From a virus, in IMG/VR virus record IMGVR_UViG_3300043444_000140, positions 43,036 through 107,035 of that record: a stretch of DNA of 64,000 nucleotides; one strand, written 5' to 3'. Shown piece after piece: positions 1 to 64,000 of the stretch; position 1 is the first letter of the stretch; each line of letters starts with the position of its first letter. The notes beneath the pieces were generated by a model. The model saw nothing but the letters and a program-made list of their open reading frames with translations. It made no database searches and was not told the origin of the DNA. The translations under genes were made by a program, and so were the position numbers.

Positions 1-507
1 TCCGAGACTGGGCTAGAAGAAAACGGAATAGCATTTTATATTAATGGAAAACTGGTCAAGAGTCCTACAATTACCGTTAAAGAATGGGCAATGCTTGGAA
101 TTTCTTTTGTCAAAAAACTTAGCCTAGACAGTTATTCTGGAGCCTTTAGGCTTAATGGTCCAATTATGGTTAACCACATGTCCTACTACCAGTCAAGTGG
201 ATTGCAAGAAAAGATATATACAGCATTCAGAGTTTGGGATCGTGTTAAGGAAAACATTGCGTCTGAAAGCCTGGACTGGACATTCTGGAAGGGTAGCATT
301 CTTGCTGGTCAAACATACTCCTGGAACAACGTTCTGGTGATTGGAACAAACAGTTTTTTTGGAGTCAGTCTACCTAACATATATAAGACGTATACAGGAA
401 CAAACAAGATAGTCTTTGACGACAATAGCGGAATTGCGTTAAGTAGTTACAGGTTTAGAACCTATAGAAAACTATCCCAGACTACATTTACTAAGAAGCC
501 ATCATAA
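1..507 (+). CDS. Tail fibre or lectin-like virion protein, C-terminal part
   Basis: The reading frame is open at the left edge, so only the last 168 residues are present. The segment around EENGIAFYINGKLVKSP followed by an alternating beta pattern resembles the end of a LamG/concanavalin-A-like jelly-roll. The C-terminal part, with WNNVLVIGTNSFFGVSLP and a TGTNKIVFDD stretch, looks like the terminal module of actinophage tail fibre or minor tail proteins. It sits immediately before the head genes, which fits the end of a tail or fibre operon wrapping around. An adhesin or receptor-binding role is inferred. An ATG exists at 91, but the frame continues upstream of it without a stop, so that ATG is probably internal. 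Confidence 0.5.
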   Translation, partial: SETGLEENGIAFYINGKLVKSPTITVKEWAMLGISFVKKLSLDSYSGAFRLNGPIMVNHMSYYQSSGLQEKIYTAFRVWDRVKENIASESLDWTFWKGSILAGQTYSWNNVLVIGTNSFFGVSLPNIYKTYTGTNKIVFDDNSGIALSSYRFRTYRKLSQTTFTKKPS

Positions 508-509
508 TA

Positions 510-518
510 TGGTATACT
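510..518 (+). promoter_or_regulatory. Extended -10 promoter, leaderless
   Basis: TGG-TATACT (hexamer 513-518) lies seven bases before the ATG at 526. No good -35 is visible (best TTTACT at 487-492, spacer 20). The position places the transcription start on or next to the ATG. Confidence 0.5.
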
Positions 519-525
519 AGTGGTT

Positions 526-903
526 ATGAATAATGAAAAACCACGCTTTCCTGGTCAAATTGGTGACTCAAAAGTAACAGTATTAGACAAGCAGTATGAA
601 TGGGGCATCTATGTTTGGATCAAGGCAAACGGAAAGCCATTTACAGACGGACATGGTAGCGTACTAAACATCCCATCTCACAGAGGCGACGGTATTCAAA
701 TAGAAAAACTTAAGAGAGAAGCAGCATACCTAGGTCAGCCCGATGGTCGTGCCGAGTTCTATCCAGGTATGGCAAGAATTTCAGAAGAAGAGTACTCTGA
801 GCAGGTAGACAGAATGAAGAATGGTCTTATTCCAAACCTTAACGATCTAGGTGCTGTACAAGCAGCGAAAGATACTATCGCAATGTATGGAGATGAAGAG
901 TAA
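526..903 (+). CDS. Conserved hypothetical protein upstream of portal
   Basis: This 125-residue soluble protein is not recognised. It is acidic, with an aromatic N-terminal half (YEWGIYVWIKANGKPF) and a helical C-terminal half. A GTG at 520 also opens the frame, but the extended -10 box ends at 518, so a GTG start would leave one base of leader. The ATG at 526 matches the spacing seen at other leaderless genes in this window. The stop overlaps the portal start (TAATG), which suggests translational coupling. Its place before the portal suggests a head or packaging accessory role, which is inference only. Confidence 0.6.
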   Translation: MNNEKPRFPGQIGDSKVTVLDKQYEWGIYVWIKANGKPFTDGHGSVLNIPSHRGDGIQIEKLKREAAYLGQPDGRAEFYPGMARISEEEYSEQVDRMKNGLIPNLNDLGAVQAAKDTIAMYGDEE

Positions 904-2546
904 TGTCAGAGCACTATATCCGTGACCTTGGGCTAGACGAACTGCAAAAGCAGGATGACACCTTTAAGGCACAAGACCCATTCAATCGTTCATGGGAAGA
1001 ACTTAAGGGATTCTCTGGTATTGAGAAAAACTTTAAGCGTAGAACAGATAGAATCGAAAAGGCTAATAATGACTCTGTCGTAGAGAGCACCCTACAGTAC
1101 AACAATGTTGACGTAACCTCACTAGGCTACCAGGACAGTGCTTTGGCTGTACGTGGCGGTATCAATGGAGCATCTTCAAAGGAAATTAATCCAGGTAAGG
1201 TATACCGCAATGGATATGGTCTATTCGACGTAATTACCCCACCATGGAACCTATACGAACTATCAAACTATTACGACAGATCATTTGCTAACCACGCAGC
1301 AATTGATGCTAAGGTAGAAAACATTGTTGGTCTAGGATATGACATGCAGGCTACCCAGAGAGTCCTAATGGCTCTTGAGGCATCTGACAATCCATCTGCA
1401 ACAGACAAGGCACGTAAGCGTATAGAACGTGCAAAGGTAGAGGTCAAGGAGTGGTTCGAATCACTTAACTCTGACGAGTCAATGACATCAACCTTTATGA
1501 AGGTTTGGACAGACTATGAGTCTACTGGAAATGGATATCTAGAAATTGGTAGAACTATTACTGGAGAGATTGGCTATGTAGGTCACATCCCTGCTACAAC
1601 AATGCGTGTACGTCGCTTGCGTGACGGATACATCCAGATCATTGGAAATAAGGTTGTTTACTTCCGTAACTTTGGTGCAAAGAACGTAAACCCAATCACA
1701 AACGATCCACGACCAAACGAAATTATTCACATTAAGCAGTATTCGCCATTGAACTCTTTCTATGGAGTCCCAGACATCCTTGCTGCTATTGGGGCATTGC
1801 AGGGTGACCTGCTTGCGTCACAGTACAACATTGACTACTTCACCAACAAGGGTGTGCCTCGCTATATCGTAACTCTTAAGGGTGCAAAACTTTCAGAAGA
1901 GGCAGAGGACAAGATGTTCCGATTCCTACAGACAAGCCTAAAGGGACAGAACCACAGAACTCTATACATTCCACTTCCAGGAGACTCAGATACCAATAAG
2001 GTTGAGTTTAAGATGGAGGCAGTCGAAAGCGGTACACAAGAGGCATCGTTCAACGAATACCGTATCCGTAACCGTGACGACATTCTAGTTGCTCACCAGG
2101 TACCTCTATCAAAGATTGGTGGCGGTGACTCAGCAGCCATTGCTGCAGCACTAGCACAAGACCGCACATTCAAGGAGCAGGTAGCCAGACCAGCACAACG
2201 CAACCTTGAGAAGGTACTTAACAAGATCATCAAAGAGAAGACAGACATTGTTGAACTCAAGTTTAATGAACTGACCCTGACAGATGAAATTGCACAGTCA
2301 CAGATTATCGAGCGTTACGTTCGTAATCAGGTTATGACTAGAAACGAAGCACGTGAAGTTCTTGGTCTTCCACAGATGGAGGAGGCAGACGAGTTTCTTG
2401 AGTTGAACGCAAGACAGGCTGCAGACGCTACAGCAAACACAGCACAGACCAGACAGAGGGACGCAGAGAGAAGTTCAAACTCTTCGGACAACTCTGCAAC
2501 GGTTGCTGGTAGAAATCCGAAAGGTGAAGGACGCTCCGTTCAATAA
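903..2546 (+). CDS. Portal protein
   Basis: 547 residues, a usual portal length. Portals form the dodecameric ring at the capsid vertex through which DNA is packaged and ejected. The central region resembles the PBSX/HK97-type portal family: FHIKQYSPLN-like text (HIKQYSPLNSFYGVPDILAA, about residues 276-295) followed by the long helix and YFTNKGVPRYIV. The C-terminal 50 residues are Gln/Ser/Asn rich and probably disordered. It is followed by the maturation protease and capsid genes, the standard head-gene order. The terminase genes, normally next door, are instead about 38 kb downstream. Confidence 0.88.
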   Translation: MSEHYIRDLGLDELQKQDDTFKAQDPFNRSWEELKGFSGIEKNFKRRTDRIEKANNDSVVESTLQYNNVDVTSLGYQDSALAVRGGINGASSKEINPGKVYRNGYGLFDVITPPWNLYELSNYYDRSFANHAAIDAKVENIVGLGYDMQATQRVLMALEASDNPSATDKARKRIERAKVEVKEWFESLNSDESMTSTFMKVWTDYESTGNGYLEIGRTITGEIGYVGHIPATTMRVRRLRDGYIQIIGNKVVYFRNFGAKNVNPITNDPRPNEIIHIKQYSPLNSFYGVPDILAAIGALQGDLLASQYNIDYFTNKGVPRYIVTLKGAKLSEEAEDKMFRFLQTSLKGQNHRTLYIPLPGDSDTNKVEFKMEAVESGTQEASFNEYRIRNRDDILVAHQVPLSKIGGGDSAAIAAALAQDRTFKEQVARPAQRNLEKVLNKIIKEKTDIVELKFNELTLTDEIAQSQIIERYVRNQVMTRNEAREVLGLPQMEEADEFLELNARQAADATANTAQTRQRDAERSSNSSDNSATVAGRNPKGEGRSVQ

Positions 2547-2549
2547 ATG

Positions 2550-2558
2550 TGTTATAAT
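2550..2558 (+). promoter_or_regulatory. Extended -10 promoter P1 of the protease-capsid genes
   Basis: TGT-TATAAT (hexamer 2553-2558) just after the portal stop. Transcription would start near 2565, giving a leader of about 34 bases without a clear ribosome site. No convincing -35. Confidence 0.5.
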
Positions 2559-2584
2559 AAAGTAACAAAGTTTAAAAAGGGCTC

Positions 2585-2590
2585 TATAAT
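2585..2590 (+). promoter_or_regulatory. -10 box, leaderless start of the protease gene
   Basis: TATAAT eight bases before the ATG at 2599. It lies 32 bp after the first -10, so two tandem promoters could give one leadered and one leaderless transcript. No Shine-Dalgarno sequence precedes the ATG. Confidence 0.5.
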
Positions 2591-2598
2591 TAACTAGT

Positions 2599-3930
2599 AT
2601 GACTATTTCAAAAGCACATTGGGACACTGAAGGCGAAAACGTTCGCCTATCAATGCCGTTCAGCAAGGTTGATCAGGAACGTCGCATCGTTTCTGGCTTC
2701 GCCACGCTTGACAATGTTGACAGACAAAAAGACATTGTTACAGCAGAAGCCTCTATGAAGGCTTTCTCTAAGTTCCGTGGGAACATTCGTGAAATGCACC
2801 AGCCACTAGCAGTAGGCAAGATGGTAGCGTTCAGAGAAGACAAGTATTTTGACCCTGAGACCAAGAAGTTCTATTCTGGTGTTTATGTTTCTGCATACGT
2901 CTCAAAGGGTGCACAGGACACCTGGGAGAAGGTACTTGATGGTACCCTTTCAGGTTTTTCAATTGGCGGTAGAATGAATAAGTACGAAGATGCTTATGAC
3001 GAGAAGATGGATTCTGCCATTCGTATTATTAAGGAGTATGACCTACATGAACTTTCATTGGTAGACACTCCAGCAAATCAATTTGCAAATATCCTATCTG
3101 TTCAAAAGGTGGATGGCGTAGACACCATCAAGGGTGATGTTGCTAACGTAGAAATTGAAAACGTATTCTGGGATCCAGAATCTGGAGTTGTTAAGATTTC
3201 AGAGAACGAGGTTGAGGTAAGCCCAGCCACAGGAAACCAAATGCAAAATATAGGTTTTGTCGAAAAGTCAGATAATGAAAAACTAGACATGATAAAGTTC
3301 TTAGTTGACAGTGCTAAAGGCATTAATACTAAGATGAATAAGGAGGCTAGTCCTATGAATGAAACAACAAACGAAGTAGCAGTTGAAGAAACTGTTGCAG
3401 TTGAAGAAACACAGGTCGCTCCAGAGGCAGATGCTACAGAGGAAGCAGTTGAGGCACCAGCCGAGACCGTAGACGCTGTTGAATCAGCAGTTGAGAAGGC
3501 AGCAGATGCTGACGAGGACGACGTTCCTGGTACTGAAGTTATGGAAGAATCAGAAGATTCTGACAAGGACGAGATGACCGAGAAGTCGGAGACTGTTGAA
3601 GAAGTATCTAAAGCAGATGCTGTTGCTGAATCAGTAGCAGAGATCAAGAACACTCTAACATCAGCCTTTAGCGATCTAGCATCAACCATCAAGTCTCTAC
3701 AGACTCAGGTTGATGAACTAAGCAAGTCTGTGGATTCCGTAAAAAATGAGGTAACGGATTCAAAGCAGATTTTCAATGAATTTGGAAAGAGAGTGGACGC
3801 TGTTGAGGCAGACACCGCTTTCCGCAAGTCTGGCGATCTAGGCGAGATCGTACAGGAAAATGAACCAGAACAGGTTCAGAAATCCCTATGGGACGGTCGT
3901 TTCCTCAAAACTGCCGATCTATTTAGATAA
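2599..3930 (+). CDS. Prohead maturation protease fused to scaffold
   Basis: 443 residues. Residues 15-165 form a U35/HK97-type prohead protease: His67 in REMHQPLAVG, the Ser in LSGFSIGG (Ser121) and DLHELSLVDTPAN with His150 fit the catalytic site of that family. These proteases cut scaffold and capsid N-termini during head maturation. Residues from about 253 are highly acidic, Glu/Ala rich and coiled-coil forming, as in scaffolding proteins. The region therefore encodes protease plus scaffold, and a nested gene (3355-3930) probably makes scaffold alone. The last 70 bases overlap the leader region of the capsid gene. Confidence 0.85.
   Translation: MTISKAHWDTEGENVRLSMPFSKVDQERRIVSGFATLDNVDRQKDIVTAEASMKAFSKFRGNIREMHQPLAVGKMVAFREDKYFDPETKKFYSGVYVSAYVSKGAQDTWEKVLDGTLSGFSIGGRMNKYEDAYDEKMDSAIRIIKEYDLHELSLVDTPANQFANILSVQKVDGVDTIKGDVANVEIENVFWDPESGVVKISENEVEVSPATGNQMQNIGFVEKSDNEKLDMIKFLVDSAKGINTKMNKEASPMNETTNEVAVEETVAVEETQVAPEADATEEAVEAPAETVDAVESAVEKAADADEDDVPGTEVMEESEDSDKDEMTEKSETVEEVSKADAVAESVAEIKNTLTSAFSDLASTIKSLQTQVDELSKSVDSVKNEVTDSKQIFNEFGKRVDAVEADTAFRKSGDLGEIVQENEPEQVQKSLWDGRFLKTADLFR
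3355..3930 (+). CDS. Nested in-frame scaffold protein
   Basis: An ATG at 3355, in the same frame as the protease, is preceded by a full AAGGAGG (3340-3346) at 8-base spacing. That is stronger than the signal of the parent gene. Initiation here gives 191 residues: an acidic Glu/Ala/Val-rich N-terminal half and a C-terminal coiled coil (about LASTIKSLQTQVDELSKSVD). This is the lambda C/Nu3 arrangement, where an internal start makes scaffold in excess over protease-scaffold. The sequence shows the site; the function is inferred from the family arrangement. Confidence 0.68.
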   Translation: MNETTNEVAVEETVAVEETQVAPEADATEEAVEAPAETVDAVESAVEKAADADEDDVPGTEVMEESEDSDKDEMTEKSETVEEVSKADAVAESVAEIKNTLTSAFSDLASTIKSLQTQVDELSKSVDSVKNEVTDSKQIFNEFGKRVDAVEADTAFRKSGDLGEIVQENEPEQVQKSLWDGRFLKTADLFR

Positions 3931-3961
3931 CAAAATAAAAATCACTCAGGAGGTGAACAAT

Positions 3962-5110
3962 ATGTCGGAAGAAATTATTAAAAATCAGCCAGGAACATCT
4001 GGTAACCTAGGCGGAACCGCCCCAGGTCTTTACCAGGGTCAGGGTGCATTTGCATCAGGTTCAGAAGATGGTACCAACGTTCCAGGTAACTATACAACCG
4101 CTGGTGCAATTGGAAACATTCCAACCGCACTGACAGGTGTAACAAATGGTGCAAACGCTGTCAATCCTTCGGGAGAAGCAGGTAGCGGTATCCTTCGTCC
4201 AGAACAGGCAAGACGTTTCATTGATTACGTATGGGATGCTACTGTACTCGCCAAGGATGGTCGCCGTGTGACCATGAGAGCAAACACTATGGAACTTGAA
4301 AAGGTTAACGTAGGTGAGCGTGTAATTCGTGCTGCTACTCAGGCTGTTGGTGACTACACCAACGCTGGTGCAGCATTCACAAAGGTAGAACTTACCACCA
4401 AGAAGATTCGTCTTGACTGGGAAGTTTCTGCAGAAGCACTTGAAGACGGTATTGAAGGTGGTGCTCTAGAGGATCACCTAGTACGTCTTATGACAAATGC
4501 ATTCGCAAATGACATTGAGGATCTAGCAATCAACGGTACTGGCGACAGTGGCGATGGTGCATTCCTTGGTATCATGGATGGTTTTGTCAACAAGGCAAAG
4601 ACCAATGGCGATGCTCACGAGTCAGTAGTAACTGTCTCAGGCAACGCTTGGACTCCAGATGTTATGCAGGACATTATCTTGGCTATGCCTCGTAAGTACC
4701 GTGCACTTAAGTCTAACCTTAAGTTCTACGCAGGTACTGATGCATTCCAGGGTATTATCAAGCACAACGGTACCCTTGCAGACGCAATCGCAGAAGCATT
4801 TGCTGGTACTCCAGCAGGTACTCCAGCAAACCGTCAGGCATACCTTGACGGTGCAGGTCAGACATTCGGTGGAGCACGTACTACTCGTGTTCTAGGAATT
4901 GACGTGCAGGAAGTTCCTTACTACCCTGCAGGTTACGTTGACCTAACATTCCCTCAGAACCGTATTTGGGGTTTCCAGAGAGACATCACTGTAAACCGTG
5001 AATACAAGCCGAAGAAGGACACAATTGAATACACAGTATTCGTCCGCTTTGGTGTACAGTGGGAAGAAGAGGATGCAATCGCATTCGCAGACGCTGGTGC
5101 AGATTCGTAA
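3962..5110 (+). CDS. Major capsid protein, HK97 fold
   Basis: 382 residues from the ATG at 3962, chosen because CAGGAGG lies at optimal distance upstream. An in-frame start at 3860 would overlap the scaffold gene by 71 bases. After a Gly/Thr-rich N-terminal arm there is an HK97-like body, with a long spine helix region near RRFIDYVWDATVLAKDGRRV, WEVSAEALEDG and a C-terminal FGVQWEEEDAIAFADAG. It assembles the icosahedral shell. The gene is followed directly by a strong terminator, so it closes the protease-scaffold-capsid transcript. Confidence 0.87.
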   Translation: MSEEIIKNQPGTSGNLGGTAPGLYQGQGAFASGSEDGTNVPGNYTTAGAIGNIPTALTGVTNGANAVNPSGEAGSGILRPEQARRFIDYVWDATVLAKDGRRVTMRANTMELEKVNVGERVIRAATQAVGDYTNAGAAFTKVELTTKKIRLDWEVSAEALEDGIEGGALEDHLVRLMTNAFANDIEDLAINGTGDSGDGAFLGIMDGFVNKAKTNGDAHESVVTVSGNAWTPDVMQDIILAMPRKYRALKSNLKFYAGTDAFQGIIKHNGTLADAIAEAFAGTPAGTPANRQAYLDGAGQTFGGARTTRVLGIDVQEVPYYPAGYVDLTFPQNRIWGFQRDITVNREYKPKKDTIEYTVFVRFGVQWEEEDAIAFADAGADS

Positions 5111-5125
5111 TCTGTAACACCCTTT

Positions 5126-5160
5126 AAGAGGGGGCAGGGCTTCGGCTCTGCCCTCTTTTT
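5126..5160 (+). terminator. Strong rho-independent terminator after capsid gene
   Basis: A 15-bp stem (5126-5140 with 5145-5159, including a few G-U pairs) is closed by a TTCG tetraloop at 5141-5144 and ends in a run of T. Confidence 0.92.
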
Positions 5161-5170
5161 CATTATAATC

Positions 5171-5179
5171 TGTTATAAT
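5171..5179 (+). promoter_or_regulatory. Extended -10 promoter of the connector genes
   Basis: TGT-TATAAT (hexamer 5174-5179). A second TATAAT lies at 5164-5169. TTTAGGAGG follows as the ribosome site of the gene at 5199. Confidence 0.6.
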
Positions 5180-5198
5180 TAATATTTAGGAGGTTCTT

Positions 5199-5570
5199 AT
5201 GTCAGATGAACTAATTAATGAAGAAGAGCAATTTCTAGCACTACTCGCAGAAGAGGCAGAAGAGATTGCAGCGAAGAAAGAGGCGGAAGCCACTGAAGAA
5301 GTCGCAGAAGAAAAAGAAGAGCCAGTACTTGTAGAAGAAAAGGTTTTTGACGTAGCAGAGGAAAAGCCTGCAAAGGCTGCAAAGACTGAAAAGAAGTCAG
5401 CAGAGAAGACAGTAGCCCTTTTGTCTACAAGAAACGTAAACTGGAATGGCGTTGGTTCTGTACAGGTTGGTTACAACATTGTTACTGAAGAGCAGGCAGA
5501 AAAGTGGCTTACTCGTAACCACATTACTCTTGCAACACCAGAAGACGTTGCCAAGGGGTACGGTCTATAA
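5199..5570 (+). CDS. Acidic hypothetical head protein
   Basis: 123 residues. Residues 1-75 are a Glu/Ala/Lys-rich, probably helical or disordered stretch. Residues 78-123 form a small domain (VNWNGVGSVQVGYNIVTEEQAEKW) that could fold independently. It has a strong ribosome site (AGGAGG) and its own promoter just after the capsid terminator, and it stops one base before the next ATG. Position suggests a head decoration or head-tail accessory protein. I do not recognise the family. Confidence 0.6.
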   Translation: MSDELINEEEQFLALLAEEAEEIAAKKEAEATEEVAEEKEEPVLVEEKVFDVAEEKPAKAAKTEKKSAEKTVALLSTRNVNWNGVGSVQVGYNIVTEEQAEKWLTRNHITLATPEDVAKGYGL

Positions 5571-6695
5571 ATGGAGATTTTGAGAGTTCCACCATATCCA
5601 ATTACAACAACCTGGAATTTGCCAGACAACAACTATGATTACATAGTATATGTTGAGGATTTGGTGGATCACTCAATTGAAGAGACCACAGTCACATCAA
5701 GTTCTACAGGCGTAGTTACCTATGTCTTGCCAGTAGCAAAGGTACAGTTTGATAGACAGTTCCTTATCAGATTCTACGATCAAGAACATGAGCACATTAT
5801 CCTGGAGTCAAATCTTGACATCGTTAGACCATATGTAGACCCAAACACACTGGGCGTAACCGCATCTGAGATTTCAGATTACAAGAAATGGGAACTCATT
5901 GCAAGATCCCTAATTGACACTCATACAGGCATTGGTTTTTATAACCACAAATCTATCCTTCAGGTCCAGGGTAATGGACTAGACTACATGCCAGTATGGC
6001 GTGACGCAAACCGTGTGCTAAAAGTATACGAGAACAATGCTATGATCTACAATGGAGAAGACGTGGCAATCTCAATTACCGACTTTGCCACAACAGGAAC
6101 AGACACAGTCATAGAAACAGCCTCTGCTCACGGTTTCTCAGTTGGAGACTCAATCACTCTAGCAGGATTTACAGATACGGATTATAACACTACTTATTCG
6201 GTTGCCGAAGTTGTGTCTACAACTGAATTTAGAATTGCAACAACTGTAGAGCCAACACTTAACGGTGCCGAAACAGTAAAGAGAGTTTGGGCTTACACTT
6301 TCAAGGTAACACTAGACAACTCTGCTATCGTAAAAGAATTCACAGGATATACAAACATCATCACAACAAACTATCCTAGGCTTCCAATTGCTAGAGGAGA
6401 TTATGCATACGACGAAAGCAATTATGGAACATTCGTAAATGGTGCAGACTATCTGTTTGTTCTCGACGAGGGTTTCCGTGCCATTCCACCAGACGTTGAA
6501 AGAGCAGCAGCGATGCTTATTGACGATCTGAAGTGTGGTAGATTAGACTACTACCAGAAGTATGTCACTACATACAACACAGACCAGTATAGAATTCAGT
6601 TCGACAAGAAGATGCTAGAAGGAACAGGTAACCTCATAGTAGACAAGATACTTGATAAGTATATGAAGTCTATTACTAAAGTTGGGGTGCTATAA
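5571..6695 (+). CDS. Head-tail connector/adaptor with FCCH-like insert
   Basis: 374 residues. The core (about residues 100-140, ISDYKKWELIARSLIDTHTG, and 300-374, a helical end after PPDVERAAAMLIDDLKCG) has the feel of a head-tail adaptor. A beta module at about residues 166-223 (ASAHGFSVGDSITLAGF, then a Val-rich strand and EFRIAT) matches the pattern of the E1 FCCH-like domain frequent in phage structural proteins. A similar module occurs in the minor tail protein at 25694. It starts directly at the previous stop and overlaps the next gene by one base, so these genes are translationally coupled. Confidence 0.55.
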   Translation: MEILRVPPYPITTTWNLPDNNYDYIVYVEDLVDHSIEETTVTSSSTGVVTYVLPVAKVQFDRQFLIRFYDQEHEHIILESNLDIVRPYVDPNTLGVTASEISDYKKWELIARSLIDTHTGIGFYNHKSILQVQGNGLDYMPVWRDANRVLKVYENNAMIYNGEDVAISITDFATTGTDTVIETASAHGFSVGDSITLAGFTDTDYNTTYSVAEVVSTTEFRIATTVEPTLNGAETVKRVWAYTFKVTLDNSAIVKEFTGYTNIITTNYPRLPIARGDYAYDESNYGTFVNGADYLFVLDEGFRAIPPDVERAAAMLIDDLKCGRLDYYQKYVTTYNTDQYRIQFDKKMLEGTGNLIVDKILDKYMKSITKVGVL

Positions 6696-7144
6696 TGCCT
6701 ACCTGCGAATCAACCAGTTTTACCTTTCCACTGCTTGCAGACATCTTTTACCCAATTGTTGAGCAAACTGCTTTGGGAAGCATTAAGAAGCAGTGGATTC
6801 ACGACAAAACTCTAGCCTGTAGCCTAACAACAGCAGGATCAGCACTGGCAGAGGATGTTAAGCCAAACGTAAACATTACAAAAGAACTTATCTTGCTAGG
6901 ACGAATTAGGTCAGACATTCGGGTATCAAGTTCAGACTCAAGAAACGCCATCACCAACATCCTGATAACAAACATTAGAGATGTAAATGGTAATGAGATA
7001 TATGTAGAGACATCTGGACCAAGATCTGGAAAGTCTACGCTATTTGAAATTGCAACCAATGAGCCTTTTATCAATCCTTTTGGCAGTGTCGAATACTACA
7101 AGGTAGTTCTCAGAAGATCAGAAAACCAAGGAACTGATGTCTAA
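6695..7144 (+). CDS. Putative head-closure protein
   Basis: 149 residues, soluble and beta-rich. It has no motif that I can assign firmly, but its length, its TFPLLADIFYPIVEQTALGS start and its place between adaptor and tail-completion genes fit a head-closure (stopper) protein. It overlaps both neighbours by one base (TAATG type). The call rests mainly on gene order. Confidence 0.45.
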   Translation: MPTCESTSFTFPLLADIFYPIVEQTALGSIKKQWIHDKTLACSLTTAGSALAEDVKPNVNITKELILLGRIRSDIRVSSSDSRNAITNILITNIRDVNGNEIYVETSGPRSGKSTLFEIATNEPFINPFGSVEYYKVVLRRSENQGTDV

Positions 7145-7809
7145 TGTTAACAATGAGCCTAGACCTTAAAGCATTTAACAAGGATATGAAAAATATTCTG
7201 GCATACTCTAATGGATTTCTAGAAGGTGCAGAGAGAGCCAAGCCAGCACTACTGGGTCTGCTTGGTGCTAGAATTTCAGAAATGCTAAAAGAGTTTGTAG
7301 ACTCAAATGCCAGGGTGAACCCAGAGACACTTCACCACGTATATGAGTGGTATCAAACAGGAAGTCCAAACTCAAGACTATTTGAAATTAACTACACAGT
7401 TACAGGAGGTGGACTATCAATGTCTTCCTCATTCAGTCAATCCAGAAGCATTAAGTCTGGATCAAGGGTGCCATTCTACAACAAGGCTTTTATCATGGAG
7501 AATGGTGTTCCTGTAACAATTACACCAAAGACAAAGTTGGTTTTTGACGTTGATGGAGAGACCGTCTTTACGTCAAAGCCAGTAACTGTCAATAATCCTG
7601 GAGGACCAACAAAGGGTGAATACCAAAAGGTATTCGATTTATTCTTTGACGTATACCTAAAGCAGTCATTTTTGAATGATGCAGGCATTCTTGGAAACCT
7701 AAGACAGGCAAAAGATTTTGACGCTAAGTTTTCGTCTGCAAAACGTGGGGGCAGGGCATTAGGACTAACAACAGGGTATAATTGGATGATGAAGGCAGGT
7801 AAAGAATAA
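7144..7809 (+). CDS. Putative neck/tail-completion protein, gp10-like
   Basis: 221 residues. A helical N-terminal part (AERAKPALLGLLGARISEMLKEFVDSN) followed by a beta-rich region with SRVPFYNKAFIMENGVPVTI resembles the HK97 gp10-type neck proteins. A second ATG lies three codons in. It is translationally coupled to its neighbours by overlapping stop/start codons. Role inferred from order and general fold pattern. Confidence 0.45.
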   Translation: MLTMSLDLKAFNKDMKNILAYSNGFLEGAERAKPALLGLLGARISEMLKEFVDSNARVNPETLHHVYEWYQTGSPNSRLFEINYTVTGGGLSMSSSFSQSRSIKSGSRVPFYNKAFIMENGVPVTITPKTKLVFDVDGETVFTSKPVTVNNPGGPTKGEYQKVFDLFFDVYLKQSFLNDAGILGNLRQAKDFDAKFSSAKRGGRALGLTTGYNWMMKAGKE

Positions 7810-8351
7810 TGGCAAAGACATATCCACCAGTATTTATTAACAACTATCTTAAAGAAAAGATCAACGCATACTTTGAGTCAAATCCTTTTGACGGTATAGT
7901 GAATGAAGTAAACATTCCATTCTTCCCCACAACGCCAACAGATATAGACGCACTGACAGAAACATTCCCAACAAGCCAGGGAACCTTTGCGGTATACGAT
8001 AGAATGTTTAAGTACAGAAGAACCCCATTCCCACACATCAAGTCAGAGCAACTTTTATACTACTTTTACAAGATGCAGGGTGACTCAGAACTTATGATGG
8101 AAATATCTCAATTAGCATACGAACTTCTAGACCGTGAGGACGAGTCAGCCCAGGAGATAAATGACTGGATTCGTTCAAAGGTGGTCAATGGAGTAGTTAC
8201 CTTTTCTGGAGTAGACTTTTATCCTGTATTTTTCCATAGAATTAAGATGTACCAACTAGAAGAAACTAGGGATATTGTGGACTTCGGTACAGCCAGAACC
8301 TTTGCTGGTAACAAGATAATTATTGATTACGATTACCATCAAACTGTATAA
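7809..8351 (+). CDS. Putative tail terminator protein
   Basis: 180 residues. The pattern of short helices and strands (GTFAVYDRMFKYRRTPFPHI, then SEQLLYYFYKMQGD) and its place immediately before the major tail protein fit the tail terminator, which stops tail-tube growth and joins the tail to the neck. The sequence alone does not prove this. The next gene has its own promoter. Confidence 0.5.
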   Translation: MAKTYPPVFINNYLKEKINAYFESNPFDGIVNEVNIPFFPTTPTDIDALTETFPTSQGTFAVYDRMFKYRRTPFPHIKSEQLLYYFYKMQGDSELMMEISQLAYELLDREDESAQEINDWIRSKVVNGVVTFSGVDFYPVFFHRIKMYQLEETRDIVDFGTARTFAGNKIIIDYDYHQTV

Positions 8352-8357
8352 AAAGGC

Positions 8358-8366
8358 TGTTATACT
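8358..8366 (+). promoter_or_regulatory. Extended -10 promoter of the major tail gene
   Basis: TGT-TATACT (hexamer 8361-8366). Leader of about 50 bases with AGAGGTG as ribosome site before the ATG at 8422. The -35 is poor. Confidence 0.55.
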
Positions 8367-8421
8367 TATAACTGAGGAAACATCGCCCAAAATTCCATAA
8401 AGAAATAAGAGGTGAAAAATT

Positions 8422-9123
8422 ATGGCATATACAAGAGGAACTAACACCAACATCATCGTTGGTGCAGCAGCACTATTTGTTTACAAGCCAGGTCAACTCG
8501 ATGACCCAGCGAACCAACTACCAACATACGTTGATGGTATTTCGTACAAGGACGAGTTGTCAGGCTACATTGCAGATGCATTCTGGAACGGAAGCCCAGC
8601 CCAGACATCATCGAACGCAACTAGAGCAGCAAACTTCGAGAACATCGGTTACACCAGCAATGGTCTAGAACTACAGTTCCAGCCTGACTTCGGTGAAGTA
8701 CAGGTTGACCAACTTCTTGACGTTGCAAAGTTGTACAAGCAAGGTATGCAGGTTAACCTAAATACTTCGTTCGCAGAGGCAACTCTAGAGAACTTGCTTT
8801 ACGCAACCGCAGCCAACCCAGACGACTTCGACAACGGAGTAACTAACCCAGACCTAAAGGAACTAACCCTTTCTGCAGGTGACCTAGGTGAGTGCCCAAT
8901 CGAGCGAGGTATCGTTGCAGTTGGTCCAGGTACTGGAGAATGTCAGCCTGACGAGCAGGTTGAGCGTATCTACATCGGTTACCGTGCACTCTCAATTGAG
9001 AATGTTACTGTATCGGCAAAGCGTGACGAGGCAACAATGTTTGAAGTATCATTTAGAATGCTTCCAGACAACTCTGCTTCTTACGGTAAGATCGTAGACC
9101 GTACCATCCCAGCAGTATCGTAA
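8422..9123 (+). CDS. Major tail tube protein
   Basis: 233 residues. The N-terminus (MAYTRGTNTNIIVGAAALFV) and a beta-rich body with IERGIVAVGPGTGE are typical of actinophage major tail proteins, which polymerise into the tube. It has its own promoter and is followed by a terminator, so it is a monocistronic, highly expressed gene. Codon choice is more biased to GC-ending codons than in neighbours, as in the capsid gene. Only one tube-type gene and no sheath are seen, which supports a non-contractile tail. Confidence 0.75.
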   Translation: MAYTRGTNTNIIVGAAALFVYKPGQLDDPANQLPTYVDGISYKDELSGYIADAFWNGSPAQTSSNATRAANFENIGYTSNGLELQFQPDFGEVQVDQLLDVAKLYKQGMQVNLNTSFAEATLENLLYATAANPDDFDNGVTNPDLKELTLSAGDLGECPIERGIVAVGPGTGECQPDEQVERIYIGYRALSIENVTVSAKRDEATMFEVSFRMLPDNSASYGKIVDRTIPAVS

Positions 9124-9142
9124 ATATAACTTAATATAGGAA

Positions 9143-9175
9143 GCCGTCCAGTTTAACTACTGGGCGGTTTTCTTT
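9143..9175 (+). terminator. Terminator after major tail protein
   Basis: Stem GCCGTCCAGT (9143-9152) with ACTGGGCGGT (9159-9168), a six-base loop, then TTTTCTTTTT. Confidence 0.88.
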
Positions 9176-9176
9176 T

Positions 9177-9185
9177 TGGTATACT
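9177..9185 (+). promoter_or_regulatory. Extended -10 promoter, leaderless
   Basis: TGG-TATACT (hexamer 9180-9185), six bases before the ATG at 9192. The promoter abuts the preceding terminator T-run, and no -35 is apparent. Confidence 0.58.
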
Positions 9186-9191
9186 TAGTAG

Positions 9192-9872
9192 ATGGCTACC
9201 GCAATATACAAATCTGCAATAATTGAAACCATTGATCGTGAGGAGATATACATCACTCCACTAAAAATCAAGTATCTAAGGTTGTTCATGGAAGAATTTG
9301 GCAATGTAAGAAAGTCTTCAAATAATGACGATGCCTTCACGTTTGTTTCTAAGTGTGCCCTGATCGCCATGAAACAGTACAAGCCAGAGATAAAGACAAT
9401 TGAGCAGGTAGAAGACTCTTTTGACCTAGCAACGCTCTATACAGTTCTTGATATAGCAGCAGGCATTAGCATGAAGAGCCCAGAAGACTCTGGAGAAAGT
9501 ATCCCTGAGCAGGCTAATAGCAAAGAAAACAACTCTTGGGAAACTATAGACCTTGCTAAGTTGGAGTCAGAGGTGTTCTTGCTGGGTATTTGGAAAGACT
9601 ATGAGGAACTAGAGTCATCTCTATCAATGCCAGAGTTATCGGAAACTCTCAACGCTAAACGAGAGCAGTCGTATAATGAAAAGAAGTTTATGGCATCACT
9701 CAAGGGTATTGACATTGACGGTGGTAAGCCAGAAGAGAACGCATGGGAAAAACTAAAGAACAAGGTTATGAATAAGGGTAAAGACTCTAACGACATTACT
9801 TCGCTTACTGGAGCAAGGGCTAGAAAAGCAGGCTTTGGTATCGGTATGGGCATGTCGTATGAAAAACACTAA
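9192..9872 (+). CDS. Tail assembly chaperone, long form
   Basis: 226 residues. Residues 20-95 (ITPLKIKYLRLFMEEFG, CALIAMKQYKPE, LATLYTVLDIAAG) match the short protein encoded at 9927, so the two are paralogous. Residues 115-175 (IWKDYEELESSLSMPELSETL, EKKFMASLKGIDI) resemble the T-type extension of G-T chaperones. G and G-T proteins coat the tape measure while the tail assembles. Here the long form is a complete gene with a leaderless promoter and no ribosome site, suggesting low output. No slippery frameshift site is needed. Confidence 0.75.
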   Translation: MATAIYKSAIIETIDREEIYITPLKIKYLRLFMEEFGNVRKSSNNDDAFTFVSKCALIAMKQYKPEIKTIEQVEDSFDLATLYTVLDIAAGISMKSPEDSGESIPEQANSKENNSWETIDLAKLESEVFLLGIWKDYEELESSLSMPELSETLNAKREQSYNEKKFMASLKGIDIDGGKPEENAWEKLKNKVMNKGKDSNDITSLTGARARKAGFGIGMGMSYEKH

Positions 9873-9890
9873 TCTTAAATCTTTTGTTTA

Positions 9891-9899
9891 TGTTATAAT
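9891..9899 (+). promoter_or_regulatory. Extended -10 promoter of the short chaperone gene
   Basis: TGT-TATAAT (hexamer 9894-9899), followed by AAAGGAGG at good distance from the ATG at 9927. Confidence 0.62.
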
Positions 9900-9926
9900 T
9901 AATAAGACCTTTAAAGGAGGAAACAC

Positions 9927-10241
9927 ATGGCAACAACCGTAAATGAAGCAAAGACAGTTACTATGCTTGACGGAACTAAAATTGAAATTAGACCACTAAA
10001 GATCTCTCTTCTTCGTCCATTCATGGACAAGTTCGAGAAGATCGCAGAGGTCGCAGACAATAACTCAAAATCAATGGACCTTCTTCTAGAATGTGTGGCT
10101 ATTGCTATGAAGCAGTACAAGCCAGAACTAGCAGAGAAGCCAGCAGACTTGGAAGATCTTCTTGACCTTCCAACAGTCTATGAAATTGTGGAGGAAGCAT
10201 CTGGACTTAAGATTGCCCAGACTGCTGCTACACTACTGTAG
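9927..10241 (+). CDS. Tail assembly chaperone, short form
   Basis: 104 residues, corresponding to the N-terminal domain of the protein at 9192 (shared IRPLKISLLRPFMDKF, AIAMKQYKPEL and a DLPTVYEIVEEASG end). It lacks the T-type extension. It has a consensus extended -10 and a near-perfect AAAGGAGG, so it should be made in excess over the long form, as G is over G-T in lambda. It lies directly before the tape measure gene, the usual position. Confidence 0.75.
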   Translation: MATTVNEAKTVTMLDGTKIEIRPLKISLLRPFMDKFEKIAEVADNNSKSMDLLLECVAIAMKQYKPELAEKPADLEDLLDLPTVYEIVEEASGLKIAQTAATLL

Positions 10242-10271
10242 CAAAAAATAAAATAAAAGAGGTGTTTATGG

Positions 10272-13200
10272 ATGGCTGATTCCCAGACTAATATCAATAT
10301 AAATATTGATACCAGTCAAGCCCTAGCAAACCTGCAGGCTTTGCAGTCTCAGATATCAGCCTTCCAAACCTCGATGGCTCGTGGCACTGCCACGCAAGCA
10401 GCAAACGCTGCCAAACTAAGACAAAACCTAATAAACGACATCAATGCAACTAAAAAGTTTGCAGCAGGTATCACAGATATCAAGACCACTACAGAGTCGT
10501 TTACAACCTCACTTGAGAAAAACAAGTTCTCAATGGGGCAATACTTTAAGTATGCTGGTGGTGCAACAAAGAATTTCGGTAAACTATTCAAAACCGAAAT
10601 GGCAACTATTGATAAGGTTGCTCGTGAACGTGTCAAAGACCTACAGACCCAATACATCCAACTAGGTCGTGACGCAAACGGTGCCATGAAGGCAATTTCC
10701 GTAAGACCACTAGTTCTTGACATGGAAAACCTGGGAACCAAAACAGCCATCGCTGCCCAGAAACAACAGATTCTAAACCAACTCCTAAAGCAGGGGTCAA
10801 CAAACATGCTCAACTGGGGTAAGAACACCCAGTGGGCAGGTCGTCAGTTGATGGTTGGTTTTACAGTTCCTCTAACTATGGCAGGTACTGCAGCAGCCAA
10901 AGCATTCATGGACATGGAGCAGGCTGCAATTAAGTTTAGCAGGGTATACGGAAGTTTTGGAACAACTACTAAAGACGTAGACGCAATGGTAGACTCAGTA
11001 AAGAGACTAGCCTCCGAGTTTACAAAGTACGGTGTTGCGGTGTCAGACACAATGACCATGGCTGCAGATGCTGCAGCAGCAGGTAAAGAGGGCGTTGAAC
11101 TATTAGAGCAGGTAACTAACGCAACCAGGCTTGCAATTCTTGGTAACGTAGATCAGCAACAAGCACTGGAAACAACAATGTCTCTAACAAATGCGTTTGG
11201 TATTGCTGCAGAAGAACTCACAGGGAAGATCAACTTCCTTAACGCAGTTGAAAACCAAACCGTTACCGCCATTGAAGACCTTACAATTGCTATTCCAAAG
11301 GCTGCTCCAGTTATTCAGCAACTTGGTGGAGACGTAGAAGACCTAGCATTCTTCCTAACAGCAATGAAGGAAGGTGGAATTAACGCATCAGAAGGTGCTA
11401 ACGCACTTAAGTCTGGTCTTGCATCTTTGATTAATCCAACCAACAAGGCATCTGAGTTCCTGCAGAGTTTTGGCATTAACGTAAAGAACATCGTTGAGTC
11501 AAACATGGGAGACGTTAAGGGTCTAGTTGTTGAGTTTGCATCAGCCCTCGACACCCTAGATCCACTAAACCGTGCACGTGCCATCGAACAGATGTTTGGT
11601 AAGTTCCAGTTCTCACGTCTATCAACATTGTTCCAGAACGTAATTGACGAGGGTAGCCAGGCAAACAAGGTTCTGGGGCTTACAAGGGCAACCTCTGAAG
11701 AATTGGCAATCCTATCTGAGCGAGAGTTGAAGAAGGTTGAAAGTTCTCCAATGTTCAAGTTCCAGAAGTCAATCGAAGACATCAAGGCAAAACTTGTTCC
11801 AATTGGAGAAGCATTCCTAAAGGCTATTACTCCTGTTATTGATTTCGTAGGAAAGTTCCTAGACGGATTTAATAAGATGTCCGAGGGTGCAAAGAGTTTC
11901 TGGATTACAACCACAGCAATCCTTGCTGGTGTTGGTCCAGCACTTCTAATGACAGTTGGTCTTGTTGCTAACGGTATTGCAAACCTTATTAAGATGTTTG
12001 CATCTATCAAGTCATTCATTAACAGAACTTCGCAAGATACGAATGCTTTGGGTGAATCAACCTCATACATGACCGCAGAGCAGATCAGAGCAGCAGCGGT
12101 CGCTGCATCACTTGAGCAGGTACACCAAACCCTAGAACAAAGATTTACATCAGAAGCAGCCTCAGTAGACAAACTGACGCAGGCTTACGGAAGAAACATC
12201 GCAGCACAATCTGCATACAGTAACGCAAACCTTATTCCAACAACTCCAGTTAGGGGTGCAAAGAAATTTGCAACTGGTGGATTTGTGTCTGGTCCTGGAA
12301 CAGGAACGTCGGATTCAATCCCTGCCATGCTGTCAAATGGCGAAGCAGTTATCCCAGCAAAGTCAGTTGCACAAAACCCTGACCTAGTTAGAGGCTTGAT
12401 TGCAGGAAACGTTAAGGGTTACTCTCAAGGTGGAATTGCTAATGGCAAGGCGGTCGTAGCCTTTGGTGCACACCAACCATTCACAGTCGCTCACGAGATG
12501 ATCGCAAGAATGGGTATGGATATGGCTGCCGAGTCAGGTGCCACATTCAAGCAGTTCTCAACTGCCCAGGGTAAGTCGAAGAGATCTCTACTCACTGACG
12601 ACCTAAAGAAGAAACTTATCCAGGAGTCTATTGGTATAACTCCAGACATTACCAAGAACCCATTCACCCTGATGGAGTCCCTATCTGCACAAGGTATCAA
12701 GGACGTAACCCTACTTCTTGGTCAAGACAGAATGGCTGCTGGAGTATTCGACAAGGCAGCAGCAGACTACGGAATTACTCTACGCAAGGTTGCTATCCCT
12801 AGAGATCCAGGATCACCATCTGGCACCGAGACAAGACTAGCAATTTCAAACAACAACACCAGAAGATATCAGGAACTAATTGCCTCTGGTGCATCTCAGG
12901 CGACCAAGGATGAAGTATTTAAGCAGATGAAGTCTGCCATGTCAATGCCAAAGATGGCTAAGGGCGGTATCGTTTCTGGACCTGGAACAGGAACCTCAGA
13001 TTCAGTTCCAACTCTGCTATCTCGTGGCGAAGCGGTAATCCCTGCTAAGTCGGTAGCAAGCAATCCAGAACTAGTAAGAGGACTGATTGCAAATAACATT
13101 CCAGGATTCAGCGAAGGCTTTGACTCGACAGGACTAATAAGTGCTGCTATGGCTAAGTATCGTGGATCAAAGCCCGAAGTATTCCAGGCTCAGTTTGAAA

Positions 13201-16200
13201 GAGAACTTGAAGACATTCTCAAAACAACTGGAGATACTCAAACAATGCTACTTGAGCAACTTCAAAAGTACGTAGATACAACAAAGACTACTGCAAAAGC
13301 AACCATGAAGAGGTTCATGTCTCAAAACGAAGAGCAGGGGAAAAACCTAAGACCGTTATACAACAGGAAGGCTGCACAACAGGCTGGAGGAGACTTTGCT
13401 CACGTAGAAGATAGCAGGGAAGTTTCTGCACAGTATGTTCTAGACAACAGCCCAAACCTTCAGGCAGGGCACAGAGAGAGACTGGAAAGACTAGTTGCAA
13501 ATAATCCAGATTATAAGGTTATGGCTGGAAGTGGCTTGGGCTTTACTCAGTCAAATGCACTTAATCTAAAAATGAGCAGAGGGAAAAAGAGTGCTCCTGT
13601 AGAAGAATTTTTGGCAGATTTTGAATCAAGAGGTGTCGGAAAATGGACCCAGAGTGCTGAGATTGCTGGTCTTAAGATGGCAGATATTTCTGACGAACTA
13701 AAGATTTACGACGACGCACTTGCTGCTGGGGTAAGGCAATGGCAAGGAATGAATCCAACTCTTGAGTTGACCCAGCAAGAGTTTGCAAACATAGAGCGTA
13801 ACGTTAGAACAACTATCGCACCACAAATACCAGTTGTCGCTCAGGCTTTTGGAGATCTTGCAAATGAACTACATGATCTAAGATACCTTGTGGGAGAAAA
13901 GGAATTTGCAGCAACTGGAATTAAGAAGAACCCATATAGACAGTTCCCAAGAAAGGGCAAAAAATCCGCAACTGATGCATTGTCTCCAGTGCCACTAAGC
14001 GAAATGCCACTAACACTTTCAAATGAATTTGCAGATGAAGCAGCGGTACAGGCACAGACAAAGTCTCCATCTAAGAGAACACGCAAGGTAGCAAAAGACA
14101 CTGTTGATGGATACGTTCTTGAACTTGAGAATGGTGAAGCAAGAGTTGCAGAAGCAGCAGCCACAGCAGAAAAGAAGCGTGGTAAGATGGCTGGCATTGG
14201 CGACAAGGCATCTGGGTTCTTTGCAAGAAGAAAGCAACAGGCTGCACTAGACAAGCAGATGGCTGCAGAAAGAACTGCCATTGCGTCTGAGTTGCTTCTA
14301 GCAACCGATAAGGAGTACGGGGCACTTGCTGCACAAAGACAACTCTTAAACAGAAAGGTAACACTAACTGACGCAGAGTATGCTGACCTATTAAAGACCA
14401 TCAACTTGATGGGGGTAAAGGAAGCAGAGATTGCTACCGACATCAAGAACAATGGTGCTGAGTCTAAGGTACTTAAAGAGAGAATTGCCCTTGCTGCAGA
14501 ACGTGGCATTGCAATTAATGCTGAACAGGCTGCAAACCTAAAGGAACAAAAACTAAGTCGTCGTGAAAGACTGGGCAACTTCGTCAGGGGTGGTGCTGGA
14601 AGAATGTCTGGAATCGGCATGACAGCATCTATGGTTGCTGGCTCATTGACGATGATTCCTGGAGCAATTGGAGAAATGGCACAGAGCATTACCCCAGTAA
14701 TTGGTGGCTTGTCTATGATGTCTATGATGATTCAGGGTCCAGTTAGTGCTGGTATCGTAGGACTAGTCGCTGCCATCGGTGCAGTTGTTTATGGATTTAT
14801 GCAATACAACGCATCAATTGACAAGGGTATTGACAAGGCTCTTGCATTTGGAGATGCTCTAGGAAGCGGTACAAAGGCTATGCAGGGCTTGGCAGAGTTT
14901 GCTGGTAACGTAACCGCATCAGAAGTCCTAGATAGACGTAGAACTCAGGCTGTAAACCCATATCAGGTTGTAAGCGGTAAGACGACCTTTGGAGAGTCAT
15001 ACCTAGAGTCTGATGGTGGCAAGGCAATGGCTAAGGCTATCGGAGACCAGGCTAAGGTTTCTGGTAAGGCTGGCGTTGGTGGAAACATGAAGAACCAACT
15101 AGTATCTGCTGTTCTTTCTGGGGCATTGGGTGCAGCACAGGCTAGAAGCATTGCAGTTAATCTTGGTAGAGAACTTGGCGACGAAGAACTGGGTATTAGA
15201 GTTGCTGGAGAAATTGCAGAACTTGTGGGTCCAAATGGAGAAAACGTTCTTAAGGATGGCTTGGCTATTAGGGTCAAGATGATGCAAGAAACTAGAGGTC
15301 AGATTGGAAGTTCTGCAGCAAACCTAAACCAAATGGGTGGCTTTACAGGAACAGAAATGCTTCAGACTGGTGGTGGCATCGCAGCAGGTGCAGGTGCTGG
15401 AGCCGTTGCAGGTGCAGTGATTGGATCATTCCTTGGACCAATTGGAACTGGTGTTGGGGCTATTGTCGGAACTATTGCAGGTGGAATCACTGGTGGTCTT
15501 CTAGGTGCTCAAGAACATGCAGAACGTCTGGGGTATCTAGCAGGAGCAACCGTATCTATTCAGTCAACTGCACTAGAGCAACAAAAGCAAATGCTAGACT
15601 CTCTAGAACTAGACTACGAGAAGCGTATTGAGGCTGCCAAGGCTGCTGGCGACACCGCAAAGGCAGATGAACTTCAGAACAAGTTGATTGCTGAAAGACA
15701 AAATCTTCTAAAGCAGAACGCACTCACCCAGCAAACAATTACTGATTCGTTTAAGAATTCACAATACCAGAATGAGATGATGGCTGGTGTAGACAAGGCT
15801 ATCGAGAAAAAGTACAAAGACACCCCAATGGAGGACATCGCCAAGGTCGCAAGAGACAAACTAGGTGGCATCCAAAATAGAGAACAGCAATTCACCATGA
15901 AGATGCTTCTCAATACAAACGTAGATCCATTGCAGATGCTTGCCATTACAGACATCATGGGCACCGACCAATCAGCAATCTCTAAGGTTCTAAACATTAA
16001 TGCAAACCTTGGTGGATCAAACCTAAACCAGGTAATGGCAATCTCTGGACTATTTACTGACCAAAATGGCAAGCCAGCCACCCAAATTCAAAAAGACTTC
16101 ATTATCAGGATGTCTTCCGTTACAGACGGAGAGCAAGCAAACAAGTTGATGACTCTATACTCAGAACTTGGAAAGTCTGGTATGGGATGGGTAAATGCTT

Positions 16201-18968
16201 CGGTACTTGTTGACTTTGTATCAAAGAACCCAGCACTCGAAACCAAGTTGATGAATGATATCCAAGAGATCAAAGATCTTCGAGGCAATAAACTTTCAGT
16301 AGACATTGTGTCAAAGGCAAGTATCTTGAATGCAGACGAGATGGCAATCCTTAGAGATGACATGGAGTACTTCAATAGCATTGACACTAAAGAAGGACAA
16401 CAACTATACTTGCAGACCGTTGCAACATATTCTGGAGTTGCAAAGATTGATGACCCAGGATTCCAGTCTTGGCTAGCAGCCGAGGGTAAGGCGTACAGGG
16501 CAGACTCTTATGGATGGATCAAGTATGTAGAGTGGCTAGCACAGAGAGCAACCAACACGAGAATTGGTGCCAATGCCTTTGCAAAGGACCCTAACGATAC
16601 TCCTAGCAGCACAAGCAGTGGTCCATCAGCATCTTGGCTAGACGATTACGTTAAGGGCGTTAGAGACCTAACAAATGCTTCTCAGGGTCTAACAGTTGGC
16701 TATGCAGCCTCGGCAAAGGCTTTAGATGCTTTTGCAAAGAAGAGTTCAAGTTTTAAGAATTCATTTAATGGTCTTGCCAATAACCTATATGCCTCTGGTA
16801 TTAGCCAGGACATCATTGACAACATTCTTGGTATGCCAAAGGAAGAAGCCGAAAAAGAAATGAAGCGATTCTTTGACAAGAATGGCAAGGTAACAGAATT
16901 CCTAAAGAGGCTTCAAAAAACAGCAGCAATCACCAGAATTGCCAAAACAGTAGAGTCTGGACTGCAGTCAACAAGGTCAATCTATGACAGGGTGGATGCA
17001 ACAAAGGCACTAGCCCTAGGCAATAAGAACGCAGCACTAACCTCAGAAATGCTTGCTGATTCAGATATGGTTGTTGCCCTTGCAGGTGTAAAACTTATTG
17101 GCAACCTAAAGGATCAGAAGGATGCTGTAGAGAAGTTGACCAAGGCAAAACTTGCAAGCCTTGCTATGGACAGACTGTCTAAGGGTAAGACTCAGAACGA
17201 AATTGATGATGCTCAAATCAAGATTGACGTTCTAGAGGCTGAAAACAACATCTACCAAAATGGACTAGACATTATTTCCAAGAAGGCAGAAAAGATTGCA
17301 GAAGTTTACGATCGCCAAATCAAGGCACTCCAAGAGGTAAAGTCTGTAAACGACGAAATTTCAAGACAAAAGCAGGGCGAACTAGACATTGCGGATGCAC
17401 TATCTCGTGGTGACATTGGTGCTGCTGCAAAGGCTGCCCAACAACTAAGAGCACAAAATGCACAGGCTGCTGCAGAGGCACAAATGAAGGCTCTAGAAGA
17501 TGCAAAGCAGAGAGCAATGGACTCAATAACTGTAGAGATTAATGGTCAAAAACTAACAAGAGCAGACCTTGAGCAGAAGATGTATGATATCCAACTCCAG
17601 GTTCTTGAGATTAGAAAAGACGAAATTGTTCAAAACGAACTAATTCTTGCACAACAAAGACAAAGTTTAAACAGCCTTATTGCTCAAACAGCAGAGCAGA
17701 TTAAGAGAAATGCTGAAGCAGGCAAGCCAATTACCCAAACCATTACTAAGGTCATTAAGACTGTCAGTTCTGGTAGTGGTGGCAATGGCGGAGGAAATCC
17801 AAATACAACTAATAACAACGATCCAAAAACAGAACTACCAACAACAATAACTCCACCAACCGCCAAGAGTTTGCTTGGTATTGGAACAAGCAAAGCAAAA
17901 GACTCGTCAGTAATTAAGAGCATGGATCCAAAAACAAGCAGTGACAAAGCCATCAAGGACTTTGGAACATTGTTTGCCGAAGGAGATAAGAGTGGGTTCA
18001 CAAACTATGCAACAGATGCGATTGCCAAGCGAGCACTAAGTGCAGACAAGTATAAGGACTGGAAAGCATGGTTTGAAAAGTATTCTGCAGCAGAGACCAT
18101 GGTCTCTTCGCTATACGGTACGAATGCAAAGACTGTTCTTGGAAGCATTAAAACTGGAACAAGAAACAAAGAAAATATTAACAATATTGCTACAAGCATG
18201 TACAATGCTTATGGTGCCAAAGTAACAGGGGAGCAAAAAACCGAAGGCTTTGCAGACCTGTCTCCAGAACTTCGTGGAGCACTTAACTATCTGGTAACCC
18301 TAAATAGCAGTTTCCAGGCAAACAAGCAAGAACTTGCAACCGCTACAAGCACCATTAAGGGTTATAAGTCAGCATATGAAAAGATTGACAGTCTTGCATC
18401 TATGAGAAAAACCTGGAGTGACGCTAAGGGTGCAGCAAAGAAGAATACAGAATATCAAAAACTAATAGATGCTTATGGAGCATCCTTCGATTCAGATGTT
18501 CAGAAATACCTAACTTCTAGCAACTTGATGAAGCAAAATGTGTCCAACGCATATTCAACCAGGAAAGCACTGATAGACGCAAAATACAAAGAGTCAGACT
18601 TTTCTTGGATTCCAGGATACTTCTCTGGAATTGTGACACAAAACCCTGCATACAATGCAGATGTGAATAAGATTATTCCATCTAAGATTAAGTACTACTC
18701 TGTAGGAGATCTTGCAAAGGGCACCGACGTTGTCCCTGCAATGCTAACACCAGGTGAGTTTGTGGTCACTCAGCCAGCAGTTAAGAACTTTGGGGTAGAC
18801 AATCTAAGGGCAATCAATAGTGGCACCTACGGCGGAGATTCAGTGTATAATTATAGTGTCAATGTAAATGTCTCTAATACAGGTGCTAATGCAAATGATA
18901 TTGCCAGAACCGTAATGACACAGATTAAGCAAATTGACGCACAAAGACTTAGGAGCAACAATCTATAA
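10272..18968 (+). CDS. Tape measure protein with inserted nucleotidyltransferase-like domain
   Basis: 2898 residues. It sets tail length and is ejected with DNA. Residues about 190-420 are the TP901-type tape-measure core (NWGKNTQWAGRQLMVGFTVP). Hydrophobic segments lie near 541-580, 1440-1515 and 1699-1745, with long coiled coils between. A 46-residue motif (GPGTGTSDSIPAMLS, GEAVIPAKSV) occurs at 668-713 and 897-942, and a shorter relative near 2813. Between the first two copies, residues 727-866 resemble a nucleotidyltransferase: FGAHQPFTVAH with Thr738 and His741, DVTLLLGQDR near 811-820, and AISNNNTRR near 857-865. The ATG at 10272 follows AGAGGTG; an out-of-frame ATG at 10268 ends after three codons. 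It ends by overlapping the next gene. Confidence 0.9.
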   Translation: MADSQTNININIDTSQALANLQALQSQISAFQTSMARGTATQAANAAKLRQNLINDINATKKFAAGITDIKTTTESFTTSLEKNKFSMGQYFKYAGGATKNFGKLFKTEMATIDKVARERVKDLQTQYIQLGRDANGAMKAISVRPLVLDMENLGTKTAIAAQKQQILNQLLKQGSTNMLNWGKNTQWAGRQLMVGFTVPLTMAGTAAAKAFMDMEQAAIKFSRVYGSFGTTTKDVDAMVDSVKRLASEFTKYGVAVSDTMTMAADAAAAGKEGVELLEQVTNATRLAILGNVDQQQALETTMSLTNAFGIAAEELTGKINFLNAVENQTVTAIEDLTIAIPKAAPVIQQLGGDVEDLAFFLTAMKEGGINASEGANALKSGLASLINPTNKASEFLQSFGINVKNIVESNMGDVKGLVVEFASALDTLDPLNRARAIEQMFGKFQFSRLSTLFQNVIDEGSQANKVLGLTRATSEELAILSERELKKVESSPMFKFQKSIEDIKAKLVPIGEAFLKAITPVIDFVGKFLDGFNKMSEGAKSFWITTTAILAGVGPALLMTVGLVANGIANLIKMFASIKSFINRTSQDTNALGESTSYMTAEQIRAAAVAASLEQVHQTLEQRFTSEAASVDKLTQAYGRNIAAQSAYSNANLIPTTPVRGAKKFATGGFVSGPGTGTSDSIPAMLSNGEAVIPAKSVAQNPDLVRGLIAGNVKGYSQGGIANGKAVVAFGAHQPFTVAHEMIARMGMDMAAESGATFKQFSTAQGKSKRSLLTDDLKKKLIQESIGITPDITKNPFTLMESLSAQGIKDVTLLLGQDRMAAGVFDKAAADYGITLRKVAIPRDPGSPSGTETRLAISNNNTRRYQELIASGASQATKDEVFKQMKSAMSMPKMAKGGIVSGPGTGTSDSVPTLLSRGEAVIPAKSVASNPELVRGLIANNIPGFSEGFDSTGLISAAMAKYRGSKPEVFQAQFERELEDILKTTGDTQTMLLEQLQKYVDTTKTTAKATMKRFMSQNEEQGKNLRPLYNRKAAQQAGGDFAHVEDSREVSAQYVLDNSPNLQAGHRERLERLVANNPDYKVMAGSGLGFTQSNALNLKMSRGKKSAPVEEFLADFESRGVGKWTQSAEIAGLKMADISDELKIYDDALAAGVRQWQGMNPTLELTQQEFANIERNVRTTIAPQIPVVAQAFGDLANELHDLRYLVGEKEFAATGIKKNPYRQFPRKGKKSATDALSPVPLSEMPLTLSNEFADEAAVQAQTKSPSKRTRKVAKDTVDGYVLELENGEARVAEAAATAEKKRGKMAGIGDKASGFFARRKQQAALDKQMAAERTAIASELLLATDKEYGALAAQRQLLNRKVTLTDAEYADLLKTINLMGVKEAEIATDIKNNGAESKVLKERIALAAERGIAINAEQAANLKEQKLSRRERLGNFVRGGAGRMSGIGMTASMVAGSLTMIPGAIGEMAQSITPVIGGLSMMSMMIQGPVSAGIVGLVAAIGAVVYGFMQYNASIDKGIDKALAFGDALGSGTKAMQGLAEFAGNVTASEVLDRRRTQAVNPYQVVSGKTTFGESYLESDGGKAMAKAIGDQAKVSGKAGVGGNMKNQLVSAVLSGALGAAQARSIAVNLGRELGDEELGIRVAGEIAELVGPNGENVLKDGLAIRVKMMQETRGQIGSSAANLNQMGGFTGTEMLQTGGGIAAGAGAGAVAGAVIGSFLGPIGTGVGAIVGTIAGGITGGLLGAQEHAERLGYLAGATVSIQSTALEQQKQMLDSLELDYEKRIEAAKAAGDTAKADELQNKLIAERQNLLKQNALTQQTITDSFKNSQYQNEMMAGVDKAIEKKYKDTPMEDIAKVARDKLGGIQNREQQFTMKMLLNTNVDPLQMLAITDIMGTDQSAISKVLNINANLGGSNLNQVMAISGLFTDQNGKPATQIQKDFIIRMSSVTDGEQANKLMTLYSELGKSGMGWVNASVLVDFVSKNPALETKLMNDIQEIKDLRGNKLSVDIVSKASILNADEMAILRDDMEYFNSIDTKEGQQLYLQTVATYSGVAKIDDPGFQSWLAAEGKAYRADSYGWIKYVEWLAQRATNTRIGANAFAKDPNDTPSSTSSGPSASWLDDYVKGVRDLTNASQGLTVGYAASAKALDAFAKKSSSFKNSFNGLANNLYASGISQDIIDNILGMPKEEAEKEMKRFFDKNGKVTEFLKRLQKTAAITRIAKTVESGLQSTRSIYDRVDATKALALGNKNAALTSEMLADSDMVVALAGVKLIGNLKDQKDAVEKLTKAKLASLAMDRLSKGKTQNEIDDAQIKIDVLEAENNIYQNGLDIISKKAEKIAEVYDRQIKALQEVKSVNDEISRQKQGELDIADALSRGDIGAAAKAAQQLRAQNAQAAAEAQMKALEDAKQRAMDSITVEINGQKLTRADLEQKMYDIQLQVLEIRKDEIVQNELILAQQRQSLNSLIAQTAEQIKRNAEAGKPITQTITKVIKTVSSGSGGNGGGNPNTTNNNDPKTELPTTITPPTAKSLLGIGTSKAKDSSVIKSMDPKTSSDKAIKDFGTLFAEGDKSGFTNYATDAIAKRALSADKYKDWKAWFEKYSAAETMVSSLYGTNAKTVLGSIKTGTRNKENINNIATSMYNAYGAKVTGEQKTEGFADLSPELRGALNYLVTLNSSFQANKQELATATSTIKGYKSAYEKIDSLASMRKTWSDAKGAAKKNTEYQKLIDAYGASFDSDVQKYLTSSNLMKQNVSNAYSTRKALIDAKYKESDFSWIPGYFSGIVTQNPAYNADVNKIIPSKIKYYSVGDLAKGTDVVPAMLTPGEFVVTQPAVKNFGVDNLRAINSGTYGGDSVYNYSVNVNVSNTGANANDIARTVMTQIKQIDAQRLRSNNL
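12273..12410 (+). repeat. Tape-measure repeat, copy 1
   Basis: Encodes residues 668-713 of the tape measure (start TGGFVSGPGTGTSDS, end VRGLIAGN). It is closely matched by copy 2 at 12960-13097. Such Gly-rich SDxIPAMLSxGE motifs are common in actinophage tape measures. Confidence 0.85.
12960..13097 (+). repeat. Tape-measure repeat, copy 2
   Basis: Encodes residues 897-942 (start KGGIVSGPGTGTSDS, end VRGLIANN). Together with copy 1 it brackets the nucleotidyltransferase-like segment. Confidence 0.85.
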
Positions 18969-19624
18969 TGACCACATCGTCTTATATGGCAGGAAGAAAG
19001 AAGTACGCCAGACCACAGGCACTACTACTCTCTGATGTTCCAGGAACCCTAACAGAGGATGGATTCTACGTACCAGTAGGATACGAGTTGGGGTCTAACG
19101 AAGATATTGTTTCTGCATCATCGGAAGACCTGGGTACATTTCTAATCCTGTCAGACGACAACCGTCAAGACATTTCTTTCAAGCCTATCCGAATCGAAAA
19201 GCGTGAGCGTATGATTAATGGTCGTATGCGTTCATACCACGTAGCAGACAAGTTGCAGATATCCACATCTTGGGAAAGACTGCCATCAAGAAGTTTTGCA
19301 TCTTCTCCAGAATTTGACGAAGAGGGAAACCCAGTTCTAAGAACCAAGTCTACTCTTGCTTCTGGAATGAGCCAGATGTTTACAACAGATGGTGGTGCAG
19401 GTGGCGTTGAGTTGCTAGACTGGTATGAAAACCACAAGGGATCGTTCTGGCTATTTCTATCTTACGACAGACATGATAATTTTGTGGGGGACTACAAATA
19501 TAACCAGTTGCACAAGTACTCAGACATTATAGAAGTATTCTTTACAGACTTCTCATACTCTGTAGAAAAAAGAGGACAGGGCTTTGACTTTTGGAACATA
19601 TCCTTTAGCCTGGAAGAGGTATAG
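18968..19624 (+). CDS. Minor tail protein (distal-tail-like)
   Basis: 218 residues, soluble. It follows the tape measure with a one-base overlap, the position of the distal tail protein. A central ADKLQISTSWERLPSRSF and a C-terminal DYKYNQLHKYSDIIEVFFTD with a final beta segment fit the N-terminal fold of distal tail proteins only loosely. Function is inferred from order. Confidence 0.5.
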   Translation: MTTSSYMAGRKKYARPQALLLSDVPGTLTEDGFYVPVGYELGSNEDIVSASSEDLGTFLILSDDNRQDISFKPIRIEKRERMINGRMRSYHVADKLQISTSWERLPSRSFASSPEFDEEGNPVLRTKSTLASGMSQMFTTDGGAGGVELLDWYENHKGSFWLFLSYDRHDNFVGDYKYNQLHKYSDIIEVFFTDFSYSVEKRGQGFDFWNISFSLEEV

Positions 19625-19626
19625 GA

Positions 19627-22600
19627 ATGTTTTATGATGCAAAACTACAAGAACACCTGGAGACATCTTCTTCAGTAAAGAATAAATCGCTAATCGTTGC
19701 CGAATGGAACATGAATATTCCAGACAACATTTCTATGGTGGGCAACTATCGCTATAGAAAAGACTCAGCCACATACAGGTTTCTTCCAGTACAGTTTTTG
19801 GAAAATGATCCAGCCCACAAAGGTGCGACTCTATCAGACGTAGTTGTTGACAACGGATTTGACGTTGACGATAACCCAATTCAATTCTCTTCTGCAGACA
19901 AGAAAGAAAGTTTCTATTACTCGCTTGACGAGTGTCTTGGCAAGTTTCGTCCACGCTCTGGAATTAACAAGGTAAGGTTCTTTGGACAGGATTCGGGCGT
20001 ACACTTTCTAAATGGAACAACAGAAAATGGCTTGGGTCAGTCATTCCTTGACACGAATAGACCAAGATACTATGCTCCAGATAAGGGAGATAAGTTTAAG
20101 TACTGGACATCATTTAGATTTGAAAGTGGACTAGAGTATGGAGTAGCCAATAAGGCTATAGCAGGATCTGCGGAGTACAAGATTGACGATGCAGTGCCAT
20201 TTGTTGTATACAAAGACAGTGTTCCTGCAAACAGGGTAGTTGTCAAGATGCAAACAAATGTGGGAACCGTTACTGTTGGACCAGTATTGACAGAGCAGGG
20301 AACCATTCCAGACCCACTATATGGAATAAGCAACGCAACTGTGCCAGTTAGATGGAAGATTCAAGGTCTAGTAGGCAACAACTGGGAAGATCTAAAGTCC
20401 TTTGATTCTAACTCTATTAGAAGAAGCGGTAAACCAATCATCGGTGAAGATGGATATGTAGAACTATCGTATGGATTGATTGTGCCAGAAGAATATAGGG
20501 ATATCTTTATTCAGGCAGAGACATATTATACTGCATCAGTGCTACCAATTAAGGCTGTCAACGGGTACGCATACCTGATTAAGAATTCTCTAGACGATGT
20601 AGGGACATACCACATCTGGATTGATGATGCACAAGAGTACAAGACGTTTGTTCCAAAGTACGGTTGGGAAGTTGCAGAAGAGACTGTAGACAGATTCACA
20701 CACTACGTAGTTGACACAACCAATCCAGACAACTTTAAGGACACTACTAATCAGTTTAGAAAGACATTCAGAGAGTACCAAGAACTTCGTGGAATTAGAA
20801 TTGTGGTAGACTCTATGAAAAAGTTTGACTCTACCTTCGACCTAATTGAGATGTCTACACGCCTAGCAGTAAACATAACCGAAAAGACAAAGAGCGTATC
20901 TGTTAAGAAGATAGCGTCCGATCTAGGAATTAGCGGTCTTCCTGTTGGACAACTATTAGCATCTACGGGAACGATAGAAATATTTGATTATGATGATGCT
21001 TTTAATAGAAACAACATCTATAATATTGACACAAATACAAGCGGAAGTATTATTGCAAAGTATGCAGCAAATCAAATTCAATTTAAGATTTATGATGTCA
21101 CGGCAGAAGTCTTGGAAAACGGCATCTACTACGACTACTTTGTTCCCATTAAGACGCTGTACGGCGACGGATTCCCACAACTAAATGTAGAGTCTAGGTC
21201 TGTCAATATCAACCTAAGAGACATGTTCTCATACTTTGAGTCGTTTACCGCACCACAGATATTAGCCACAGACGCTTCCCTGAGTTATGCCGTATCCTTC
21301 TTGCTAGATAGCATTGGCTTTGGAAATTATGTATTTAAGAGAACTGCCTCAGAGTCAGAGCCAATCATTCCATTCTTTTATGTAGAGCCAGATGTAACTG
21401 TTGCAGACATCCTCAACGAACTTGCCAGATCTACCCAGACCGCAATGTTCTTTGACGAGTACAACAACTTTGTCATGATGTCAAAAAACTATATGCTCCC
21501 AAGTGCTTCCGACAGAGGGCAAGATCTCACTCTTTATGGATCAGCAGACTCTGCAAGAAATGGGGTAGAGAGAAACGCAAAAACTAAGAGCAAACTAGCG
21601 AATATTATTAGTATTGCAAGCCAAGACACGGAGGTTTACAATGATGGAAAGATTAATTTTACAACCAGATATATTCAAAAGTCATACTCTTCAATTGAGC
21701 AGGCTAACAAACTAGACCGTGACAAGAAGTGGACGTACAAGCCTTCCTTGCTATGGGAGGTATCTCCTTCAGAGGCAACCAAGGGTCAGAACGAAGAAGA
21801 TGGATCTCTATCAGTCTACTCACTTACGGCAATACCACTCAAGACCGACCTATCTGAGGCACTTCCAAAGGTAAACAACAAGGGTGAAATCATTAACAAT
21901 ATAATTGACTTTGGCGATGCAGCATTCTGGATGGGAAGATACGCAGGATACTTCTACGCCAATGGTGAAATTATTAGGTACGACGCAGTAGAGTATTCAG
22001 TTCTAGGTGGAGGTGCTTCAACTGCGTGGATTAGCAGCCTAGAAGAGTATCAGTACTACTTCTCAAAGATTCCTTTTAATGGCAAGATGTATCCGACAGG
22101 AAGAGTTAGAATCTATGCAAAGCCATTCTATAGCAAAGAGACAGGTCTGCCACTACAAGACAATGTCGAGGTCCATGGTCGTGGTCAATTTGGTACCTCT
22201 GTTGTAGCACACAAGGCAGGCATCTCTGGTTCAGAGTGGACTACAAATGTTTCTGGAGTCACAATGGACGCTGACTATATCTTCAGTGCCATCGGAAACT
22301 TCCAACTCAGAGATGGGTACGTGCCATACAAGGCAACTATTCCATTGCAGTTCTTTGGATCTGGATCAAACAACTGGACGCTATCTGGTCCAGGTACGCT
22401 GTCAAAGACATCTGGAACAGCGGTTGGGGCATCTACAGACTCTTCTGTATCAACAAACATAAGAAGCGAAAAGGAGCATAGTTACTCTTTGTCAATCGCT
22501 GGCACAAAAGTCTACGAGGTATCTCAAAAACTGAAGGACCAGTACAACGTTGACAATAAGACATTGCTTGGAGAAATGTACGTAAAAAATGTTCAGGCAG

Positions 22601-25134
22601 GAACAACTGCTGGAACGTCAAAACTGACACTGTCAGTGACACTGCCTTCGTACAGGTCTTTCTTTAAGGATACTACAACTGCAGGCAAATCACCTAGTGG
22701 ATCTTTTTCTTGGAGCATTGTCGGAGCCCCCGTGACTGGTGGAAACTATGGAACAATTAAAGCAGGCAAGAAGACAGTTAAAGATAAAAAGGGCAACAAC
22801 GTTATTCAGGACGACGCTACCAAGACCAAGATTTATCAGGGAGAAAGCACAACCGCTATGACCCCAACTTCTGGAACAGAAACAAGTGCAAACCTTGTTA
22901 TTGACTTAGTGGTGGACAACGTATCTAGAGATACTCTAAATCCTTTCTGGCTTATCGTCGGTACAAATACAGACCCTGTTAGAACTATTCAGATAAAGCC
23001 AGGAACAGTTTCTGGAGTAATTAAGCCATTGACCACAAAAGAGGTTGCCTACAACAACAGGACAATTCATGTCGAAGATACTAGCGGTATTAAGGTGGGA
23101 CAGTCTCTAAAACTAGGTAAAAAAGAAACAATCGTCAGTGGTTCAGAGAGCAAGATCGTCAATCCATTTGACGTAGACAATAGCAAGAACCTCAGAGTTG
23201 CCTCTATCATAGACGAAAATAAGTTTACCATTAAGCACAAGGGCGATGCCCAGGGAGGTATCTCTACTGCCAATCTTGGCAAAGATATGGAAACATTAAC
23301 GTTCGAAGAACTAAGGACTCTGACATCAAATCCAGAGATAAAGGCTGGTTCCCAGACTAACCTAAGCGGTAAGAAAAACAGTTCAACCCTAGCAGCAGAG
23401 TCAACAAGAACTGGTGTTATAAAGAACTTCCTTAGCACAAACTCTGGTGTTGACGATACTGGTGTTGCAAATCCAAACACCATTCCACAAGGAAGCGTAC
23501 AGTCTTCGGCACTCATTTTGTCTGGTCCATCTTTTACGAATGCAGATGACCCAGAGAGCGTTAACTTTATTTCCTATGCATACAAAGAACTTTCAAAAAC
23601 AGCAAAGTACAAGTACTTTGGAACAAGGCTTAGACTTGTTGGTAGATATGACTACGGAAACCAGCAATCTGGAGTTGGAGAAGAAGTTTGGTACACCAAC
23701 AAACAACTCTCTGCGTCTGGTCTTCCAGGCACAGGAACCACAGTAAAGGCTTCATCTGCTGGAATGGCTGTTATGCTAAATCCAAAAACTAACAACGGAT
23801 ACTATTTTGAAATTGCAGCGGTATCGGATACAGGAGTTGCAAAGCAGATTGTAAAGTATTCCGATGATGGTAAGCAAATAGAAGACCCAATCCACAACCT
23901 GCTTTTCTACAAGATGAATGCTGGTGTTGACGAAGACGGTGCCCTTCTTGACAAAGACAAGGCTACTCCCGTAAAACTATGGGGAGGATTTACAAACATT
24001 CTAGTTGACGACGGACTGCTGACTGGTCAGGCTAGAATGACATCCACATCTATTCCAAACACAGTTTATGACATTGCTGTGGAGTATGAGATTGTAAATG
24101 AAAATCACATCAAGTTCTATCTATATGTTAATAACATTCTCGTAGGCACTGTAACAGACAAAGAGCCATTCCTCGACTCAGCAAGCAAGCCAATCATCTA
24201 CAATAACATGGGGCTGTTTGTACGTGGAAAGGCTAAGGCAATGTTTGAGAACGTGTTTGCTATGGGAGCAAACCCTAGCCAAAACCGTGGCACAGATGTT
24301 GTAGCAGGTGGAGTTGTAAACGGTGTGTTTAGCGAAGACTCAATAAATCTAAATGAGTCAATGAAGAAATACGCACTAAGCGGAATTATTCCAGAAAAGT
24401 ATTTGAGCGGAATTGACTCTGCAACACCTGCTAGCAGTAATCTTTATTATGACGAATTCGGAACGATCATGCGAGAGGTAGCATACTTTAATGTAAGATA
24501 CGACAAGTCCTATCCAGCACTAGTAGCCCAGATAGCACCAACATATAACAATAATAGGGGTTTCTTCGTTTCTGGATTCATCGCTGGACCATACTCTGCA
24601 GAGTTCTTGGTGTTTAACGCAACAGACTCTGTGCTATATCTTGACGGCAGTGGGGGAAACTACCTAAGAATTAACGGTATAACATTCACTCAACAGTCAA
24701 CTCACGAACTAACAGTTGATGAATACTTTGCTCTTAGAAGCAGTTTGTCAGATCCACAAACTCCAGTAGGTTCCGACCTTGTAAAATCTCCACTAAAAGA
24801 AGCACAAGAATACAACGTGATTAGAAACAGTAGATCTGCTTATGGCAAAAAAGAATTTACGCTAGACTCAAGATATATCCAGAGTCAGGACTACGCAAAC
24901 GGATTGATGGGATGGCTAATTGGCAAGATCATGAAGCCAAGAAAATCAGTTGGAGTGACCGTATTTTCTATGCCAACCATCCAACTTGGAGACATTGTGT
25001 CGATTGATATGGTAGACTCAGATGGCAAAGACATGGTTGCACCAAGTTCGTCAAGATTTGTGGTTTACCAGATTGACTATGAGAAGTCGTCTGAGGGACC
25101 GTCAATGTCTGTTTATCTAAGTGAGGTAGTATAG
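19627..25134 (+). CDS. Large minor tail protein / tail hub
   Basis: 1835 residues. The first 700 contain a hub-like region (LLDSIGFGNYVFKRTASESE, then ADILNELARSTQTAMFFDEY), and the last 80 (GWLIGKIMKPRKSVGVTVFS, LGDIVSIDMVDSDGKD) resemble the end of tail hub proteins. Between them, residues about 1310-1555 form a jelly-roll-like region (KYFGTRLRLVGRYDYG, HIKFYLYVNNILVGTVTDK) likely to bind a carbohydrate or surface ligand. The gene begins two bases after the previous stop with a GGAATG-type site. It probably forms the tail tip, but the exact structural role is not determinable from sequence alone. Confidence 0.65.
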   Translation: MFYDAKLQEHLETSSSVKNKSLIVAEWNMNIPDNISMVGNYRYRKDSATYRFLPVQFLENDPAHKGATLSDVVVDNGFDVDDNPIQFSSADKKESFYYSLDECLGKFRPRSGINKVRFFGQDSGVHFLNGTTENGLGQSFLDTNRPRYYAPDKGDKFKYWTSFRFESGLEYGVANKAIAGSAEYKIDDAVPFVVYKDSVPANRVVVKMQTNVGTVTVGPVLTEQGTIPDPLYGISNATVPVRWKIQGLVGNNWEDLKSFDSNSIRRSGKPIIGEDGYVELSYGLIVPEEYRDIFIQAETYYTASVLPIKAVNGYAYLIKNSLDDVGTYHIWIDDAQEYKTFVPKYGWEVAEETVDRFTHYVVDTTNPDNFKDTTNQFRKTFREYQELRGIRIVVDSMKKFDSTFDLIEMSTRLAVNITEKTKSVSVKKIASDLGISGLPVGQLLASTGTIEIFDYDDAFNRNNIYNIDTNTSGSIIAKYAANQIQFKIYDVTAEVLENGIYYDYFVPIKTLYGDGFPQLNVESRSVNINLRDMFSYFESFTAPQILATDASLSYAVSFLLDSIGFGNYVFKRTASESEPIIPFFYVEPDVTVADILNELARSTQTAMFFDEYNNFVMMSKNYMLPSASDRGQDLTLYGSADSARNGVERNAKTKSKLANIISIASQDTEVYNDGKINFTTRYIQKSYSSIEQANKLDRDKKWTYKPSLLWEVSPSEATKGQNEEDGSLSVYSLTAIPLKTDLSEALPKVNNKGEIINNIIDFGDAAFWMGRYAGYFYANGEIIRYDAVEYSVLGGGASTAWISSLEEYQYYFSKIPFNGKMYPTGRVRIYAKPFYSKETGLPLQDNVEVHGRGQFGTSVVAHKAGISGSEWTTNVSGVTMDADYIFSAIGNFQLRDGYVPYKATIPLQFFGSGSNNWTLSGPGTLSKTSGTAVGASTDSSVSTNIRSEKEHSYSLSIAGTKVYEVSQKLKDQYNVDNKTLLGEMYVKNVQAGTTAGTSKLTLSVTLPSYRSFFKDTTTAGKSPSGSFSWSIVGAPVTGGNYGTIKAGKKTVKDKKGNNVIQDDATKTKIYQGESTTAMTPTSGTETSANLVIDLVVDNVSRDTLNPFWLIVGTNTDPVRTIQIKPGTVSGVIKPLTTKEVAYNNRTIHVEDTSGIKVGQSLKLGKKETIVSGSESKIVNPFDVDNSKNLRVASIIDENKFTIKHKGDAQGGISTANLGKDMETLTFEELRTLTSNPEIKAGSQTNLSGKKNSSTLAAESTRTGVIKNFLSTNSGVDDTGVANPNTIPQGSVQSSALILSGPSFTNADDPESVNFISYAYKELSKTAKYKYFGTRLRLVGRYDYGNQQSGVGEEVWYTNKQLSASGLPGTGTTVKASSAGMAVMLNPKTNNGYYFEIAAVSDTGVAKQIVKYSDDGKQIEDPIHNLLFYKMNAGVDEDGALLDKDKATPVKLWGGFTNILVDDGLLTGQARMTSTSIPNTVYDIAVEYEIVNENHIKFYLYVNNILVGTVTDKEPFLDSASKPIIYNNMGLFVRGKAKAMFENVFAMGANPSQNRGTDVVAGGVVNGVFSEDSINLNESMKKYALSGIIPEKYLSGIDSATPASSNLYYDEFGTIMREVAYFNVRYDKSYPALVAQIAPTYNNNRGFFVSGFIAGPYSAEFLVFNATDSVLYLDGSGGNYLRINGITFTQQSTHELTVDEYFALRSSLSDPQTPVGSDLVKSPLKEAQEYNVIRNSRSAYGKKEFTLDSRYIQSQDYANGLMGWLIGKIMKPRKSVGVTVFSMPTIQLGDIVSIDMVDSDGKDMVAPSSSRFVVYQIDYEKSSEGPSMSVYLSEVV

Positions 25135-25135
25135 T

Positions 25136-25672
25136 ATGCCATATATGGGAGTCGGTTTTGGCTTAGGTAGGAATAAGGGTCCGCTCATTGACGGAGACTA
25201 CGTAATGACTAACAGTCCTATTTCTGCAACACCTGGACAGCCACAAAATGTAACCAAGGAAACTGGCAAAAAACTTCCAGTTGCCATTTCAATTCCTGGT
25301 CACATCATCACGGAAGAAGACTCTGGATCAGAAAACGAGATTATTGAGGAACTGTTTGAAGACCTATCCCTATTTGAATTGATGGACTTTGGTAGAAGCG
25401 AAACGGTACTTGGTCAAAACGTTTCCTATAAGCCAATTAAGAATATATCGGACATATACTTTACGTATAGTCCAAAAAAGATTTTGGCACTGCAAGGAAC
25501 ATTCGATTCTTCTGGAGATAATTCTACAATCAGGCTCGACGACTTTATTGTAGATGACCAGATAACCATTGATCCAAACACTGGAGACATCCTGGTAGCA
25601 TTTGAAAACGTTACTGAGGACACAATCATACAGATAGAACTAGTTTCTGGTGGAGAAATCCAAGACAGTTAA
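25136..25672 (+). CDS. Hypothetical minor tail protein
   Basis: 178 residues. Start at the ATG one base after the previous stop; a second ATG lies two codons later. The sequence is acidic and beta-rich toward the end (ITIDPNTGDILVAFENVTED, a short strand-turn repeat often seen in baseplate or fibre connectors). No family recognised. It is placed between the tail hub and the next minor tail gene. Confidence 0.55.
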   Translation: MPYMGVGFGLGRNKGPLIDGDYVMTNSPISATPGQPQNVTKETGKKLPVAISIPGHIITEEDSGSENEIIEELFEDLSLFELMDFGRSETVLGQNVSYKPIKNISDIYFTYSPKKILALQGTFDSSGDNSTIRLDDFIVDDQITIDPNTGDILVAFENVTEDTIIQIELVSGGEIQDS

Positions 25673-25681
25673 TGGTACAAT
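25673..25681 (+). promoter_or_regulatory. Extended -10 promoter
   Basis: TGG-TACAAT (hexamer 25676-25681), overlapping the stop of the previous gene. GAGGAG follows before the ATG at 25694. The transcript would start close to the ribosome site, leaving a very short leader. Confidence 0.45.
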
Positions 25682-25693
25682 AGAGGAGATATT

Positions 25694-27196
25694 ATGATTA
25701 CAAATACTGGAAAAAGCATTATGGCTAAATACCTTGTTGGACAAGCCCCAGCATATGCCTCGCACATTGCTATTGGCTGTGGAGCAAAGCCTCTAAAGGG
25801 GCTTGAGTTTGCCATTGTTAACAGAGAAAAGGATGCAACAGTTGCAACCCTCAAGTCGGTTAACCACGGTCTTTCTATTGGTCAGGCTATAGACGTGGTT
25901 GGTCTGGGCTCTGAATTTGACGGTACTTTTGTGATCACATCAGTAGAGTCAGATACTTTCTCCTATACTACTGAAACTGGATCTGTAGACCTGCTTAGTC
26001 AGGACGCATTGTCTGGATACGCATACCCAAACTATAACAACAAGGAACGCCTAGATTTTGAAATGCTTCGTGTACCAATTATCTCACGAGGATATGTAAC
26101 TGAAGATGACCCAGACGTTCTAGATGAATTTGGCAACATTAAAAAGATTTCTAAGATTGTTCTAACGGCAGAACTTCCAACGGCAGAGAGATACGAGATA
26201 AGCGAAATTGGGGTATTCTCTGGACTGTCAAATCCATTAGCAGCAAATTCAGATAGCAGATCTGTATATTCCTTTGCTGCGAATGAAGGTTGGTCTTACC
26301 ACTCTGCAACTGACAATACAGTCACAGCCATCCCAGCCATTTCTGGAAAGTTGGATCAAGATGGAAACACCAACTCGATATCCGATGCAGCAATCACAGT
26401 CCCAGGATCAAACCCTGCGGTAAAGTACAAGGTTTTTCAGGCACCTGCCAGCAACGAAATCTTTCTGAGCGACTACAGAACCAAAAGATTTGAGCAGCCA
26501 AGATTTCAAGACAACGCTATTTTTATGGCAGGCAACTCTGCAAACCTAGCAGTAGACAGTTTTGGCAAGATGTCTGTAGTTCCAACTTGGACAGATGGAA
26601 CAGAGTTTAAGTCTAACCATATTCACCTAACCAATGCAAGACTAAACTTTGACAGAAACTCAGTCACAGACGAACTAAAGTTGGCTTTCTCAGTTGTGTC
26701 AAGAGACGAAGACCCAACAAATGATGACGTTCCAACAAGCGTAAGACTTATGGTCGAGTTTACTTCAACAGACGCATACGGAGAGGGGCAGTACGCAAGA
26801 ATGGAAGTTGACCTGTACAATTCAGACGTGTTGAGCGAAGATCTTCCAAACGAAGGGTACAGATCAAATGTAGTCATTGACGATCTTTCTAAGAATAGGT
26901 ACTTTGTGGCAACCAGAAAAATTGAGCAATTGACAAAGTCTTCTGGATTTTCATGGGAACTTGTCAAGAACGTCAAGGTATATGCAAGCGTTATGGACGC
27001 AAACAATGAACCTACAGATCTATTCTATGTAGCCCTAGATGGACTAAGATTTGAAAATGTATCAACAACCAATCCAGTATACGGAATGACTGGCTATACG
27101 GTTGTAAACAATAATGATTTCAATCAGCCACGCACAATTATTAAGTCACCTAACTCTACCAACTACGTTGAGTTTAGATTTGCGGTGGATGTATAA
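25694..27196 (+). CDS. Minor tail protein with FCCH-like module
   Basis: 500 residues. The N-terminus (ITNTGKSIMAKYLVGQAPAY, ASHIAIGCGAKPL) is a typical fibre/baseplate attachment sequence in actinophage minor tail proteins. Residues about 50-100 form an FCCH-like beta module (SVNHGLSIGQAIDVVGLG, ending TFSYTTETG) similar to that in the connector at 5571. The rest is beta-rich, with a long jelly-roll-like C-terminal half. It overlaps the next gene by one base. It likely builds the tail tip or side fibres. Confidence 0.6.
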   Translation: MITNTGKSIMAKYLVGQAPAYASHIAIGCGAKPLKGLEFAIVNREKDATVATLKSVNHGLSIGQAIDVVGLGSEFDGTFVITSVESDTFSYTTETGSVDLLSQDALSGYAYPNYNNKERLDFEMLRVPIISRGYVTEDDPDVLDEFGNIKKISKIVLTAELPTAERYEISEIGVFSGLSNPLAANSDSRSVYSFAANEGWSYHSATDNTVTAIPAISGKLDQDGNTNSISDAAITVPGSNPAVKYKVFQAPASNEIFLSDYRTKRFEQPRFQDNAIFMAGNSANLAVDSFGKMSVVPTWTDGTEFKSNHIHLTNARLNFDRNSVTDELKLAFSVVSRDEDPTNDDVPTSVRLMVEFTSTDAYGEGQYARMEVDLYNSDVLSEDLPNEGYRSNVVIDDLSKNRYFVATRKIEQLTKSSGFSWELVKNVKVYASVMDANNEPTDLFYVALDGLRFENVSTTNPVYGMTGYTVVNNNDFNQPRTIIKSPNSTNYVEFRFAVDV

Positions 27197-27750
27197 TGGC
27201 TGGCACCAGAAAGTATGTAAGAATACCACACAAGGACCTGCCTGACCTATTCTACTTGGATGGTAGCCCAGGAAAGAATGTTTATTTTCTTAGATATCGT
27301 GTATCTAATGAGGCTGGAACATCTTTTTCAAAATGGTCGCAAGAGTTTGAGGTTGATTCTGGCATGTCTTCAAAAAAGTTTTTGATAAACGAAACCGATC
27401 CACTAGATAATGAAGCATCATATAGAGTAACGGGGCTAGTCTCCGTAGCCAGCGGTATTCTGACAGCAACCTGGAACGTAAAGGACCTTATAGACTCAAA
27501 AACCATATTCCAAAACAAATTTCATGTTTATATTAGAACCTATACAAATAATGCTCCAAATCAATGGACTTTTGCACAGGAAGTTCTAGCCACAAGTTTC
27601 CAGACAAAGTTGCCATCCGATGTGCAGAACAAAGCAGACGTTGCCATCCTAGTTCCAACATACCGAGGTCTTGATGCGGAGCCAGGGCTTGGCACTGAGT
27701 CACCACTTACGCTATACCCAGAGTCAGTGGTTTGGTACCACGAGGGATAG
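27196..27750 (+). CDS. Minor tail protein
   Basis: 184 residues. A fibronectin-III-like beta pattern is visible (YFLRYRVSNEAGTSFSKWSQ followed by ASYRVTGLVSVASGILTATW), as in many tail tip proteins. The start overlaps the preceding stop. I cannot assign a specific function. A promoter for the next gene begins immediately after its stop. Confidence 0.5.
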   Translation: MAGTRKYVRIPHKDLPDLFYLDGSPGKNVYFLRYRVSNEAGTSFSKWSQEFEVDSGMSSKKFLINETDPLDNEASYRVTGLVSVASGILTATWNVKDLIDSKTIFQNKFHVYIRTYTNNAPNQWTFAQEVLATSFQTKLPSDVQNKADVAILVPTYRGLDAEPGLGTESPLTLYPESVVWYHEG

Positions 27751-27755
27751 TTTCG

Positions 27756-27764
27756 TGGTATAAT
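27756..27764 (+). promoter_or_regulatory. Extended -10 promoter, leaderless
   Basis: TGG-TATAAT (hexamer 27759-27764), eight bases before the ATG at 27773. There is no Shine-Dalgarno sequence in between, and the -35 is weak. Confidence 0.62.
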
Positions 27765-27772
27765 GAATTACT

Positions 27773-28237
27773 ATGGCAAATAAAATTCAACTACCGACCA
27801 GAGGTCAACCAGTAGACACTTCCTTCCTTTATAAGTTAGCGGATGCAATTAACAAGGTTGGTGAGGCAGTAGACACTCGAAAGGGCAAGTCTTACATTAA
27901 GGCTAGAACAACAGATGCTGCTCAGAGTGGATCTTCTACAGCAAATACTTCAATCTTTGCATCTGTCTTTGCAGTAGTTCCAGCAGCAGCAACCGTGGAT
28001 GCTACCACAGCACCAGTAACTGTACCAATTGACTTCAAGGGAATTGCGTTTCAGGCTATGCCTGTGGTTTCTGTAACTCCAATCACAATCGGTGATGGAG
28101 CAGAGGTAAACAAGACAGCATATGTTACGATTACAGACCTAACTGCATCACAGTGTACTGCTCACGTAAAGTTTACTGGAACTGGCTCAGTCAAAAACCT
28201 ATACCTGCACGTTATCGCTGTAGGCACACCTGTATAG
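27773..28237 (+). CDS. Small tail/fibre protein
   Basis: 154 residues. The N-terminus (LPTRGQPVDTSFLYKLADAI) looks like a short coiled-coil attachment, followed by an Ala/Thr/Val-rich beta domain ending KNLYLHVIAVGTP. It is the last virion-type gene of the block. Translation must start without a leader, because the -10 box ends eight bases before the ATG. Function inferred from position. Confidence 0.55.
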   Translation: MANKIQLPTRGQPVDTSFLYKLADAINKVGEAVDTRKGKSYIKARTTDAAQSGSSTANTSIFASVFAVVPAAATVDATTAPVTVPIDFKGIAFQAMPVVSVTPITIGDGAEVNKTAYVTITDLTASQCTAHVKFTGTGSVKNLYLHVIAVGTPV

Positions 28238-28245
28238 GAGAAGTC

Positions 28246-28788
28246 TTGGGAACCAAGAACAACAAACTCCACCAGGTTGGATATAACGACAAGCCAATTA
28301 TTCGTGGTAGCAAGAAGGTCTGGTTTCTCAATGGAGACCTGGTCAGAGTACATCACCTGAATAAATCTAATGGCATTATGTCTGTTTATAACATTATAAA
28401 AGATCAGATTGAAAGTTGTCTTATTACTGATTTTAAAAAGAATCGTGAACGTGCCTACACAGTGGGAGAGACAGCGGACTTGGTAAACCGTCACAAGAAG
28501 TACATGCCATCACTAATGAAACGAGGAATCATTCCTCACCCAACTGGATCTCAAAAAGGTGGCGAAACTGCCTGGCAGGTAAGAAGTTACTATTCAGAGT
28601 CGCAAGTTCATGAGATTCGTGATATACTTGCTACCTACCATATTGGTAGACCAAGAAATGACAAGTTAATTACTAACGACATTACTCCTACAAGACAAGA
28701 GTTGACAAGGCGTATGGGCGATGGTATACTTACATATACAAGGACCGAAGATGGGCGTTTTATCCCAGTCTGGTCTGAATCTATTTAA
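28246..28788 (+). CDS. MerR-like DNA-binding protein
   Basis: 180 residues from a TTG at 28246 with GGAG at 28237-28240; this avoids the long overlap that the more upstream ATG at 28153 would need. Residues 67-120 (YTVGETADLVNRHKKYMPSL, RGIIPHPTG, SYYSESQVHEIRDILA) form a winged helix-turn-helix of MerR type. It probably regulates the switch between the structural and replication blocks, since it lies exactly at their boundary and carries the replication promoter inside its 3' end. A start at 28153 remains possible. Confidence 0.6.
   Translation: MGTKNNKLHQVGYNDKPIIRGSKKVWFLNGDLVRVHHLNKSNGIMSVYNIIKDQIESCLITDFKKNRERAYTVGETADLVNRHKKYMPSLMKRGIIPHPTGSQKGGETAWQVRSYYSESQVHEIRDILATYHIGRPRNDKLITNDITPTRQELTRRMGDGILTYTRTEDGRFIPVWSESI
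28702..28730 (+). promoter_or_regulatory. Strong sigma-70-type promoter of the replication block
   Basis: TTGACA (28702-28707), 17-bp spacer, TATACT (28725-28730) with TGG extension. It lies inside the 3' end of the MerR-like gene, so transcription starts near 28737, within that coding region. Confidence 0.78.
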
Positions 28789-28810
28789 TTGTTCTTGAAA
28801 GGAACAGGGT

Positions 28811-29020
28811 ATGAATAACGAAGAAACTAAGGTATCTATTGGACTTGGATACACCCTAAATCTAGGCAACTTCCAGTCGCTACGCATTGATCTGTCAGTA
28901 ACAGACAACAAGCGTGAGGGCGAGAATACTAATGACGCTTTTGAGCGTGTCTATTCTTTTGTAGAGTCTAAACTCCAGGAGAAGGTTGCAGAAGCCCAAG
29001 GCGAGATCGAAGGCAAGTAA
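28811..29020 (+). CDS. Small hypothetical protein, first gene of replication block
   Basis: 69 residues, acidic. A strand-rich first half (VSIGLGYTLNLGNFQSLRID) is followed by a helix (AFERVYSFVESKLQEKVAEA). The ribosome site GGAAC lies inside a small hairpin (28790-28806). It overlaps the next gene by one base. No family recognised; the position suggests a replication accessory role. Confidence 0.6.
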   Translation: MNNEETKVSIGLGYTLNLGNFQSLRIDLSVTDNKREGENTNDAFERVYSFVESKLQEKVAEAQGEIEGK

Positions 29021-29328
29021 TGGCTGAACGCAAAGACCGAATGGCTTTGCTCAGTCGCTATGCCAAGTTACACACCAAGCACTACGAGGAAAAAGCCACA
29101 CTTAATTTGAATGTCGAGCAGTGGGCTGCCGATGCACTTATTGAATCTTATACTTTACCTTTCTGCTACGATCTGCTAGAATATTATTTCAGCGTTGCAC
29201 AAAAACCAGCATGGAAGTATTTTGCTAACTATGCTCACGACATAATCGACAAGCGTAACCAACTAGACCAAGACAACAAGGAGAGAGCCGAACGCCGTAG
29301 ACTGGCTAAGGAGTGGCTAAATGAGTAA
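29020..29328 (+). CDS. Hypothetical replication-associated protein
   Basis: 102 residues, helical and charged, with a Tyr/Phe-rich middle (PFCYDLLEYYFSVAQKPAWK) and an Arg/Lys-rich end. It overlaps the helicase gene by eight bases. Its position directly before a DnaB-type helicase would suit a helicase loader or primase partner, but no motif shows this. Confidence 0.5.
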   Translation: MAERKDRMALLSRYAKLHTKHYEEKATLNLNVEQWAADALIESYTLPFCYDLLEYYFSVAQKPAWKYFANYAHDIIDKRNQLDQDNKERAERRRLAKEWLNE

Positions 29329-30541
29329 TATAGAGGCTAAGTTAATTTCAGCGGTACTACAGGACAAGCAAGTCCACGTATTGCTACAGGCAAACGTAGA
29401 GAATATTCTCCGTACCCACAAGGACATCTGGCAGTTCATCAGAAACTATTCTGAGACTAACCAGTCAGTTCCACCAGTGTCTTTGGTTGTAGAAAAGTTT
29501 CGTGACTTCACTCCTATGGAGGGCGTTGGTGCTACCAAGTATCACCTAGAAGAGTTGCAGGGAGAGTTTCTAAACGATAGCGTTAAGGAACTTCTAAGAA
29601 CTGCTGCTGCAGACGTACAGGCTGGACACAGTGCAGATGCCCTAGAGACAATCATTGCCAAGACCTCAGAACTCAAGAAGAACACCGCAGTCATTCGTGA
29701 CATTGATGCAACAGATCTTGACTCAGCCGTAGCATACTTTGAGAACCTTGCACGACAGCAGGCACTTGGCTCTATCGGCATCAAGACTGGTCTGCCAGGA
29801 TTCGACAACTACCTACCTGCTGGTATTACTCCAGGACAGTTGGGTGTCTTCCTAGCCTACCCAGGTATCGGTAAGTCTTGGTTTGCCCTTTACATGGCGG
29901 TACAGGCATGGAAGCAAGGCAAGTCGCCACTAATCATCTCTCTCGAAATGAGTGAGACAGAAGTTCGTAACCGTGTATTTGCTATTATGGGCGAGGGTCT
30001 TTGGTCACACCGTAAGTTGTCTAACGGTCAGGTAGAGATTGATGACCTAAAGCGTTGGCACTCAAAGGAACTTGCTGGGAAGCCAGAGTTCCACATTATC
30101 TCTAACGATTCTGGCGGTGAGGTTACTCCATCGGTTATCCGTGGAAAGATTGACCAGTACAAGCCAGACCTAGTTATCGTAGACTACCTACAGTTGATGT
30201 CTCCTAACCAGAAGTCAGACAACGAAACGGTACGCATGAAGAACCTGTCTCGTGAACTCAAACTTATGGCTATTAGCGAAGAGATGCCTATCATCGCTAT
30301 CTCTTCTGCAACTCCAGACGATGTAACAAAGTTGGACACCGTTCCTACGCTAGGTCAGACCGCATGGTCACGCCAGATTGCATACGATGCTGACTGGGTT
30401 CTAGCCTTGGGTCGTGGAACAAACAGCGACATCCTTGAGTGCGTATTCCGTAAGAACCGTAACGGCTTTATGGGCGAGTTCCTGGTTCAGGTAGACTTCG
30501 ACAAGGGCTGGTACAAGTACAAAGACTTTGAGGATAAGTAA
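29321..30541 (+). CDS. dnaB: DnaB-type replicative helicase
   Basis: 406 residues, with a short N-terminal region and a RecA-like core from about 155. Walker A is AYPGIGKSWFAL (about 185), followed by LIISLEMSETEVRNRV and Walker B with LVIVDYLQLMSP (about 285). These are the SF4 helicase motifs that unwind DNA at the fork. The enzyme would work with the primase at 30808 and the DnaE-like polymerase at 32558. GC-ending codons are frequent, as in the other replication genes. Confidence 0.88.
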   Translation: MSNIEAKLISAVLQDKQVHVLLQANVENILRTHKDIWQFIRNYSETNQSVPPVSLVVEKFRDFTPMEGVGATKYHLEELQGEFLNDSVKELLRTAAADVQAGHSADALETIIAKTSELKKNTAVIRDIDATDLDSAVAYFENLARQQALGSIGIKTGLPGFDNYLPAGITPGQLGVFLAYPGIGKSWFALYMAVQAWKQGKSPLIISLEMSETEVRNRVFAIMGEGLWSHRKLSNGQVEIDDLKRWHSKELAGKPEFHIISNDSGGEVTPSVIRGKIDQYKPDLVIVDYLQLMSPNQKSDNETVRMKNLSRELKLMAISEEMPIIAISSATPDDVTKLDTVPTLGQTAWSRQIAYDADWVLALGRGTNSDILECVFRKNRNGFMGEFLVQVDFDKGWYKYKDFEDK

Positions 30542-30557
30542 AAGAAATTGCTATAAT
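30528..30557 (+). promoter_or_regulatory. Promoter, leaderless
   Basis: TTGAGG (30528-30533), 18-bp spacer and TGC-TATAAT (hexamer 30552-30557). The ATG at 30563 is five bases downstream, with no ribosome site. Confidence 0.6.
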
Positions 30558-30562
30558 AGACT

Positions 30563-30907
30563 ATGGTCAATTCACACCACAAGTCTATTAAGAAGTTTTC
30601 TTTAAATGGAGAGATCCACGATGATTCAGCAATTGCTAGACTAAGGCTAGAGTACACTAGACTTCTTAGACAGCAAATGAGAGAATCTGGATATGCCGAA
30701 AGACTTGACATTGACCCAGACTTTACATTAAAATATAATAAGAAGACAGAAACGTTTACATTTAAGATATCAATATATGGGTCATATGTAGGAAAGAAGA
30801 GTATAGAATGCGTAGTGGGAATAGACGGCACAACAGTGATATATACACAGCCGAACAGATCAAGCGAATCCTTGTTGGATCAGGAATCGACATTGAATCA
30901 GAAGTAG
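30563..30907 (+). CDS. Hypothetical basic protein
   Basis: 114 residues. A Lys/His-rich N-terminus is followed by a helix (RLRLEYTRLLRQQMRESGY) and two beta hairpins (FTFKISIYGSYVGKKS). No family recognised. Its last 100 bases overlap the first 33 codons of the primase in another frame, which is long for this genome. Either the primase starts further in, or the overlap is genuine coupling. The leaderless promoter supports the ATG at 30563. Confidence 0.55.
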   Translation: MVNSHHKSIKKFSLNGEIHDDSAIARLRLEYTRLLRQQMRESGYAERLDIDPDFTLKYNKKTETFTFKISIYGSYVGKKSIECVVGIDGTTVIYTQPNRSSESLLDQESTLNQK

Positions 30908-31752
30908 ACTCTGACTATATCATCTTCTGCCCATACCACAACAACTATCGCTCACCTGCTGGAGAAATTGATAAGGTAAACGGAACGTTCTTTTGCTTCT
31001 CTTGCCAGAAGGTTGCAGACCTAACTGAGTTTATTATGCATACCTCTGGTCGTACATACTTCGAGTCCGTAAGATACATAAAGTCTAAAGAAACCGAAAC
31101 AGATATTGAGCAGATCGTAAACAAGGCTCTTATTGTTAAGCCAGACTACAATCAGTTTGACCAGGTTCTAATCAAGAGGCTAAACCAGCAGGCACTGGAT
31201 GCTCCACGTGCTATGCGTTATTACAACGGAAGACTAATCTCAGACTCTTCTGTAAAGAAGTTTGCTCTGGGCTTTTCGGAAAAACAGGATATGGTAACTA
31301 TACCAGTCCACTCACCAGACGGGGTTGAGGTTGGCTTCGTTGGTCGCTCTATCGAGGGCAAAGATTTCAAGAATACTCCAGGACTGCCAAAGAGCAAAGT
31401 CCTATTTAACCTACACCGTGTAAAGACATCAAGCAAGGTCTACGTTGTCGAATCATCATTTGATGCTATTCGCCTAGACCAGTGTGGCTTTCCAGCGGTA
31501 GCGACATTGGGTGCTAACGTATCCAATTTCCAAACAGACCTACTCAAAAAATACTTCAATAACATCATAGTTATTGCAGACAATGATGAAGCAGGCGGTA
31601 ACATGAAAGACAAGATCGTAGAACGTCTTGGCTCACGTGTTACTGTTATCAAATTAGATAAACAATACAAGGATATTGGCGATATGCCAGACGAAGCAAT
31701 AAAAAATATTGACGAATCGTTTGACAAGTCTATCGCTGCTATGCTACAATAA
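30808..31752 (+). CDS. DNA primase with zinc finger and TOPRIM
   Basis: 314 residues. A CHC2-type zinc finger is visible (CPYHNNYRSP with His, then FFCFSCQK, about residues 41-71) and a TOPRIM domain near 208-260 (VYVVESSFDAIRLDQCGFPA, then VIADNDEAG). It would make RNA primers at the phage fork. It is shorter than DnaG because the helicase-interaction end is missing. Start at the ATG preceded by AAAGAAGAG. If the upstream overlap is spurious, initiation may occur later, but all motifs are retained. Confidence 0.82.
   Translation: MRSGNRRHNSDIYTAEQIKRILVGSGIDIESEVDSDYIIFCPYHNNYRSPAGEIDKVNGTFFCFSCQKVADLTEFIMHTSGRTYFESVRYIKSKETETDIEQIVNKALIVKPDYNQFDQVLIKRLNQQALDAPRAMRYYNGRLISDSSVKKFALGFSEKQDMVTIPVHSPDGVEVGFVGRSIEGKDFKNTPGLPKSKVLFNLHRVKTSSKVYVVESSFDAIRLDQCGFPAVATLGANVSNFQTDLLKKYFNNIIVIADNDEAGGNMKDKIVERLGSRVTVIKLDKQYKDIGDMPDEAIKNIDESFDKSIAAMLQ
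31721..31750 (+). promoter_or_regulatory. Promoter of the SSB-like gene
   Basis: TTGACA (31721-31726), 18-bp spacer, TGC-TACAAT (hexamer 31745-31750), inside the primase 3' end. TAAGGAG then precedes the ATG at 31780. Confidence 0.72.
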
Positions 31753-31779
31753 TAAACCAATATAAATTAAGGAGAAATA

Positions 31780-32436
31780 ATGAGCGTTATTAAGGGACTA
31801 AAAAACATCAATGCCCTGCTTGACAAGCCAAAGGTAGAAAATTCAGGACAGAAAGTTCGTTGGGTAAAGTTGGCTGACGGACAGGGAGCAAAGATCCGTT
31901 TCGTAGAGGAACTGGATGAAGACAGTGCAACTTATGCAGAGGCACGTGGTCTTGCAGTTGTAATTTCGGAGCACCAGAATCCAAAGGACTACAAGCGTAA
32001 GGCTGCTTGTACCCAGGATTCAGAGGGTCGCTGCTACGGCTGTGAGATGGCTCGTAAGGAGCCAAAGGTGGGCTGGCGTTCACGTATGCGTTTCTACTGC
32101 AACGTCCTAGTTGACGACGGTACCGAAGACCCATACATCGCTGTGTGGTCACAGGGTATCTCAAAGCAGTCTGCATTCAACACCATCCGTGAGTATGCAC
32201 TTGAGACTGGATCTATCTCAAACCTAACTTGGAAGATTAAGCGTAATGGTCAGGGAACTGAAACCAACTACACCTTGATTCCAACAGGTCCAGATTCAGA
32301 ACCATTCAACTGGGGAGCATACGAGTTCTTTAACCTCGAGAAGGTTGTTCGTGAAGTTCCATACGCAGAGCAGGAAGATTTCTACTTCGGCTTTGAGTCA
32401 GGTTCATCAGTCACCTCTTCAAACATTGACTGGTAA
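31780..32436 (+). CDS. Single-stranded DNA-binding protein
   Basis: 218 residues, resembling phage SSB-type proteins. A beta-rich core is broken by a likely zinc-binding segment (CTQDSEGRCYGCEMA, about 76-90, with a nearby His at 64). The C-terminus is acidic and aromatic (EQEDFYFGFESG to SNIDW), like the tail SSBs use to bind partners. It has its own strong promoter and a terminator, as expected for an abundant replication protein. It is not a bacterial Ssb by sequence, so the family is inferred. Confidence 0.6.
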   Translation: MSVIKGLKNINALLDKPKVENSGQKVRWVKLADGQGAKIRFVEELDEDSATYAEARGLAVVISEHQNPKDYKRKAACTQDSEGRCYGCEMARKEPKVGWRSRMRFYCNVLVDDGTEDPYIAVWSQGISKQSAFNTIREYALETGSISNLTWKIKRNGQGTETNYTLIPTGPDSEPFNWGAYEFFNLEKVVREVPYAEQEDFYFGFESGSSVTSSNIDW

Positions 32437-32450
32437 CAACTAATGTGAGT

Positions 32451-32480
32451 GGGGGTACTGTAAAAGGTACCCCCATTTGC
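32451..32480 (+). terminator. Terminator after SSB-like gene
   Basis: Stem GGGGGTAC (32451-32458) with GTACCCCC (32467-32474), an eight-base loop and a T-rich 3' flank (ATTTGCTTT). Confidence 0.8.
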
Positions 32481-32490
32481 TTTACATGTC

Positions 32491-32519
32491 TTGACAACAT
32501 GCAAAAAATATGTCATAAT
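32491..32519 (+). promoter_or_regulatory. Strong promoter of the polymerase operon
   Basis: TTGACA (32491-32496), 17-bp spacer, TGT-CATAAT (hexamer 32514-32519). This has the closest -35/-10 geometry to consensus in the window. ATAAAGGAAAAT serves as ribosome site for 32558. Confidence 0.82.
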
Positions 32520-32557
32520 TTTTACACATCATTCAAACGTATAAAGGAAAATAATAT

Positions 32558-35500
32558 ATGAGTTACGCTGGACTACACGTTCACACTCACTACTCGCTTT
32601 TCGATGGTATTGCGACACCACAGGAATATGTGGACAGGGCTGTAGCACTTGGTATGCCAGCCATTGCCATCACAGACCACGGTTCGCTATCTGGGCACCG
32701 TGAGATGTATCGTGCTGCAAAGACTGCAGGAATCAAACCTATTCTTGGAATTGAGGGGTACATTGCGAATGATCGCTTTGACCACGAAGACAAGAAAGAG
32801 AAGAACGACCCCCTAGACCTTAACTACAACCACTTGATTATTCTTGCCAAGAATGCCAAGGGTCTAGAGAACCTTAACAAACTTAATGAACTTGCCTGGA
32901 CAGAGGGTTTCTACAAGAAACCTCGCATGGACTGGAAGATTCTAGAGCAGTACAAAGATGGACTAATCATCACTTCTGGCTGTCTATCTGGCTACCTAGC
33001 CAAAGCAATTGAGTCAGACAACCTGGCTGCTGCCAAAACCCACCTCCAGTGGGCACAGGAGACGTTTGGAGACGATTACTACATTGAGGTAATGCCACAC
33101 AACCCTAAAGAGATTAATGACGTTATTTTGGCTCTGGCGGACGAATTCGGTATCAAGCCAATCGTTACTCCTGACTGCCACCACTCTGACCCAAGCCAGA
33201 AAGAAATCCAGGAACTTAAACTAATCCTAAACTCATACTCAAACAAGGCTGAAAAGGGTGCTACCTACGAAGGCTCTACCAAGTATGAGAACTTGATGGA
33301 TAAACTAGACTACCTGTACGGTGCAGACCGTCAGATGTCATTCAACAAGTTTGAGATTCACCTATTGTCTGATGAAGAGATGCACAATGCTATGGGTGCT
33401 CAGGGTATTACACGTCAGGACATGTACGACAACACTGTCGAGATTGTTAACAAGATTGAAGACTATGACATTCAGGACCACACAGACCTACTTCCAGTAC
33501 AGTACCAGAATCCAAATGAGGAACTTTACACTCTTGCACTAGAGGGGCTCCGTGCCAAGGGTCTAGCAGACAAGCAGGAGTATCTAGATCGCCTAGACGA
33601 AGAACTAGGAATTATTAAAGACAAGAACTTTGGTCCATATTTCTTGGTTGTACGCTCTATGATTGCGTGGGCTAAGAAGGAAGACATCATGGTGGGTCCA
33701 GGTCGTGGTTCTGCTGCTGGCTCGTTGCTCTGCTATGCCCTGGGCATTACAGACATTGACCCTATCGTTCACGGTCTGCTGTTCTTCCGTTTTATTAACC
33801 CAGAACGTAACGACTTCCCAGATATTGATACTGATATTCAGGATAACCGTCGTGAAGAAGTAAAGGACTACTTGGTTCGCCAGTATCGTCACGTTGCATC
33901 CATCGCCACATTCCTTGAGTTCAAGGGTAAAGGCATGATCCGTGACATTGCTCGTGTGCTAAACATTCCTCTAGTAGACGTTAACAAAGTTCTTAAACTT
34001 GTAGACGACTGGGACGACTACCTACGTTCGAAGTCAACTCAAGAGTTCCGTGAGAAGTACCCAGAGATTGAGATTTATGGAGAGCAACTCCGTGGTCGTA
34101 TTCGTGGTACTGGTATTCACGCTGCAGGTGTTGTGACATCTAAGGAGCCTATCTTCAAGTTTGCTCCACTAGAGACTCGTACAACTCCAGGTAGCAAGGA
34201 CCGTATCCCAGTCGTTGCGGTAGACATGGAAGAAGCAGAGCGTATTGGTCTTATTAAGATTGACGCACTGGGTCTAAAGACTCTATCTGTTATTCAGGAC
34301 ACTACCAAGATTATTGAAGAGCGTTATGGCAAGAAGATTGATCTTCACGATATTGACATGGAAGACAAAAACATCTATTCCATGCTCTCTGACGGATATA
34401 CCAAGGGTGTGTTCCAGTGTGAAGCGACACCATATACTAATCTGTTGGTAAAGATGGGTGTCAAGAACTTTGCAGAACTTGCAGCATCTAACGCTCTGGT
34501 TCGTCCAGGTGCTATGAATACCATCGGTAAGGACTACATTGCTCGTAAGCATGGTAAGCAGAACATCTCATATCACCACCAAGTGATGAAGGCGTTCACG
34601 GCTGAGACATACGGATGTATTCTATACCAGGAACAGGTTATGCAGGCTTGTACAGAACTTGGCGGTATGACGATGGCTGAGGCTGACAAGGTTCGTAAGA
34701 TCATCGGTAAGAAGAAGGATGCCAAAGAGTTTGACCAGTTTAAGGACAGGTTCGTAAAGGGTGCATCTCAATTCTTGCGACCAGAAGTTGCAGAAGAACT
34801 ATGGCACGACTTCGAGGCTCACGCAGGGTACTCGTTCAACAAGTCTCACGCTGTAGCATACTCAACGCTATCATACTGGACTGCATGGTTGAAGTACTAC
34901 TACCCAATTGAGTTCATGTTTGCTCTTCTAAAGAACGAGAAAGACAAGGATGCTCGTACAGAGTATCTAATTGAGGCAAAGCGTATGGGCATTCCAGTTC
35001 GCTTGCCACACATTAATGAGTCAGACATTGACTTTAAGATTGAGGGTAAGGGAATTAGGTTTGGACTATCAGCCATTAAATTCATTTCAGATAACATTGC
35101 TAGTAAGTACATTGCTGCTCGTCCATTTGGCTCGTACAAAGAACTTGAGGAGTTTACTTTTGGTAAGGGTAATGGTGTTAATTCTCGTGCTCTTCAGGCT
35201 CTTCGAGTTGTTGGTGCTGCAACCTTTGAGGACAATCCACGCAACGACGATGAAATTCGTGAAAACCTTTACGAGTATCTCAACCTACCAGAATTCAATG
35301 TATCAATTCCACAACACTACCACGCATTTATAAATGACGTAGAAGAGTTTGAGGAAAAGGGATCATTCGTTATCATGGGTATGGTAAAGGAGATTAAGCG
35401 TGGCAAGGGCTGGAGCCGTGTAGAGGTTCTAGATAAGACTGGTAGTGTTGGTATCTTCGACGAAGAGCAGACCGCTATTGAGGCAGGAAGAACCTATCTT

Positions 35501-35839
35501 CTTCTCGCTAGCGACAACAGGATTGTTACCGCAATCCCTGCTGATGAAATCAAGGGTAATGAATCGGCACTGATTAAGTTCTTGAACTACAGACAACTTC
35601 CATTCAAGGAAGAAGAAATGTTTGTGGTGTCATTCAAGTCACGCATTACCAAGGCTGGAAAGAAGATGGCATCTCTCACACTAGCGGACAGTGGAAGAGA
35701 CCTGCACTCAGTTACGGTATTCCCAACAGCCTACTCAAAGGCATATATGAAGATTGACGAGGGTAAGGCATACAAGTTTACTTTCGGTAAAACAAAAGAT
35801 GGAACAACGATTATGGAGGATGTAGAAAATGTTCGATGA
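32558..35839 (+). CDS. dnaE: DNA polymerase III alpha-like (family C)
   Basis: 1093 residues, the usual DnaE size range. The PHP domain is at the N-terminus (LHVHTHYSLFDG with His7, His9 and His11). The palm carries GPGRGSAAGSLLCYALG (about 380-396) and FPDIDTDIQDNRRE with Asp422, Asp424 and Asp426. A helix-hairpin-helix and an OB-like region (FVIMGMVKEIKRGKGWSRVE) complete the C-terminus. It replicates the phage genome; no separate exonuclease is visible beyond PHP. The last 11 bases overlap the MazG-like gene. Confidence 0.92.
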   Translation: MSYAGLHVHTHYSLFDGIATPQEYVDRAVALGMPAIAITDHGSLSGHREMYRAAKTAGIKPILGIEGYIANDRFDHEDKKEKNDPLDLNYNHLIILAKNAKGLENLNKLNELAWTEGFYKKPRMDWKILEQYKDGLIITSGCLSGYLAKAIESDNLAAAKTHLQWAQETFGDDYYIEVMPHNPKEINDVILALADEFGIKPIVTPDCHHSDPSQKEIQELKLILNSYSNKAEKGATYEGSTKYENLMDKLDYLYGADRQMSFNKFEIHLLSDEEMHNAMGAQGITRQDMYDNTVEIVNKIEDYDIQDHTDLLPVQYQNPNEELYTLALEGLRAKGLADKQEYLDRLDEELGIIKDKNFGPYFLVVRSMIAWAKKEDIMVGPGRGSAAGSLLCYALGITDIDPIVHGLLFFRFINPERNDFPDIDTDIQDNRREEVKDYLVRQYRHVASIATFLEFKGKGMIRDIARVLNIPLVDVNKVLKLVDDWDDYLRSKSTQEFREKYPEIEIYGEQLRGRIRGTGIHAAGVVTSKEPIFKFAPLETRTTPGSKDRIPVVAVDMEEAERIGLIKIDALGLKTLSVIQDTTKIIEERYGKKIDLHDIDMEDKNIYSMLSDGYTKGVFQCEATPYTNLLVKMGVKNFAELAASNALVRPGAMNTIGKDYIARKHGKQNISYHHQVMKAFTAETYGCILYQEQVMQACTELGGMTMAEADKVRKIIGKKKDAKEFDQFKDRFVKGASQFLRPEVAEELWHDFEAHAGYSFNKSHAVAYSTLSYWTAWLKYYYPIEFMFALLKNEKDKDARTEYLIEAKRMGIPVRLPHINESDIDFKIEGKGIRFGLSAIKFISDNIASKYIAARPFGSYKELEEFTFGKGNGVNSRALQALRVVGAATFEDNPRNDDEIRENLYEYLNLPEFNVSIPQHYHAFINDVEEFEEKGSFVIMGMVKEIKRGKGWSRVEVLDKTGSVGIFDEEQTAIEAGRTYLLLASDNRIVTAIPADEIKGNESALIKFLNYRQLPFKEEEMFVVSFKSRITKAGKKMASLTLADSGRDLHSVTVFPTAYSKAYMKIDEGKAYKFTFGKTKDGTTIMEDVENVR

Positions 35840-36164
35840 TATTGCAATGCAGTTGCATGAGACTGCAGTTAAGAAGGGTTTCTGGAGCGTTATAGATGAC
35901 GCTACACAGGAACAGGTGGATATCTTTGTAACCAAGCAGTTGATGATGATTGTATCAGAGGCTGTAGAGGTTATGGAGGCTATCCGCAAAGATAAGGGAG
36001 AGCACGAGATTGCAGACGAGATGGCAGACATCCTGATCCGCACCTTCGATCTCTATGCAGGTTTGGTAGAGCATGGGTACACCAAGGTGTCTCTAGACCA
36101 CGCATTTGAAAACAAGACAAACATTAACCAGGCACGTCCTGAGAAGCACGGAGTAAGATTCTAA
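35829..36164 (+). CDS. MazG-like nucleotide pyrophosphohydrolase
   Basis: 111 residues. The all-helical MazG core is visible: MMIVSEAVEVMEAIRKDKGE followed by EIADEMADILIRTFDLYAG, giving the metal-binding ExxE...ExxD pattern. Such enzymes hydrolyse nucleoside triphosphates. In phages they are thought to affect dNTP pools or host alarmone signalling. It overlaps the polymerase gene by 11 bases and the next gene by one base, so it belongs to the polymerase operon. Confidence 0.8.
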   Translation: MFDDIAMQLHETAVKKGFWSVIDDATQEQVDIFVTKQLMMIVSEAVEVMEAIRKDKGEHEIADEMADILIRTFDLYAGLVEHGYTKVSLDHAFENKTNINQARPEKHGVRF

Positions 36165-36388
36165 TGACAGTAACAGTATATACAAAGCCAGCATGTGTAC
36201 AGTGCGATGCTACAAAGCGAACGCTAGACAAGTTGGGGGTTTCTTACGAGGCTATTGACGTAACCACAAACCAGGATGCATTTGACATGCTAGTTGAAAA
36301 GGGATTTAAGGCTATGCCTGTAGTCAATGCTGGCGACGAATGGTGGTCAGGCTTTAACCCAGAGAAGATTAATGGGTTGGTGCTCTAA
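36164..36388 (+). CDS. nrdH: NrdH-like glutaredoxin
   Basis: 74 residues with a CVQC redox motif at residues 12-15 (TKPACVQCDATKRTL), the cis-proline region AMPVV and WWSGFNPEKI. NrdH reduces the class Ib ribonucleotide reductase. Its partners NrdI, NrdE and NrdF are encoded at 43749-47210, separated by recombination and packaging genes. Confidence 0.88.
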   Translation: MTVTVYTKPACVQCDATKRTLDKLGVSYEAIDVTTNQDAFDMLVEKGFKAMPVVNAGDEWWSGFNPEKINGLVL

Positions 36389-37401
36389 TGACAACTATGG
36401 AAGAAGCCCTAGCATTACTAGATCCAAAGATTAGAAAGAGACTGTCTAGCGGAGTAGGATTTAAAACCGAATTCCAGAAGACTCCTAGTTTTGGTCTAAA
36501 CCGTGCACTTTTCGGTGGACTACCTCTTGGCAGACAGATTCTTATTTGGGGTAGCAAGTCATCTGCAAAGTCATCTCTATGTCTTCAAATGATTGCTCTT
36601 GCTCAAGAAGAGGGTAAACTGTGTGCATGGATTGACGCTGAGATGTCTTACTCAGAAGACTGGGCAAAGCAACTTGGGGTAGACACAGAGAACCTTATCG
36701 TATCTCAGGCTCGTACAATCAATGAAATGGTAGACGTGGGTACAGCCCTAATGAACGCAGGTGTAGACCTGATTGTTGTTGACTCGATTACATCGCTTCT
36801 ACCTGCAATCTATTTTGAAAAGGGTACTGATGAACTTAAGGAACTGGAGAACACTAAGCAAATCGGAGCGGAGTCAAGAGATTTCAGCAATGCTTGGAAG
36901 ATGCTTAACTACGCTAACAATAAAGTTAAGCCTACTATGCTTGTTCTTATTAGTCAGTCTAGGAACAATATTAGTGCTATGTATACTAGTCAGCAGCCAA
37001 GTGGTGGGCAGGCTACTAAGTTTTATTCTTCTACTGTTATCAAGTTGTTTTCCTCGGAGTCAGACAATCAAGCGATTAAGGGCAAGATTGCTGTCGGTGA
37101 TAAACTAATTGAAGAGAAGGTTGGTCGCAAAATCCGTTGGGAAGTTCAGTTCTCAAAGACTTCTCCTGCCTTCCAGTCTGGAGAGTACGACTTCTACTTC
37201 AGAGGTCCTCTAATCGGCATTGACAGCGTGGGAGACCTTGTTGACACTGCAGAGATGATGGGTATTGTAGAGCGTACAGGAGCCTGGTACATCCTACCAG
37301 ATGGCTCTAAGATCCAGGGTAGAGAAGCATTCGTTAATCGTGTACGTGAAGACCTAGATCTTCAGGATGAAATTAAGGCAAAGGTAAATGGCGAAGTATA
37401 A
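36388..37401 (+). CDS. RecA/UvsX-like recombinase
   Basis: 337 residues with a RecA core. The P-loop reads GSKSSAKSS at residues 55-63; the residue before Lys is Ala60 instead of the usual Gly. Walker B is VDLIVVDSITSLLP (about 126). LVLISQSRNNISAMYTSQQP and SGGQATKFYSS resemble the L1/L2 DNA-binding loop regions. It would catalyse strand exchange for recombination-dependent replication or repair. Coupled to nrdH by a one-base overlap, it overlaps the next gene by 14 bases. Confidence 0.82.
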   Translation: MTTMEEALALLDPKIRKRLSSGVGFKTEFQKTPSFGLNRALFGGLPLGRQILIWGSKSSAKSSLCLQMIALAQEEGKLCAWIDAEMSYSEDWAKQLGVDTENLIVSQARTINEMVDVGTALMNAGVDLIVVDSITSLLPAIYFEKGTDELKELENTKQIGAESRDFSNAWKMLNYANNKVKPTMLVLISQSRNNISAMYTSQQPSGGQATKFYSSTVIKLFSSESDNQAIKGKIAVGDKLIEEKVGRKIRWEVQFSKTSPAFQSGEYDFYFRGPLIGIDSVGDLVDTAEMMGIVERTGAWYILPDGSKIQGREAFVNRVREDLDLQDEIKAKVNGEV

Positions 37402-37573
37402 CATCTATCAGGGTGAGTTTCCATGCCACACCTGTAAGGTAGTCGTAAAGTCATTAAGATGTTACGCAGAAACAAAGGAGTTGACCTGGATGTGTCCAGA
37501 GAAGCACCTGTCAACAGTCAACCTAAACACCAAGAAGAGCAAGAAAGACTATGAGCGAGAAGAGCGAGAGTAA
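37388..37573 (+). CDS. Small zinc-ribbon protein
   Basis: 61 residues. A C-x2-C pair (FPCHTCKVVV, Cys13/Cys16), a third Cys (Cys25) and MCPEKH (Cys36, His40) suggest a zinc ribbon. The C-terminus is Lys/Glu rich. It overlaps the RecA-like gene by 14 bases and the next gene by 23. Possibly DNA binding; no family recognised. Confidence 0.6.
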   Translation: MAKYNIYQGEFPCHTCKVVVKSLRCYAETKELTWMCPEKHLSTVNLNTKKSKKDYEREERE

Positions 37574-37838
37574 GCGTATTGGTGCCAAGCAGCACAAGAA
37601 CTCTGGTAGAGGAACCCACAAGGGTGATGCTACTTGGGAGAACTTCACTGTTGACTTCAAAGAGGTTGGCAAATCCTTTACACTAAATAAAGACGTTTGG
37701 GCTAAGGCAACTACTGATGCAATTAGGAACGGTAACGATCCTGCCATCGTAGTTGTCCTTGGCGACAGCGGTATTAAAACAAGACTAGCAGTAATCGAAT
37801 TATCTCTACTTGAACAAATCCTGTCCGATGGTGTATAA
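37551..37838 (+). CDS. Putative PD-(D/E)XK nuclease, resolvase-like
   Basis: 95 residues. The pattern KRIGAKQHKNSGRGTHKGDA followed by FTVDFKEVGKSFTLNKD matches small phage nucleases in which a GD pair and an (E/D)xK pair form the active site (here Asp26 and Asp35-Lys37, with Asp in place of the usual Glu). The C-terminal IVVVLGDSG and LAVIEL give the last strands. It probably acts on recombination intermediates, in line with the neighbouring RecA-like and Cas4-like genes. Assignment is by motif pattern only. Confidence 0.48.
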   Translation: MSEKSESKRIGAKQHKNSGRGTHKGDATWENFTVDFKEVGKSFTLNKDVWAKATTDAIRNGNDPAIVVVLGDSGIKTRLAVIELSLLEQILSDGV

Positions 37839-37839
37839 T
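37810..37839 (+). promoter_or_regulatory. Promoter inside the 3' end of the nuclease gene
   Basis: TTGAAC (37810-37815), 18-bp spacer, TATAAT (37834-37839). TTAAGGAAAAT follows before the ATG at 37865. Confidence 0.65.
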
Positions 37840-37864
37840 TAATACATAACCTTTAAGGAAAATA

Positions 37865-38170
37865 ATGGAACAGAATAAAACAACAATTGAAATGGTTAAT
37901 GGTCTCTCAGAGATTGCTGACTTTATGAATGACGAAGAACTCACCGAGGCTCTTACGTTCATTGCTAAACTAATTATTAAACCAGACATTCCACTGAATG
38001 TCGCTACTGTCGAAATCGTTCGTCTTCAGGCAATTGCTGCTAAGATGGCATTCAAGGCTACTTGGATGGTAAACGTTGACAAGGGAAACAGGGAGAAGAA
38101 GAATATCTACTTTACAGCACACGAGGCTATCTCAGATCTTGTGTCTGCACTGAAGTATATTGTTCGATAA
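37865..38170 (+). CDS. Hypothetical helical protein
   Basis: 101 residues, all-helical by pattern, beginning with an acidic helix (VNGLSEIADFMNDEELTEAL) and ending with HEAISDLVSALKYIV. No family recognised. It has its own promoter and good ribosome site, and precedes the Cas4-like exonuclease by four bases, so it may assist recombination. Confidence 0.6.
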   Translation: MEQNKTTIEMVNGLSEIADFMNDEELTEALTFIAKLIIKPDIPLNVATVEIVRLQAIAAKMAFKATWMVNVDKGNREKKNIYFTAHEAISDLVSALKYIVR

Positions 38171-38174
38171 CATC

Positions 38175-38984
38175 ATGGCTAAGAATTTACTACAGCAAGT
38201 TATGCTAAAGAAGATGGACCAGGCTCCATCAGGAAAGCCATCCTTTATTGACAAGGATGCTCTAATTGAAAAGATTAATTCTGGATACACCGTAAAGCGT
38301 GTAGACAAGTTTACCCAAAAGAAATCGTTTGCACCTAGCACCATCGCATTCTCGCATGGAGAGTGTCCTCGCTACTGGTACCTGGCTTTTGAGGGTGCAG
38401 TCTTCTCCGATAACGCAGATGCCTATGGTGCTGCTAATATGACTGCTGGAACCAAGTCTCACGAGCGTATTCAGGAAGCCATGGGCAATGTCCCAGACTT
38501 TCTAATTGACTCAGAGTTTAAGATCACCTACAATGACCCACCAATCTTTGGATTTGGTGACGTTATGCTAAAGTGGGAAGAAAAGGAATTGCTTGGCGAG
38601 ATCAAGACAATGCCTAACGATGCCTTCGAGTATCGAAAAATTGCAGGTAAGCCAAAGACTGGTCACTTAGTCCAGTTGCTTATCTATATGAAGATTCTTA
38701 ATAAGAATCGAGCAGTTCTAATCTATGAGAACAAGAATAATCACGAACTGTTGATTTTTCCTGTAGAATTAGATAAGTACATGTATGAGTGGGTAGAGAA
38801 CACATTTGAGTGGATGCGAGAGGTTCGTGGAGCATGGGAGAAGAAAACACTTCCAACCAAGAACTATCGTAGCAACTCAAAGATTTGTAAGACATGTCCA
38901 ATCCGTGAGGCTTGTGACTTGGCTGGTTCTGGAGAGATCAAACTACGATCACTGGAGCCTTTGGATGAAAAACAAACATTGTGA
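38175..38984 (+). CDS. Cas4/RecB-type exonuclease
   Basis: 269 residues from the ATG at 38175 (a TTG at 38160 would overlap the previous stop). PD-(D/E)XK core: TKSHERIQEAMG, GFGDVMLKW (Asp), LLGEIKTMP (Glu-x-Lys) and HLVQLLIYM. One Cys in GECPRYWY and a distal CKTCPIREACD supply four Cys for an Fe-S cluster, as in Cas4 and AddB. This suggests a 5' end-processing exonuclease for recombination. No cas genes or repeats are present, so this is not a CRISPR locus. It overlaps the next gene by 20 bases. Confidence 0.78.
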   Translation: MAKNLLQQVMLKKMDQAPSGKPSFIDKDALIEKINSGYTVKRVDKFTQKKSFAPSTIAFSHGECPRYWYLAFEGAVFSDNADAYGAANMTAGTKSHERIQEAMGNVPDFLIDSEFKITYNDPPIFGFGDVMLKWEEKELLGEIKTMPNDAFEYRKIAGKPKTGHLVQLLIYMKILNKNRAVLIYENKNNHELLIFPVELDKYMYEWVENTFEWMREVRGAWEKKTLPTKNYRSNSKICKTCPIREACDLAGSGEIKLRSLEPLDEKQTL

Positions 38985-39261
38985 GTGGTGCGACCACACA
39001 TTTAAAACAAATATATCTTATCAGATATACTGTTCACCAGAATGCCGAGATGCTGCTACAAAAGAAAAGATAGCAGCCAGGTATCAGATTCAAAGAAGGC
39101 AACGCCGTAAGGGTAAGGAGAGACTTTGCAAGTCGTGTGAAAAGAGACTGTCAGTATACAATGACGACACGATTTGTGAAACCTGCTCCGCTGACCCATC
39201 AGAAGTTGCAAAAGTTTTAAGAGACATAAAAGGATTGATGAATGGTAAAGATAGGAAATAA
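38965..39261 (+). CDS. Small Cys-rich zinc-finger protein
   Basis: 98 residues from the ATG at 38965, which gives a short overlap with the exonuclease; the much longer upstream extension would run inside that gene. Two zinc-binding pairs are clear: CEWC with YCSPEC near residues 6-27 and CKSC with CETC near 51-73. The linker is very basic (YQIQRRQRRKGKERL). It is likely DNA- or RNA-binding. It overlaps the resolvase gene by 20 bases. Confidence 0.62.
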   Translation: MKNKHCEWCDHTFKTNISYQIYCSPECRDAATKEKIAARYQIQRRQRRKGKERLCKSCEKRLSVYNDDTICETCSADPSEVAKVLRDIKGLMNGKDRK

Positions 39262-39817
39262 TCGTGAAAAGCCACAAAACATTCTTGCTATTGATGCTAG
39301 CACTAATAGCCTTGCTTTCGCTATCTTTTCTGGTGTATCCTTAATAAGATATGGAAAGATTAAGTTCGAAGGCAACAACGCCTACCAGAAGTTGGGGGAT
39401 GCTGCAGTCAAGACTCTACCATTCCTCAAGAACTTTGAGATTGATGCAATTGTTATTGAGCACACTGTCTTCATTAACAGCCCAAAGACTGCTTCTGATC
39501 TTGCCCTAATCCAGGGTGCACTTCTAGGTGCTGCTAAGTTGGCAGGTATCAGAACAGCAGGCTCTATCAATCCTATTACATGGCAAAGTTTTATCGGTAA
39601 TAACAAACTCTCTGCTAAGGAGAAGCAAGACCTGATGAACGAGTTCCCAGGGAAGTCCAAGAACTGGTATCAGAATAAGTCTCGTGAGATCCGTAAGCAG
39701 AGAACTATTAAGTTTGTTAATACATATTACGACAAGAACATCCAGGATGATGACGTTGCAGATGCTGTCGGTATTGGTCATTATGCAATTAATAACTGGG
39801 GAAAGATTGACAAGTAA
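39242..39817 (+). CDS. RuvC-like Holliday junction resolvase
   Basis: 191 residues with an RNase H-like fold. Conserved acids sit in ILAIDASTNSLAFAIF (Asp), AIVIEHTVFI (Glu) and DDDVADAVGI (Asp near the end), the RuvC catalytic set. It would cut four-way junctions before packaging. It overlaps the previous gene and is immediately followed (no gap) by a 50-residue HTH gene. Confidence 0.83.
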   Translation: MVKIGNNREKPQNILAIDASTNSLAFAIFSGVSLIRYGKIKFEGNNAYQKLGDAAVKTLPFLKNFEIDAIVIEHTVFINSPKTASDLALIQGALLGAAKLAGIRTAGSINPITWQSFIGNNKLSAKEKQDLMNEFPGKSKNWYQNKSREIRKQRTIKFVNTYYDKNIQDDDVADAVGIGHYAINNWGKIDK

Positions 39818-39970
39818 ATGGCTAAACTGTATACTAGTGAGGCGTGGTTGAAGAAACGCTACCACCTGGATAAAAAGACTCCAGAAGAAATTGCAAAAGA
39901 GTGTGGGGCAAGCGTGGAAACAATCTATGTTTATCTTGCAAAGTTTGGACTAAGGAAATCAAAACGATGA
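39818..39970 (+). CDS. Small helix-turn-helix protein
   Basis: 50 residues. It reads LKKRYHLDKKTPEEIAKECG then SVETIYVYLAKFGLRK, a clear HTH with a recognition helix. The start codon follows the resolvase stop directly, and its TGA overlaps the next ATG (ATGA). It may be a small regulator or terminase-like DNA binder. Confidence 0.68.
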   Translation: MAKLYTSEAWLKKRYHLDKKTPEEIAKECGASVETIYVYLAKFGLRKSKR

Positions 39971-40134
39971 TCAGATACATAAAGCACTTTGCGTATGTTG
40001 CCAAAGCATATTATAACAGGATTGGCTGTAAGCACAACAAGCAGGGAGTTGCTTCCTGCCCATTTACAGGTCTAACCTATACGACCTGCGAAAAATGTCT
40101 AAAGAGAATTAAGGTAGAAGAAACCAATGGCTAG
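39967..40134 (+). CDS. Small zinc-ribbon protein
   Basis: 55 residues from the ATG at 39967 (ATGA overlap). A basic N-terminal helix is followed by GCKHNKQ, ASCPF and CEKCLK, which could bind one zinc. It overlaps the next gene by eight bases. No function assigned. Confidence 0.6.
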   Translation: MIRYIKHFAYVAKAYYNRIGCKHNKQGVASCPFTGLTYTTCEKCLKRIKVEETNG

Positions 40135-40414
40135 AAAAAGAAATGCCCCAGAGGCTGTCAAGACTAAATTTGTTCGTGAGTACAGGATGGTCGTTGACGG
40201 ATTTGAGGTTGTCCGTGGGGACATTATTAAAGTATCTGGACAGTACGGAATGAAGTTTAAGTTTGACAGTTTTGTCACAAACTCAGAAACTGGTGCTGTG
40301 TGGGTAGACTGCTTTGAAGTTTTTAGAAACTCTGCATCTGCCTGGAGATCTTTTAAGCCAGAGATGATTAAGCGTATTCCACAACGAGGAAAGAGAGCAA
40401 AGCGTGTCGTTTGA
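40127..40414 (+). CDS. Hypothetical SH3-like basic protein
   Basis: 95 residues. The middle (VVRGDIIKVSGQYGMKFKFD, then VWVDCFEVFRN) has the strand pattern of a small barrel. Both ends are basic, with a KRIPQRGKRAKR tail. It precedes the terminase small subunit with an 11-base overlap. It may bind nucleic acid; no family recognised. Confidence 0.55.
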   Translation: MARKRNAPEAVKTKFVREYRMVVDGFEVVRGDIIKVSGQYGMKFKFDSFVTNSETGAVWVDCFEVFRNSASAWRSFKPEMIKRIPQRGKRAKRVV

Positions 40415-40943
40415 AGACCTAACAGTAGAACACCTTGACGAAGTAAACAAGGTTGTAGAGAAGTATCTTGCAGGCACCGAGCCTACCCAGATCTCTAAAG
40501 AACTTTCTATGCCACGACAAAAGGTTGTGGCTTATATCAATGAGTGGCGTACCATGGCTGCAGACAACGCTGCTATCCGTGCTCGTGCTAAAGAAGCATT
40601 GGTCGGAGCAGATACTCACTACACTAAACTAATTAGTAAAGCATACGAGGTGATTGATGAAGCAACCACAGTTGCTAACCTAGGTGCAAAGACCGCAGGT
40701 ATTAAGTTGGTCATGGATCTTGAGAAGACACGTATTGAGATGCTACAAAAGGCAGGACTACTTGAGAACAAGGAACTTGCCGAAGAGATGATCGCTATTG
40801 AGAACCGTCAGGAGATTCTGGTTGCTATCCTAAAGGATATCGCTGCAGAACACCCAGAGGTAAGAGACAAGATTATGCGTAGATTGTCAGAAGCATCTAA
40901 GGATAAAGAAGTAATCACAGTGGTGGTCTCTAACGATGTTTGA
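40404..40943 (+). CDS. terS: Terminase small subunit
   Basis: 179 residues from a GTG at 40404. An N-terminal HTH (GTEPTQISKELSMPRQKVVA) is followed by a long helical region for oligomerisation, and it ends with a beta-like tail. It overlaps the large subunit by eight bases. It would recognise phage DNA and feed it to the large subunit. The assignment relies on the HTH plus neighbour. Confidence 0.7.
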   Translation: MSFEDLTVEHLDEVNKVVEKYLAGTEPTQISKELSMPRQKVVAYINEWRTMAADNAAIRARAKEALVGADTHYTKLISKAYEVIDEATTVANLGAKTAGIKLVMDLEKTRIEMLQKAGLLENKELAEEMIAIENRQEILVAILKDIAAEHPEVRDKIMRRLSEASKDKEVITVVVSNDV

Positions 40944-42711
40944 TGATTTTTTAGAAGCACTCAAGTCCGATAATTTTGCAGAGCGTCCTGTAGATGCCAA
41001 GACATTTGTTGAGGGCGAGGCGTATCTAAACCAGCCACCACTGTCTCAGGTACAGTATGACATCGTAGAGGCTATGTCACAAATTTACAAACTTGACGAT
41101 CTTATCGAACTACTGGGGGAGACTGAGGGTAGAAGGTATTACAACAAGTACACCAAGAACGAGGTAATTCTCCAACTTGGCAAGGGTTCTGGAAAAGACT
41201 TTACGTCTACCGTAGCCTGTGCGTATATTGTGTACAAACTACTCTGCCTAAAGGATCCTGCCCGATACTTTGGCAAGCCTTCTGGCGATGCTATTGATAT
41301 TATTAACGTTGCCATTAACGCTCAGCAGGCTAAGAATGTTTTCTTTAAAGGCTTTAAAACAAAGATTGAGAAGTCGCCATGGTTTGCTGGAAAGTTTTAT
41401 GCAAAGGCAGACAGCATTGAATTCGACCACTCTATCACAGTTTATTCAGGTCACTCAGAGCGAGAATCTCACGAGGGTCTTAACCTTATTCTTGCGGTAC
41501 TAGACGAGATCTCTGGATTCGCATCTGAGGTTGGTACAGGTAACGACCAAGGCAAGACAGCAGATAACATCTACAAAGCCTTCCGTGCTTCTGTAGACTC
41601 TCGTTTCCCAGACCTAGGAAAGGTAGCACTGCTATCATTCCCTCGTTACCCAGGAGACTTTATCTCTTCAAGATACGACGCTGTAATTGCAGAAAAAGAT
41701 GTTATAACAAAGACTCACAGGTTTGTTATGAATCCAGAACTTCCTGCAGACCAAGAGGGTAACTATCTAGATATCGAGTGGGACGAAGACACGATCGTTT
41801 CCTATAAGTATCCAGGCATGTTTGCCCTTAAGCGTCCTACCTGGGTAGTCAACCCTACTAGACAAATTGATGACTTTAAACTTGCGTTCTTCACAGACCT
41901 TGGAGATGCGATGCAACGTTTTGCTTGTATTCCAACCTTCTCGTCTGACAGATTCTTTAAGCAGGAAGACAAGATCCGTTCTGCTATGAGCATCCGCAAT
42001 CCTCTAGATACACATAGGAGATTTGAGGAATCATTTAAGCCAGACCCAGACAAAATTTATTACGTCCACGCTGACCTTGCACAGAAGCATGACAAGTGTG
42101 CTGTTGCTATTGCTCACGTAGACAAGTGGGTAAATCTGCAGGTACTGAAGGACTACAACCAAGTAGCACCTATCGTAGTGGTAGATGCTGTAGCATGGTG
42201 GGAGCCAAGAGTAGAGGGTCCAGTAAACCTATCGGAGGTTAAGCAGTGGATTCAAAACCTACGCAGACTAGGCTTTAATATTGGAATGGTCTCATTTGAC
42301 CGCTGGCAGTCTTTTGACATTCAGAACGAACTAAAGCAGGTTGGAATGAGAACTGAGACTGTTTCTGTTGCTAAGAAGCACTACGAAGACATGGCAATGT
42401 TGGTCTATGAAGACCGCCTGGTTATGCCAGCAATTGATTTGCTATTCGAAGAATTGACAGAACTTAAGATTGTAAAACAAAATAGAGTTGACCACCCTCG
42501 CAAATCCTCCAAGGACTTGGCGGATGCTGTGTGTGGTGCAATATTTGGAGCAATATCACACACTCCAAAGGACCAAAACCTTGAGGTTGAGGTTCATACT
42601 TTCAGAGATCGCCCTAAGCAGGCTCTTGACACAGATCAGAATGGTGTGATACAATATAAGCCTATGCCAAAAGAGGTTAAAGAATACCTGGCTAGATTCG
42701 ATCTAATCTAA
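40936..42711 (+). CDS. terL: Terminase large subunit
   Basis: 591 residues. The ATPase part has a P-loop variant LGKGSGKDFTST (about 83) and Walker B LILAVLDEISGFAS (about 184-197, Asp-Glu). The RNase H-like nuclease has YYVHADLAQKHDK (Asp, about 376) and SSKDLADAVCGAI (Asp, about 531). It cuts and pumps DNA into the prohead through the portal. The gene lies at the end of the recombination block instead of next to the portal. A promoter for the following gene lies in its 3' end. Confidence 0.92.
   Translation: MFDDFLEALKSDNFAERPVDAKTFVEGEAYLNQPPLSQVQYDIVEAMSQIYKLDDLIELLGETEGRRYYNKYTKNEVILQLGKGSGKDFTSTVACAYIVYKLLCLKDPARYFGKPSGDAIDIINVAINAQQAKNVFFKGFKTKIEKSPWFAGKFYAKADSIEFDHSITVYSGHSERESHEGLNLILAVLDEISGFASEVGTGNDQGKTADNIYKAFRASVDSRFPDLGKVALLSFPRYPGDFISSRYDAVIAEKDVITKTHRFVMNPELPADQEGNYLDIEWDEDTIVSYKYPGMFALKRPTWVVNPTRQIDDFKLAFFTDLGDAMQRFACIPTFSSDRFFKQEDKIRSAMSIRNPLDTHRRFEESFKPDPDKIYYVHADLAQKHDKCAVAIAHVDKWVNLQVLKDYNQVAPIVVVDAVAWWEPRVEGPVNLSEVKQWIQNLRRLGFNIGMVSFDRWQSFDIQNELKQVGMRTETVSVAKKHYEDMAMLVYEDRLVMPAIDLLFEELTELKIVKQNRVDHPRKSSKDLADAVCGAIFGAISHTPKDQNLEVEVHTFRDRPKQALDTDQNGVIQYKPMPKEVKEYLARFDLI
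42626..42655 (+). promoter_or_regulatory. Strong promoter of the secreted Ig-like protein gene
   Basis: TTGACA (42626-42631), 18-bp spacer, TGA-TACAAT (hexamer 42650-42655), inside the terminase gene. AAGGAG precedes the ATG at 42737. Confidence 0.75.
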
Positions 42712-42736
42712 CTATAAATATAAGGAGAAACAAAAC

Positions 42737-43666
42737 ATGACTTCATTTAAGAAGCCACTTATCGCTATTGCTTCTGCACTAGCACTCGTAGGAACTGTTC
42801 TTTCAGTACCTGCAAACGCTGCAACCGCAGCACTCACTGTAAACGCTGTTGCTGTTGCAACTGCTCCAACGACAGCGGTAAACGCTGTAGCACTTCCTGT
42901 TCCATCGGATAACTCGGTGGATTCTGGTGATGCTCTAAAGATTGCTCTAACTGGAGTAACTGTTGGAAGCACCGTAACTGCTACTGCAACTGACGCACTA
43001 TTGCTAACCAGCCTAACTGGTGCAACTGCTGCTTCTGGTTCGGCAACTGTTTCTGTAGCGACTGGTACTGGTACCACTGCAGACATCTTCGTATTCACCA
43101 AGACTACTAAGACTGGCACTGTTGTTGTTACCGCAGACAACGTTACCACTACCTACTACGTAAAGGGTACTGCTGGTGCTCTAAACACCATAAAGGTAGA
43201 TGCACCTACTGCTGCTCTTGGAACCACCGCTAAGGTAACTGTTACTGGCACTGACGTATTCGGCAATGCTGTTAATGGTTCAACCGTATCGCTCCAGGTA
43301 GTAAGCAAGACTGCAACGACCACCTACTCGCTAACCACTGCAAATGATGGTACTGCCGTTAAGGAACTTGCTGGTCTATCGGTAGACACCTATGACCTTA
43401 TCGCAACTGCTACCGTAGCATCTGCTGTAACTGGTCTAACCGCTCCTACTGGCTTTGTCCGTGGCACCCTAAAGGTTGTAGACCTTGCTGCTCTAGTGGC
43501 AGAGAAGGATGCAGAACTCGCTATCGCTAAGGCAACCATTGCAGATCTAACTGCTAAGTTGGCTATTGCAGAGGCTGCTGCTGCTGGTAACAAGGCAAAG
43601 CACAACGCACTTGCTGCTAAGTGGAACAAGAAGTTCCCCAAGAACAAGGTTGCACTACTCAAGTAA
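42737..43666 (+). CDS. Secreted Ig-like/coiled-coil surface protein
   Basis: 309 residues. Signal peptide: basic FKKPLIAIASALALVGTVLS with a predicted cleavage after NAA near 29. Residues 30-150 are Ala/Thr/Val-rich beta, and residues 155-250 look like a bacterial Ig-like (invasin Big_1-type) domain, with TAALGTTAKVTVTGTDVFGN. A heptad helix follows (LVAEKDAELAIAKATIADL), then a basic end (AAKWNKKFPKNKVALLK). Strong promoter, good ribosome site and terminator suggest an abundant monocistronic product. It may alter the host surface, for example to block superinfection, or be a decoration. That is inference. Confidence 0.68.
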   Translation: MTSFKKPLIAIASALALVGTVLSVPANAATAALTVNAVAVATAPTTAVNAVALPVPSDNSVDSGDALKIALTGVTVGSTVTATATDALLLTSLTGATAASGSATVSVATGTGTTADIFVFTKTTKTGTVVVTADNVTTTYYVKGTAGALNTIKVDAPTAALGTTAKVTVTGTDVFGNAVNGSTVSLQVVSKTATTTYSLTTANDGTAVKELAGLSVDTYDLIATATVASAVTGLTAPTGFVRGTLKVVDLAALVAEKDAELAIAKATIADLTAKLAIAEAAAAGNKAKHNALAAKWNKKFPKNKVALLK

Positions 43667-43678
43667 TTGAGGTATAAT
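43650..43678 (+). promoter_or_regulatory. Promoter immediately upstream of a terminator hairpin
   Basis: TTGCAC (43650-43655), 17-bp spacer, TATAAT (43673-43678). The expected start near 43685 is the first base of the hairpin that follows. Confidence 0.62.
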
Positions 43679-43684
43679 TGATTA

Positions 43685-43714
43685 GGGAGAGGGTTTCGGC
43701 TCTCTCCCTTTTCT
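43685..43714 (+). terminator. Terminator/5' hairpin before nrdI
   Basis: GGGAGAG (43685-43691) pairs with CTCTCCC (43702-43708), extended by inner pairs and a TTTCGG loop, then TTTTCT. It ends the upstream gene and would also be the first structure on any transcript from the promoter at 43673. Confidence 0.82.
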
Positions 43715-43748
43715 ATCCCCAGCGTATTTAAAAAAGGAGTTAAAATAG

Positions 43749-44151
43749 ATGTCCATAGATATCGTATACTTCTCAAATTATTCGGGGAACACCAAAAGAT
43801 TTGTGGAGAAACTAAATGCTAGACACAACAATGTTACTCGTATCCCTATTGATTGGGATAACGACAACCCTATTACTGTCACTAACGGTTATGTACTTTT
43901 TGTACCGACTTATGGTGGGGGTAGTGAGAGATCTGCAATACCCAGACAGGTTCGACACTTTTTAAACATTTCTAGCAATAGGGATATGCTCCAGGGCATC
44001 GTAGCCTTTGGCAATACTAATTTTGGAGAGCATTACTGCAAGGCTGCAGAGATGATCTCAGGGAAGACTGGTGTCCCAATAATAGCCAGAGTAGAGATAT
44101 TTGGAACGTCAGAAGACGTACAAAGAGTACAGGAGAGGTTGGAACAACTAT

Positions 44152-44159
<8 letters not shown>
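43749..44159 (+). CDS. nrdI: NrdI flavodoxin
   Basis: 136 residues. FMN-binding signature [16 protein letters not shown] at the N-terminus and [20 protein letters not shown], typical of NrdI. It supplies the oxidant for assembling the dimanganese-tyrosyl radical of NrdF. The ribosome site is AAAAGGAG. The last eight bases overlap nrdE. With nrdE and nrdF it forms a class Ib ribonucleotide reductase operon. Confidence 0.88.
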
Positions 44160-47210
<3,051 letters not shown>

Positions 47211-47221
47211 ATAAAAACATT

Positions 47222-47245
47222 AAGGGGGCGAAAGCCCCCTTTTTG
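47222..47245 (+). terminator. Terminator of the nrd operon
   Basis: AAGGGGGC (47222-47229), GAAA loop, GCCCCCTT (47234-47241), T-run to 47244. Confidence 0.93.
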
Positions 47246-47258
47246 TCTATCTAAATGA

Positions 47259-47267
47259 TGCTATAAT
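47259..47267 (+). promoter_or_regulatory. Extended -10 promoter of the PA14 gene
   Basis: TGC-TATAAT (hexamer 47262-47267) just after the terminator. No clear -35. AAGGAG at 47292-47297 is the only ribosome site downstream. Confidence 0.62.
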
Positions 47268-47305
47268 TAAATTGTTAGTCTTAAGATTAACAAGGAGACC
47301 CCAAA

Positions 47306-49177
47306 ATTAAAAAACCCCAAAGATTTTTCCTAGCGTTGTTACTAGCCTTTGCACCACTTCTTGTAGCATCTATGGCTTTTGCAGAGACAAGAGCGGAGTA
47401 CGATGCAGTCGTGGCTTCAGCACAGGCTAAAGTTTCTGCTGCCCAGGAGGCTCTCAGTAGGGCACAAGAGGCTTATAACTCAGCAGTTGGTGCTGGAGTA
47501 TCCCTAGATTCGCAAATAGCACAGGCAGAGCAGGCACTAGGTGTAGCCCAAGCAGCCTACGACCAGTCCCAAATTCCAGATCCAGCGTGGACCAGACCGC
47601 TAAAAGAGGAAATCTATACTGTTAGTGTTCCGTACACAGTTCAGGTTCCATATACAGTCATAGAACAAACTACGTCTCAGGTGTCTAGAACCATTCAGGT
47701 TCCACACACAGAAACGGTAACGACAACAAGCCAGGTTGCTCGTACAACATATGTTACCAGCGGTGGAATAACTGCAGAAATGTATAATCGACGAGGGTAT
47801 AATCAAGCACCACCGCTACCATATGCAGGAGAGACCCCAGTCCTAACGACAACAGTGCCAAACATTGACTTTCAGTGGGGTGGAGGGTATATCCTTCAGG
47901 AAGGTAACGTGTGGTATGGGGAAGACGTTGTTGTCAAGTTTACTGGCAACCTGTTGTTTCCAGCAGATGGACAGTATCAGTTCTATGCCCCAGCAGACGA
48001 TGGTGTCATCTTTGACCTTGCTGGTATGAGGCTGATCAGCGACTGGGTAGACAAGGGTGGAGGAGGATCAGTTACCCAGCCCGTCAACATTATGGGCGGT
48101 GTTCTTTATCCTTTCACACTGTACTACTATGAGAATGGTGGTGGAGCATGGGTTCAACTAAATGCTAAATTAGTTAGTGATGCAAATTTCCAGGTAGTTC
48201 CAGCAGCATGGTTAGGAACACAGGTAACGGAGACAACCACATATGAAGACGTAACAACCACGTCTGAAGTAATTGTCTACACAGAAGAGGTGGTGATTGA
48301 CACGGTTATCACCGATGTTGAGGTAACTCTTTTCAGAGACGAAGTTGCATACAGAGAAGAGGAGCGAATCCGCTTAGTTCCAGATGAAGATGCAGAGCAC
48401 CCAAAGATCAAGAATCCAGATCTCCTCCCAGCGATATCTGACGCACAGTCTAATCTAAACAATCTTAAGAGTTCTAAGGCTCAAAACTCAGGTATAATAG
48501 AAGCAGCATCTGCCGATGTTAGCACAAAACAACAGGAGTTAAATGTCGCTCAACAAGAATTGGAAGCCATTCCACCATTCAGAGAGCCAACACCTACGCC
48601 TACGGAGACCGAGAGCCCTTCTCCAGAGCCAACAGAAACTGAGCCTGAACCGCTACCAGAGCCAGAGCAAACAGAAACCCCCAAGCCAGAACCAGAACCT
48701 GAGTTACGAGTAGAAGAAGCGGTATCTGAGATTCAGAATCTGGTAGAAGTAGCACCAGAAGAACTGACAGATGCCCAGGCAGAACAACTTGTCGCAGCAG
48801 CCCTCGTTGTATTTGAAACAGCAGAGCAAGGCTCACCAGCATATGAACAGGCACTAGAGGCACTTGCCGTTGCTGCTATTGCAGATGACCCACAATTGCC
48901 AGCAGAGTTAGCAGCCATTCCTGGAGCAGAAGCAGTTCTAGAAACATTTAACGCCATTGGAAACGTGGGGGCTGACATGTCTCCAGAGGTTCGTGAAGAA
49001 GCAGAACAAACGGTTATCGCATCTGTTATTGCTACAGGTGCAGCAGTAAATGCAACGGTTGCAGCAGCCACAACTGCAGCAGCCACAACAACTTCGTCAT
49101 CAGGTGGTTCGTCTGGTGGCGGTGGTGGAGCATCAGGATCAAGTTCTGGTGGCAGAACAAATAGGAAGGTGAACTAA
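47306..49177 (+). CDS. Secreted PA14-domain protein with coiled coils, likely AUU start
   Basis: About 623 residues if translation starts at ATT 47306, eight bases after AAGGAG (47292-47297). This start gives a complete signal peptide (KKPQRFFLALLLAF, APLLVASMAFA). The first canonical alternative, TTG 47336, lacks both the basic n-region and a ribosome site. Residues about 35-90 form a coiled coil. Residues about 155-310 form a PA14 lectin-like domain (DGQYQFYAPADDGVIFDLAG, YPFTLYYYENGGG). Then come helices, a Pro/Thr/Glu linker (PTPTETESPSPEPTETE) and a Gly/Ser-rich end. It probably sits on the cell or virion surface and binds a glycan. No wall-anchor motif is seen. Confidence 0.7.
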   Translation: MKKPQRFFLALLLAFAPLLVASMAFAETRAEYDAVVASAQAKVSAAQEALSRAQEAYNSAVGAGVSLDSQIAQAEQALGVAQAAYDQSQIPDPAWTRPLKEEIYTVSVPYTVQVPYTVIEQTTSQVSRTIQVPHTETVTTTSQVARTTYVTSGGITAEMYNRRGYNQAPPLPYAGETPVLTTTVPNIDFQWGGGYILQEGNVWYGEDVVVKFTGNLLFPADGQYQFYAPADDGVIFDLAGMRLISDWVDKGGGGSVTQPVNIMGGVLYPFTLYYYENGGGAWVQLNAKLVSDANFQVVPAAWLGTQVTETTTYEDVTTTSEVIVYTEEVVIDTVITDVEVTLFRDEVAYREEERIRLVPDEDAEHPKIKNPDLLPAISDAQSNLNNLKSSKAQNSGIIEAASADVSTKQQELNVAQQELEAIPPFREPTPTPTETESPSPEPTETEPEPLPEPEQTETPKPEPEPELRVEEAVSEIQNLVEVAPEELTDAQAEQLVAAALVVFETAEQGSPAYEQALEALAVAAIADDPQLPAELAAIPGAEAVLETFNAIGNVGADMSPEVREEAEQTVIASVIATGAAVNATVAAATTAAATTTSSSGGSSGGGGGASGSSSGGRTNRKVN

Positions 49178-49348
49178 ATGAAGAAATTTCTAAATGATAT
49201 CCTTGGTCAGGCTTGGACACTACTAGGTATGTTTGTTGCTTGGGTAGTTCTAGAAGGCTCTGCCAAGACAATTGTTGGCTATTGTATCTTAGGTACTTTG
49301 GCTTTGTGGACATTGACTTATCCACTAAGAAATGAAAAAGAAGATTAA
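49178..49348 (+). CDS. Small two-helix membrane protein
   Basis: 56 residues, starting at the ATG directly after the preceding stop. Two hydrophobic segments (AWTLLGMFVAWVVLEG and IVGYCILGTLALWTLTY) are joined by a short basic loop, with a charged C-terminus. It lies next to a holin-like gene and could be a second holin component or antiholin. This is inferred from topology and place. Confidence 0.62.
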   Translation: MKKFLNDILGQAWTLLGMFVAWVVLEGSAKTIVGYCILGTLALWTLTYPLRNEKED

Positions 49349-49374
49349 ACACATAAAGGAAGGAGTTGTTTAAT

Positions 49375-49635
49375 ATGGTAAAAACTATTGCAGATATTTT
49401 TGCAAGAATGGTAGCGGTCTTTGTGATCTCGGCACTTGGTGTTCTTGGTGCTGGTGCTGTAGCAGGAGTCGAAGTCATTCAGGCAGTTTTCATGGCAGGT
49501 CTACTTGGCGTAGCACGTGTACTTGAGGACCTAGCAAAGTCATTCCTACAGGATGGCAAATTGACCCAGGCTGAGATTAACTCGGCATTCCGCAAGGAGC
49601 ACAGACGTGCTGAGGAAGAAGACGCTCAGAATTAA
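49375..49635 (+). CDS. Holin, r1t-like
   Basis: 86 residues from the ATG at 49375, which has AAGGAAGGAG at optimal distance. Hydrophobic segments MVAVFVISALGVLGAGAVAG and IQAVFMAGLLGVARVL are followed by a soluble end with DGKLTQAEINSAF, characteristic of r1t-type holins. It would make membrane lesions that release or trigger the endolysin (52718). The acidic/basic tail is typical. Confidence 0.72.
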   Translation: MVKTIADIFARMVAVFVISALGVLGAGAVAGVEVIQAVFMAGLLGVARVLEDLAKSFLQDGKLTQAEINSAFRKEHRRAEEEDAQN

Positions 49636-49646
49636 TAGTCAACCCC

Positions 49647-49675
49647 TTGACTACCCTCTCTAGTTGGTGTAAAAT
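49647..49675 (+). promoter_or_regulatory. Promoter
   Basis: TTGACT (49647-49652), 17-bp spacer, TAAAAT (49670-49675). AGAGAGGG then precedes the ATG at 49704. Confidence 0.65.
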
Positions 49676-49703
49676 AGATATACTACCTAGAGAGGGTTTT
49701 CAC

Positions 49704-49886
49704 ATGAGCGAAGTAAATTGGAATGAGTTTGGGGATTGGCTCCAGGCTGGTATTGATAAGGGCTGGGTAACTGAGCCTTTCTGTTACACCCACGATGGTG
49801 ATCCATATATGACAGAAGAAGAAGAAAAAGAGTGGGAAGAGGGCGGAGACCCTTGTGCACCAGTTATTAAGATTTTGGACAATTAA
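49704..49886 (+). CDS. Small acidic hypothetical protein
   Basis: 60 residues from the ATG at 49704. It begins NWNEFGDWLQAGIDKGWVTE and ends in a Glu-rich segment plus DPCAPVIKILDN. It resembles small actinophage proteins of unknown function. It overlaps the protease gene by one base (TAATG), so both come from the promoter at 49647. Confidence 0.6.
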   Translation: MSEVNWNEFGDWLQAGIDKGWVTEPFCYTHDGDPYMTEEEEKEWEEGGDPCAPVIKILDN

Positions 49887-50755
49887 TGAAAAAACTAATT
49901 AGCATTGCGTCAGCAGTTGTTCTAGCACTATCTGTTTCTCCAGCACAAGCAAATGAAAATACATCCGTAGTGATTATTGATAGTGGGTTTGATAGTGAAC
50001 TTCTTAATCCAATTAAAGAAGTTTGCATCCTAGTAACCAAGAATTGCAACAACGGCACAGCATTTGACGACTCGATCGGAGCATCTGATACAGGTCTGAC
50101 ATTGATGTCAAACTGGAAATCGGAATGGGCACATGGAACCAAGATGGCAGACATCGTACGCCAGATCAATCCGAGTGCAGACATTATTCTTATTCGTAAT
50201 GCTATCGTAACACCAAGAGGTGCAGTAAATATTGGCGGTACCAAAGAGTTTGAATTGTCATTGCAATGGGTAAAAGACAATGCCAAAAAGTATAACATCT
50301 CTGCAGTATCTTTCTCACGTGGATCAAACACGTGGACCAAAACTGGCAAGGGTTGCCCGATTGATGCAGGCATTCAGTCTAAGATTGTAGACTTGCAATC
50401 GCTTGGTGTTGCTACAGTAATCGCTGCTGGAAATAACGGAGACAAGGTGAACGTTAGTTATCCTGGTTGTATTCCAGAGGCTGTTACCATCAGTGGTATT
50501 TACTCACAGAACTACACTCCAAAGATTTGGTCTTCGTATCGTGAGACTCGTGGCACTAACTCTGGATTTCTAACGGACTTCTTTGCAATGGGCAATTTCA
50601 AGACTATTGCTGGACCAGTCGCTGAGTCCACATCATCTTCTGCTGCTGCTTTTGCAGGGTATTGGAGCAAGGTCTACAACGCATCATACCAGCAAACCTA
50701 TAACAGTATCCTGCAGTCTAGCAAAAACAAGTTTGTGGATGTTATTAATCAATGA
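49886..50755 (+). CDS. Secreted subtilisin-like serine protease
   Basis: 289 residues. Signal peptide MKKLISIASAVVLALSVSPA, cut near AQA-NE. The S8 triad is readable: Asp32 in VVIIDSGFDSE, His83 in WAHGTKMADIV, and Ser250 in ESTSSSAAAFAGYW (family consensus GTSxxxPxxxG; here the Gly, Pro and His positions differ). The oxyanion Asn183 is in AAGNNGD. It would cleave extracellular or surface proteins, perhaps cell-wall proteins during lysis or adsorption. It lies between the holin and a glycosyltransferase and overlaps the latter by four bases. Confidence 0.78.
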   Translation: MKKLISIASAVVLALSVSPAQANENTSVVIIDSGFDSELLNPIKEVCILVTKNCNNGTAFDDSIGASDTGLTLMSNWKSEWAHGTKMADIVRQINPSADIILIRNAIVTPRGAVNIGGTKEFELSLQWVKDNAKKYNISAVSFSRGSNTWTKTGKGCPIDAGIQSKIVDLQSLGVATVIAAGNNGDKVNVSYPGCIPEAVTISGIYSQNYTPKIWSSYRETRGTNSGFLTDFFAMGNFKTIAGPVAESTSSSAAAFAGYWSKVYNASYQQTYNSILQSSKNKFVDVINQ

Positions 50756-51951
50756 CCAATCTATTCTTAAGTGGACCGTTTGACTATAAGGGTAAGGGCT
50801 GGGGCTATGCCCACTATTCCTATGGCTTTGCCATGGAATCTTTTGCGGAGGTAGCGACTAAAGAGGATTCTGTGTGTGGATACTTCTCGTATCCGTTTAC
50901 TCTTGGATCTGCCAAAACCCAAATGAGGCAGTACAAGGATCCAGTCAGCATATCCTTTTTGCCACCAGACGTGGCTCTACTAATACCAAGACAGAAAAAC
51001 ATCTGTGTGTTTGCATGGGAGTTTGATAGGTTGCCAGTAAAAAGCGATGGGAACAATGGTATCTTTAAAAAGGATTATGCTTCTACACTAAAGAAGTTTG
51101 ACCATGTCATTACGCTATCGTCCTACTCCCAGTCAGCCCTGAAGACGTATGGGATAGATTCTTTTGTGCTTCCTTCAGCAGTATCGCCAAAAGAGATTGA
51201 TCCTGGAGAGTCTATTGACGACTTGCCATGTTACACACTAAGCACAGTCTCAGACTATTACAAAGACCATGAGCCAGAATCATTAGCAAACTTGTTAGAC
51301 AAATCGGATCATGAAAAAAGATTCCTCTACATTCTTAACCCACACGACATTAGAAAGAACTTTGGCAACCTTGTTACGGCATTCGTAAAATTTAGACAGG
51401 AACATCCAGACGCAATTCTTTTGCTTAAAATGACTGCACAGGGAGATCTTGGGAAGTTGCAGGCAACCGCTTTTAGGAGAGAGTTTCCTTCATTCCCAGA
51501 AACAACGTTCGACAATGTTTATTTTATTCCACAAAAGTTGTCGGATAGCGAACTACAAATGCTAATTAACTCTTGTCAAAACTATGTGTCTCCTAGTCGT
51601 GCAGAGGGGCAGAACCTGCCATTATGTGAGGCTATGGTATCTGGCAGGGTATGCATAACTCCAGATCATACATCAATGAGTGATTACGTTACTAACGATT
51701 CGGCAATTATTCTTGAGTCCAATACCTGGATGATAGATGAATCTACGCACAAGTACAAAGACTTCTGGGGATTCTCATGGTTTAATGTGGGAGAACAGAC
51801 AATTCTTGATGCACTTAATCGGGCAATATCATTGACATCAGAAGAGAAAACTGCTATGCTTAATAAAGCAAAACAGAACGTAGAGAACTTTTGCTCACCA
51901 GAATCAGTTCTTCAAAAATGGCAACAAATAAAGTTGCAAATAGGAATCTGA
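50752..51951 (+). CDS. GT-B glycosyltransferase (group 1)
   Basis: 399 residues. The C-terminal nucleotide-sugar domain is clear: FLYILNPHDIRKNFGNLVTA, YFIPQKLSDSELQMLIN, and SPSRAEGQNLPLCEAMVSG, with the Glu pair typical of GT4. The N-terminal domain starts FLSGPFDYKGKGWGYAHY. It transfers a sugar, possibly to cell-surface or virion targets. It is coupled by ATGA to the secreted protease gene. The tRNA promoter lies inside its 3' end. Confidence 0.8.
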   Translation: MTNLFLSGPFDYKGKGWGYAHYSYGFAMESFAEVATKEDSVCGYFSYPFTLGSAKTQMRQYKDPVSISFLPPDVALLIPRQKNICVFAWEFDRLPVKSDGNNGIFKKDYASTLKKFDHVITLSSYSQSALKTYGIDSFVLPSAVSPKEIDPGESIDDLPCYTLSTVSDYYKDHEPESLANLLDKSDHEKRFLYILNPHDIRKNFGNLVTAFVKFRQEHPDAILLLKMTAQGDLGKLQATAFRREFPSFPETTFDNVYFIPQKLSDSELQMLINSCQNYVSPSRAEGQNLPLCEAMVSGRVCITPDHTSMSDYVTNDSAIILESNTWMIDESTHKYKDFWGFSWFNVGEQTILDALNRAISLTSEEKTAMLNKAKQNVENFCSPESVLQKWQQIKLQIGI

Positions 51952-51962
51952 TCCTGTATAAT
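51934..51962 (+). promoter_or_regulatory. Promoter of tRNA cluster 1
   Basis: TTGCAA (51934-51939), 17-bp spacer, TATAAT (51957-51962). The first tRNA base is 10 bases after the hexamer. Confidence 0.78.
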
Positions 51963-51972
51963 TGAATAGTAT

Positions 51973-52045
51973 TCCTCCTTAACTCAGTTGGTAGAGTGTT
52001 CGGCTGTTAACCGAAATGTCGTTGGTTCGAGTCCAGCAGGAGGAG
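51973..52045 (+). tRNA. tRNA-Asn (GTT)
   Basis: 73 bases with a 7-bp acceptor stem (TCCTCCT with AGGAGGA). The anticodon stem TTCGG/CCGAA carries the loop CTGTTAA (anticodon GTT), and the T loop is TTCGAGT. CCA is not encoded (GCA follows). Confidence 0.95.
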
Positions 52046-52239
52046 CAATAGGGGTCGCACCCCTAGGAGGCTGATATACCTTCGTAAACGTATATTCGGT
52101 TTGACTAAGCATACCGAGATCCTAATAGACTGGGATTCTAAAAGTTTTAGCGTTGGCTCTATGAACCTTTGTAGAGACGTTTTACTGGTAGCGAAATTAC
52201 TAGTCGGTGAGCAGAGGTCGCTAACTTTGGCTCACAACT
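52046..52239 (+). other. Gene-free, structured spacer in tRNA cluster 1
   Basis: 194 bases with no good coding frame. Hairpins include AGGGGT/ACCCCT (from 52050), ATATAC/GTATAT, TCGGT/ACCGA, CTGGTA/TACTAG and GTGAGC/GCTCAC. It could be a processed spacer or an unnamed small RNA. No tRNA was recognised in it. Confidence 0.4.
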
Positions 52240-52306
52240 GGATAGGTAGTTTAATGGCAAAACTGCAAGGAACGGCAAGTTGGGAGTTCGAATCTCCCTC
52301 TATCCA
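52240..52306 (+). pseudogene. Damaged tRNA, Cys-like
   Basis: 67 bases. The acceptor (GGATAGG with TCTATCC), D arm (GTTT-AATGGCA-AAAC) and T arm (GGGAG-TTCGAAT-CTCCC) are intact. Between D and T arms only 18 bases remain, about five or six short. CTGCAAG would be an anticodon loop with GCA (Cys) and GAACG its 3' stem, but the 5' stem strand is absent. Discriminator A is atypical for Cys. It is probably a deletion-bearing tRNA, or a tRNA-like RNA. Confidence 0.55.
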
Positions 52307-52362
52307 CAAACAGTAGTCTCCTTCTGGAATGGGAGTTCTCGCTTCACTACGAGGCTGCTGGG

Positions 52363-52394
52363 AAATAGCCTGCCTGCAGGAAGGGCTATTTTTA
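52363..52394 (+). terminator. Terminator-like hairpin in tRNA cluster 1
   Basis: AAATAGCC (52363-52370) pairs with GGCTATTT (52384-52391). The loop contains the palindrome CCTGCAGG, and a run of T follows. Confidence 0.6.
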
Positions 52395-52484
52395 AATGGG
52401 TTAGTGCTGTTTCTAATGATGGCTACTTGCAAGGCTAACCTCCCGACAGTCGGGCGAATCCGAAGGGGCGATATCCTCGGTCCA
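52395..52484 (+). other. Structured spacer before tRNA-Asp
   Basis: No coding signal. Pairings GGTTAG/CTAACC (52399-52404 with 52435-52440) and CCCGAC/GTCGGG, plus a CCGA/TCGG hairpin, suggest folded precursor RNA. Confidence 0.35.
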
Positions 52485-52558
52485 GGCTTCATAGTTCAGT
52501 TGGTTAGAACGCCACCCTGTCACGGTGGAGGTCAGGGGTTCAAGTCCCCTTGGAGTCG
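52485..52558 (+). tRNA. tRNA-Asp (GTC)
   Basis: 74 bases. Acceptor GGCTTCA with TGGAGTC (with wobble pairs), anticodon stem CCACC/GGTGG with loop CTGTCAC (GTC), T arm AGGGG-TTCAAGT-CCCCT. No encoded CCA. Confidence 0.95.
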
Positions 52559-52608
52559 CTAATGGTTTCCATGCACCACTCTTCGGGTATAAGATAAAGC
52601 ATGGACAC

Positions 52609-52681
52609 GCCCTTGTAACTCAGTTGGTAGAGTGCGATACTTGTAATATCGAAGTCGCAGGTTCGAATCCTGTCGGGGGCT
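52609..52681 (+). tRNA. tRNA-Thr (TGT)
   Basis: 73 bases. Acceptor GCCCTTG with CGGGGGC, anticodon stem CGATA/TATCG with loop CTTGTAA (TGT), T loop TTCGAAT. No encoded CCA. The 50-base spacer from tRNA-Asp holds a CCATGC/GCATGG hairpin. Confidence 0.95.
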
Positions 52682-52688
52682 CATGTAG

Positions 52689-52694
52689 TATAAT
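52689..52694 (+). promoter_or_regulatory. -10 box upstream of endolysin
   Basis: TATAAT eight bases after tRNA-Thr; GGGAGG follows before the ATG at 52718. There is no -35, so read-through from the tRNA promoter is also possible. Confidence 0.45.
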
Positions 52695-52717
52695 GGAACA
52701 AAAGGGAGGTCATAATT

Positions 52718-53566
52718 ATGGCTAAAGCACAATTTCCAATTGACGGTAAACTCGGAAAAGATTTTAAAGTCACAAGTTACATGGGCATGAGAATTCACCC
52801 AGTAACCAAGCAAAAGAAGCACCACAACGGCACTGACATCTGGTCTGGTCATGAACCATGCTGGATTGAGGCACCTTACGATGGTAAGGTAGTCTATGCT
52901 GGTCCTTCAAAGAGCAAGAACTCGGACGGATCTGTTGGAGGGTTTGGATACTACGTTATTCTAATTCACAACATTGGCGGTAAGTGGTATACATCTCTAT
53001 ACGCACACATGCAAAAGGACACCCTAAAGGTTAAGGCTGGTCAAAAGATTGAGGCTGGAACACCTATGGGCAAGATGGGTACCACTGGCATGTCAACGGG
53101 CAAGCACCTACACTGGGAACTTCGCCTTGGCAAGGAGCACATCTGGGATGCAAACGGTAAGAACTATATTGAGCCAATTGGATTCTTCAAGGCTTTGATT
53201 GCCATGGAGGCATCTATTGCTACTGCTCCTACGGTTGCTGCAGATACAGATCCTGCTGCTCCTGCACCAACACACGGTCCCAAGCCAAAGGCAGTAGCAG
53301 CAAAGCCTGTTGCAAAGCCAGTGGCAGTTGCACCTGCTACTCCAGCAACGCCTGAAAAGTCTGCGAAGCCAGTGCTAAAGGGTACTCTAAAGAAGGGTTC
53401 TAAGAATGGTCTTGTAACCTACCTACAGAAGTCTCTTAATGTTACTGGAGACACTCCAGGACTATTTGGCGAGAACACACACAAGGCAGTAGTTCTTCTT
53501 CAGAAGAGAACCAAACTAACCGCTGATGGTATCGTCGGTCCGCTGACATGGGGAAAGATTAAATAA
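52718..53566 (+). CDS. Endolysin: M23 endopeptidase plus peptidoglycan-binding domain
   Basis: 282 residues. An M23 (LytM/lysostaphin) domain covers about 10-165, with zinc ligands in HHNGTDIWSG (His, Asp) and KHLHWELRLG (His). A Pro/Ala/Lys linker (about 180-220) leads to a PG_binding_1 domain (LKKGSKNGLVTYLQKSLNVT to DGIVGPLTWGKI). It cuts cross-links in peptidoglycan at lysis. No signal peptide is seen, so it needs a holin for export. The stop overlaps the next start by one base. Confidence 0.85.
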   Translation: MAKAQFPIDGKLGKDFKVTSYMGMRIHPVTKQKKHHNGTDIWSGHEPCWIEAPYDGKVVYAGPSKSKNSDGSVGGFGYYVILIHNIGGKWYTSLYAHMQKDTLKVKAGQKIEAGTPMGKMGTTGMSTGKHLHWELRLGKEHIWDANGKNYIEPIGFFKALIAMEASIATAPTVAADTDPAAPAPTHGPKPKAVAAKPVAKPVAVAPATPATPEKSAKPVLKGTLKKGSKNGLVTYLQKSLNVTGDTPGLFGENTHKAVVLLQKRTKLTADGIVGPLTWGKIK

Positions 53567-53742
53567 TGCCAACATATGAATATGTTTGTAGAGAATGTGA
53601 AACTACTCTAACAGAGAAGAGAAGCATTCACGATCCATCGCCAGAGCACTTTTGTGAAAAGTGTGGATACCGAATGAGCCAGGTCCTAGGTGGCTTGGGC
53701 ATTCAGTTTAAAGGTAGCGGATTTTACAGAACGGACAAGTAA
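53566..53742 (+). CDS. FmdB-type zinc-ribbon protein
   Basis: 58 residues. PTYEYVCRECE and FCEKCGYRM give the two CxxC pairs of the FmdB family, followed by the usual GGLGIQFKGSGFYRTDK end. Such proteins are common in actinobacteria and may regulate transcription. TAATG overlaps at both ends tie it to the endolysin and the next gene. Confidence 0.82.
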   Translation: MPTYEYVCRECETTLTEKRSIHDPSPEHFCEKCGYRMSQVLGGLGIQFKGSGFYRTDK

Positions 53743-53963
53743 TGGTAGAGACAAAAGAGTGGGTACTTACTGCCTTAGATCGTTGTGACGGTGGTGGATG
53801 TGCAGCACAGGCATATGTTCTTGTCAAGGGAGTTTCTGGAGAACTTATGTTTTGTTCGCACCACTACAATGAGGTGAGCGGAGAGAAGATGTCCGCATTC
53901 GCTTTTGAAGTCATTGACGAACGAGATCGCCTAGTTGAAAATAGGCTTAAGGGAGATAACTAA
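53742..53963 (+). CDS. DUF7455-type actinobacterial zinc protein
   Basis: 73 residues. The motif LTALDRCDGGGCAAQAYVLV then LMFCSHHYNE matches the small actinobacterial DUF7455 pattern, with Cys and His ligands for zinc. It supports an actinobacterial host. Function unknown. One-base overlap upstream; the SNase gene begins immediately after the stop. Confidence 0.72.
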   Translation: MVETKEWVLTALDRCDGGGCAAQAYVLVKGVSGELMFCSHHYNEVSGEKMSAFAFEVIDERDRLVENRLKGDN

Positions 53964-54371
53964 ATGTATGAATATTTTGTTAAAGAAGTAACCAACGTAG
54001 TAGATGGAGACACCATTGACGTTGTAATTGATCTAGGGTTTGATATCCTGTTCCAGAGCCGTGTGAGGCTGGCTGGTATTGACACACCAGAGTCACGCAC
54101 ATCTGACAAGGTAGAGAAGGCACTAGGTCTAGAGTCTAAAGAGTATCTAAAGAAGGCTATTAAGGCTGCTAAGACTGTGATCATTAAGACTGAGAAGATG
54201 GATTCATCTGAGAAGTATGGTCGCATCCTCGGCTGGGTATACCTGGATGGATCTGGCAACTCAATCAATAATGAAATGATTGAGAAGGGCTATGCCTGGG
54301 GGTACTTGGGAGACACCAAGGTCAAGGACTTTGAAGCACTAGCCAAGCAACGTGCAAAATCATCTAAATAG
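53964..54371 (+). CDS. Staphylococcal-nuclease-like protein (thermonuclease)
   Basis: 135 residues with an SNase fold. NVVDGDTIDVVIDLG (metal-binding Asp), SRVRLAGIDTPES (Arg, Asp) and KYGRILGWVYLDG (second catalytic Arg) are followed by the helix KVKDFEALAKQ. It hydrolyses DNA or RNA and may degrade host nucleic acid. No signal peptide. Coupled to the preceding gene with no gap. Confidence 0.85.
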   Translation: MYEYFVKEVTNVVDGDTIDVVIDLGFDILFQSRVRLAGIDTPESRTSDKVEKALGLESKEYLKKAIKAAKTVIIKTEKMDSSEKYGRILGWVYLDGSGNSINNEMIEKGYAWGYLGDTKVKDFEALAKQRAKSSK

Positions 54372-54379
54372 TTGGTAGC

Positions 54380-54808
54380 ATGGAATACTTCATTGGAAGC
54401 ATTACAACAATACTAACAGGACTTGTTGTCCTGCTCTTGGTTAACAAAACAATTAGGGGCAGGGCACCAAGGTCTAGAATTTTTTATACACAGAGCAACA
54501 TATACGAACGAATAAAATCATCTATTCCATATACACCAGTACCACCAATAGACACTCAGTCTGCTAGACACAGAAAGTCACAGATGATCAGGATAGTTAT
54601 GGTCGAAGGGTCTGCCTATTGGATTATGGACAGCAAAGTCTTCTCTGCACAGATATCGGAAGACGGAATGGTTGACTATGGATCTGCAGAACCACTTGAC
54701 ATAATCAATATGGATGCTGTAGAATTAGATAAAATAAGTTTTATCGTTGAGAAACTAACGGAAGGAAATAGCGATGATAGTAGCAATACAGGGCACCAAG
54801 GGCTTTGA
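54380..54808 (+). CDS. Membrane-anchored hypothetical protein
   Basis: 142 residues. One N-terminal membrane helix (IGSITTILTGLVVLLLVNKT) is followed by a basic stretch and a soluble domain with short strands (MIRIVMVEGSAYWIMD). The ribosome site is weak. It overlaps the next gene by 35 bases in another frame. No family recognised. Confidence 0.55.
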   Translation: MEYFIGSITTILTGLVVLLLVNKTIRGRAPRSRIFYTQSNIYERIKSSIPYTPVPPIDTQSARHRKSQMIRIVMVEGSAYWIMDSKVFSAQISEDGMVDYGSAEPLDIINMDAVELDKISFIVEKLTEGNSDDSSNTGHQGL

Positions 54809-55124
54809 CGACTATCAGATATTCCTAAGAGCAATCGGAACTGCATTGAGAGATTTGCCAGAAGATGACAAAGAGTTTATTCTTTATTCTGCTGGACCAA
54901 TGAAGATCAATGCTTTTGGTCAGGAATTTTCTAATATCTCTGAGCGAACGCTAAAGTCCCAGGGTATCAAGATTAAACTTGTTAAGGTTCCACCATCATG
55001 GATTGATGACAATCTTAACTATATAGACTACTTTGCTTTTTTCTCCAAACCAAAGGAGACTTGGTCAAAGCAGGCACAACATGCACACGATAAAGATGCA
55101 AATCTTTGGGTGTACAGATACTAA
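54774..55124 (+). CDS. Rossmann-like (SLOG/DUF2493-like) protein
   Basis: 116 residues. The opening MIVAIQGTKGFDDYQIFLRA then EFILYSAGPM and the strand-turn IKIKLVKVPPSW resemble SLOG/DUF2493-type nucleotide-binding proteins frequent in phages. The ligand is unknown. Function not assigned; call by general pattern only. Confidence 0.45.
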   Translation: MIVAIQGTKGFDDYQIFLRAIGTALRDLPEDDKEFILYSAGPMKINAFGQEFSNISERTLKSQGIKIKLVKVPPSWIDDNLNYIDYFAFFSKPKETWSKQAQHAHDKDANLWVYRY

Positions 55125-55153
55125 ATAAAATCACCTACAAATAGGAGAGTGAA

Positions 55154-55363
55154 ATGCTAATAAATTCACTTGAAAAGATGGAAGACGTTGTCAAGAATAA
55201 TGACAACCTTTCATGGGATGGCTGGACAGTCATCGAAAATAGAACCAGAGAAAACGGTGCTATGTCTAAGGACGGAGCATACGTTGATGGCAAATGGATC
55301 GTACAGAAGCGTTACGAAATCACTGCTGATGGTTGGGAGATTCCAAATAAGTTAGTTGGCTGA
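55154..55363 (+). CDS. Small hypothetical protein
   Basis: 69 residues, rich in Trp and Asn (LSWDGWTVIENRTRENG, KWIVQKRYEITADGWEI). AGGAGAG lies before the ATG. It precedes the WhiB gene by two bases, so they share an operon. No family recognised. Confidence 0.6.
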   Translation: MLINSLEKMEDVVKNNDNLSWDGWTVIENRTRENGAMSKDGAYVDGKWIVQKRYEITADGWEIPNKLVG

Positions 55364-55365
55364 AA

Positions 55366-55656
55366 ATGGATAGACATAACTGGAAAGAAGATGCAGCGTG
55401 TCTAGGCATGGTTACCAACACATTCTTTGATGAATATGAAGAGAGCCCAGAGTCACGAGACTTCGTTGACTCAATCTGTGCCCAATGCCCTGTTCGCAAA
55501 GAATGCTTTGCTTCAGCGGTCACAAACAAAGCATGGGGAGTCTGGGGAGGAATCTATTTTGAGAATGGTAAAATATCTAGAGAGTTTAACAGACATCGCT
55601 CTAAGCAGCAGTGGGCTGAAACTTGGAAGAGTCTAACATTGGATAAAGGAAAATGA
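55366..55656 (+). CDS. whiB: WhiB-family Fe-S regulator
   Basis: 96 residues. Four conserved Cys at 12, 38, 41 and 47 (AACLG, SICAQCPVRKEC) hold a [4Fe-4S] cluster, and the turn GVWGGIYF plus a basic C-terminal helix complete the family signature. WhiB proteins occur essentially only in actinobacteria and their phages. Phage copies can interfere with host sigma-factor use. The stop overlaps the next ATG (ATGA). Confidence 0.9.
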   Translation: MDRHNWKEDAACLGMVTNTFFDEYEESPESRDFVDSICAQCPVRKECFASAVTNKAWGVWGGIYFENGKISREFNRHRSKQQWAETWKSLTLDKGK

Positions 55657-55895
55657 TGTACACAGATGGTATGCGTAGGGCTTTTAGGTCAATTCAGGTA
55701 CCCAAAAACTTTGGCGTTGACATAGTAGACAATGAACACTTCATTAGCGTTGTAGCGAGGGAAGACGTATTCATGAGGCTACTTGACGAAGAGAAGCGTG
55801 GTGCGATAGAATATATGGTGAAGGTCAAGAAGGCTCTCGAAGACAACGGGGCAATTGTTTTGTTGATCCGTGAGGGTGGAAGTGAGAAACTATGA
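55653..55895 (+). CDS. Hypothetical protein
   Basis: 80 residues, mixed alpha/beta (FGVDIVDNEHFISVVARED, then a helix and GAIVLLIRE). It overlaps the WhiB gene and the next gene by four bases each. No family recognised. Confidence 0.55.
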   Translation: MMYTDGMRRAFRSIQVPKNFGVDIVDNEHFISVVAREDVFMRLLDEEKRGAIEYMVKVKKALEDNGAIVLLIREGGSEKL

Positions 55896-56248
55896 GATAT
55901 GACATCATCGCTTTTGTTCTGATTAGTTTAATTAGCATTGCTTCTATTGGGTATGCAGCATATCTATTCAAAAAGAATAGAATTCTTGTTAAGAGTGTTA
56001 TTGAATTGCACGTTGACAGGACTGCCCTAGAAGATCTAATTAAGAGCCAGGCATTGGCAGACCCAATTGATCAGTCGGAAGGATTCATAAAGTTTCTCTC
56101 CGACTCTCGTGAGTGGGCATTTGACTACATTGATAATGTCCAAAACACAATTCTCGTATTAAAAGAAAAATACGATAACAATAAGGCAATTGAAGAACAG
56201 TTGAGAGAACTGTTCGACATGTTGCCAGATAATAACAAGGAGAAATAA
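55892..56248 (+). CDS. Membrane-anchored coiled-coil protein
   Basis: 118 residues. An N-terminal membrane helix (IIAFVLISLISIASIGYAAY) is followed by a basic stop-transfer segment and a helical soluble domain with heptads (NAIEEQL-like region KAIEEQLRELFDMLP). Topology resembles spanins or small cell-surface phage proteins, but there is no direct support for that. Coupled by a four-base overlap. Confidence 0.55.
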   Translation: MRYDIIAFVLISLISIASIGYAAYLFKKNRILVKSVIELHVDRTALEDLIKSQALADPIDQSEGFIKFLSDSREWAFDYIDNVQNTILVLKEKYDNNKAIEEQLRELFDMLPDNNKEK

Positions 56249-56249
56249 A

Positions 56250-56558
56250 ATGAACGCACAAATCAAGGCACTACTTGCATCTTACGGACGCTCAGTCCTG
56301 GGTGCTGGTCTCGCTCTTTACTTGGCAGGAGTACCTCTAGAGGACCTATTGTACTCGTTGCTGGCAGCCCTAGTTCCTGTAGCACTACGCTATGTGAACC
56401 CAAAGGATCCAGCATTCGGTCGTACACTGCCACCCGTAGAGGAAATCGCAGAGGCACTCAAGGATGTCAAGGTTGTTAAGGCACCTACCAAGAAGGCACC
56501 TGCAAAGGCTGCTGAGACAAAGCCAGCAACAAAGAAGGCTCCAGCACCAAAGAAGTAG
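56250..56558 (+). CDS. Holin-like membrane protein with Lys/Ala tail
   Basis: 102 residues. Two hydrophobic stretches (VLGAGLALYLAGVPLEDLLY and SLLAALVPVALRYV) are followed by a Lys/Ala/Pro repeat tail (PTKKAPAKAAETKPATKKAP). Short proteins of this layout recur in actinophages, sometimes labelled holin. A role in lysis is uncertain because a better holin lies at 49375. Ribosome site AAGGAG. Confidence 0.55.
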   Translation: MNAQIKALLASYGRSVLGAGLALYLAGVPLEDLLYSLLAALVPVALRYVNPKDPAFGRTLPPVEEIAEALKDVKVVKAPTKKAPAKAAETKPATKKAPAPKK

Positions 56559-56573
56559 TTGGAGTAAAAAGAT

Positions 56574-56597
56574 AGCCAGGGGAAACCCTGGCTTTTC
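56574..56597. terminator. Bidirectional terminator between convergent genes
   Basis: AGCCAGGG (56574-56581), GAAA loop, CCCTGGCT (56586-56593), then TTTTCTTTT. On the opposite strand the stem is followed by ATCTTTTTA, so it can stop both convergent transcripts. Confidence 0.88.
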
Positions 56598-56603
56598 TTT
56601 TAT

Positions 56604-57338
56604 CTAAAAGTCTTCATGGTATATTTTTGCAGTGTGAATGATATAGATGTTATCAAAGCCAGCCTTGTGAAAGTTCTGGCAAACGACCACGGTATCGCAA
56701 TCAAATTTATTTGTAACAGGATTAATATATCCATATCTAACGCCATCCCTAAATGGCTGTGCACGGTAAAGGCAAACACCGTTAGATGTTGCATAGTACT
56801 TATCGTAAGGCTTTGAGGTAACGTCATATAGCCTTACTTCCTCATGGCTAGTAAACCTAGGACCCTTGCGAGTTGCCCAACTATCATAAACAGGATGGTT
56901 GTTAACTGTTAGACCAGATACAATATCAAAGTTTGGTTCCAATTTTTCAAATTCCAAAATCTGCTTCATAGTCTTCATGTCAAATCTCATGTCGGATTCA
57001 ATCATCATAACGTAGTCAGACCTGTCTAGGAATCCAGGAACCTCAATAGCCTTGTTTCTGGCAATAGAAAGGTTTCTAACTCTATCCTTAGACTTTACAG
57101 AGCCGTAGTTCTTTGTCATTAGTTTTTCGGAGATAAACGAGAAGTCCTCAAGGAACGACCAGTCCTTTGATTGGATCTTCGCAACCGTGTCGTCGGTTGA
57201 GTCATTCTCGTATATTGACAGAATGAAATTGTATTTTGGAAAGGTGGACACCATTTCCTTTATCTGATCGTAATACCTATCTATATACCTGGATTCATTT
57301 CTAATCACTGAATAGACAAGGACTGTTGGCTTTGACAT
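56604..57338 (-). CDS. GT-A glycosyltransferase on the minus strand
   Basis: 244 residues. It starts VLVYSVIRNESRYIDRYYDQ and has a nucleotide-binding segment (ILSIYENDSTDDT), VMMIESDMRFD as a metal-binding DxD-like motif, and a C-terminal YYATSNGVCLYRAQPF. The pattern resembles CAP59/mannosyltransferase-type enzymes. It is the only gene read leftwards in the window and has its own promoter facing the Hsp20 gene. It ends at a shared terminator. It may decorate virion or host surface; the sugar is unknown. Confidence 0.75.
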   Translation of the reverse strand: MSKPTVLVYSVIRNESRYIDRYYDQIKEMVSTFPKYNFILSIYENDSTDDTVAKIQSKDWSFLEDFSFISEKLMTKNYGSVKSKDRVRNLSIARNKAIEVPGFLDRSDYVMMIESDMRFDMKTMKQILEFEKLEPNFDIVSGLTVNNHPVYDSWATRKGPRFTSHEEVRLYDVTSKPYDKYYATSNGVCLYRAQPFRDGVRYGYINPVTNKFDCDTVVVCQNFHKAGFDNIYIIHTAKIYHEDF

Positions 57339-57352
57339 AAGACTCTTTTCTC

Positions 57353-57381
57353 TTTACATCAATTATAGCATGTGCTATAAT
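57353..57381. promoter_or_regulatory. Overlapping divergent promoters in a 20-bp palindrome
   Basis: On +: TTTACA (57353-57358), 17-bp spacer, TGC-TATAAT (57373-57381), driving the Hsp20 gene. On -: TGC-TATAAT read from 57370 to 57362, driving the glycosyltransferase. The two -10 elements form ATTATAGCA-TG-TGCTATAAT (57362-57381), a 9-bp inverted repeat. Confidence 0.75.
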
Positions 57382-57436
57382 GGTTATGCCTGCCAATTGG
57401 GGGCAATTAACTCGCTAAACATTAGGAGATGATAAC

Positions 57437-57859
57437 ATGGTATACAACCGTACACCACACACAGGAAGAGACCTCTTCCCATTTGGAAACCTTGCTCAGG
57501 AATTTGAGAAGGTATTCGCAACTACCACCACAGCAACATATCCACCATATAATGTAATTCAGGTTGATCCTGATGAATGGATTCTTGAATTTGCTGTTGC
57601 TGGTCTTAATAAGAATCACCTTGAAGTAACAACCCACAATGGTGTTCTTTCTATTAAGAACGATACTACAGAAATTGGCTTGCCAGAAGAGCAGAAGTAT
57701 CTGCACAAGGGCATTGCTAACCGTAAATTTACTCGTTCATTTACCCTACCAGAACACACCGAAGTTCTGAAGGCAGAAACTAAGGACGGCATCCTGAGCA
57801 TAACTCTAGTACGCTCAGTGCCAGAAGAGAAGAAGCCAAAAGTGATTAGCATCAATTAG
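57437..57859 (+). CDS. Hsp20 small heat-shock chaperone
   Basis: 140 residues. The alpha-crystallin domain spans about 37-128: VIQVDPDEWILEFAVAGLNK, the GVLSIKND strand, RKFTRSFTLPEH, and the hallmark DGILSITL. It holds unfolded proteins in solution. Small heat-shock proteins are known in cyanophages and some other phages. TTAGGAGATG precedes the ATG, and the promoter is the palindromic one upstream. It ends before the Dps promoter. Confidence 0.88.
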   Translation: MVYNRTPHTGRDLFPFGNLAQEFEKVFATTTTATYPPYNVIQVDPDEWILEFAVAGLNKNHLEVTTHNGVLSIKNDTTEIGLPEEQKYLHKGIANRKFTRSFTLPEHTEVLKAETKDGILSITLVRSVPEEKKPKVISIN

Positions 57860-57907
57860 CATCTAAATAGATACTCCTGGGCACGAGTTAAAACTGCCCT
57901 ATTACTA

Positions 57908-57916
57908 TGCTATAAT
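57908..57916 (+). promoter_or_regulatory. Extended -10 promoter, leaderless
   Basis: TGC-TATAAT (hexamer 57911-57916) with TTAAAA at 57888-57893 (17-bp spacer), seven bases before the ATG at 57924. No ribosome site. Confidence 0.65.
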
Positions 57917-57923
57917 TGTACCT

Positions 57924-58373
57924 ATGGAACAACTAATCGCACAACTAAAGCAACTTCTTGCAGACAATATTGCCCTTAAGTTTAAGGCACACGGATACCA
58001 CTGGAACGTGGAGGGCGACGACTTCAAGCAATTCCACGAATTCTTTGGAGACATCTATGAAAACTTTGATGGAGCCACAGACACTTACGCTGAATGGCTA
58101 CGAATCTTTAAGACCTATTCCCCATACAGACTGACAGATTTCTTTGACACAGCGTCTGTTGGTGAGCCAGTGATTGTTGGAGATCCACAGCCAATGCTTG
58201 TTGATCTTTATAATGAAATCGAGTTGCACATTCAAAAACTTATTGAGGCTGGCAAGGTTGCCAACTCACTAAACGAATTTGGTCTAGCAAACTTCTTTGC
58301 AGATCGTCAGACAGTTTCTCAAAAGTTCTGCTGGCAGATTCGTGCAAGCATGGAACTAGAGGAGATGGACTAA
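57924..58373 (+). CDS. Dps-like ferritin
   Basis: 149 residues. The ferroxidase pattern of Dps is visible: KAHGYHWNVEGDDFKQFHEF (His, Asp) and IYENFDGATDTYAEWLR (Glu, Asp), in a four-helix bundle. Dps dodecamers oxidise and store iron and shield DNA from oxidative damage. The gene is leaderless (see 57908) and overlaps the next gene by one base. Position right after Hsp20 suggests a small stress module. Confidence 0.85.
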   Translation: MEQLIAQLKQLLADNIALKFKAHGYHWNVEGDDFKQFHEFFGDIYENFDGATDTYAEWLRIFKTYSPYRLTDFFDTASVGEPVIVGDPQPMLVDLYNEIELHIQKLIEAGKVANSLNEFGLANFFADRQTVSQKFCWQIRASMELEEMD

Positions 58374-59296
58374 TGCCATATCACGTTGGAGAAAAGGGAT
58401 CATACGGTTGTTCGGGTTACCCTGCCCTAAAAGATGACGGTACCGTAATGGGTTGCCACACCACAAAGGAAGAAGCAGCCAATCAAATCTATGCTATCAA
58501 TCAATCTGAAGGAAACGTAGACAAGGCTGCTCCTTGCTGGGATGGCTACACTCAGCGTGGCATGAAGCCAGGTGCAGGCGGAAAGATGGTTCCAAACTGT
58601 ATTCCAGTAAGTAAGGCGGATCGCCCAATCCAAGAGGGCGACTATGTCATGGGTGGAACATCTGAGGGCATTGTTGTTGGTCAGGTAGAGCACATTATGA
58701 CTGAGGGTGGAACCTACGGAACCCCAGGAACAGAGTACGCAATTGAGTCTACTCCAGAGAATCCTGCCATGGCAGTAAGAATGTTTGAGCAAGAACAGGA
58801 TGGGAAGTTCTGTCCTACAGCATACTCAATCGGTATGCTATACAACGATGCAATGATTGTTGATATTGAAATTGCAGAAGAGGATGAAGATGAAAAACTT
58901 ATGGACAAGGCTGAGGGTTATTCTCCTCCTGCTGGTGCCAGGGCTGCTGCTCGTCGTGCTATTAAGTTCAAGGAAGACGGTAAAGCCACAGGTGCAGGAA
59001 CTGCAGTTGGATGGACTAGGGCTAGACAATTGGCTAATGGAGAGACACTCTCGCTCAGTACTGTAAAGCGTATGTATTCATACTTCTCTCGCCACGAGGT
59101 AGACAAGAAGGGTAAGGACTGGGGAAACACTGCCAACCCATCGAATGGCTACATTATGTGGCTTGCCTGGGGTGGAGATGCAGGATACTCTTGGTCTCGC
59201 AAGATCGCACAACGAGAGACAGACAAAACTTTGTTTGCTGATTTTGGTAAAGATTATACAAAGCCAACTTCTATCAGCACTATTTGGAAAGACTAA
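58373..59296 (+). CDS. Conserved phage protein with two unassigned domains
   Basis: 307 residues. Residues 1-45 ([20 protein letters not shown], then [13 protein letters not shown]) form a short module seen in phage and prohead-protease-type proteins. Residues about 85-180 are beta-rich and acidic. Residues about 185-285 hold the widespread phage pattern [46 protein letters not shown] and [16 protein letters not shown]. Its function is unknown to me. It may be a virion or capsid-associated protein. Confidence 0.6.
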
Positions 59297-59298
59297 TA

Positions 59299-60333
59299 AT
59301 GAAAAAAGCACTAATCACTGGCATAACAGGTCAGGATGGTTCATACCTGGCTGAACTACTTCTAAGCATTGGCTATCAGGTTCACGGTATCGTAAGACGA
59401 TCATCCACAGATAACCTAGTTAGAATTAAGAGTATTCTTAACAACGACAATCTATTCCTTCACCAAGGAGATCTGACCGATTCAGCATCTATTGCTAATC
59501 TTATTAAACTTGTTGAGCCAGACGAGGTTTATAACCTTGGTGCTCAGAGCCACGTACAGGTGTCGTTTGATACAGCAGAGTTCACCGCAGAAGCAGACGG
59601 TATTGGTGTTCTAAGGATTCTTGAGGGCATTAGAAGTGCTGGACTAACAGATAGGACAAGGTTCTATCAGGCATCTACCTCAGAGATGTTTGGCAAGGTG
59701 CAGGAAGTTCCACAAAGGGAAACTACAGCATTCTATCCAAGATCTCCATATGGAGTGGCAAAGTTGTATGGTCACTGGATCACAAAGAACTATCGTGAAT
59801 CTTATGGTATGTTTGCTACCAGCGGAATTCTATTTAACCATGAGTCACCTAGACGTGGAGCAAACTTTGTAACAAGCAAGATTGTTCTGTCTCTTAATGC
59901 TATTAAAGAGGGTACTATGGATACCCTGGAACTTGGCAACATTGATGCACTTCGTGACTGGGGTCACGCTAAGGACTACGTATACGCTATGTGGCTGATG
60001 CTACAGGCTGATGAACCAGACGACTTTGTGATTGCTACAGGTGAGCAGCACTCTGTACGTGACTTCGTAAACATTGCGTCTAAATATTTTGGTTTTGACA
60101 TTGAGTGGCAGGGCACTGGGGTAGACGAAGTTGGTATTGATAAGAACACTGGTAAGACTATCGTAAAGATTAACCCTAGGTTCTTTAGACCTGCAGAGGT
60201 TGAGACCCTCCTGGGCGATCCTAGCAAGGCTGAGAGTACTCTGGGATGGTTCCGTAAGCGATCATTCACAGACTTGGTAGAAGACATGTGTGAGAATACT
60301 CCAAAAATCTTCCCAAATTATTCTGCAGAATAG
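59299..60333 (+). CDS. gmd: GDP-mannose 4,6-dehydratase
   Basis: 344 residues from the ATG at 59299, two bases after the previous stop. Rossmann motif [22 protein letters not shown]-type [24 protein letters not shown] (Thr/Ser, Glu) and [13 protein letters not shown] (Tyr-Lys) form the short-chain dehydrogenase site. It converts GDP-mannose to the 4-keto-6-deoxy sugar, the precursor of fucose or rhamnose-type sugars. With two glycosyltransferases it could remodel surface glycans. Confidence 0.9.
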
Positions 60334-60362
60334 TTGACCACAGGGTCTATCCCTGATACAAT
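60334..60362 (+). promoter_or_regulatory. Promoter of tRNA cluster 2
   Basis: TTGACC (60334-60339), 17-bp spacer, TGA-TACAAT (hexamer 60357-60362), ten bases before tRNA-Glu. Confidence 0.8.
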
Positions 60363-60372
60363 ATATAGGTAA

Positions 60373-60445
60373 GGTCCGTTGGAGTAGTGGTTATCTCGTC
60401 TCCCTTTCAAGGAGAAGATCACGGGTTCGAGCCCCGTACGGACTG
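60373..60445 (+). tRNA. tRNA-Glu (TTC)
   Basis: 73 bases. Acceptor GGTCCGT with ACGGACT, D stem GAG/CTC, anticodon stem TCTCC/GGAGA with loop CTTTCAA (TTC), T arm ACGGG-TTCGAGC-CCCGT. Confidence 0.95.
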
Positions 60446-60449
60446 CAAT

Positions 60450-60530
60450 GGCATGGCTGCTGGGACAGACACGGGACTGTAAATCCTGTACCATATGGTT
60501 AGAAGAGTTCGATTCTCTGACGTGCCACCA
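60450..60530 (+). tRNA. tRNA-Tyr (GTA)
   Basis: 81 bases with a long variable arm. The loop CTGTAAA sits between GGGA and TCC (anticodon GTA), the T loop is TTCGATT, and a CCA end is encoded (60528-60530). The acceptor is GGCATG with CGTGCC. Confidence 0.9.
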
Positions 60531-60531
60531 T

Positions 60532-60603
60532 TCTCCCTTCGTCTAATTGGCAAGACTCCAGGTTTTGGTCCTGGCTATCGAGGTTCGAGTCCTTGGGGGA
60601 GAG
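60532..60603 (+). tRNA. tRNA-Gln (TTG)
   Basis: 72 bases, one base after tRNA-Tyr. Acceptor TCTCCCT with GGGGAGA, anticodon stem CCAGG/CCTGG with loop TTTTGGT (TTG), T arm CGAGG-TTCGAGT-CCTTG. Confidence 0.95.
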
Positions 60604-60617
60604 CGAAAAGGAGAGAC

Positions 60618-60818
60618 ATGTTTATATCAAAATCAAAATTAGAAAAGATTAGGACACAAGCCTGGAACGACGGCTTTGACGTTGGTCGCAAAAAAGCGGT
60701 AAACGAAACAAGAAAAGTATTCATTAAACTATTGACTAAAGAGGTAGACTTGGATATAATTGAAGATGTAAAAGGTCTCAGTAGAGCCATAGAAATCATT
60801 CGTAAAGGAAAGCAATAG
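60618..60818 (+). CDS. Small hypothetical protein
   Basis: 66 residues from the ATG at 60618, preceded by AAAAGGAGAG; an extension upstream would run into tRNA-Gln. Basic N-terminal helix (KSKLEKIRTQAWNDGFDVGR), then DLDIIEDVKGLSRAIEIIRK. No family recognised. The TAG overlaps the GTG start of the next gene. Confidence 0.6.
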   Translation: MFISKSKLEKIRTQAWNDGFDVGRKKAVNETRKVFIKLLTKEVDLDIIEDVKGLSRAIEIIRKGKQ

Positions 60819-61069
60819 TGAATAAGTTTTATTCTGTCATTAGTTCAGAAATAGAAGACAACGTAGACGAACATGCTCATGGTGGAGAAACCATTTTGGA
60901 CACAATCATTGAAGTCACATTTGGACTGGAGCATATGGTGTCAGAGTTCTTTTGGAATGCTGTATTCCTATTGGTAGGCTTTGCCGTTTCAAAGGCAGTA
61001 GCACTACGTAAGATCCACAAGTACATTGATGACAAGCACGGTGTAACCCACCAGGAAGAAGAATATTAA
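60818..61069 (+). CDS. Small membrane protein
   Basis: 83 residues from a GTG overlapping the previous stop (TAGTG). One membrane segment (FFWNAVFLLVGFAVSKAVAL) follows an acidic N-terminus with His-rich HAHGG. A similar VEFFWN-type stretch occurs in the protein at 61587, so the two may be paralogues. Function unknown. Confidence 0.6.
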   Translation: MNKFYSVISSEIEDNVDEHAHGGETILDTIIEVTFGLEHMVSEFFWNAVFLLVGFAVSKAVALRKIHKYIDDKHGVTHQEEEY

Positions 61070-61070
61070 A

Positions 61071-61361
61071 ATGAGTATTAAACCACTTGAAGACAAGATT
61101 GTCGTAAAACCAATTGAAGAGTCAGAAAAGGTAACCTCATCTGGTCTTATCATTTCAACTATGACAAAGGAAAAGCCAACCGAGGGCATTGTTGTTGCAG
61201 TCGGAACAGGTGCCACCTTTGCTGACGGTACCAAGATGACTATTGATCTTAATGTAGGTGACAAGGTTATCTATTCTAAGTACAGTGGTACAGAGATTGA
61301 GCATGATGGTGCAAACCTGGTTATCCTGCCATACCGAGACATTTTTGCGGTAGTTGAGTAA
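61071..61361 (+). CDS. groES: GroES-like co-chaperonin
   Basis: 96 residues, full cpn10 length. IKPLEDKIVVKPIEESEKVT, the mobile loop SGLIISTMTKEKPTEGIVVA, and the roof/strand end VGDKVIYSKYSGTEI are all present, closing with ILPYRDIFAVV. It would cap host GroEL and may tune it for phage capsid folding, as T4 gp31 does (established for T4). No groEL is present here. Confidence 0.9.
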   Translation: MSIKPLEDKIVVKPIEESEKVTSSGLIISTMTKEKPTEGIVVAVGTGATFADGTKMTIDLNVGDKVIYSKYSGTEIEHDGANLVILPYRDIFAVVE

Positions 61362-61363
61362 CC

Positions 61364-61585
61364 ATGCCTAAGATTACTATTGAAGACATGACACCAGAGC
61401 AGCAAGTCGTTATTCAGGTTCTTATTAATGAAGGCAAGATGCAGGCATACGAAGAACTTCTGGAAGAGTTTGAGAAAGAGCATTTTGCTGTCGCTACTGA
61501 AGACCCTTACTATGCCTATTACATCAAGCATGTAATCAGTAGAATCCAGGAACTGTACGATCCGCTATCAAGAGATACCGAGTAG
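61364..61585 (+). CDS. Small acidic hypothetical protein
   Basis: 73 residues, helical, Glu-rich (TPEQQVVIQVLINEGKMQAY, EELLEEFEKEHFAV) with a Tyr-rich middle. It starts two bases after the groES stop. No family recognised. Confidence 0.6.
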   Translation: MPKITIEDMTPEQQVVIQVLINEGKMQAYEELLEEFEKEHFAVATEDPYYAYYIKHVISRIQELYDPLSRDTE

Positions 61586-61586
61586 C

Positions 61587-61760
61587 ATGGAATTTGACTG
61601 GTCAGTCATTGTCGGGATGATAACAGACGTAAACCACATTATAGTTGACTTCTTTTGGAATACCATTTATGAGTTGACAGTTGCAGTAATTTCATATAGA
61701 ATTATTGTTAAGAAATTAGAGAAACGTTTCGTAGAAAAGAATAAAGATGAATCAAATTAA
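61587..61760 (+). CDS. Small membrane protein, paralogue of 60818
   Basis: 57 residues. It reads DVNHIIVDFFWNTIYELTVA then a basic helix (KKLEKRFVEKNKDE). The VxFFWN segment and length match the protein at 60818. Start at an ATG one base after the previous stop; the end overlaps thyX by 14 bases. Confidence 0.6.
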   Translation: MEFDWSVIVGMITDVNHIIVDFFWNTIYELTVAVISYRIIVKKLEKRFVEKNKDESN

Positions 61761-62442
61761 TGTATTGGATAAGGGTTATGTACGTCTTGTGGACACTCTT
61801 GGCAACGATCTATCTGTTGTCAATGCTGCACGTGTATCTTACGATAAAGAGTCTGAGGAGTTTACCCCCAAAGACGAGAAACTTATTGGCTTCCTACTTC
61901 GTGAGGGGCACACGTCGCCATTCCGCCATGCAGCCCTTACCTTCGAGGTCTACGCACCGCTATTTGTTGCAAGACAGTGGTGGAAGTATGCAGTCTCCTC
62001 AACACACGTAGATGATCAGAATGGCTGGAACGAGTCATCTCGTCGCTACATTACTGAAGACGAAGAGTTCTACGTTCCTAGTGCGTCCTCGTGGCGTTCT
62101 AAGCCTGAGAACTCTAAACAGGGTAGTGGTGAGCCAATTCATTTTAGCATTGGTGCATTTTACACCAACAAACTGAATGGCATTATTGACGAGGGCACAA
62201 AGTTGTACCACGAGGCTATGAACGATAACGTGGCACCAGAGATTGCACGTCTATTCCTACCAGCATATGCGATGTACGTACGTTGGCGTTGGACCACATC
62301 CTTGCAGGGTGTAATGACATTCCTCGACCAGCGACTAGAGCACGATGCACAGGTAGAGATCCAGGAGTATGCTTATGCTGTTAAGGATCTCGCACACTCG
62401 GCATTCCCACAAACATTTAAGGCGTTGAGCAATGAGCAATAA
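61747..62442 (+). CDS. thyX: Flavin-dependent thymidylate synthase
   Basis: 231 residues. The ThyX fold is recognisable: VNAARVSYDKES, the HTSPFRHAALTFEVYAP region, and NGWNESSRRY as part of the ThyX motif. The canonical RHRxxSxNExSxRY is altered here: ARQWWKYAVSS is followed by an insertion before the NESSRRY part. It makes dTMP from dUMP with FAD and folate, complementing the ribonucleotide reductase. It overlaps the next gene by 11 bases. Confidence 0.88.
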   Translation: MNQINVLDKGYVRLVDTLGNDLSVVNAARVSYDKESEEFTPKDEKLIGFLLREGHTSPFRHAALTFEVYAPLFVARQWWKYAVSSTHVDDQNGWNESSRRYITEDEEFYVPSASSWRSKPENSKQGSGEPIHFSIGAFYTNKLNGIIDEGTKLYHEAMNDNVAPEIARLFLPAYAMYVRWRWTTSLQGVMTFLDQRLEHDAQVEIQEYAYAVKDLAHSAFPQTFKALSNEQ

Positions 62443-62617
62443 TCGGTATCAAAAGCGTAAGCAGGATGCACAACTATCTGCAATCATTCGTAAAGCAAAG
62501 ATTGATATGGAGAGGTGGGTTTCCACCCTATCTGTTATGCCCAGTGAAATTGAAATTAAGGCATTTCAGGCAGGGTACATTGCAGGAATTAATCGTGGAA
62601 GTGCGGTAAAGGAATGA
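62432..62617 (+). CDS. Small basic hypothetical protein
   Basis: 61 residues, one long basic helix (YQKRKQDAQLSAIIRKAKID) then a helical end (KAFQAGYIAGINRGSA). It overlaps thyX by 11 bases and the kinase gene by four bases (ATGA). No family recognised. Confidence 0.55.
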   Translation: MSNNRYQKRKQDAQLSAIIRKAKIDMERWVSTLSVMPSEIEIKAFQAGYIAGINRGSAVKE

Positions 62618-63159
62618 TTGTTGGTCTAAGTGGATATGCACAAACAGGCAAGGACACCGTAGCAGAGTATCTGGTTGCACAGCATGGCTATCGCAGAGTA
62701 GCCTTTGCAGATCCTATCAGGAAGGCTCTATACAAACTAAATCCAATTATATCTCTTGGAGAGTTTGCAGGTGTACATTTGGCACAGGCGGTTGACGGTC
62801 TAGGCTGGGAAGAGGTTAAGAGGCAGTCCCCAGAGACTCGCAGACTCCTTCAGGTTTTTGGAACAGAGGTTGGCAGAGAGATGTTTGGGGCGGACTTCTG
62901 GGTAAATCAGGCTATGGGAAACTCTGGCAAGTTTGACAAGATTGTCCTGACTGATGTCAGGTTCCCAAATGAGTATAGGGCTATCAAAAATCGAGAAGGC
63001 ATTATTATCAGGATAGTTAAGCCTGGCACTGGTGCAATAAATGCCCATGCCTCAGAGACAGCACTTGACAACTTCTCGTTTGATGCTACAATTATTAATG
63101 ACGGTTCTATTTATGACCTAAATCAAAAAATTGACAGCGTAATAAAGGAAAGACTATGA
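62614..63159 (+). CDS. Deoxynucleoside monophosphate kinase
   Basis: 181 residues. P-loop GLSGYAQTGKDTVAEYL at the N-terminus, VAFADPIRKALYKLNP, the acid-rich middle and VLTDVRFPNEYRAIKNR (Arg-binding) fit the phage dNMP kinase family. It phosphorylates dNMPs to dNDPs for DNA synthesis, downstream of ThyX. It overlaps the metallopeptidase gene by four bases. Confidence 0.85.
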   Translation: MIVGLSGYAQTGKDTVAEYLVAQHGYRRVAFADPIRKALYKLNPIISLGEFAGVHLAQAVDGLGWEEVKRQSPETRRLLQVFGTEVGREMFGADFWVNQAMGNSGKFDKIVLTDVRFPNEYRAIKNREGIIIRIVKPGTGAINAHASETALDNFSFDATIINDGSIYDLNQKIDSVIKERL

Positions 63160-63488
63160 TTAGTTTGGTAAAGATTGGTCCACAAGTATTTGAAGTAGAC
63201 TTTAGGAGCACTCGTGAAGACGGTATGCTCAATGACAGTTCATATGGATACACACTAGATCAAGGCAACCTAATCGTAGTTGCTTCAGATATAAGCGAAG
63301 ACAAGCAGAAGGTGACACTCGTACACGAGGTCCTACATGCTGCAAGAATGATTCTTGAGGGAGCATCTAAGCCAAAGAAAAAGGCTGAATACGAAGAGTG
63401 GGAGCACCACTTCATCGGCATTTATGAGAATGCTTTCATCATGATTATGCAAGACAATCCAGACCTAGTTAAATGGTTGACCAAGTAA
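63156..63488 (+). CDS. Zinc metallopeptidase-like protein
   Basis: 110 residues. HEVLHAARMI (about 53-62) is a clear HExxH zinc motif, with YEEWEHHFIGIYENAF downstream offering a third ligand. The length and pattern resemble small ImmA/IrrE-type or phage-encoded metallopeptidases. Substrate unknown. Overlaps the kinase gene by four bases (ATGA); a tRNA-like element follows its stop. Confidence 0.62.
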   Translation: MISLVKIGPQVFEVDFRSTREDGMLNDSSYGYTLDQGNLIVVASDISEDKQKVTLVHEVLHAARMILEGASKPKKKAEYEEWEHHFIGIYENAFIMIMQDNPDLVKWLTK

Positions 63489-63493
63489 TCCAG

Positions 63494-63570
63494 CCTCCAG
63501 TATCTCCTCACTCTTATAAGGTGTAGAAAGAGTAATTGGTGGCATGTGGGTTCGATCCCCACCTGGAGGA
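63494..63570 (+). tRNA. tRNA-like element with abnormal core
   Basis: 77 bases. The acceptor (CCTCCAG with CTGGAGG), discriminator A and T arm (GTGGG-TTCGATC-CCCAC) are perfect. Between them a canonical D arm and anticodon arm cannot be placed: ACTCTT/AAGAGT form a 6-bp stem with a 12-base loop, and CACT-CTTATAA-GGTG is an alternative anticodon arm (anticodon TAT). No normal D arm precedes it. Confidence 0.5.
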
Positions 63571-63571
63571 C

Positions 63572-63600
63572 TTGCAAAAAGATATACGGAAAGGTATAAT
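63572..63600 (+). promoter_or_regulatory. Promoter, leaderless
   Basis: TTGCAA (63572-63577), 17-bp spacer, TATAAT (63595-63600), six bases before the ATG at 63607. No ribosome site. Confidence 0.72.
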
Positions 63601-63606
63601 AATAGC

Positions 63607-64000
63607 ATGAGTTATAAAGAAGATATCCTTCGCCTACGAGCAGAAGGAAAGACTTATGGAGAGATTAGCGAAACGCTAGGTTGCTCCAAGGGAACGGTAG
63701 CATACTACCTAAAAGAAAAGACTGAGCCAGAAGCAGTAGTTAAGGAGATCAAAATGTCGTCTAATACAGTTTACAGTACCAAGATTGTTACATATATTGA
63801 GAACTATAAGATCAAGCGTCCCTGTATTGGATGCGGTCAGTACCTACATCACAGCCAGATGGATTTCTTTGATGAAAGCCTAGAACAAAAGATTATTAAT
63901 ATTGTTGTTGATCAGGAGACTTACGAAGAGGCTAAGAGACAGGTGACACAACTAAAGTTCTTGTGTGCAAACTGTAACCGTCTTCGCAAATTTAAGGAAG
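63607..64000 (+). CDS. HTH plus degenerate HNH-like protein, truncated by window end
   Basis: 131 residues are visible and the frame stays open at the right edge. Residues 1-36 form a helix-turn-helix (LRLRAEGKTYGEISETLG, SKGTVAYYLK). Residues about 74-130 resemble a phage HNH zinc frame: CIGCGQYLHH, then MDFFDE, and FLCANCNRLRKF. In active actinophage HNH enzymes these read MDFDH and CANCHR, so both catalytic His appear to be lost. The promoter is leaderless (63572). Confidence 0.6.
   Translation, partial: MSYKEDILRLRAEGKTYGEISETLGCSKGTVAYYLKEKTEPEAVVKEIKMSSNTVYSTKIVTYIENYKIKRPCIGCGQYLHHSQMDFFDESLEQKIINIVVDQETYEEAKRQVTQLKFLCANCNRLRKFKE

Follow-up and report, generated by a model that had tools for sequence, protein, structure and literature searches.

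Exchangeable enzyme cassettes, among them a HIGH-superfamily nucleotidyltransferase, in the tape measure proteins of a siphophage clade

The DNA analyzed here is a stretch of 64,000 nucleotides (the window) that forms part of a 107-kb virus record. One ORF encodes a tape measure protein (TMP), the ruler that fixes tail length, of 2898 residues, with a PHROGs profile match to phrog_10030 (E 4.5e-97) and a Pfam PhageMin_Tail match at residues 249–443 (4.6e-25). Its neighbors are a portal, a head maturation protease, an Ig-domain protein of the major-tail-protein type and ORFs in the chaperone position, followed by minor tail proteins; the TMP itself is placed between the tail-chaperone-type ORFs and the distal tail genes. 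This gene order is that of Stanwilliamsviridae, as in Streptomyces phage Tomas. A search of one-per-species bacterial genomes with the TMP N-terminus found no relative. Elsewhere the window encodes a DNA polymerase III alpha-type polymerase (32558–35839), RecA (36388–37401), a ribonucleotide reductase small chain (46245–47210), a glycosyltransferase (50752–51951) and five tRNAs, as well as a 613-residue PA14-domain protein (47336–49177) that lies amid non-structural genes. The features of the TMP considered below are as follows.

10272..18968, + strand: TMP ORF, 2898 residues (PHROGs TMP families, Pfam PhageMin_Tail)
12276..12413, + strand: upstream copy of the GGFVSGPGTGTSDSIPAMLSNGEAVIPAKSV repeat, residues 669–714 (repeat family D1)
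12447..12944, + strand: HIGH-superfamily (cytidylyltransferase-like) nucleotidyltransferase (NTase), residues about 726–891 (PHROGs, AlphaFold2, Foldseek, and Pfam on homologues)
12462..12494, + strand: (H/T)xxH motif FGAHQPFTVAH, with T738 and H741 (alignment of eight TMP NTases)
12570..12581, + strand: GKSK lysine motif, residues 767–770, K770 invariant
12711..12731, + strand: LLLGQDR motif at the end of a core strand, residues 814–820; G817, D819 and R820 invariant
12819..12836, + strand: SxTxxR motif SGTETR, residues 850–855; S, T and R invariant (alignment A4)
12963..13100, + strand: downstream copy of the GGFVSGPGTGTSDSIPAMLSNGEAVIPAKSV repeat, residues 898–943 (repeat family D1)
13362..13937, + strand: AH domain, second domain of the cassette zone in the window (profile matches in 23 TMPs, alignment A8)
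14610..14798, + strand: hydrophobic membrane-type module at the point of return to the conserved TMP body
15369..15524, + strand: glycine zipper or hydrophobic hairpin, residues 1700–1751 (hydropathy and Pfam Gly-zipper_Omp, the latter at 25.0 bits against a cut-off of 25 bits)

On the evidence of profiles and a modeled fold, TMP residues 726–891 are firmly identified as an NTase of the HIGH superfamily. The isolated segment matched the PHROGs cytidyltransferase family phrog_3041 (E 4.1e-9) and phrog_395 (E 9.3e-5). The copy in the window fell below detection in Pfam and NCBIfam searches, and a PDB sequence search returned nothing useful. Homologous TMP copies at about 42% identity exceeded the 21-bit cut-off of Pfam CTP_transf_like (PF01467), with 40.1 bits for the copy in relative L090 and 27.4 bits for that in L086. 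Eight TMP copies align continuously, and the AlphaFold2 model derived from them (pLDDT 87, pTM 0.83) has the Rossmann-like alpha/beta fold of the superfamily. When the model was compared to the PDB with Foldseek, PPAT, FAD synthetase, NMNAT1 and NadD were the top matches (E 3e-5 to 1e-3, query TM 0.53–0.65); among the predicted viral proteins of BFVD, phage cytidyltransferase-like proteins were matched (E 2e-11, TM 0.83). The initial annotation had proposed a cytidylyltransferase-like domain at about residues 727–866. Family, profile and structure searches all confirm the domain, and its bounds are now placed at about 726–891 (nucleotides 12447–12944). None of the outcomes named beforehand as speaking against it (a coiled coil, a lysozyme-like plug or no NTase match) occurred; the first two are ruled out by the AlphaFold2 model together with the Foldseek comparison to the PDB. 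Chance resemblance of motifs is ruled out by the PHROGs matches, by Pfam on the homologues and by the BFVD structure match. An assembly artefact confined to a single contig is ruled out by the multiple carriers, since these come from independent metagenomes and the NTase is in frame in all of them.

The fold by itself names no substrate, because PPAT and FAD synthetase score as well as the NMN adenylyltransferases. This weighs against one specific reading, in which an NMN adenylyltransferase-type activity would restore NAD at entry and so counter NAD-depleting defenses. NMNAT1 and NadD are among the Foldseek matches, and HIGH-type NMN adenylyltransferases with a role in NAD salvage are known from phages (PMC9503650). 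However, no NAPRTase or Nudix gene is present in the 107-kb record, which is possibly incomplete, and with so few copies of the protein in each particle, little NAD could be regained. Genome content gives no support to NAD salvage as the obvious role, and we regard NAD restoration as very unlikely. The reading preferred here is a more general one: like PPAT, NMNAT and FAD synthetase, the domain would most likely use an NTP as the donor of an adenylyl or cytidylyl group and a phosphorylated small molecule as the acceptor.

The motifs of the domain were assessed in the alignment of eight copies. The four motifs quoted in the initial annotation are all in frame in the TMP ORF, at residues 731–741 (FGAHQPFTVAH), 770–781 (KRSLLTDDLKKK), 811–820 (DVTLLLGQDR) and 857–865 (AISNNNTRR). 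FGAHQPFTVAH is invariant except at one variable position. The last of the four had been read as the SxTxxR-type motif, which the alignment shows to be wrong: AISNNNTRR is a variable stretch just downstream of the true motif, SGTETR, whose counterpart in relatives is VSATKLR or VSSTKIR. Nine residues (T738, H741, K770, G817, D819, R820, S850, T852 and R855) are invariant in 8/8 copies at identities down to 42%. The substitution of TxAH for an HxGH-type motif had raised doubt about activity. The reading of T738 and H741 stands, and there is less cause for concern about a broken motif than had been suggested; T738, A740 and H741 are invariant in all copies, so that the threonine and the final histidine are kept and glycine is replaced by alanine. 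The L090 copy, which likewise has TxAH, reaches 40 bits against PF01467, the best Pfam score among the copies. In PPAT the first position is also threonine (T/HxGH), and the third position varies within the superfamily. A broken active site is not supported, and the motifs, which look intact, argue for an active enzyme.

Selection on the domain was compared to selection on other parts of the protein. In the comparison of the window with L001, dN/dS was 0.10 for the NTase, 0.21 for the C-terminal part of the TMP and 0.32 for the adjoining AH region, and between the window and L002 it was 0.06 for the NTase and 0.16 for the TMP N-terminus; these ratios are approximate because some comparisons come close to saturation at synonymous sites. 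Purifying selection acts more strongly on the NTase than elsewhere in the TMP. The invariant motifs and the selection bear on the possibility that the fold is non-catalytic and has been retained for structure only, to space or plug the tail lumen or to act as a folding unit there. The domain does sit in a structural protein, and TxAH departs from the commonest form of the motif, HxGH. However, a spacer accounts poorly for motif residues that are invariant when much of the remainder is not, or for selection exceeding that on the surrounding protein, and this explanation appears unlikely. A catalytic domain is preferred, and the fillings of the same zone in other TMPs, described below, bear on this choice as well.

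On either side of the domain lies a copy of a 138-nt repeat; the two copies are 73% identical (repeat search) and encode GG(F/I)VSGPGTGTSDS...GEAVIPAKSV...NP.LVRGLIA. In the close relative L004 the repeat is present once and the NTase is missing. Cassette profiles gave no match in three isolate Streptomyces-phage TMPs, and in the TMP of phage Tomas the N-terminal domain continues directly into a similar hydrophobic membrane-type module without a cassette zone. The description of the domain as inserted in the tape measure was therefore right, as the flanking repeats, the absence of the NTase from L004 and the absence of cassettes from the three Streptomyces-phage TMPs all indicate. The NTase belongs to a set of exchangeable cassettes found across related TMPs.

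Approximately 80 related TMPs from public viral contigs were compared. In these proteins a cassette zone of about 800 residues holds fillings that vary in combination and order. A kinase-like module (KIN) was present in 36, a DUF3626/ART-like module in 7, a HAD phosphatase in 4 and a GNAT domain in 2; AH and HN modules also occur in the zone. The NTase was found in about 9 distinct TMPs, a figure that is raised since NTase carriers were sought. The order of modules is KIN-NTase-GNAT in L002, KIN-HAD-GNAT in L005, KIN-AH-HAD in L007, ART-NTase-AH in L084 and NTase-HN-KIN in L086. Pfam matches in the zones include CTP_transf_like, HAD Acid_phosphat_B (1.7e-15) and HAD_PNKP, with weaker support for DUF3626 (3e-4) and GNAT. 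In the window, the TMP combines a single identified enzyme domain with the AH domain, which has near-invariant H, LN, F..W..RG..KW, D and R and gave no family match. The generalization of the cassette zone across these TMPs is well supported, and the finding is larger than first described: in place of one insert there is a cassette zone for several enzymes, shared by a large clade of phages.

Several further modules were observed. The DUF3626/ART-like module, with the pattern RPxYG...GD...YIE in its 7 TMPs, lies at L006:11792-12433, L023:10828-11433 and L093:18452-19027. In L023 and L093 it is near the TMP C-terminus, and its occurrence within the zone in some TMPs and near the C-terminus in others may indicate more than one docking site. 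The HN module (L086:10703-11266, and also in L012, L082 and L089) adjoins KIN or the NTase, and its conserved (A/S)H...N is suggestive of a candidate nuclease. A module of about 112 residues between HAD and GNAT (L005:13094-13429) recurs in the TMP of one other contig.

The KIN cassette, a family specific to TMPs, is found in relatives and not in the window, an example being L002:9089-9925. A KIN-profile search of viral contigs gave at least 430 stretches, from which the arrangement appears to be common in nature. Among the best 80 of these loci KIN lay within a long ORF in every case, and the TMP N-terminus was in frame with it in 78; the other two ORFs, each over 2200 residues, start at the edge of the fetched sequence. 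No isolate with a kinase-like or ART-like cassette was found, as tblastn of these cassettes in isolate phages gave no match. The AlphaFold2 model of KIN has a pLDDT of 94, and 31 copies share K64, E75, D145, D147, N152 and D160 without exception. Searches of Pfam, PHROGs and NCBIfam gave no match of note, and a PDB sequence search nothing useful. The best solved structures were protein kinases and PI4KIIalpha, at weak scores (E ~0.01, TM ~0.3). Given the invariant K/E/D/N residues and the weak structural matches, the module is termed kinase-like and no more.

These fillings bear in two ways on the spacer explanation raised above. The same zone in other TMPs holds unrelated domains or nothing recognized, which suggests that tail assembly requires no specific activity there. 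However, the HAD phosphatase cassettes carry the FDIDDTL motif and the kinase-like cassettes their invariant residues, a bias toward catalytic folds that would not be expected of spacers.

A mechanism is proposed in which a TMP with a docking zone carries exchangeable host-acting enzymes into the host at entry; we judge it evenly poised between right and wrong. The docking zone would lie between the conserved N-terminal domain and the membrane module, where enzyme cassettes could be gained, lost and swapped. The cassette would be in the virion because the protein that carries it is the TMP. In other siphophages, TMP trimers fill the tail with the C-terminus at the tip and are released on contact, and TMPs have been proposed to form a channel to the inner membrane (PMC13033339). 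Filling the tail lumen and leaving the particle ahead of the genome, the TMP described here would carry its enzyme to the host envelope. A glycine zipper of a kind shared with TMPs is required for translocation of a T6SS DNase effector into cells (PMC10240207). The glycine zipper and membrane segments of the TMP may bring the enzyme to the cytoplasm at the start of infection, so that the NTase would already be at work before phage gene expression begins; in related phages, cassettes of the kinase, ART, GNAT and HAD types would have the same early cytoplasmic action. Delivery of the NTase into the host is plausible; its catalysis, substrate, passage of the membrane and early role are proposed on inference.

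Kinases, NTases, GNATs and ARTs need ATP or another NTP, acetyl-CoA or NAD, which are found in the cytoplasm. Since the cassette types need these cofactors, the simplest reading is enzyme delivery into the cytoplasm at entry. The same consideration weighs heavily on the alternative that the cassettes have their targets in the cell envelope, outside the membrane, as the peptidoglycan hydrolases of other TMPs do. The enzyme domains found in published TMPs are all wall-cleaving, some TMPs having domains with peptidoglycan-cleaving activity (PMC6116005), and Streptomyces-phage relatives carry an M23 peptidase at the TMP C-terminus. However, the cofactors of the NTase, kinase, GNAT and ART types are not available outside the membrane, and no cassette zone matched a wall hydrolase in Pfam; an envelope role is highly improbable.

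A second alternative concerns timing. The NTase could work late in infection inside the cell that produces the particles, before or during assembly of the tail, for instance in the metabolism of nucleotides or cofactors, with its packaging in the tail being incidental. Synthesis of the TMP takes place in the cytoplasm at a late stage of infection, and cyanophages encode a free-standing relative of the NTase near replication and nucleotide genes. However, there is no obvious reason for fusing a metabolic enzyme to a few-copy, tail-locked protein, and the fusion of NTase and TMP is kept in every carrier found. A role in the producing cell is therefore improbable. Delivery at entry, the mechanism favored here, faces counter-points of its own. 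The enzyme might fail to cross the inner membrane, because the cassettes are N-terminal to the membrane module and the TMP C-terminus points towards the host. In addition, by analogy with another siphophage whose trimeric TMP has a channel of about 35 A (PMC13033339), there would be little room for three folded 18-kDa domains. Further points against it are the small number of distinct TMPs with the NTase cassette, about nine, and the weak structural matches behind the kinase-like assignment of the commonest cassette.

More broadly, the TMPs of this large, mostly uncultured siphophage clade may be a delivery chassis in which a repeat-bounded zone lets each tail inject its own effectors, a suggestion that is offered tentatively, as slightly short of an even prospect. 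If this is true, an NTase, a kinase, a HAD phosphatase, a GNAT, an ADP-ribosyltransferase and others would be injected ahead of the genome. A tail ruler that carries intracellular-type enzymes and swaps them from one relative to another would open a new route of delivery, and the length and variability of the TMPs of these phages would be easier to understand. The arrangement also makes it testable whether parts of TMPs enter the cytoplasm.

Several known systems resemble parts of this arrangement. The closest named relatives of the NTase, in sequence and in fold, are the free-standing cyanophage proteins annotated as 'cytitidyltransferase' (phrog_3041/phrog_395), such as gene 161 of Prochlorococcus phage Syn1 (189 residues); unlike the domain described here, these are separate genes amid replication and nucleotide genes and are not part of a tail protein. 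PPAT (CoaD), NMNAT/NadD and FAD synthetase (PDB 5o06, 1gzu, 2h29, 4uzf) share the HIGH-type fold and the (H/T)xxH and SxTxxR motifs. However, they are cellular cofactor enzymes with just 10–15% sequence identity to the NTase, and a substrate cannot be transferred from this resemblance. Enzymes internal to TMPs that act at infection are known from mycobacteriophage TM4, T5 pb2 and phiIPLA35 (PMC6116005), and the M23 peptidase TMPs of Stanwilliamsviridae also have an enzyme domain within the TMP. All of these are wall hydrolases acting outside the membrane, whereas the types found here are nucleotide- or protein-modifying; a literature search of open-licence papers turned up no TMP described as carrying enzymes of intracellular type. 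Polymorphic toxin systems likewise combine a constant carrier with swappable enzyme cassettes (PMC3482391), but their cassettes are C-terminal and those described here internal, and nothing here shows toxicity.

The nearest parallel is with the polyvalent proteins (Iyer et al. 2017, PMC5512222), large mosaic proteins of phages and conjugative elements with ART, kinase, GNAT and NTase domains that are proposed to enter the host with the DNA. Several unrelated enzyme domains per polypeptide are also seen in the TMP family (L002, L005 and L084). The two differ in their carrier, which is a TMP here (the term 'tape measure' is absent from the text of PMC5512222), in the NTase, which is of the Pol-beta type there and of the HIGH superfamily here, in the HAD phosphatase-type cassettes found here, and in the confinement of the TMP cassettes to one internal zone with flanking repeats. 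The top-ranking Pfam families in the cassette zones include neither of the polyvalent hub domains, the zincin-like peptidase and ArdC-N. Because these hub domains were not found and entry is an inference, the TMP is not filed as a polyvalent protein but is considered to work like one. Injected phage enzymes are known from heads, as in T4 Alt, the N4 RNA polymerase and the polyvalent proteins. The best explanation of the cassette-bearing TMP would be as a tail-borne counterpart of the injected polyvalent proteins.
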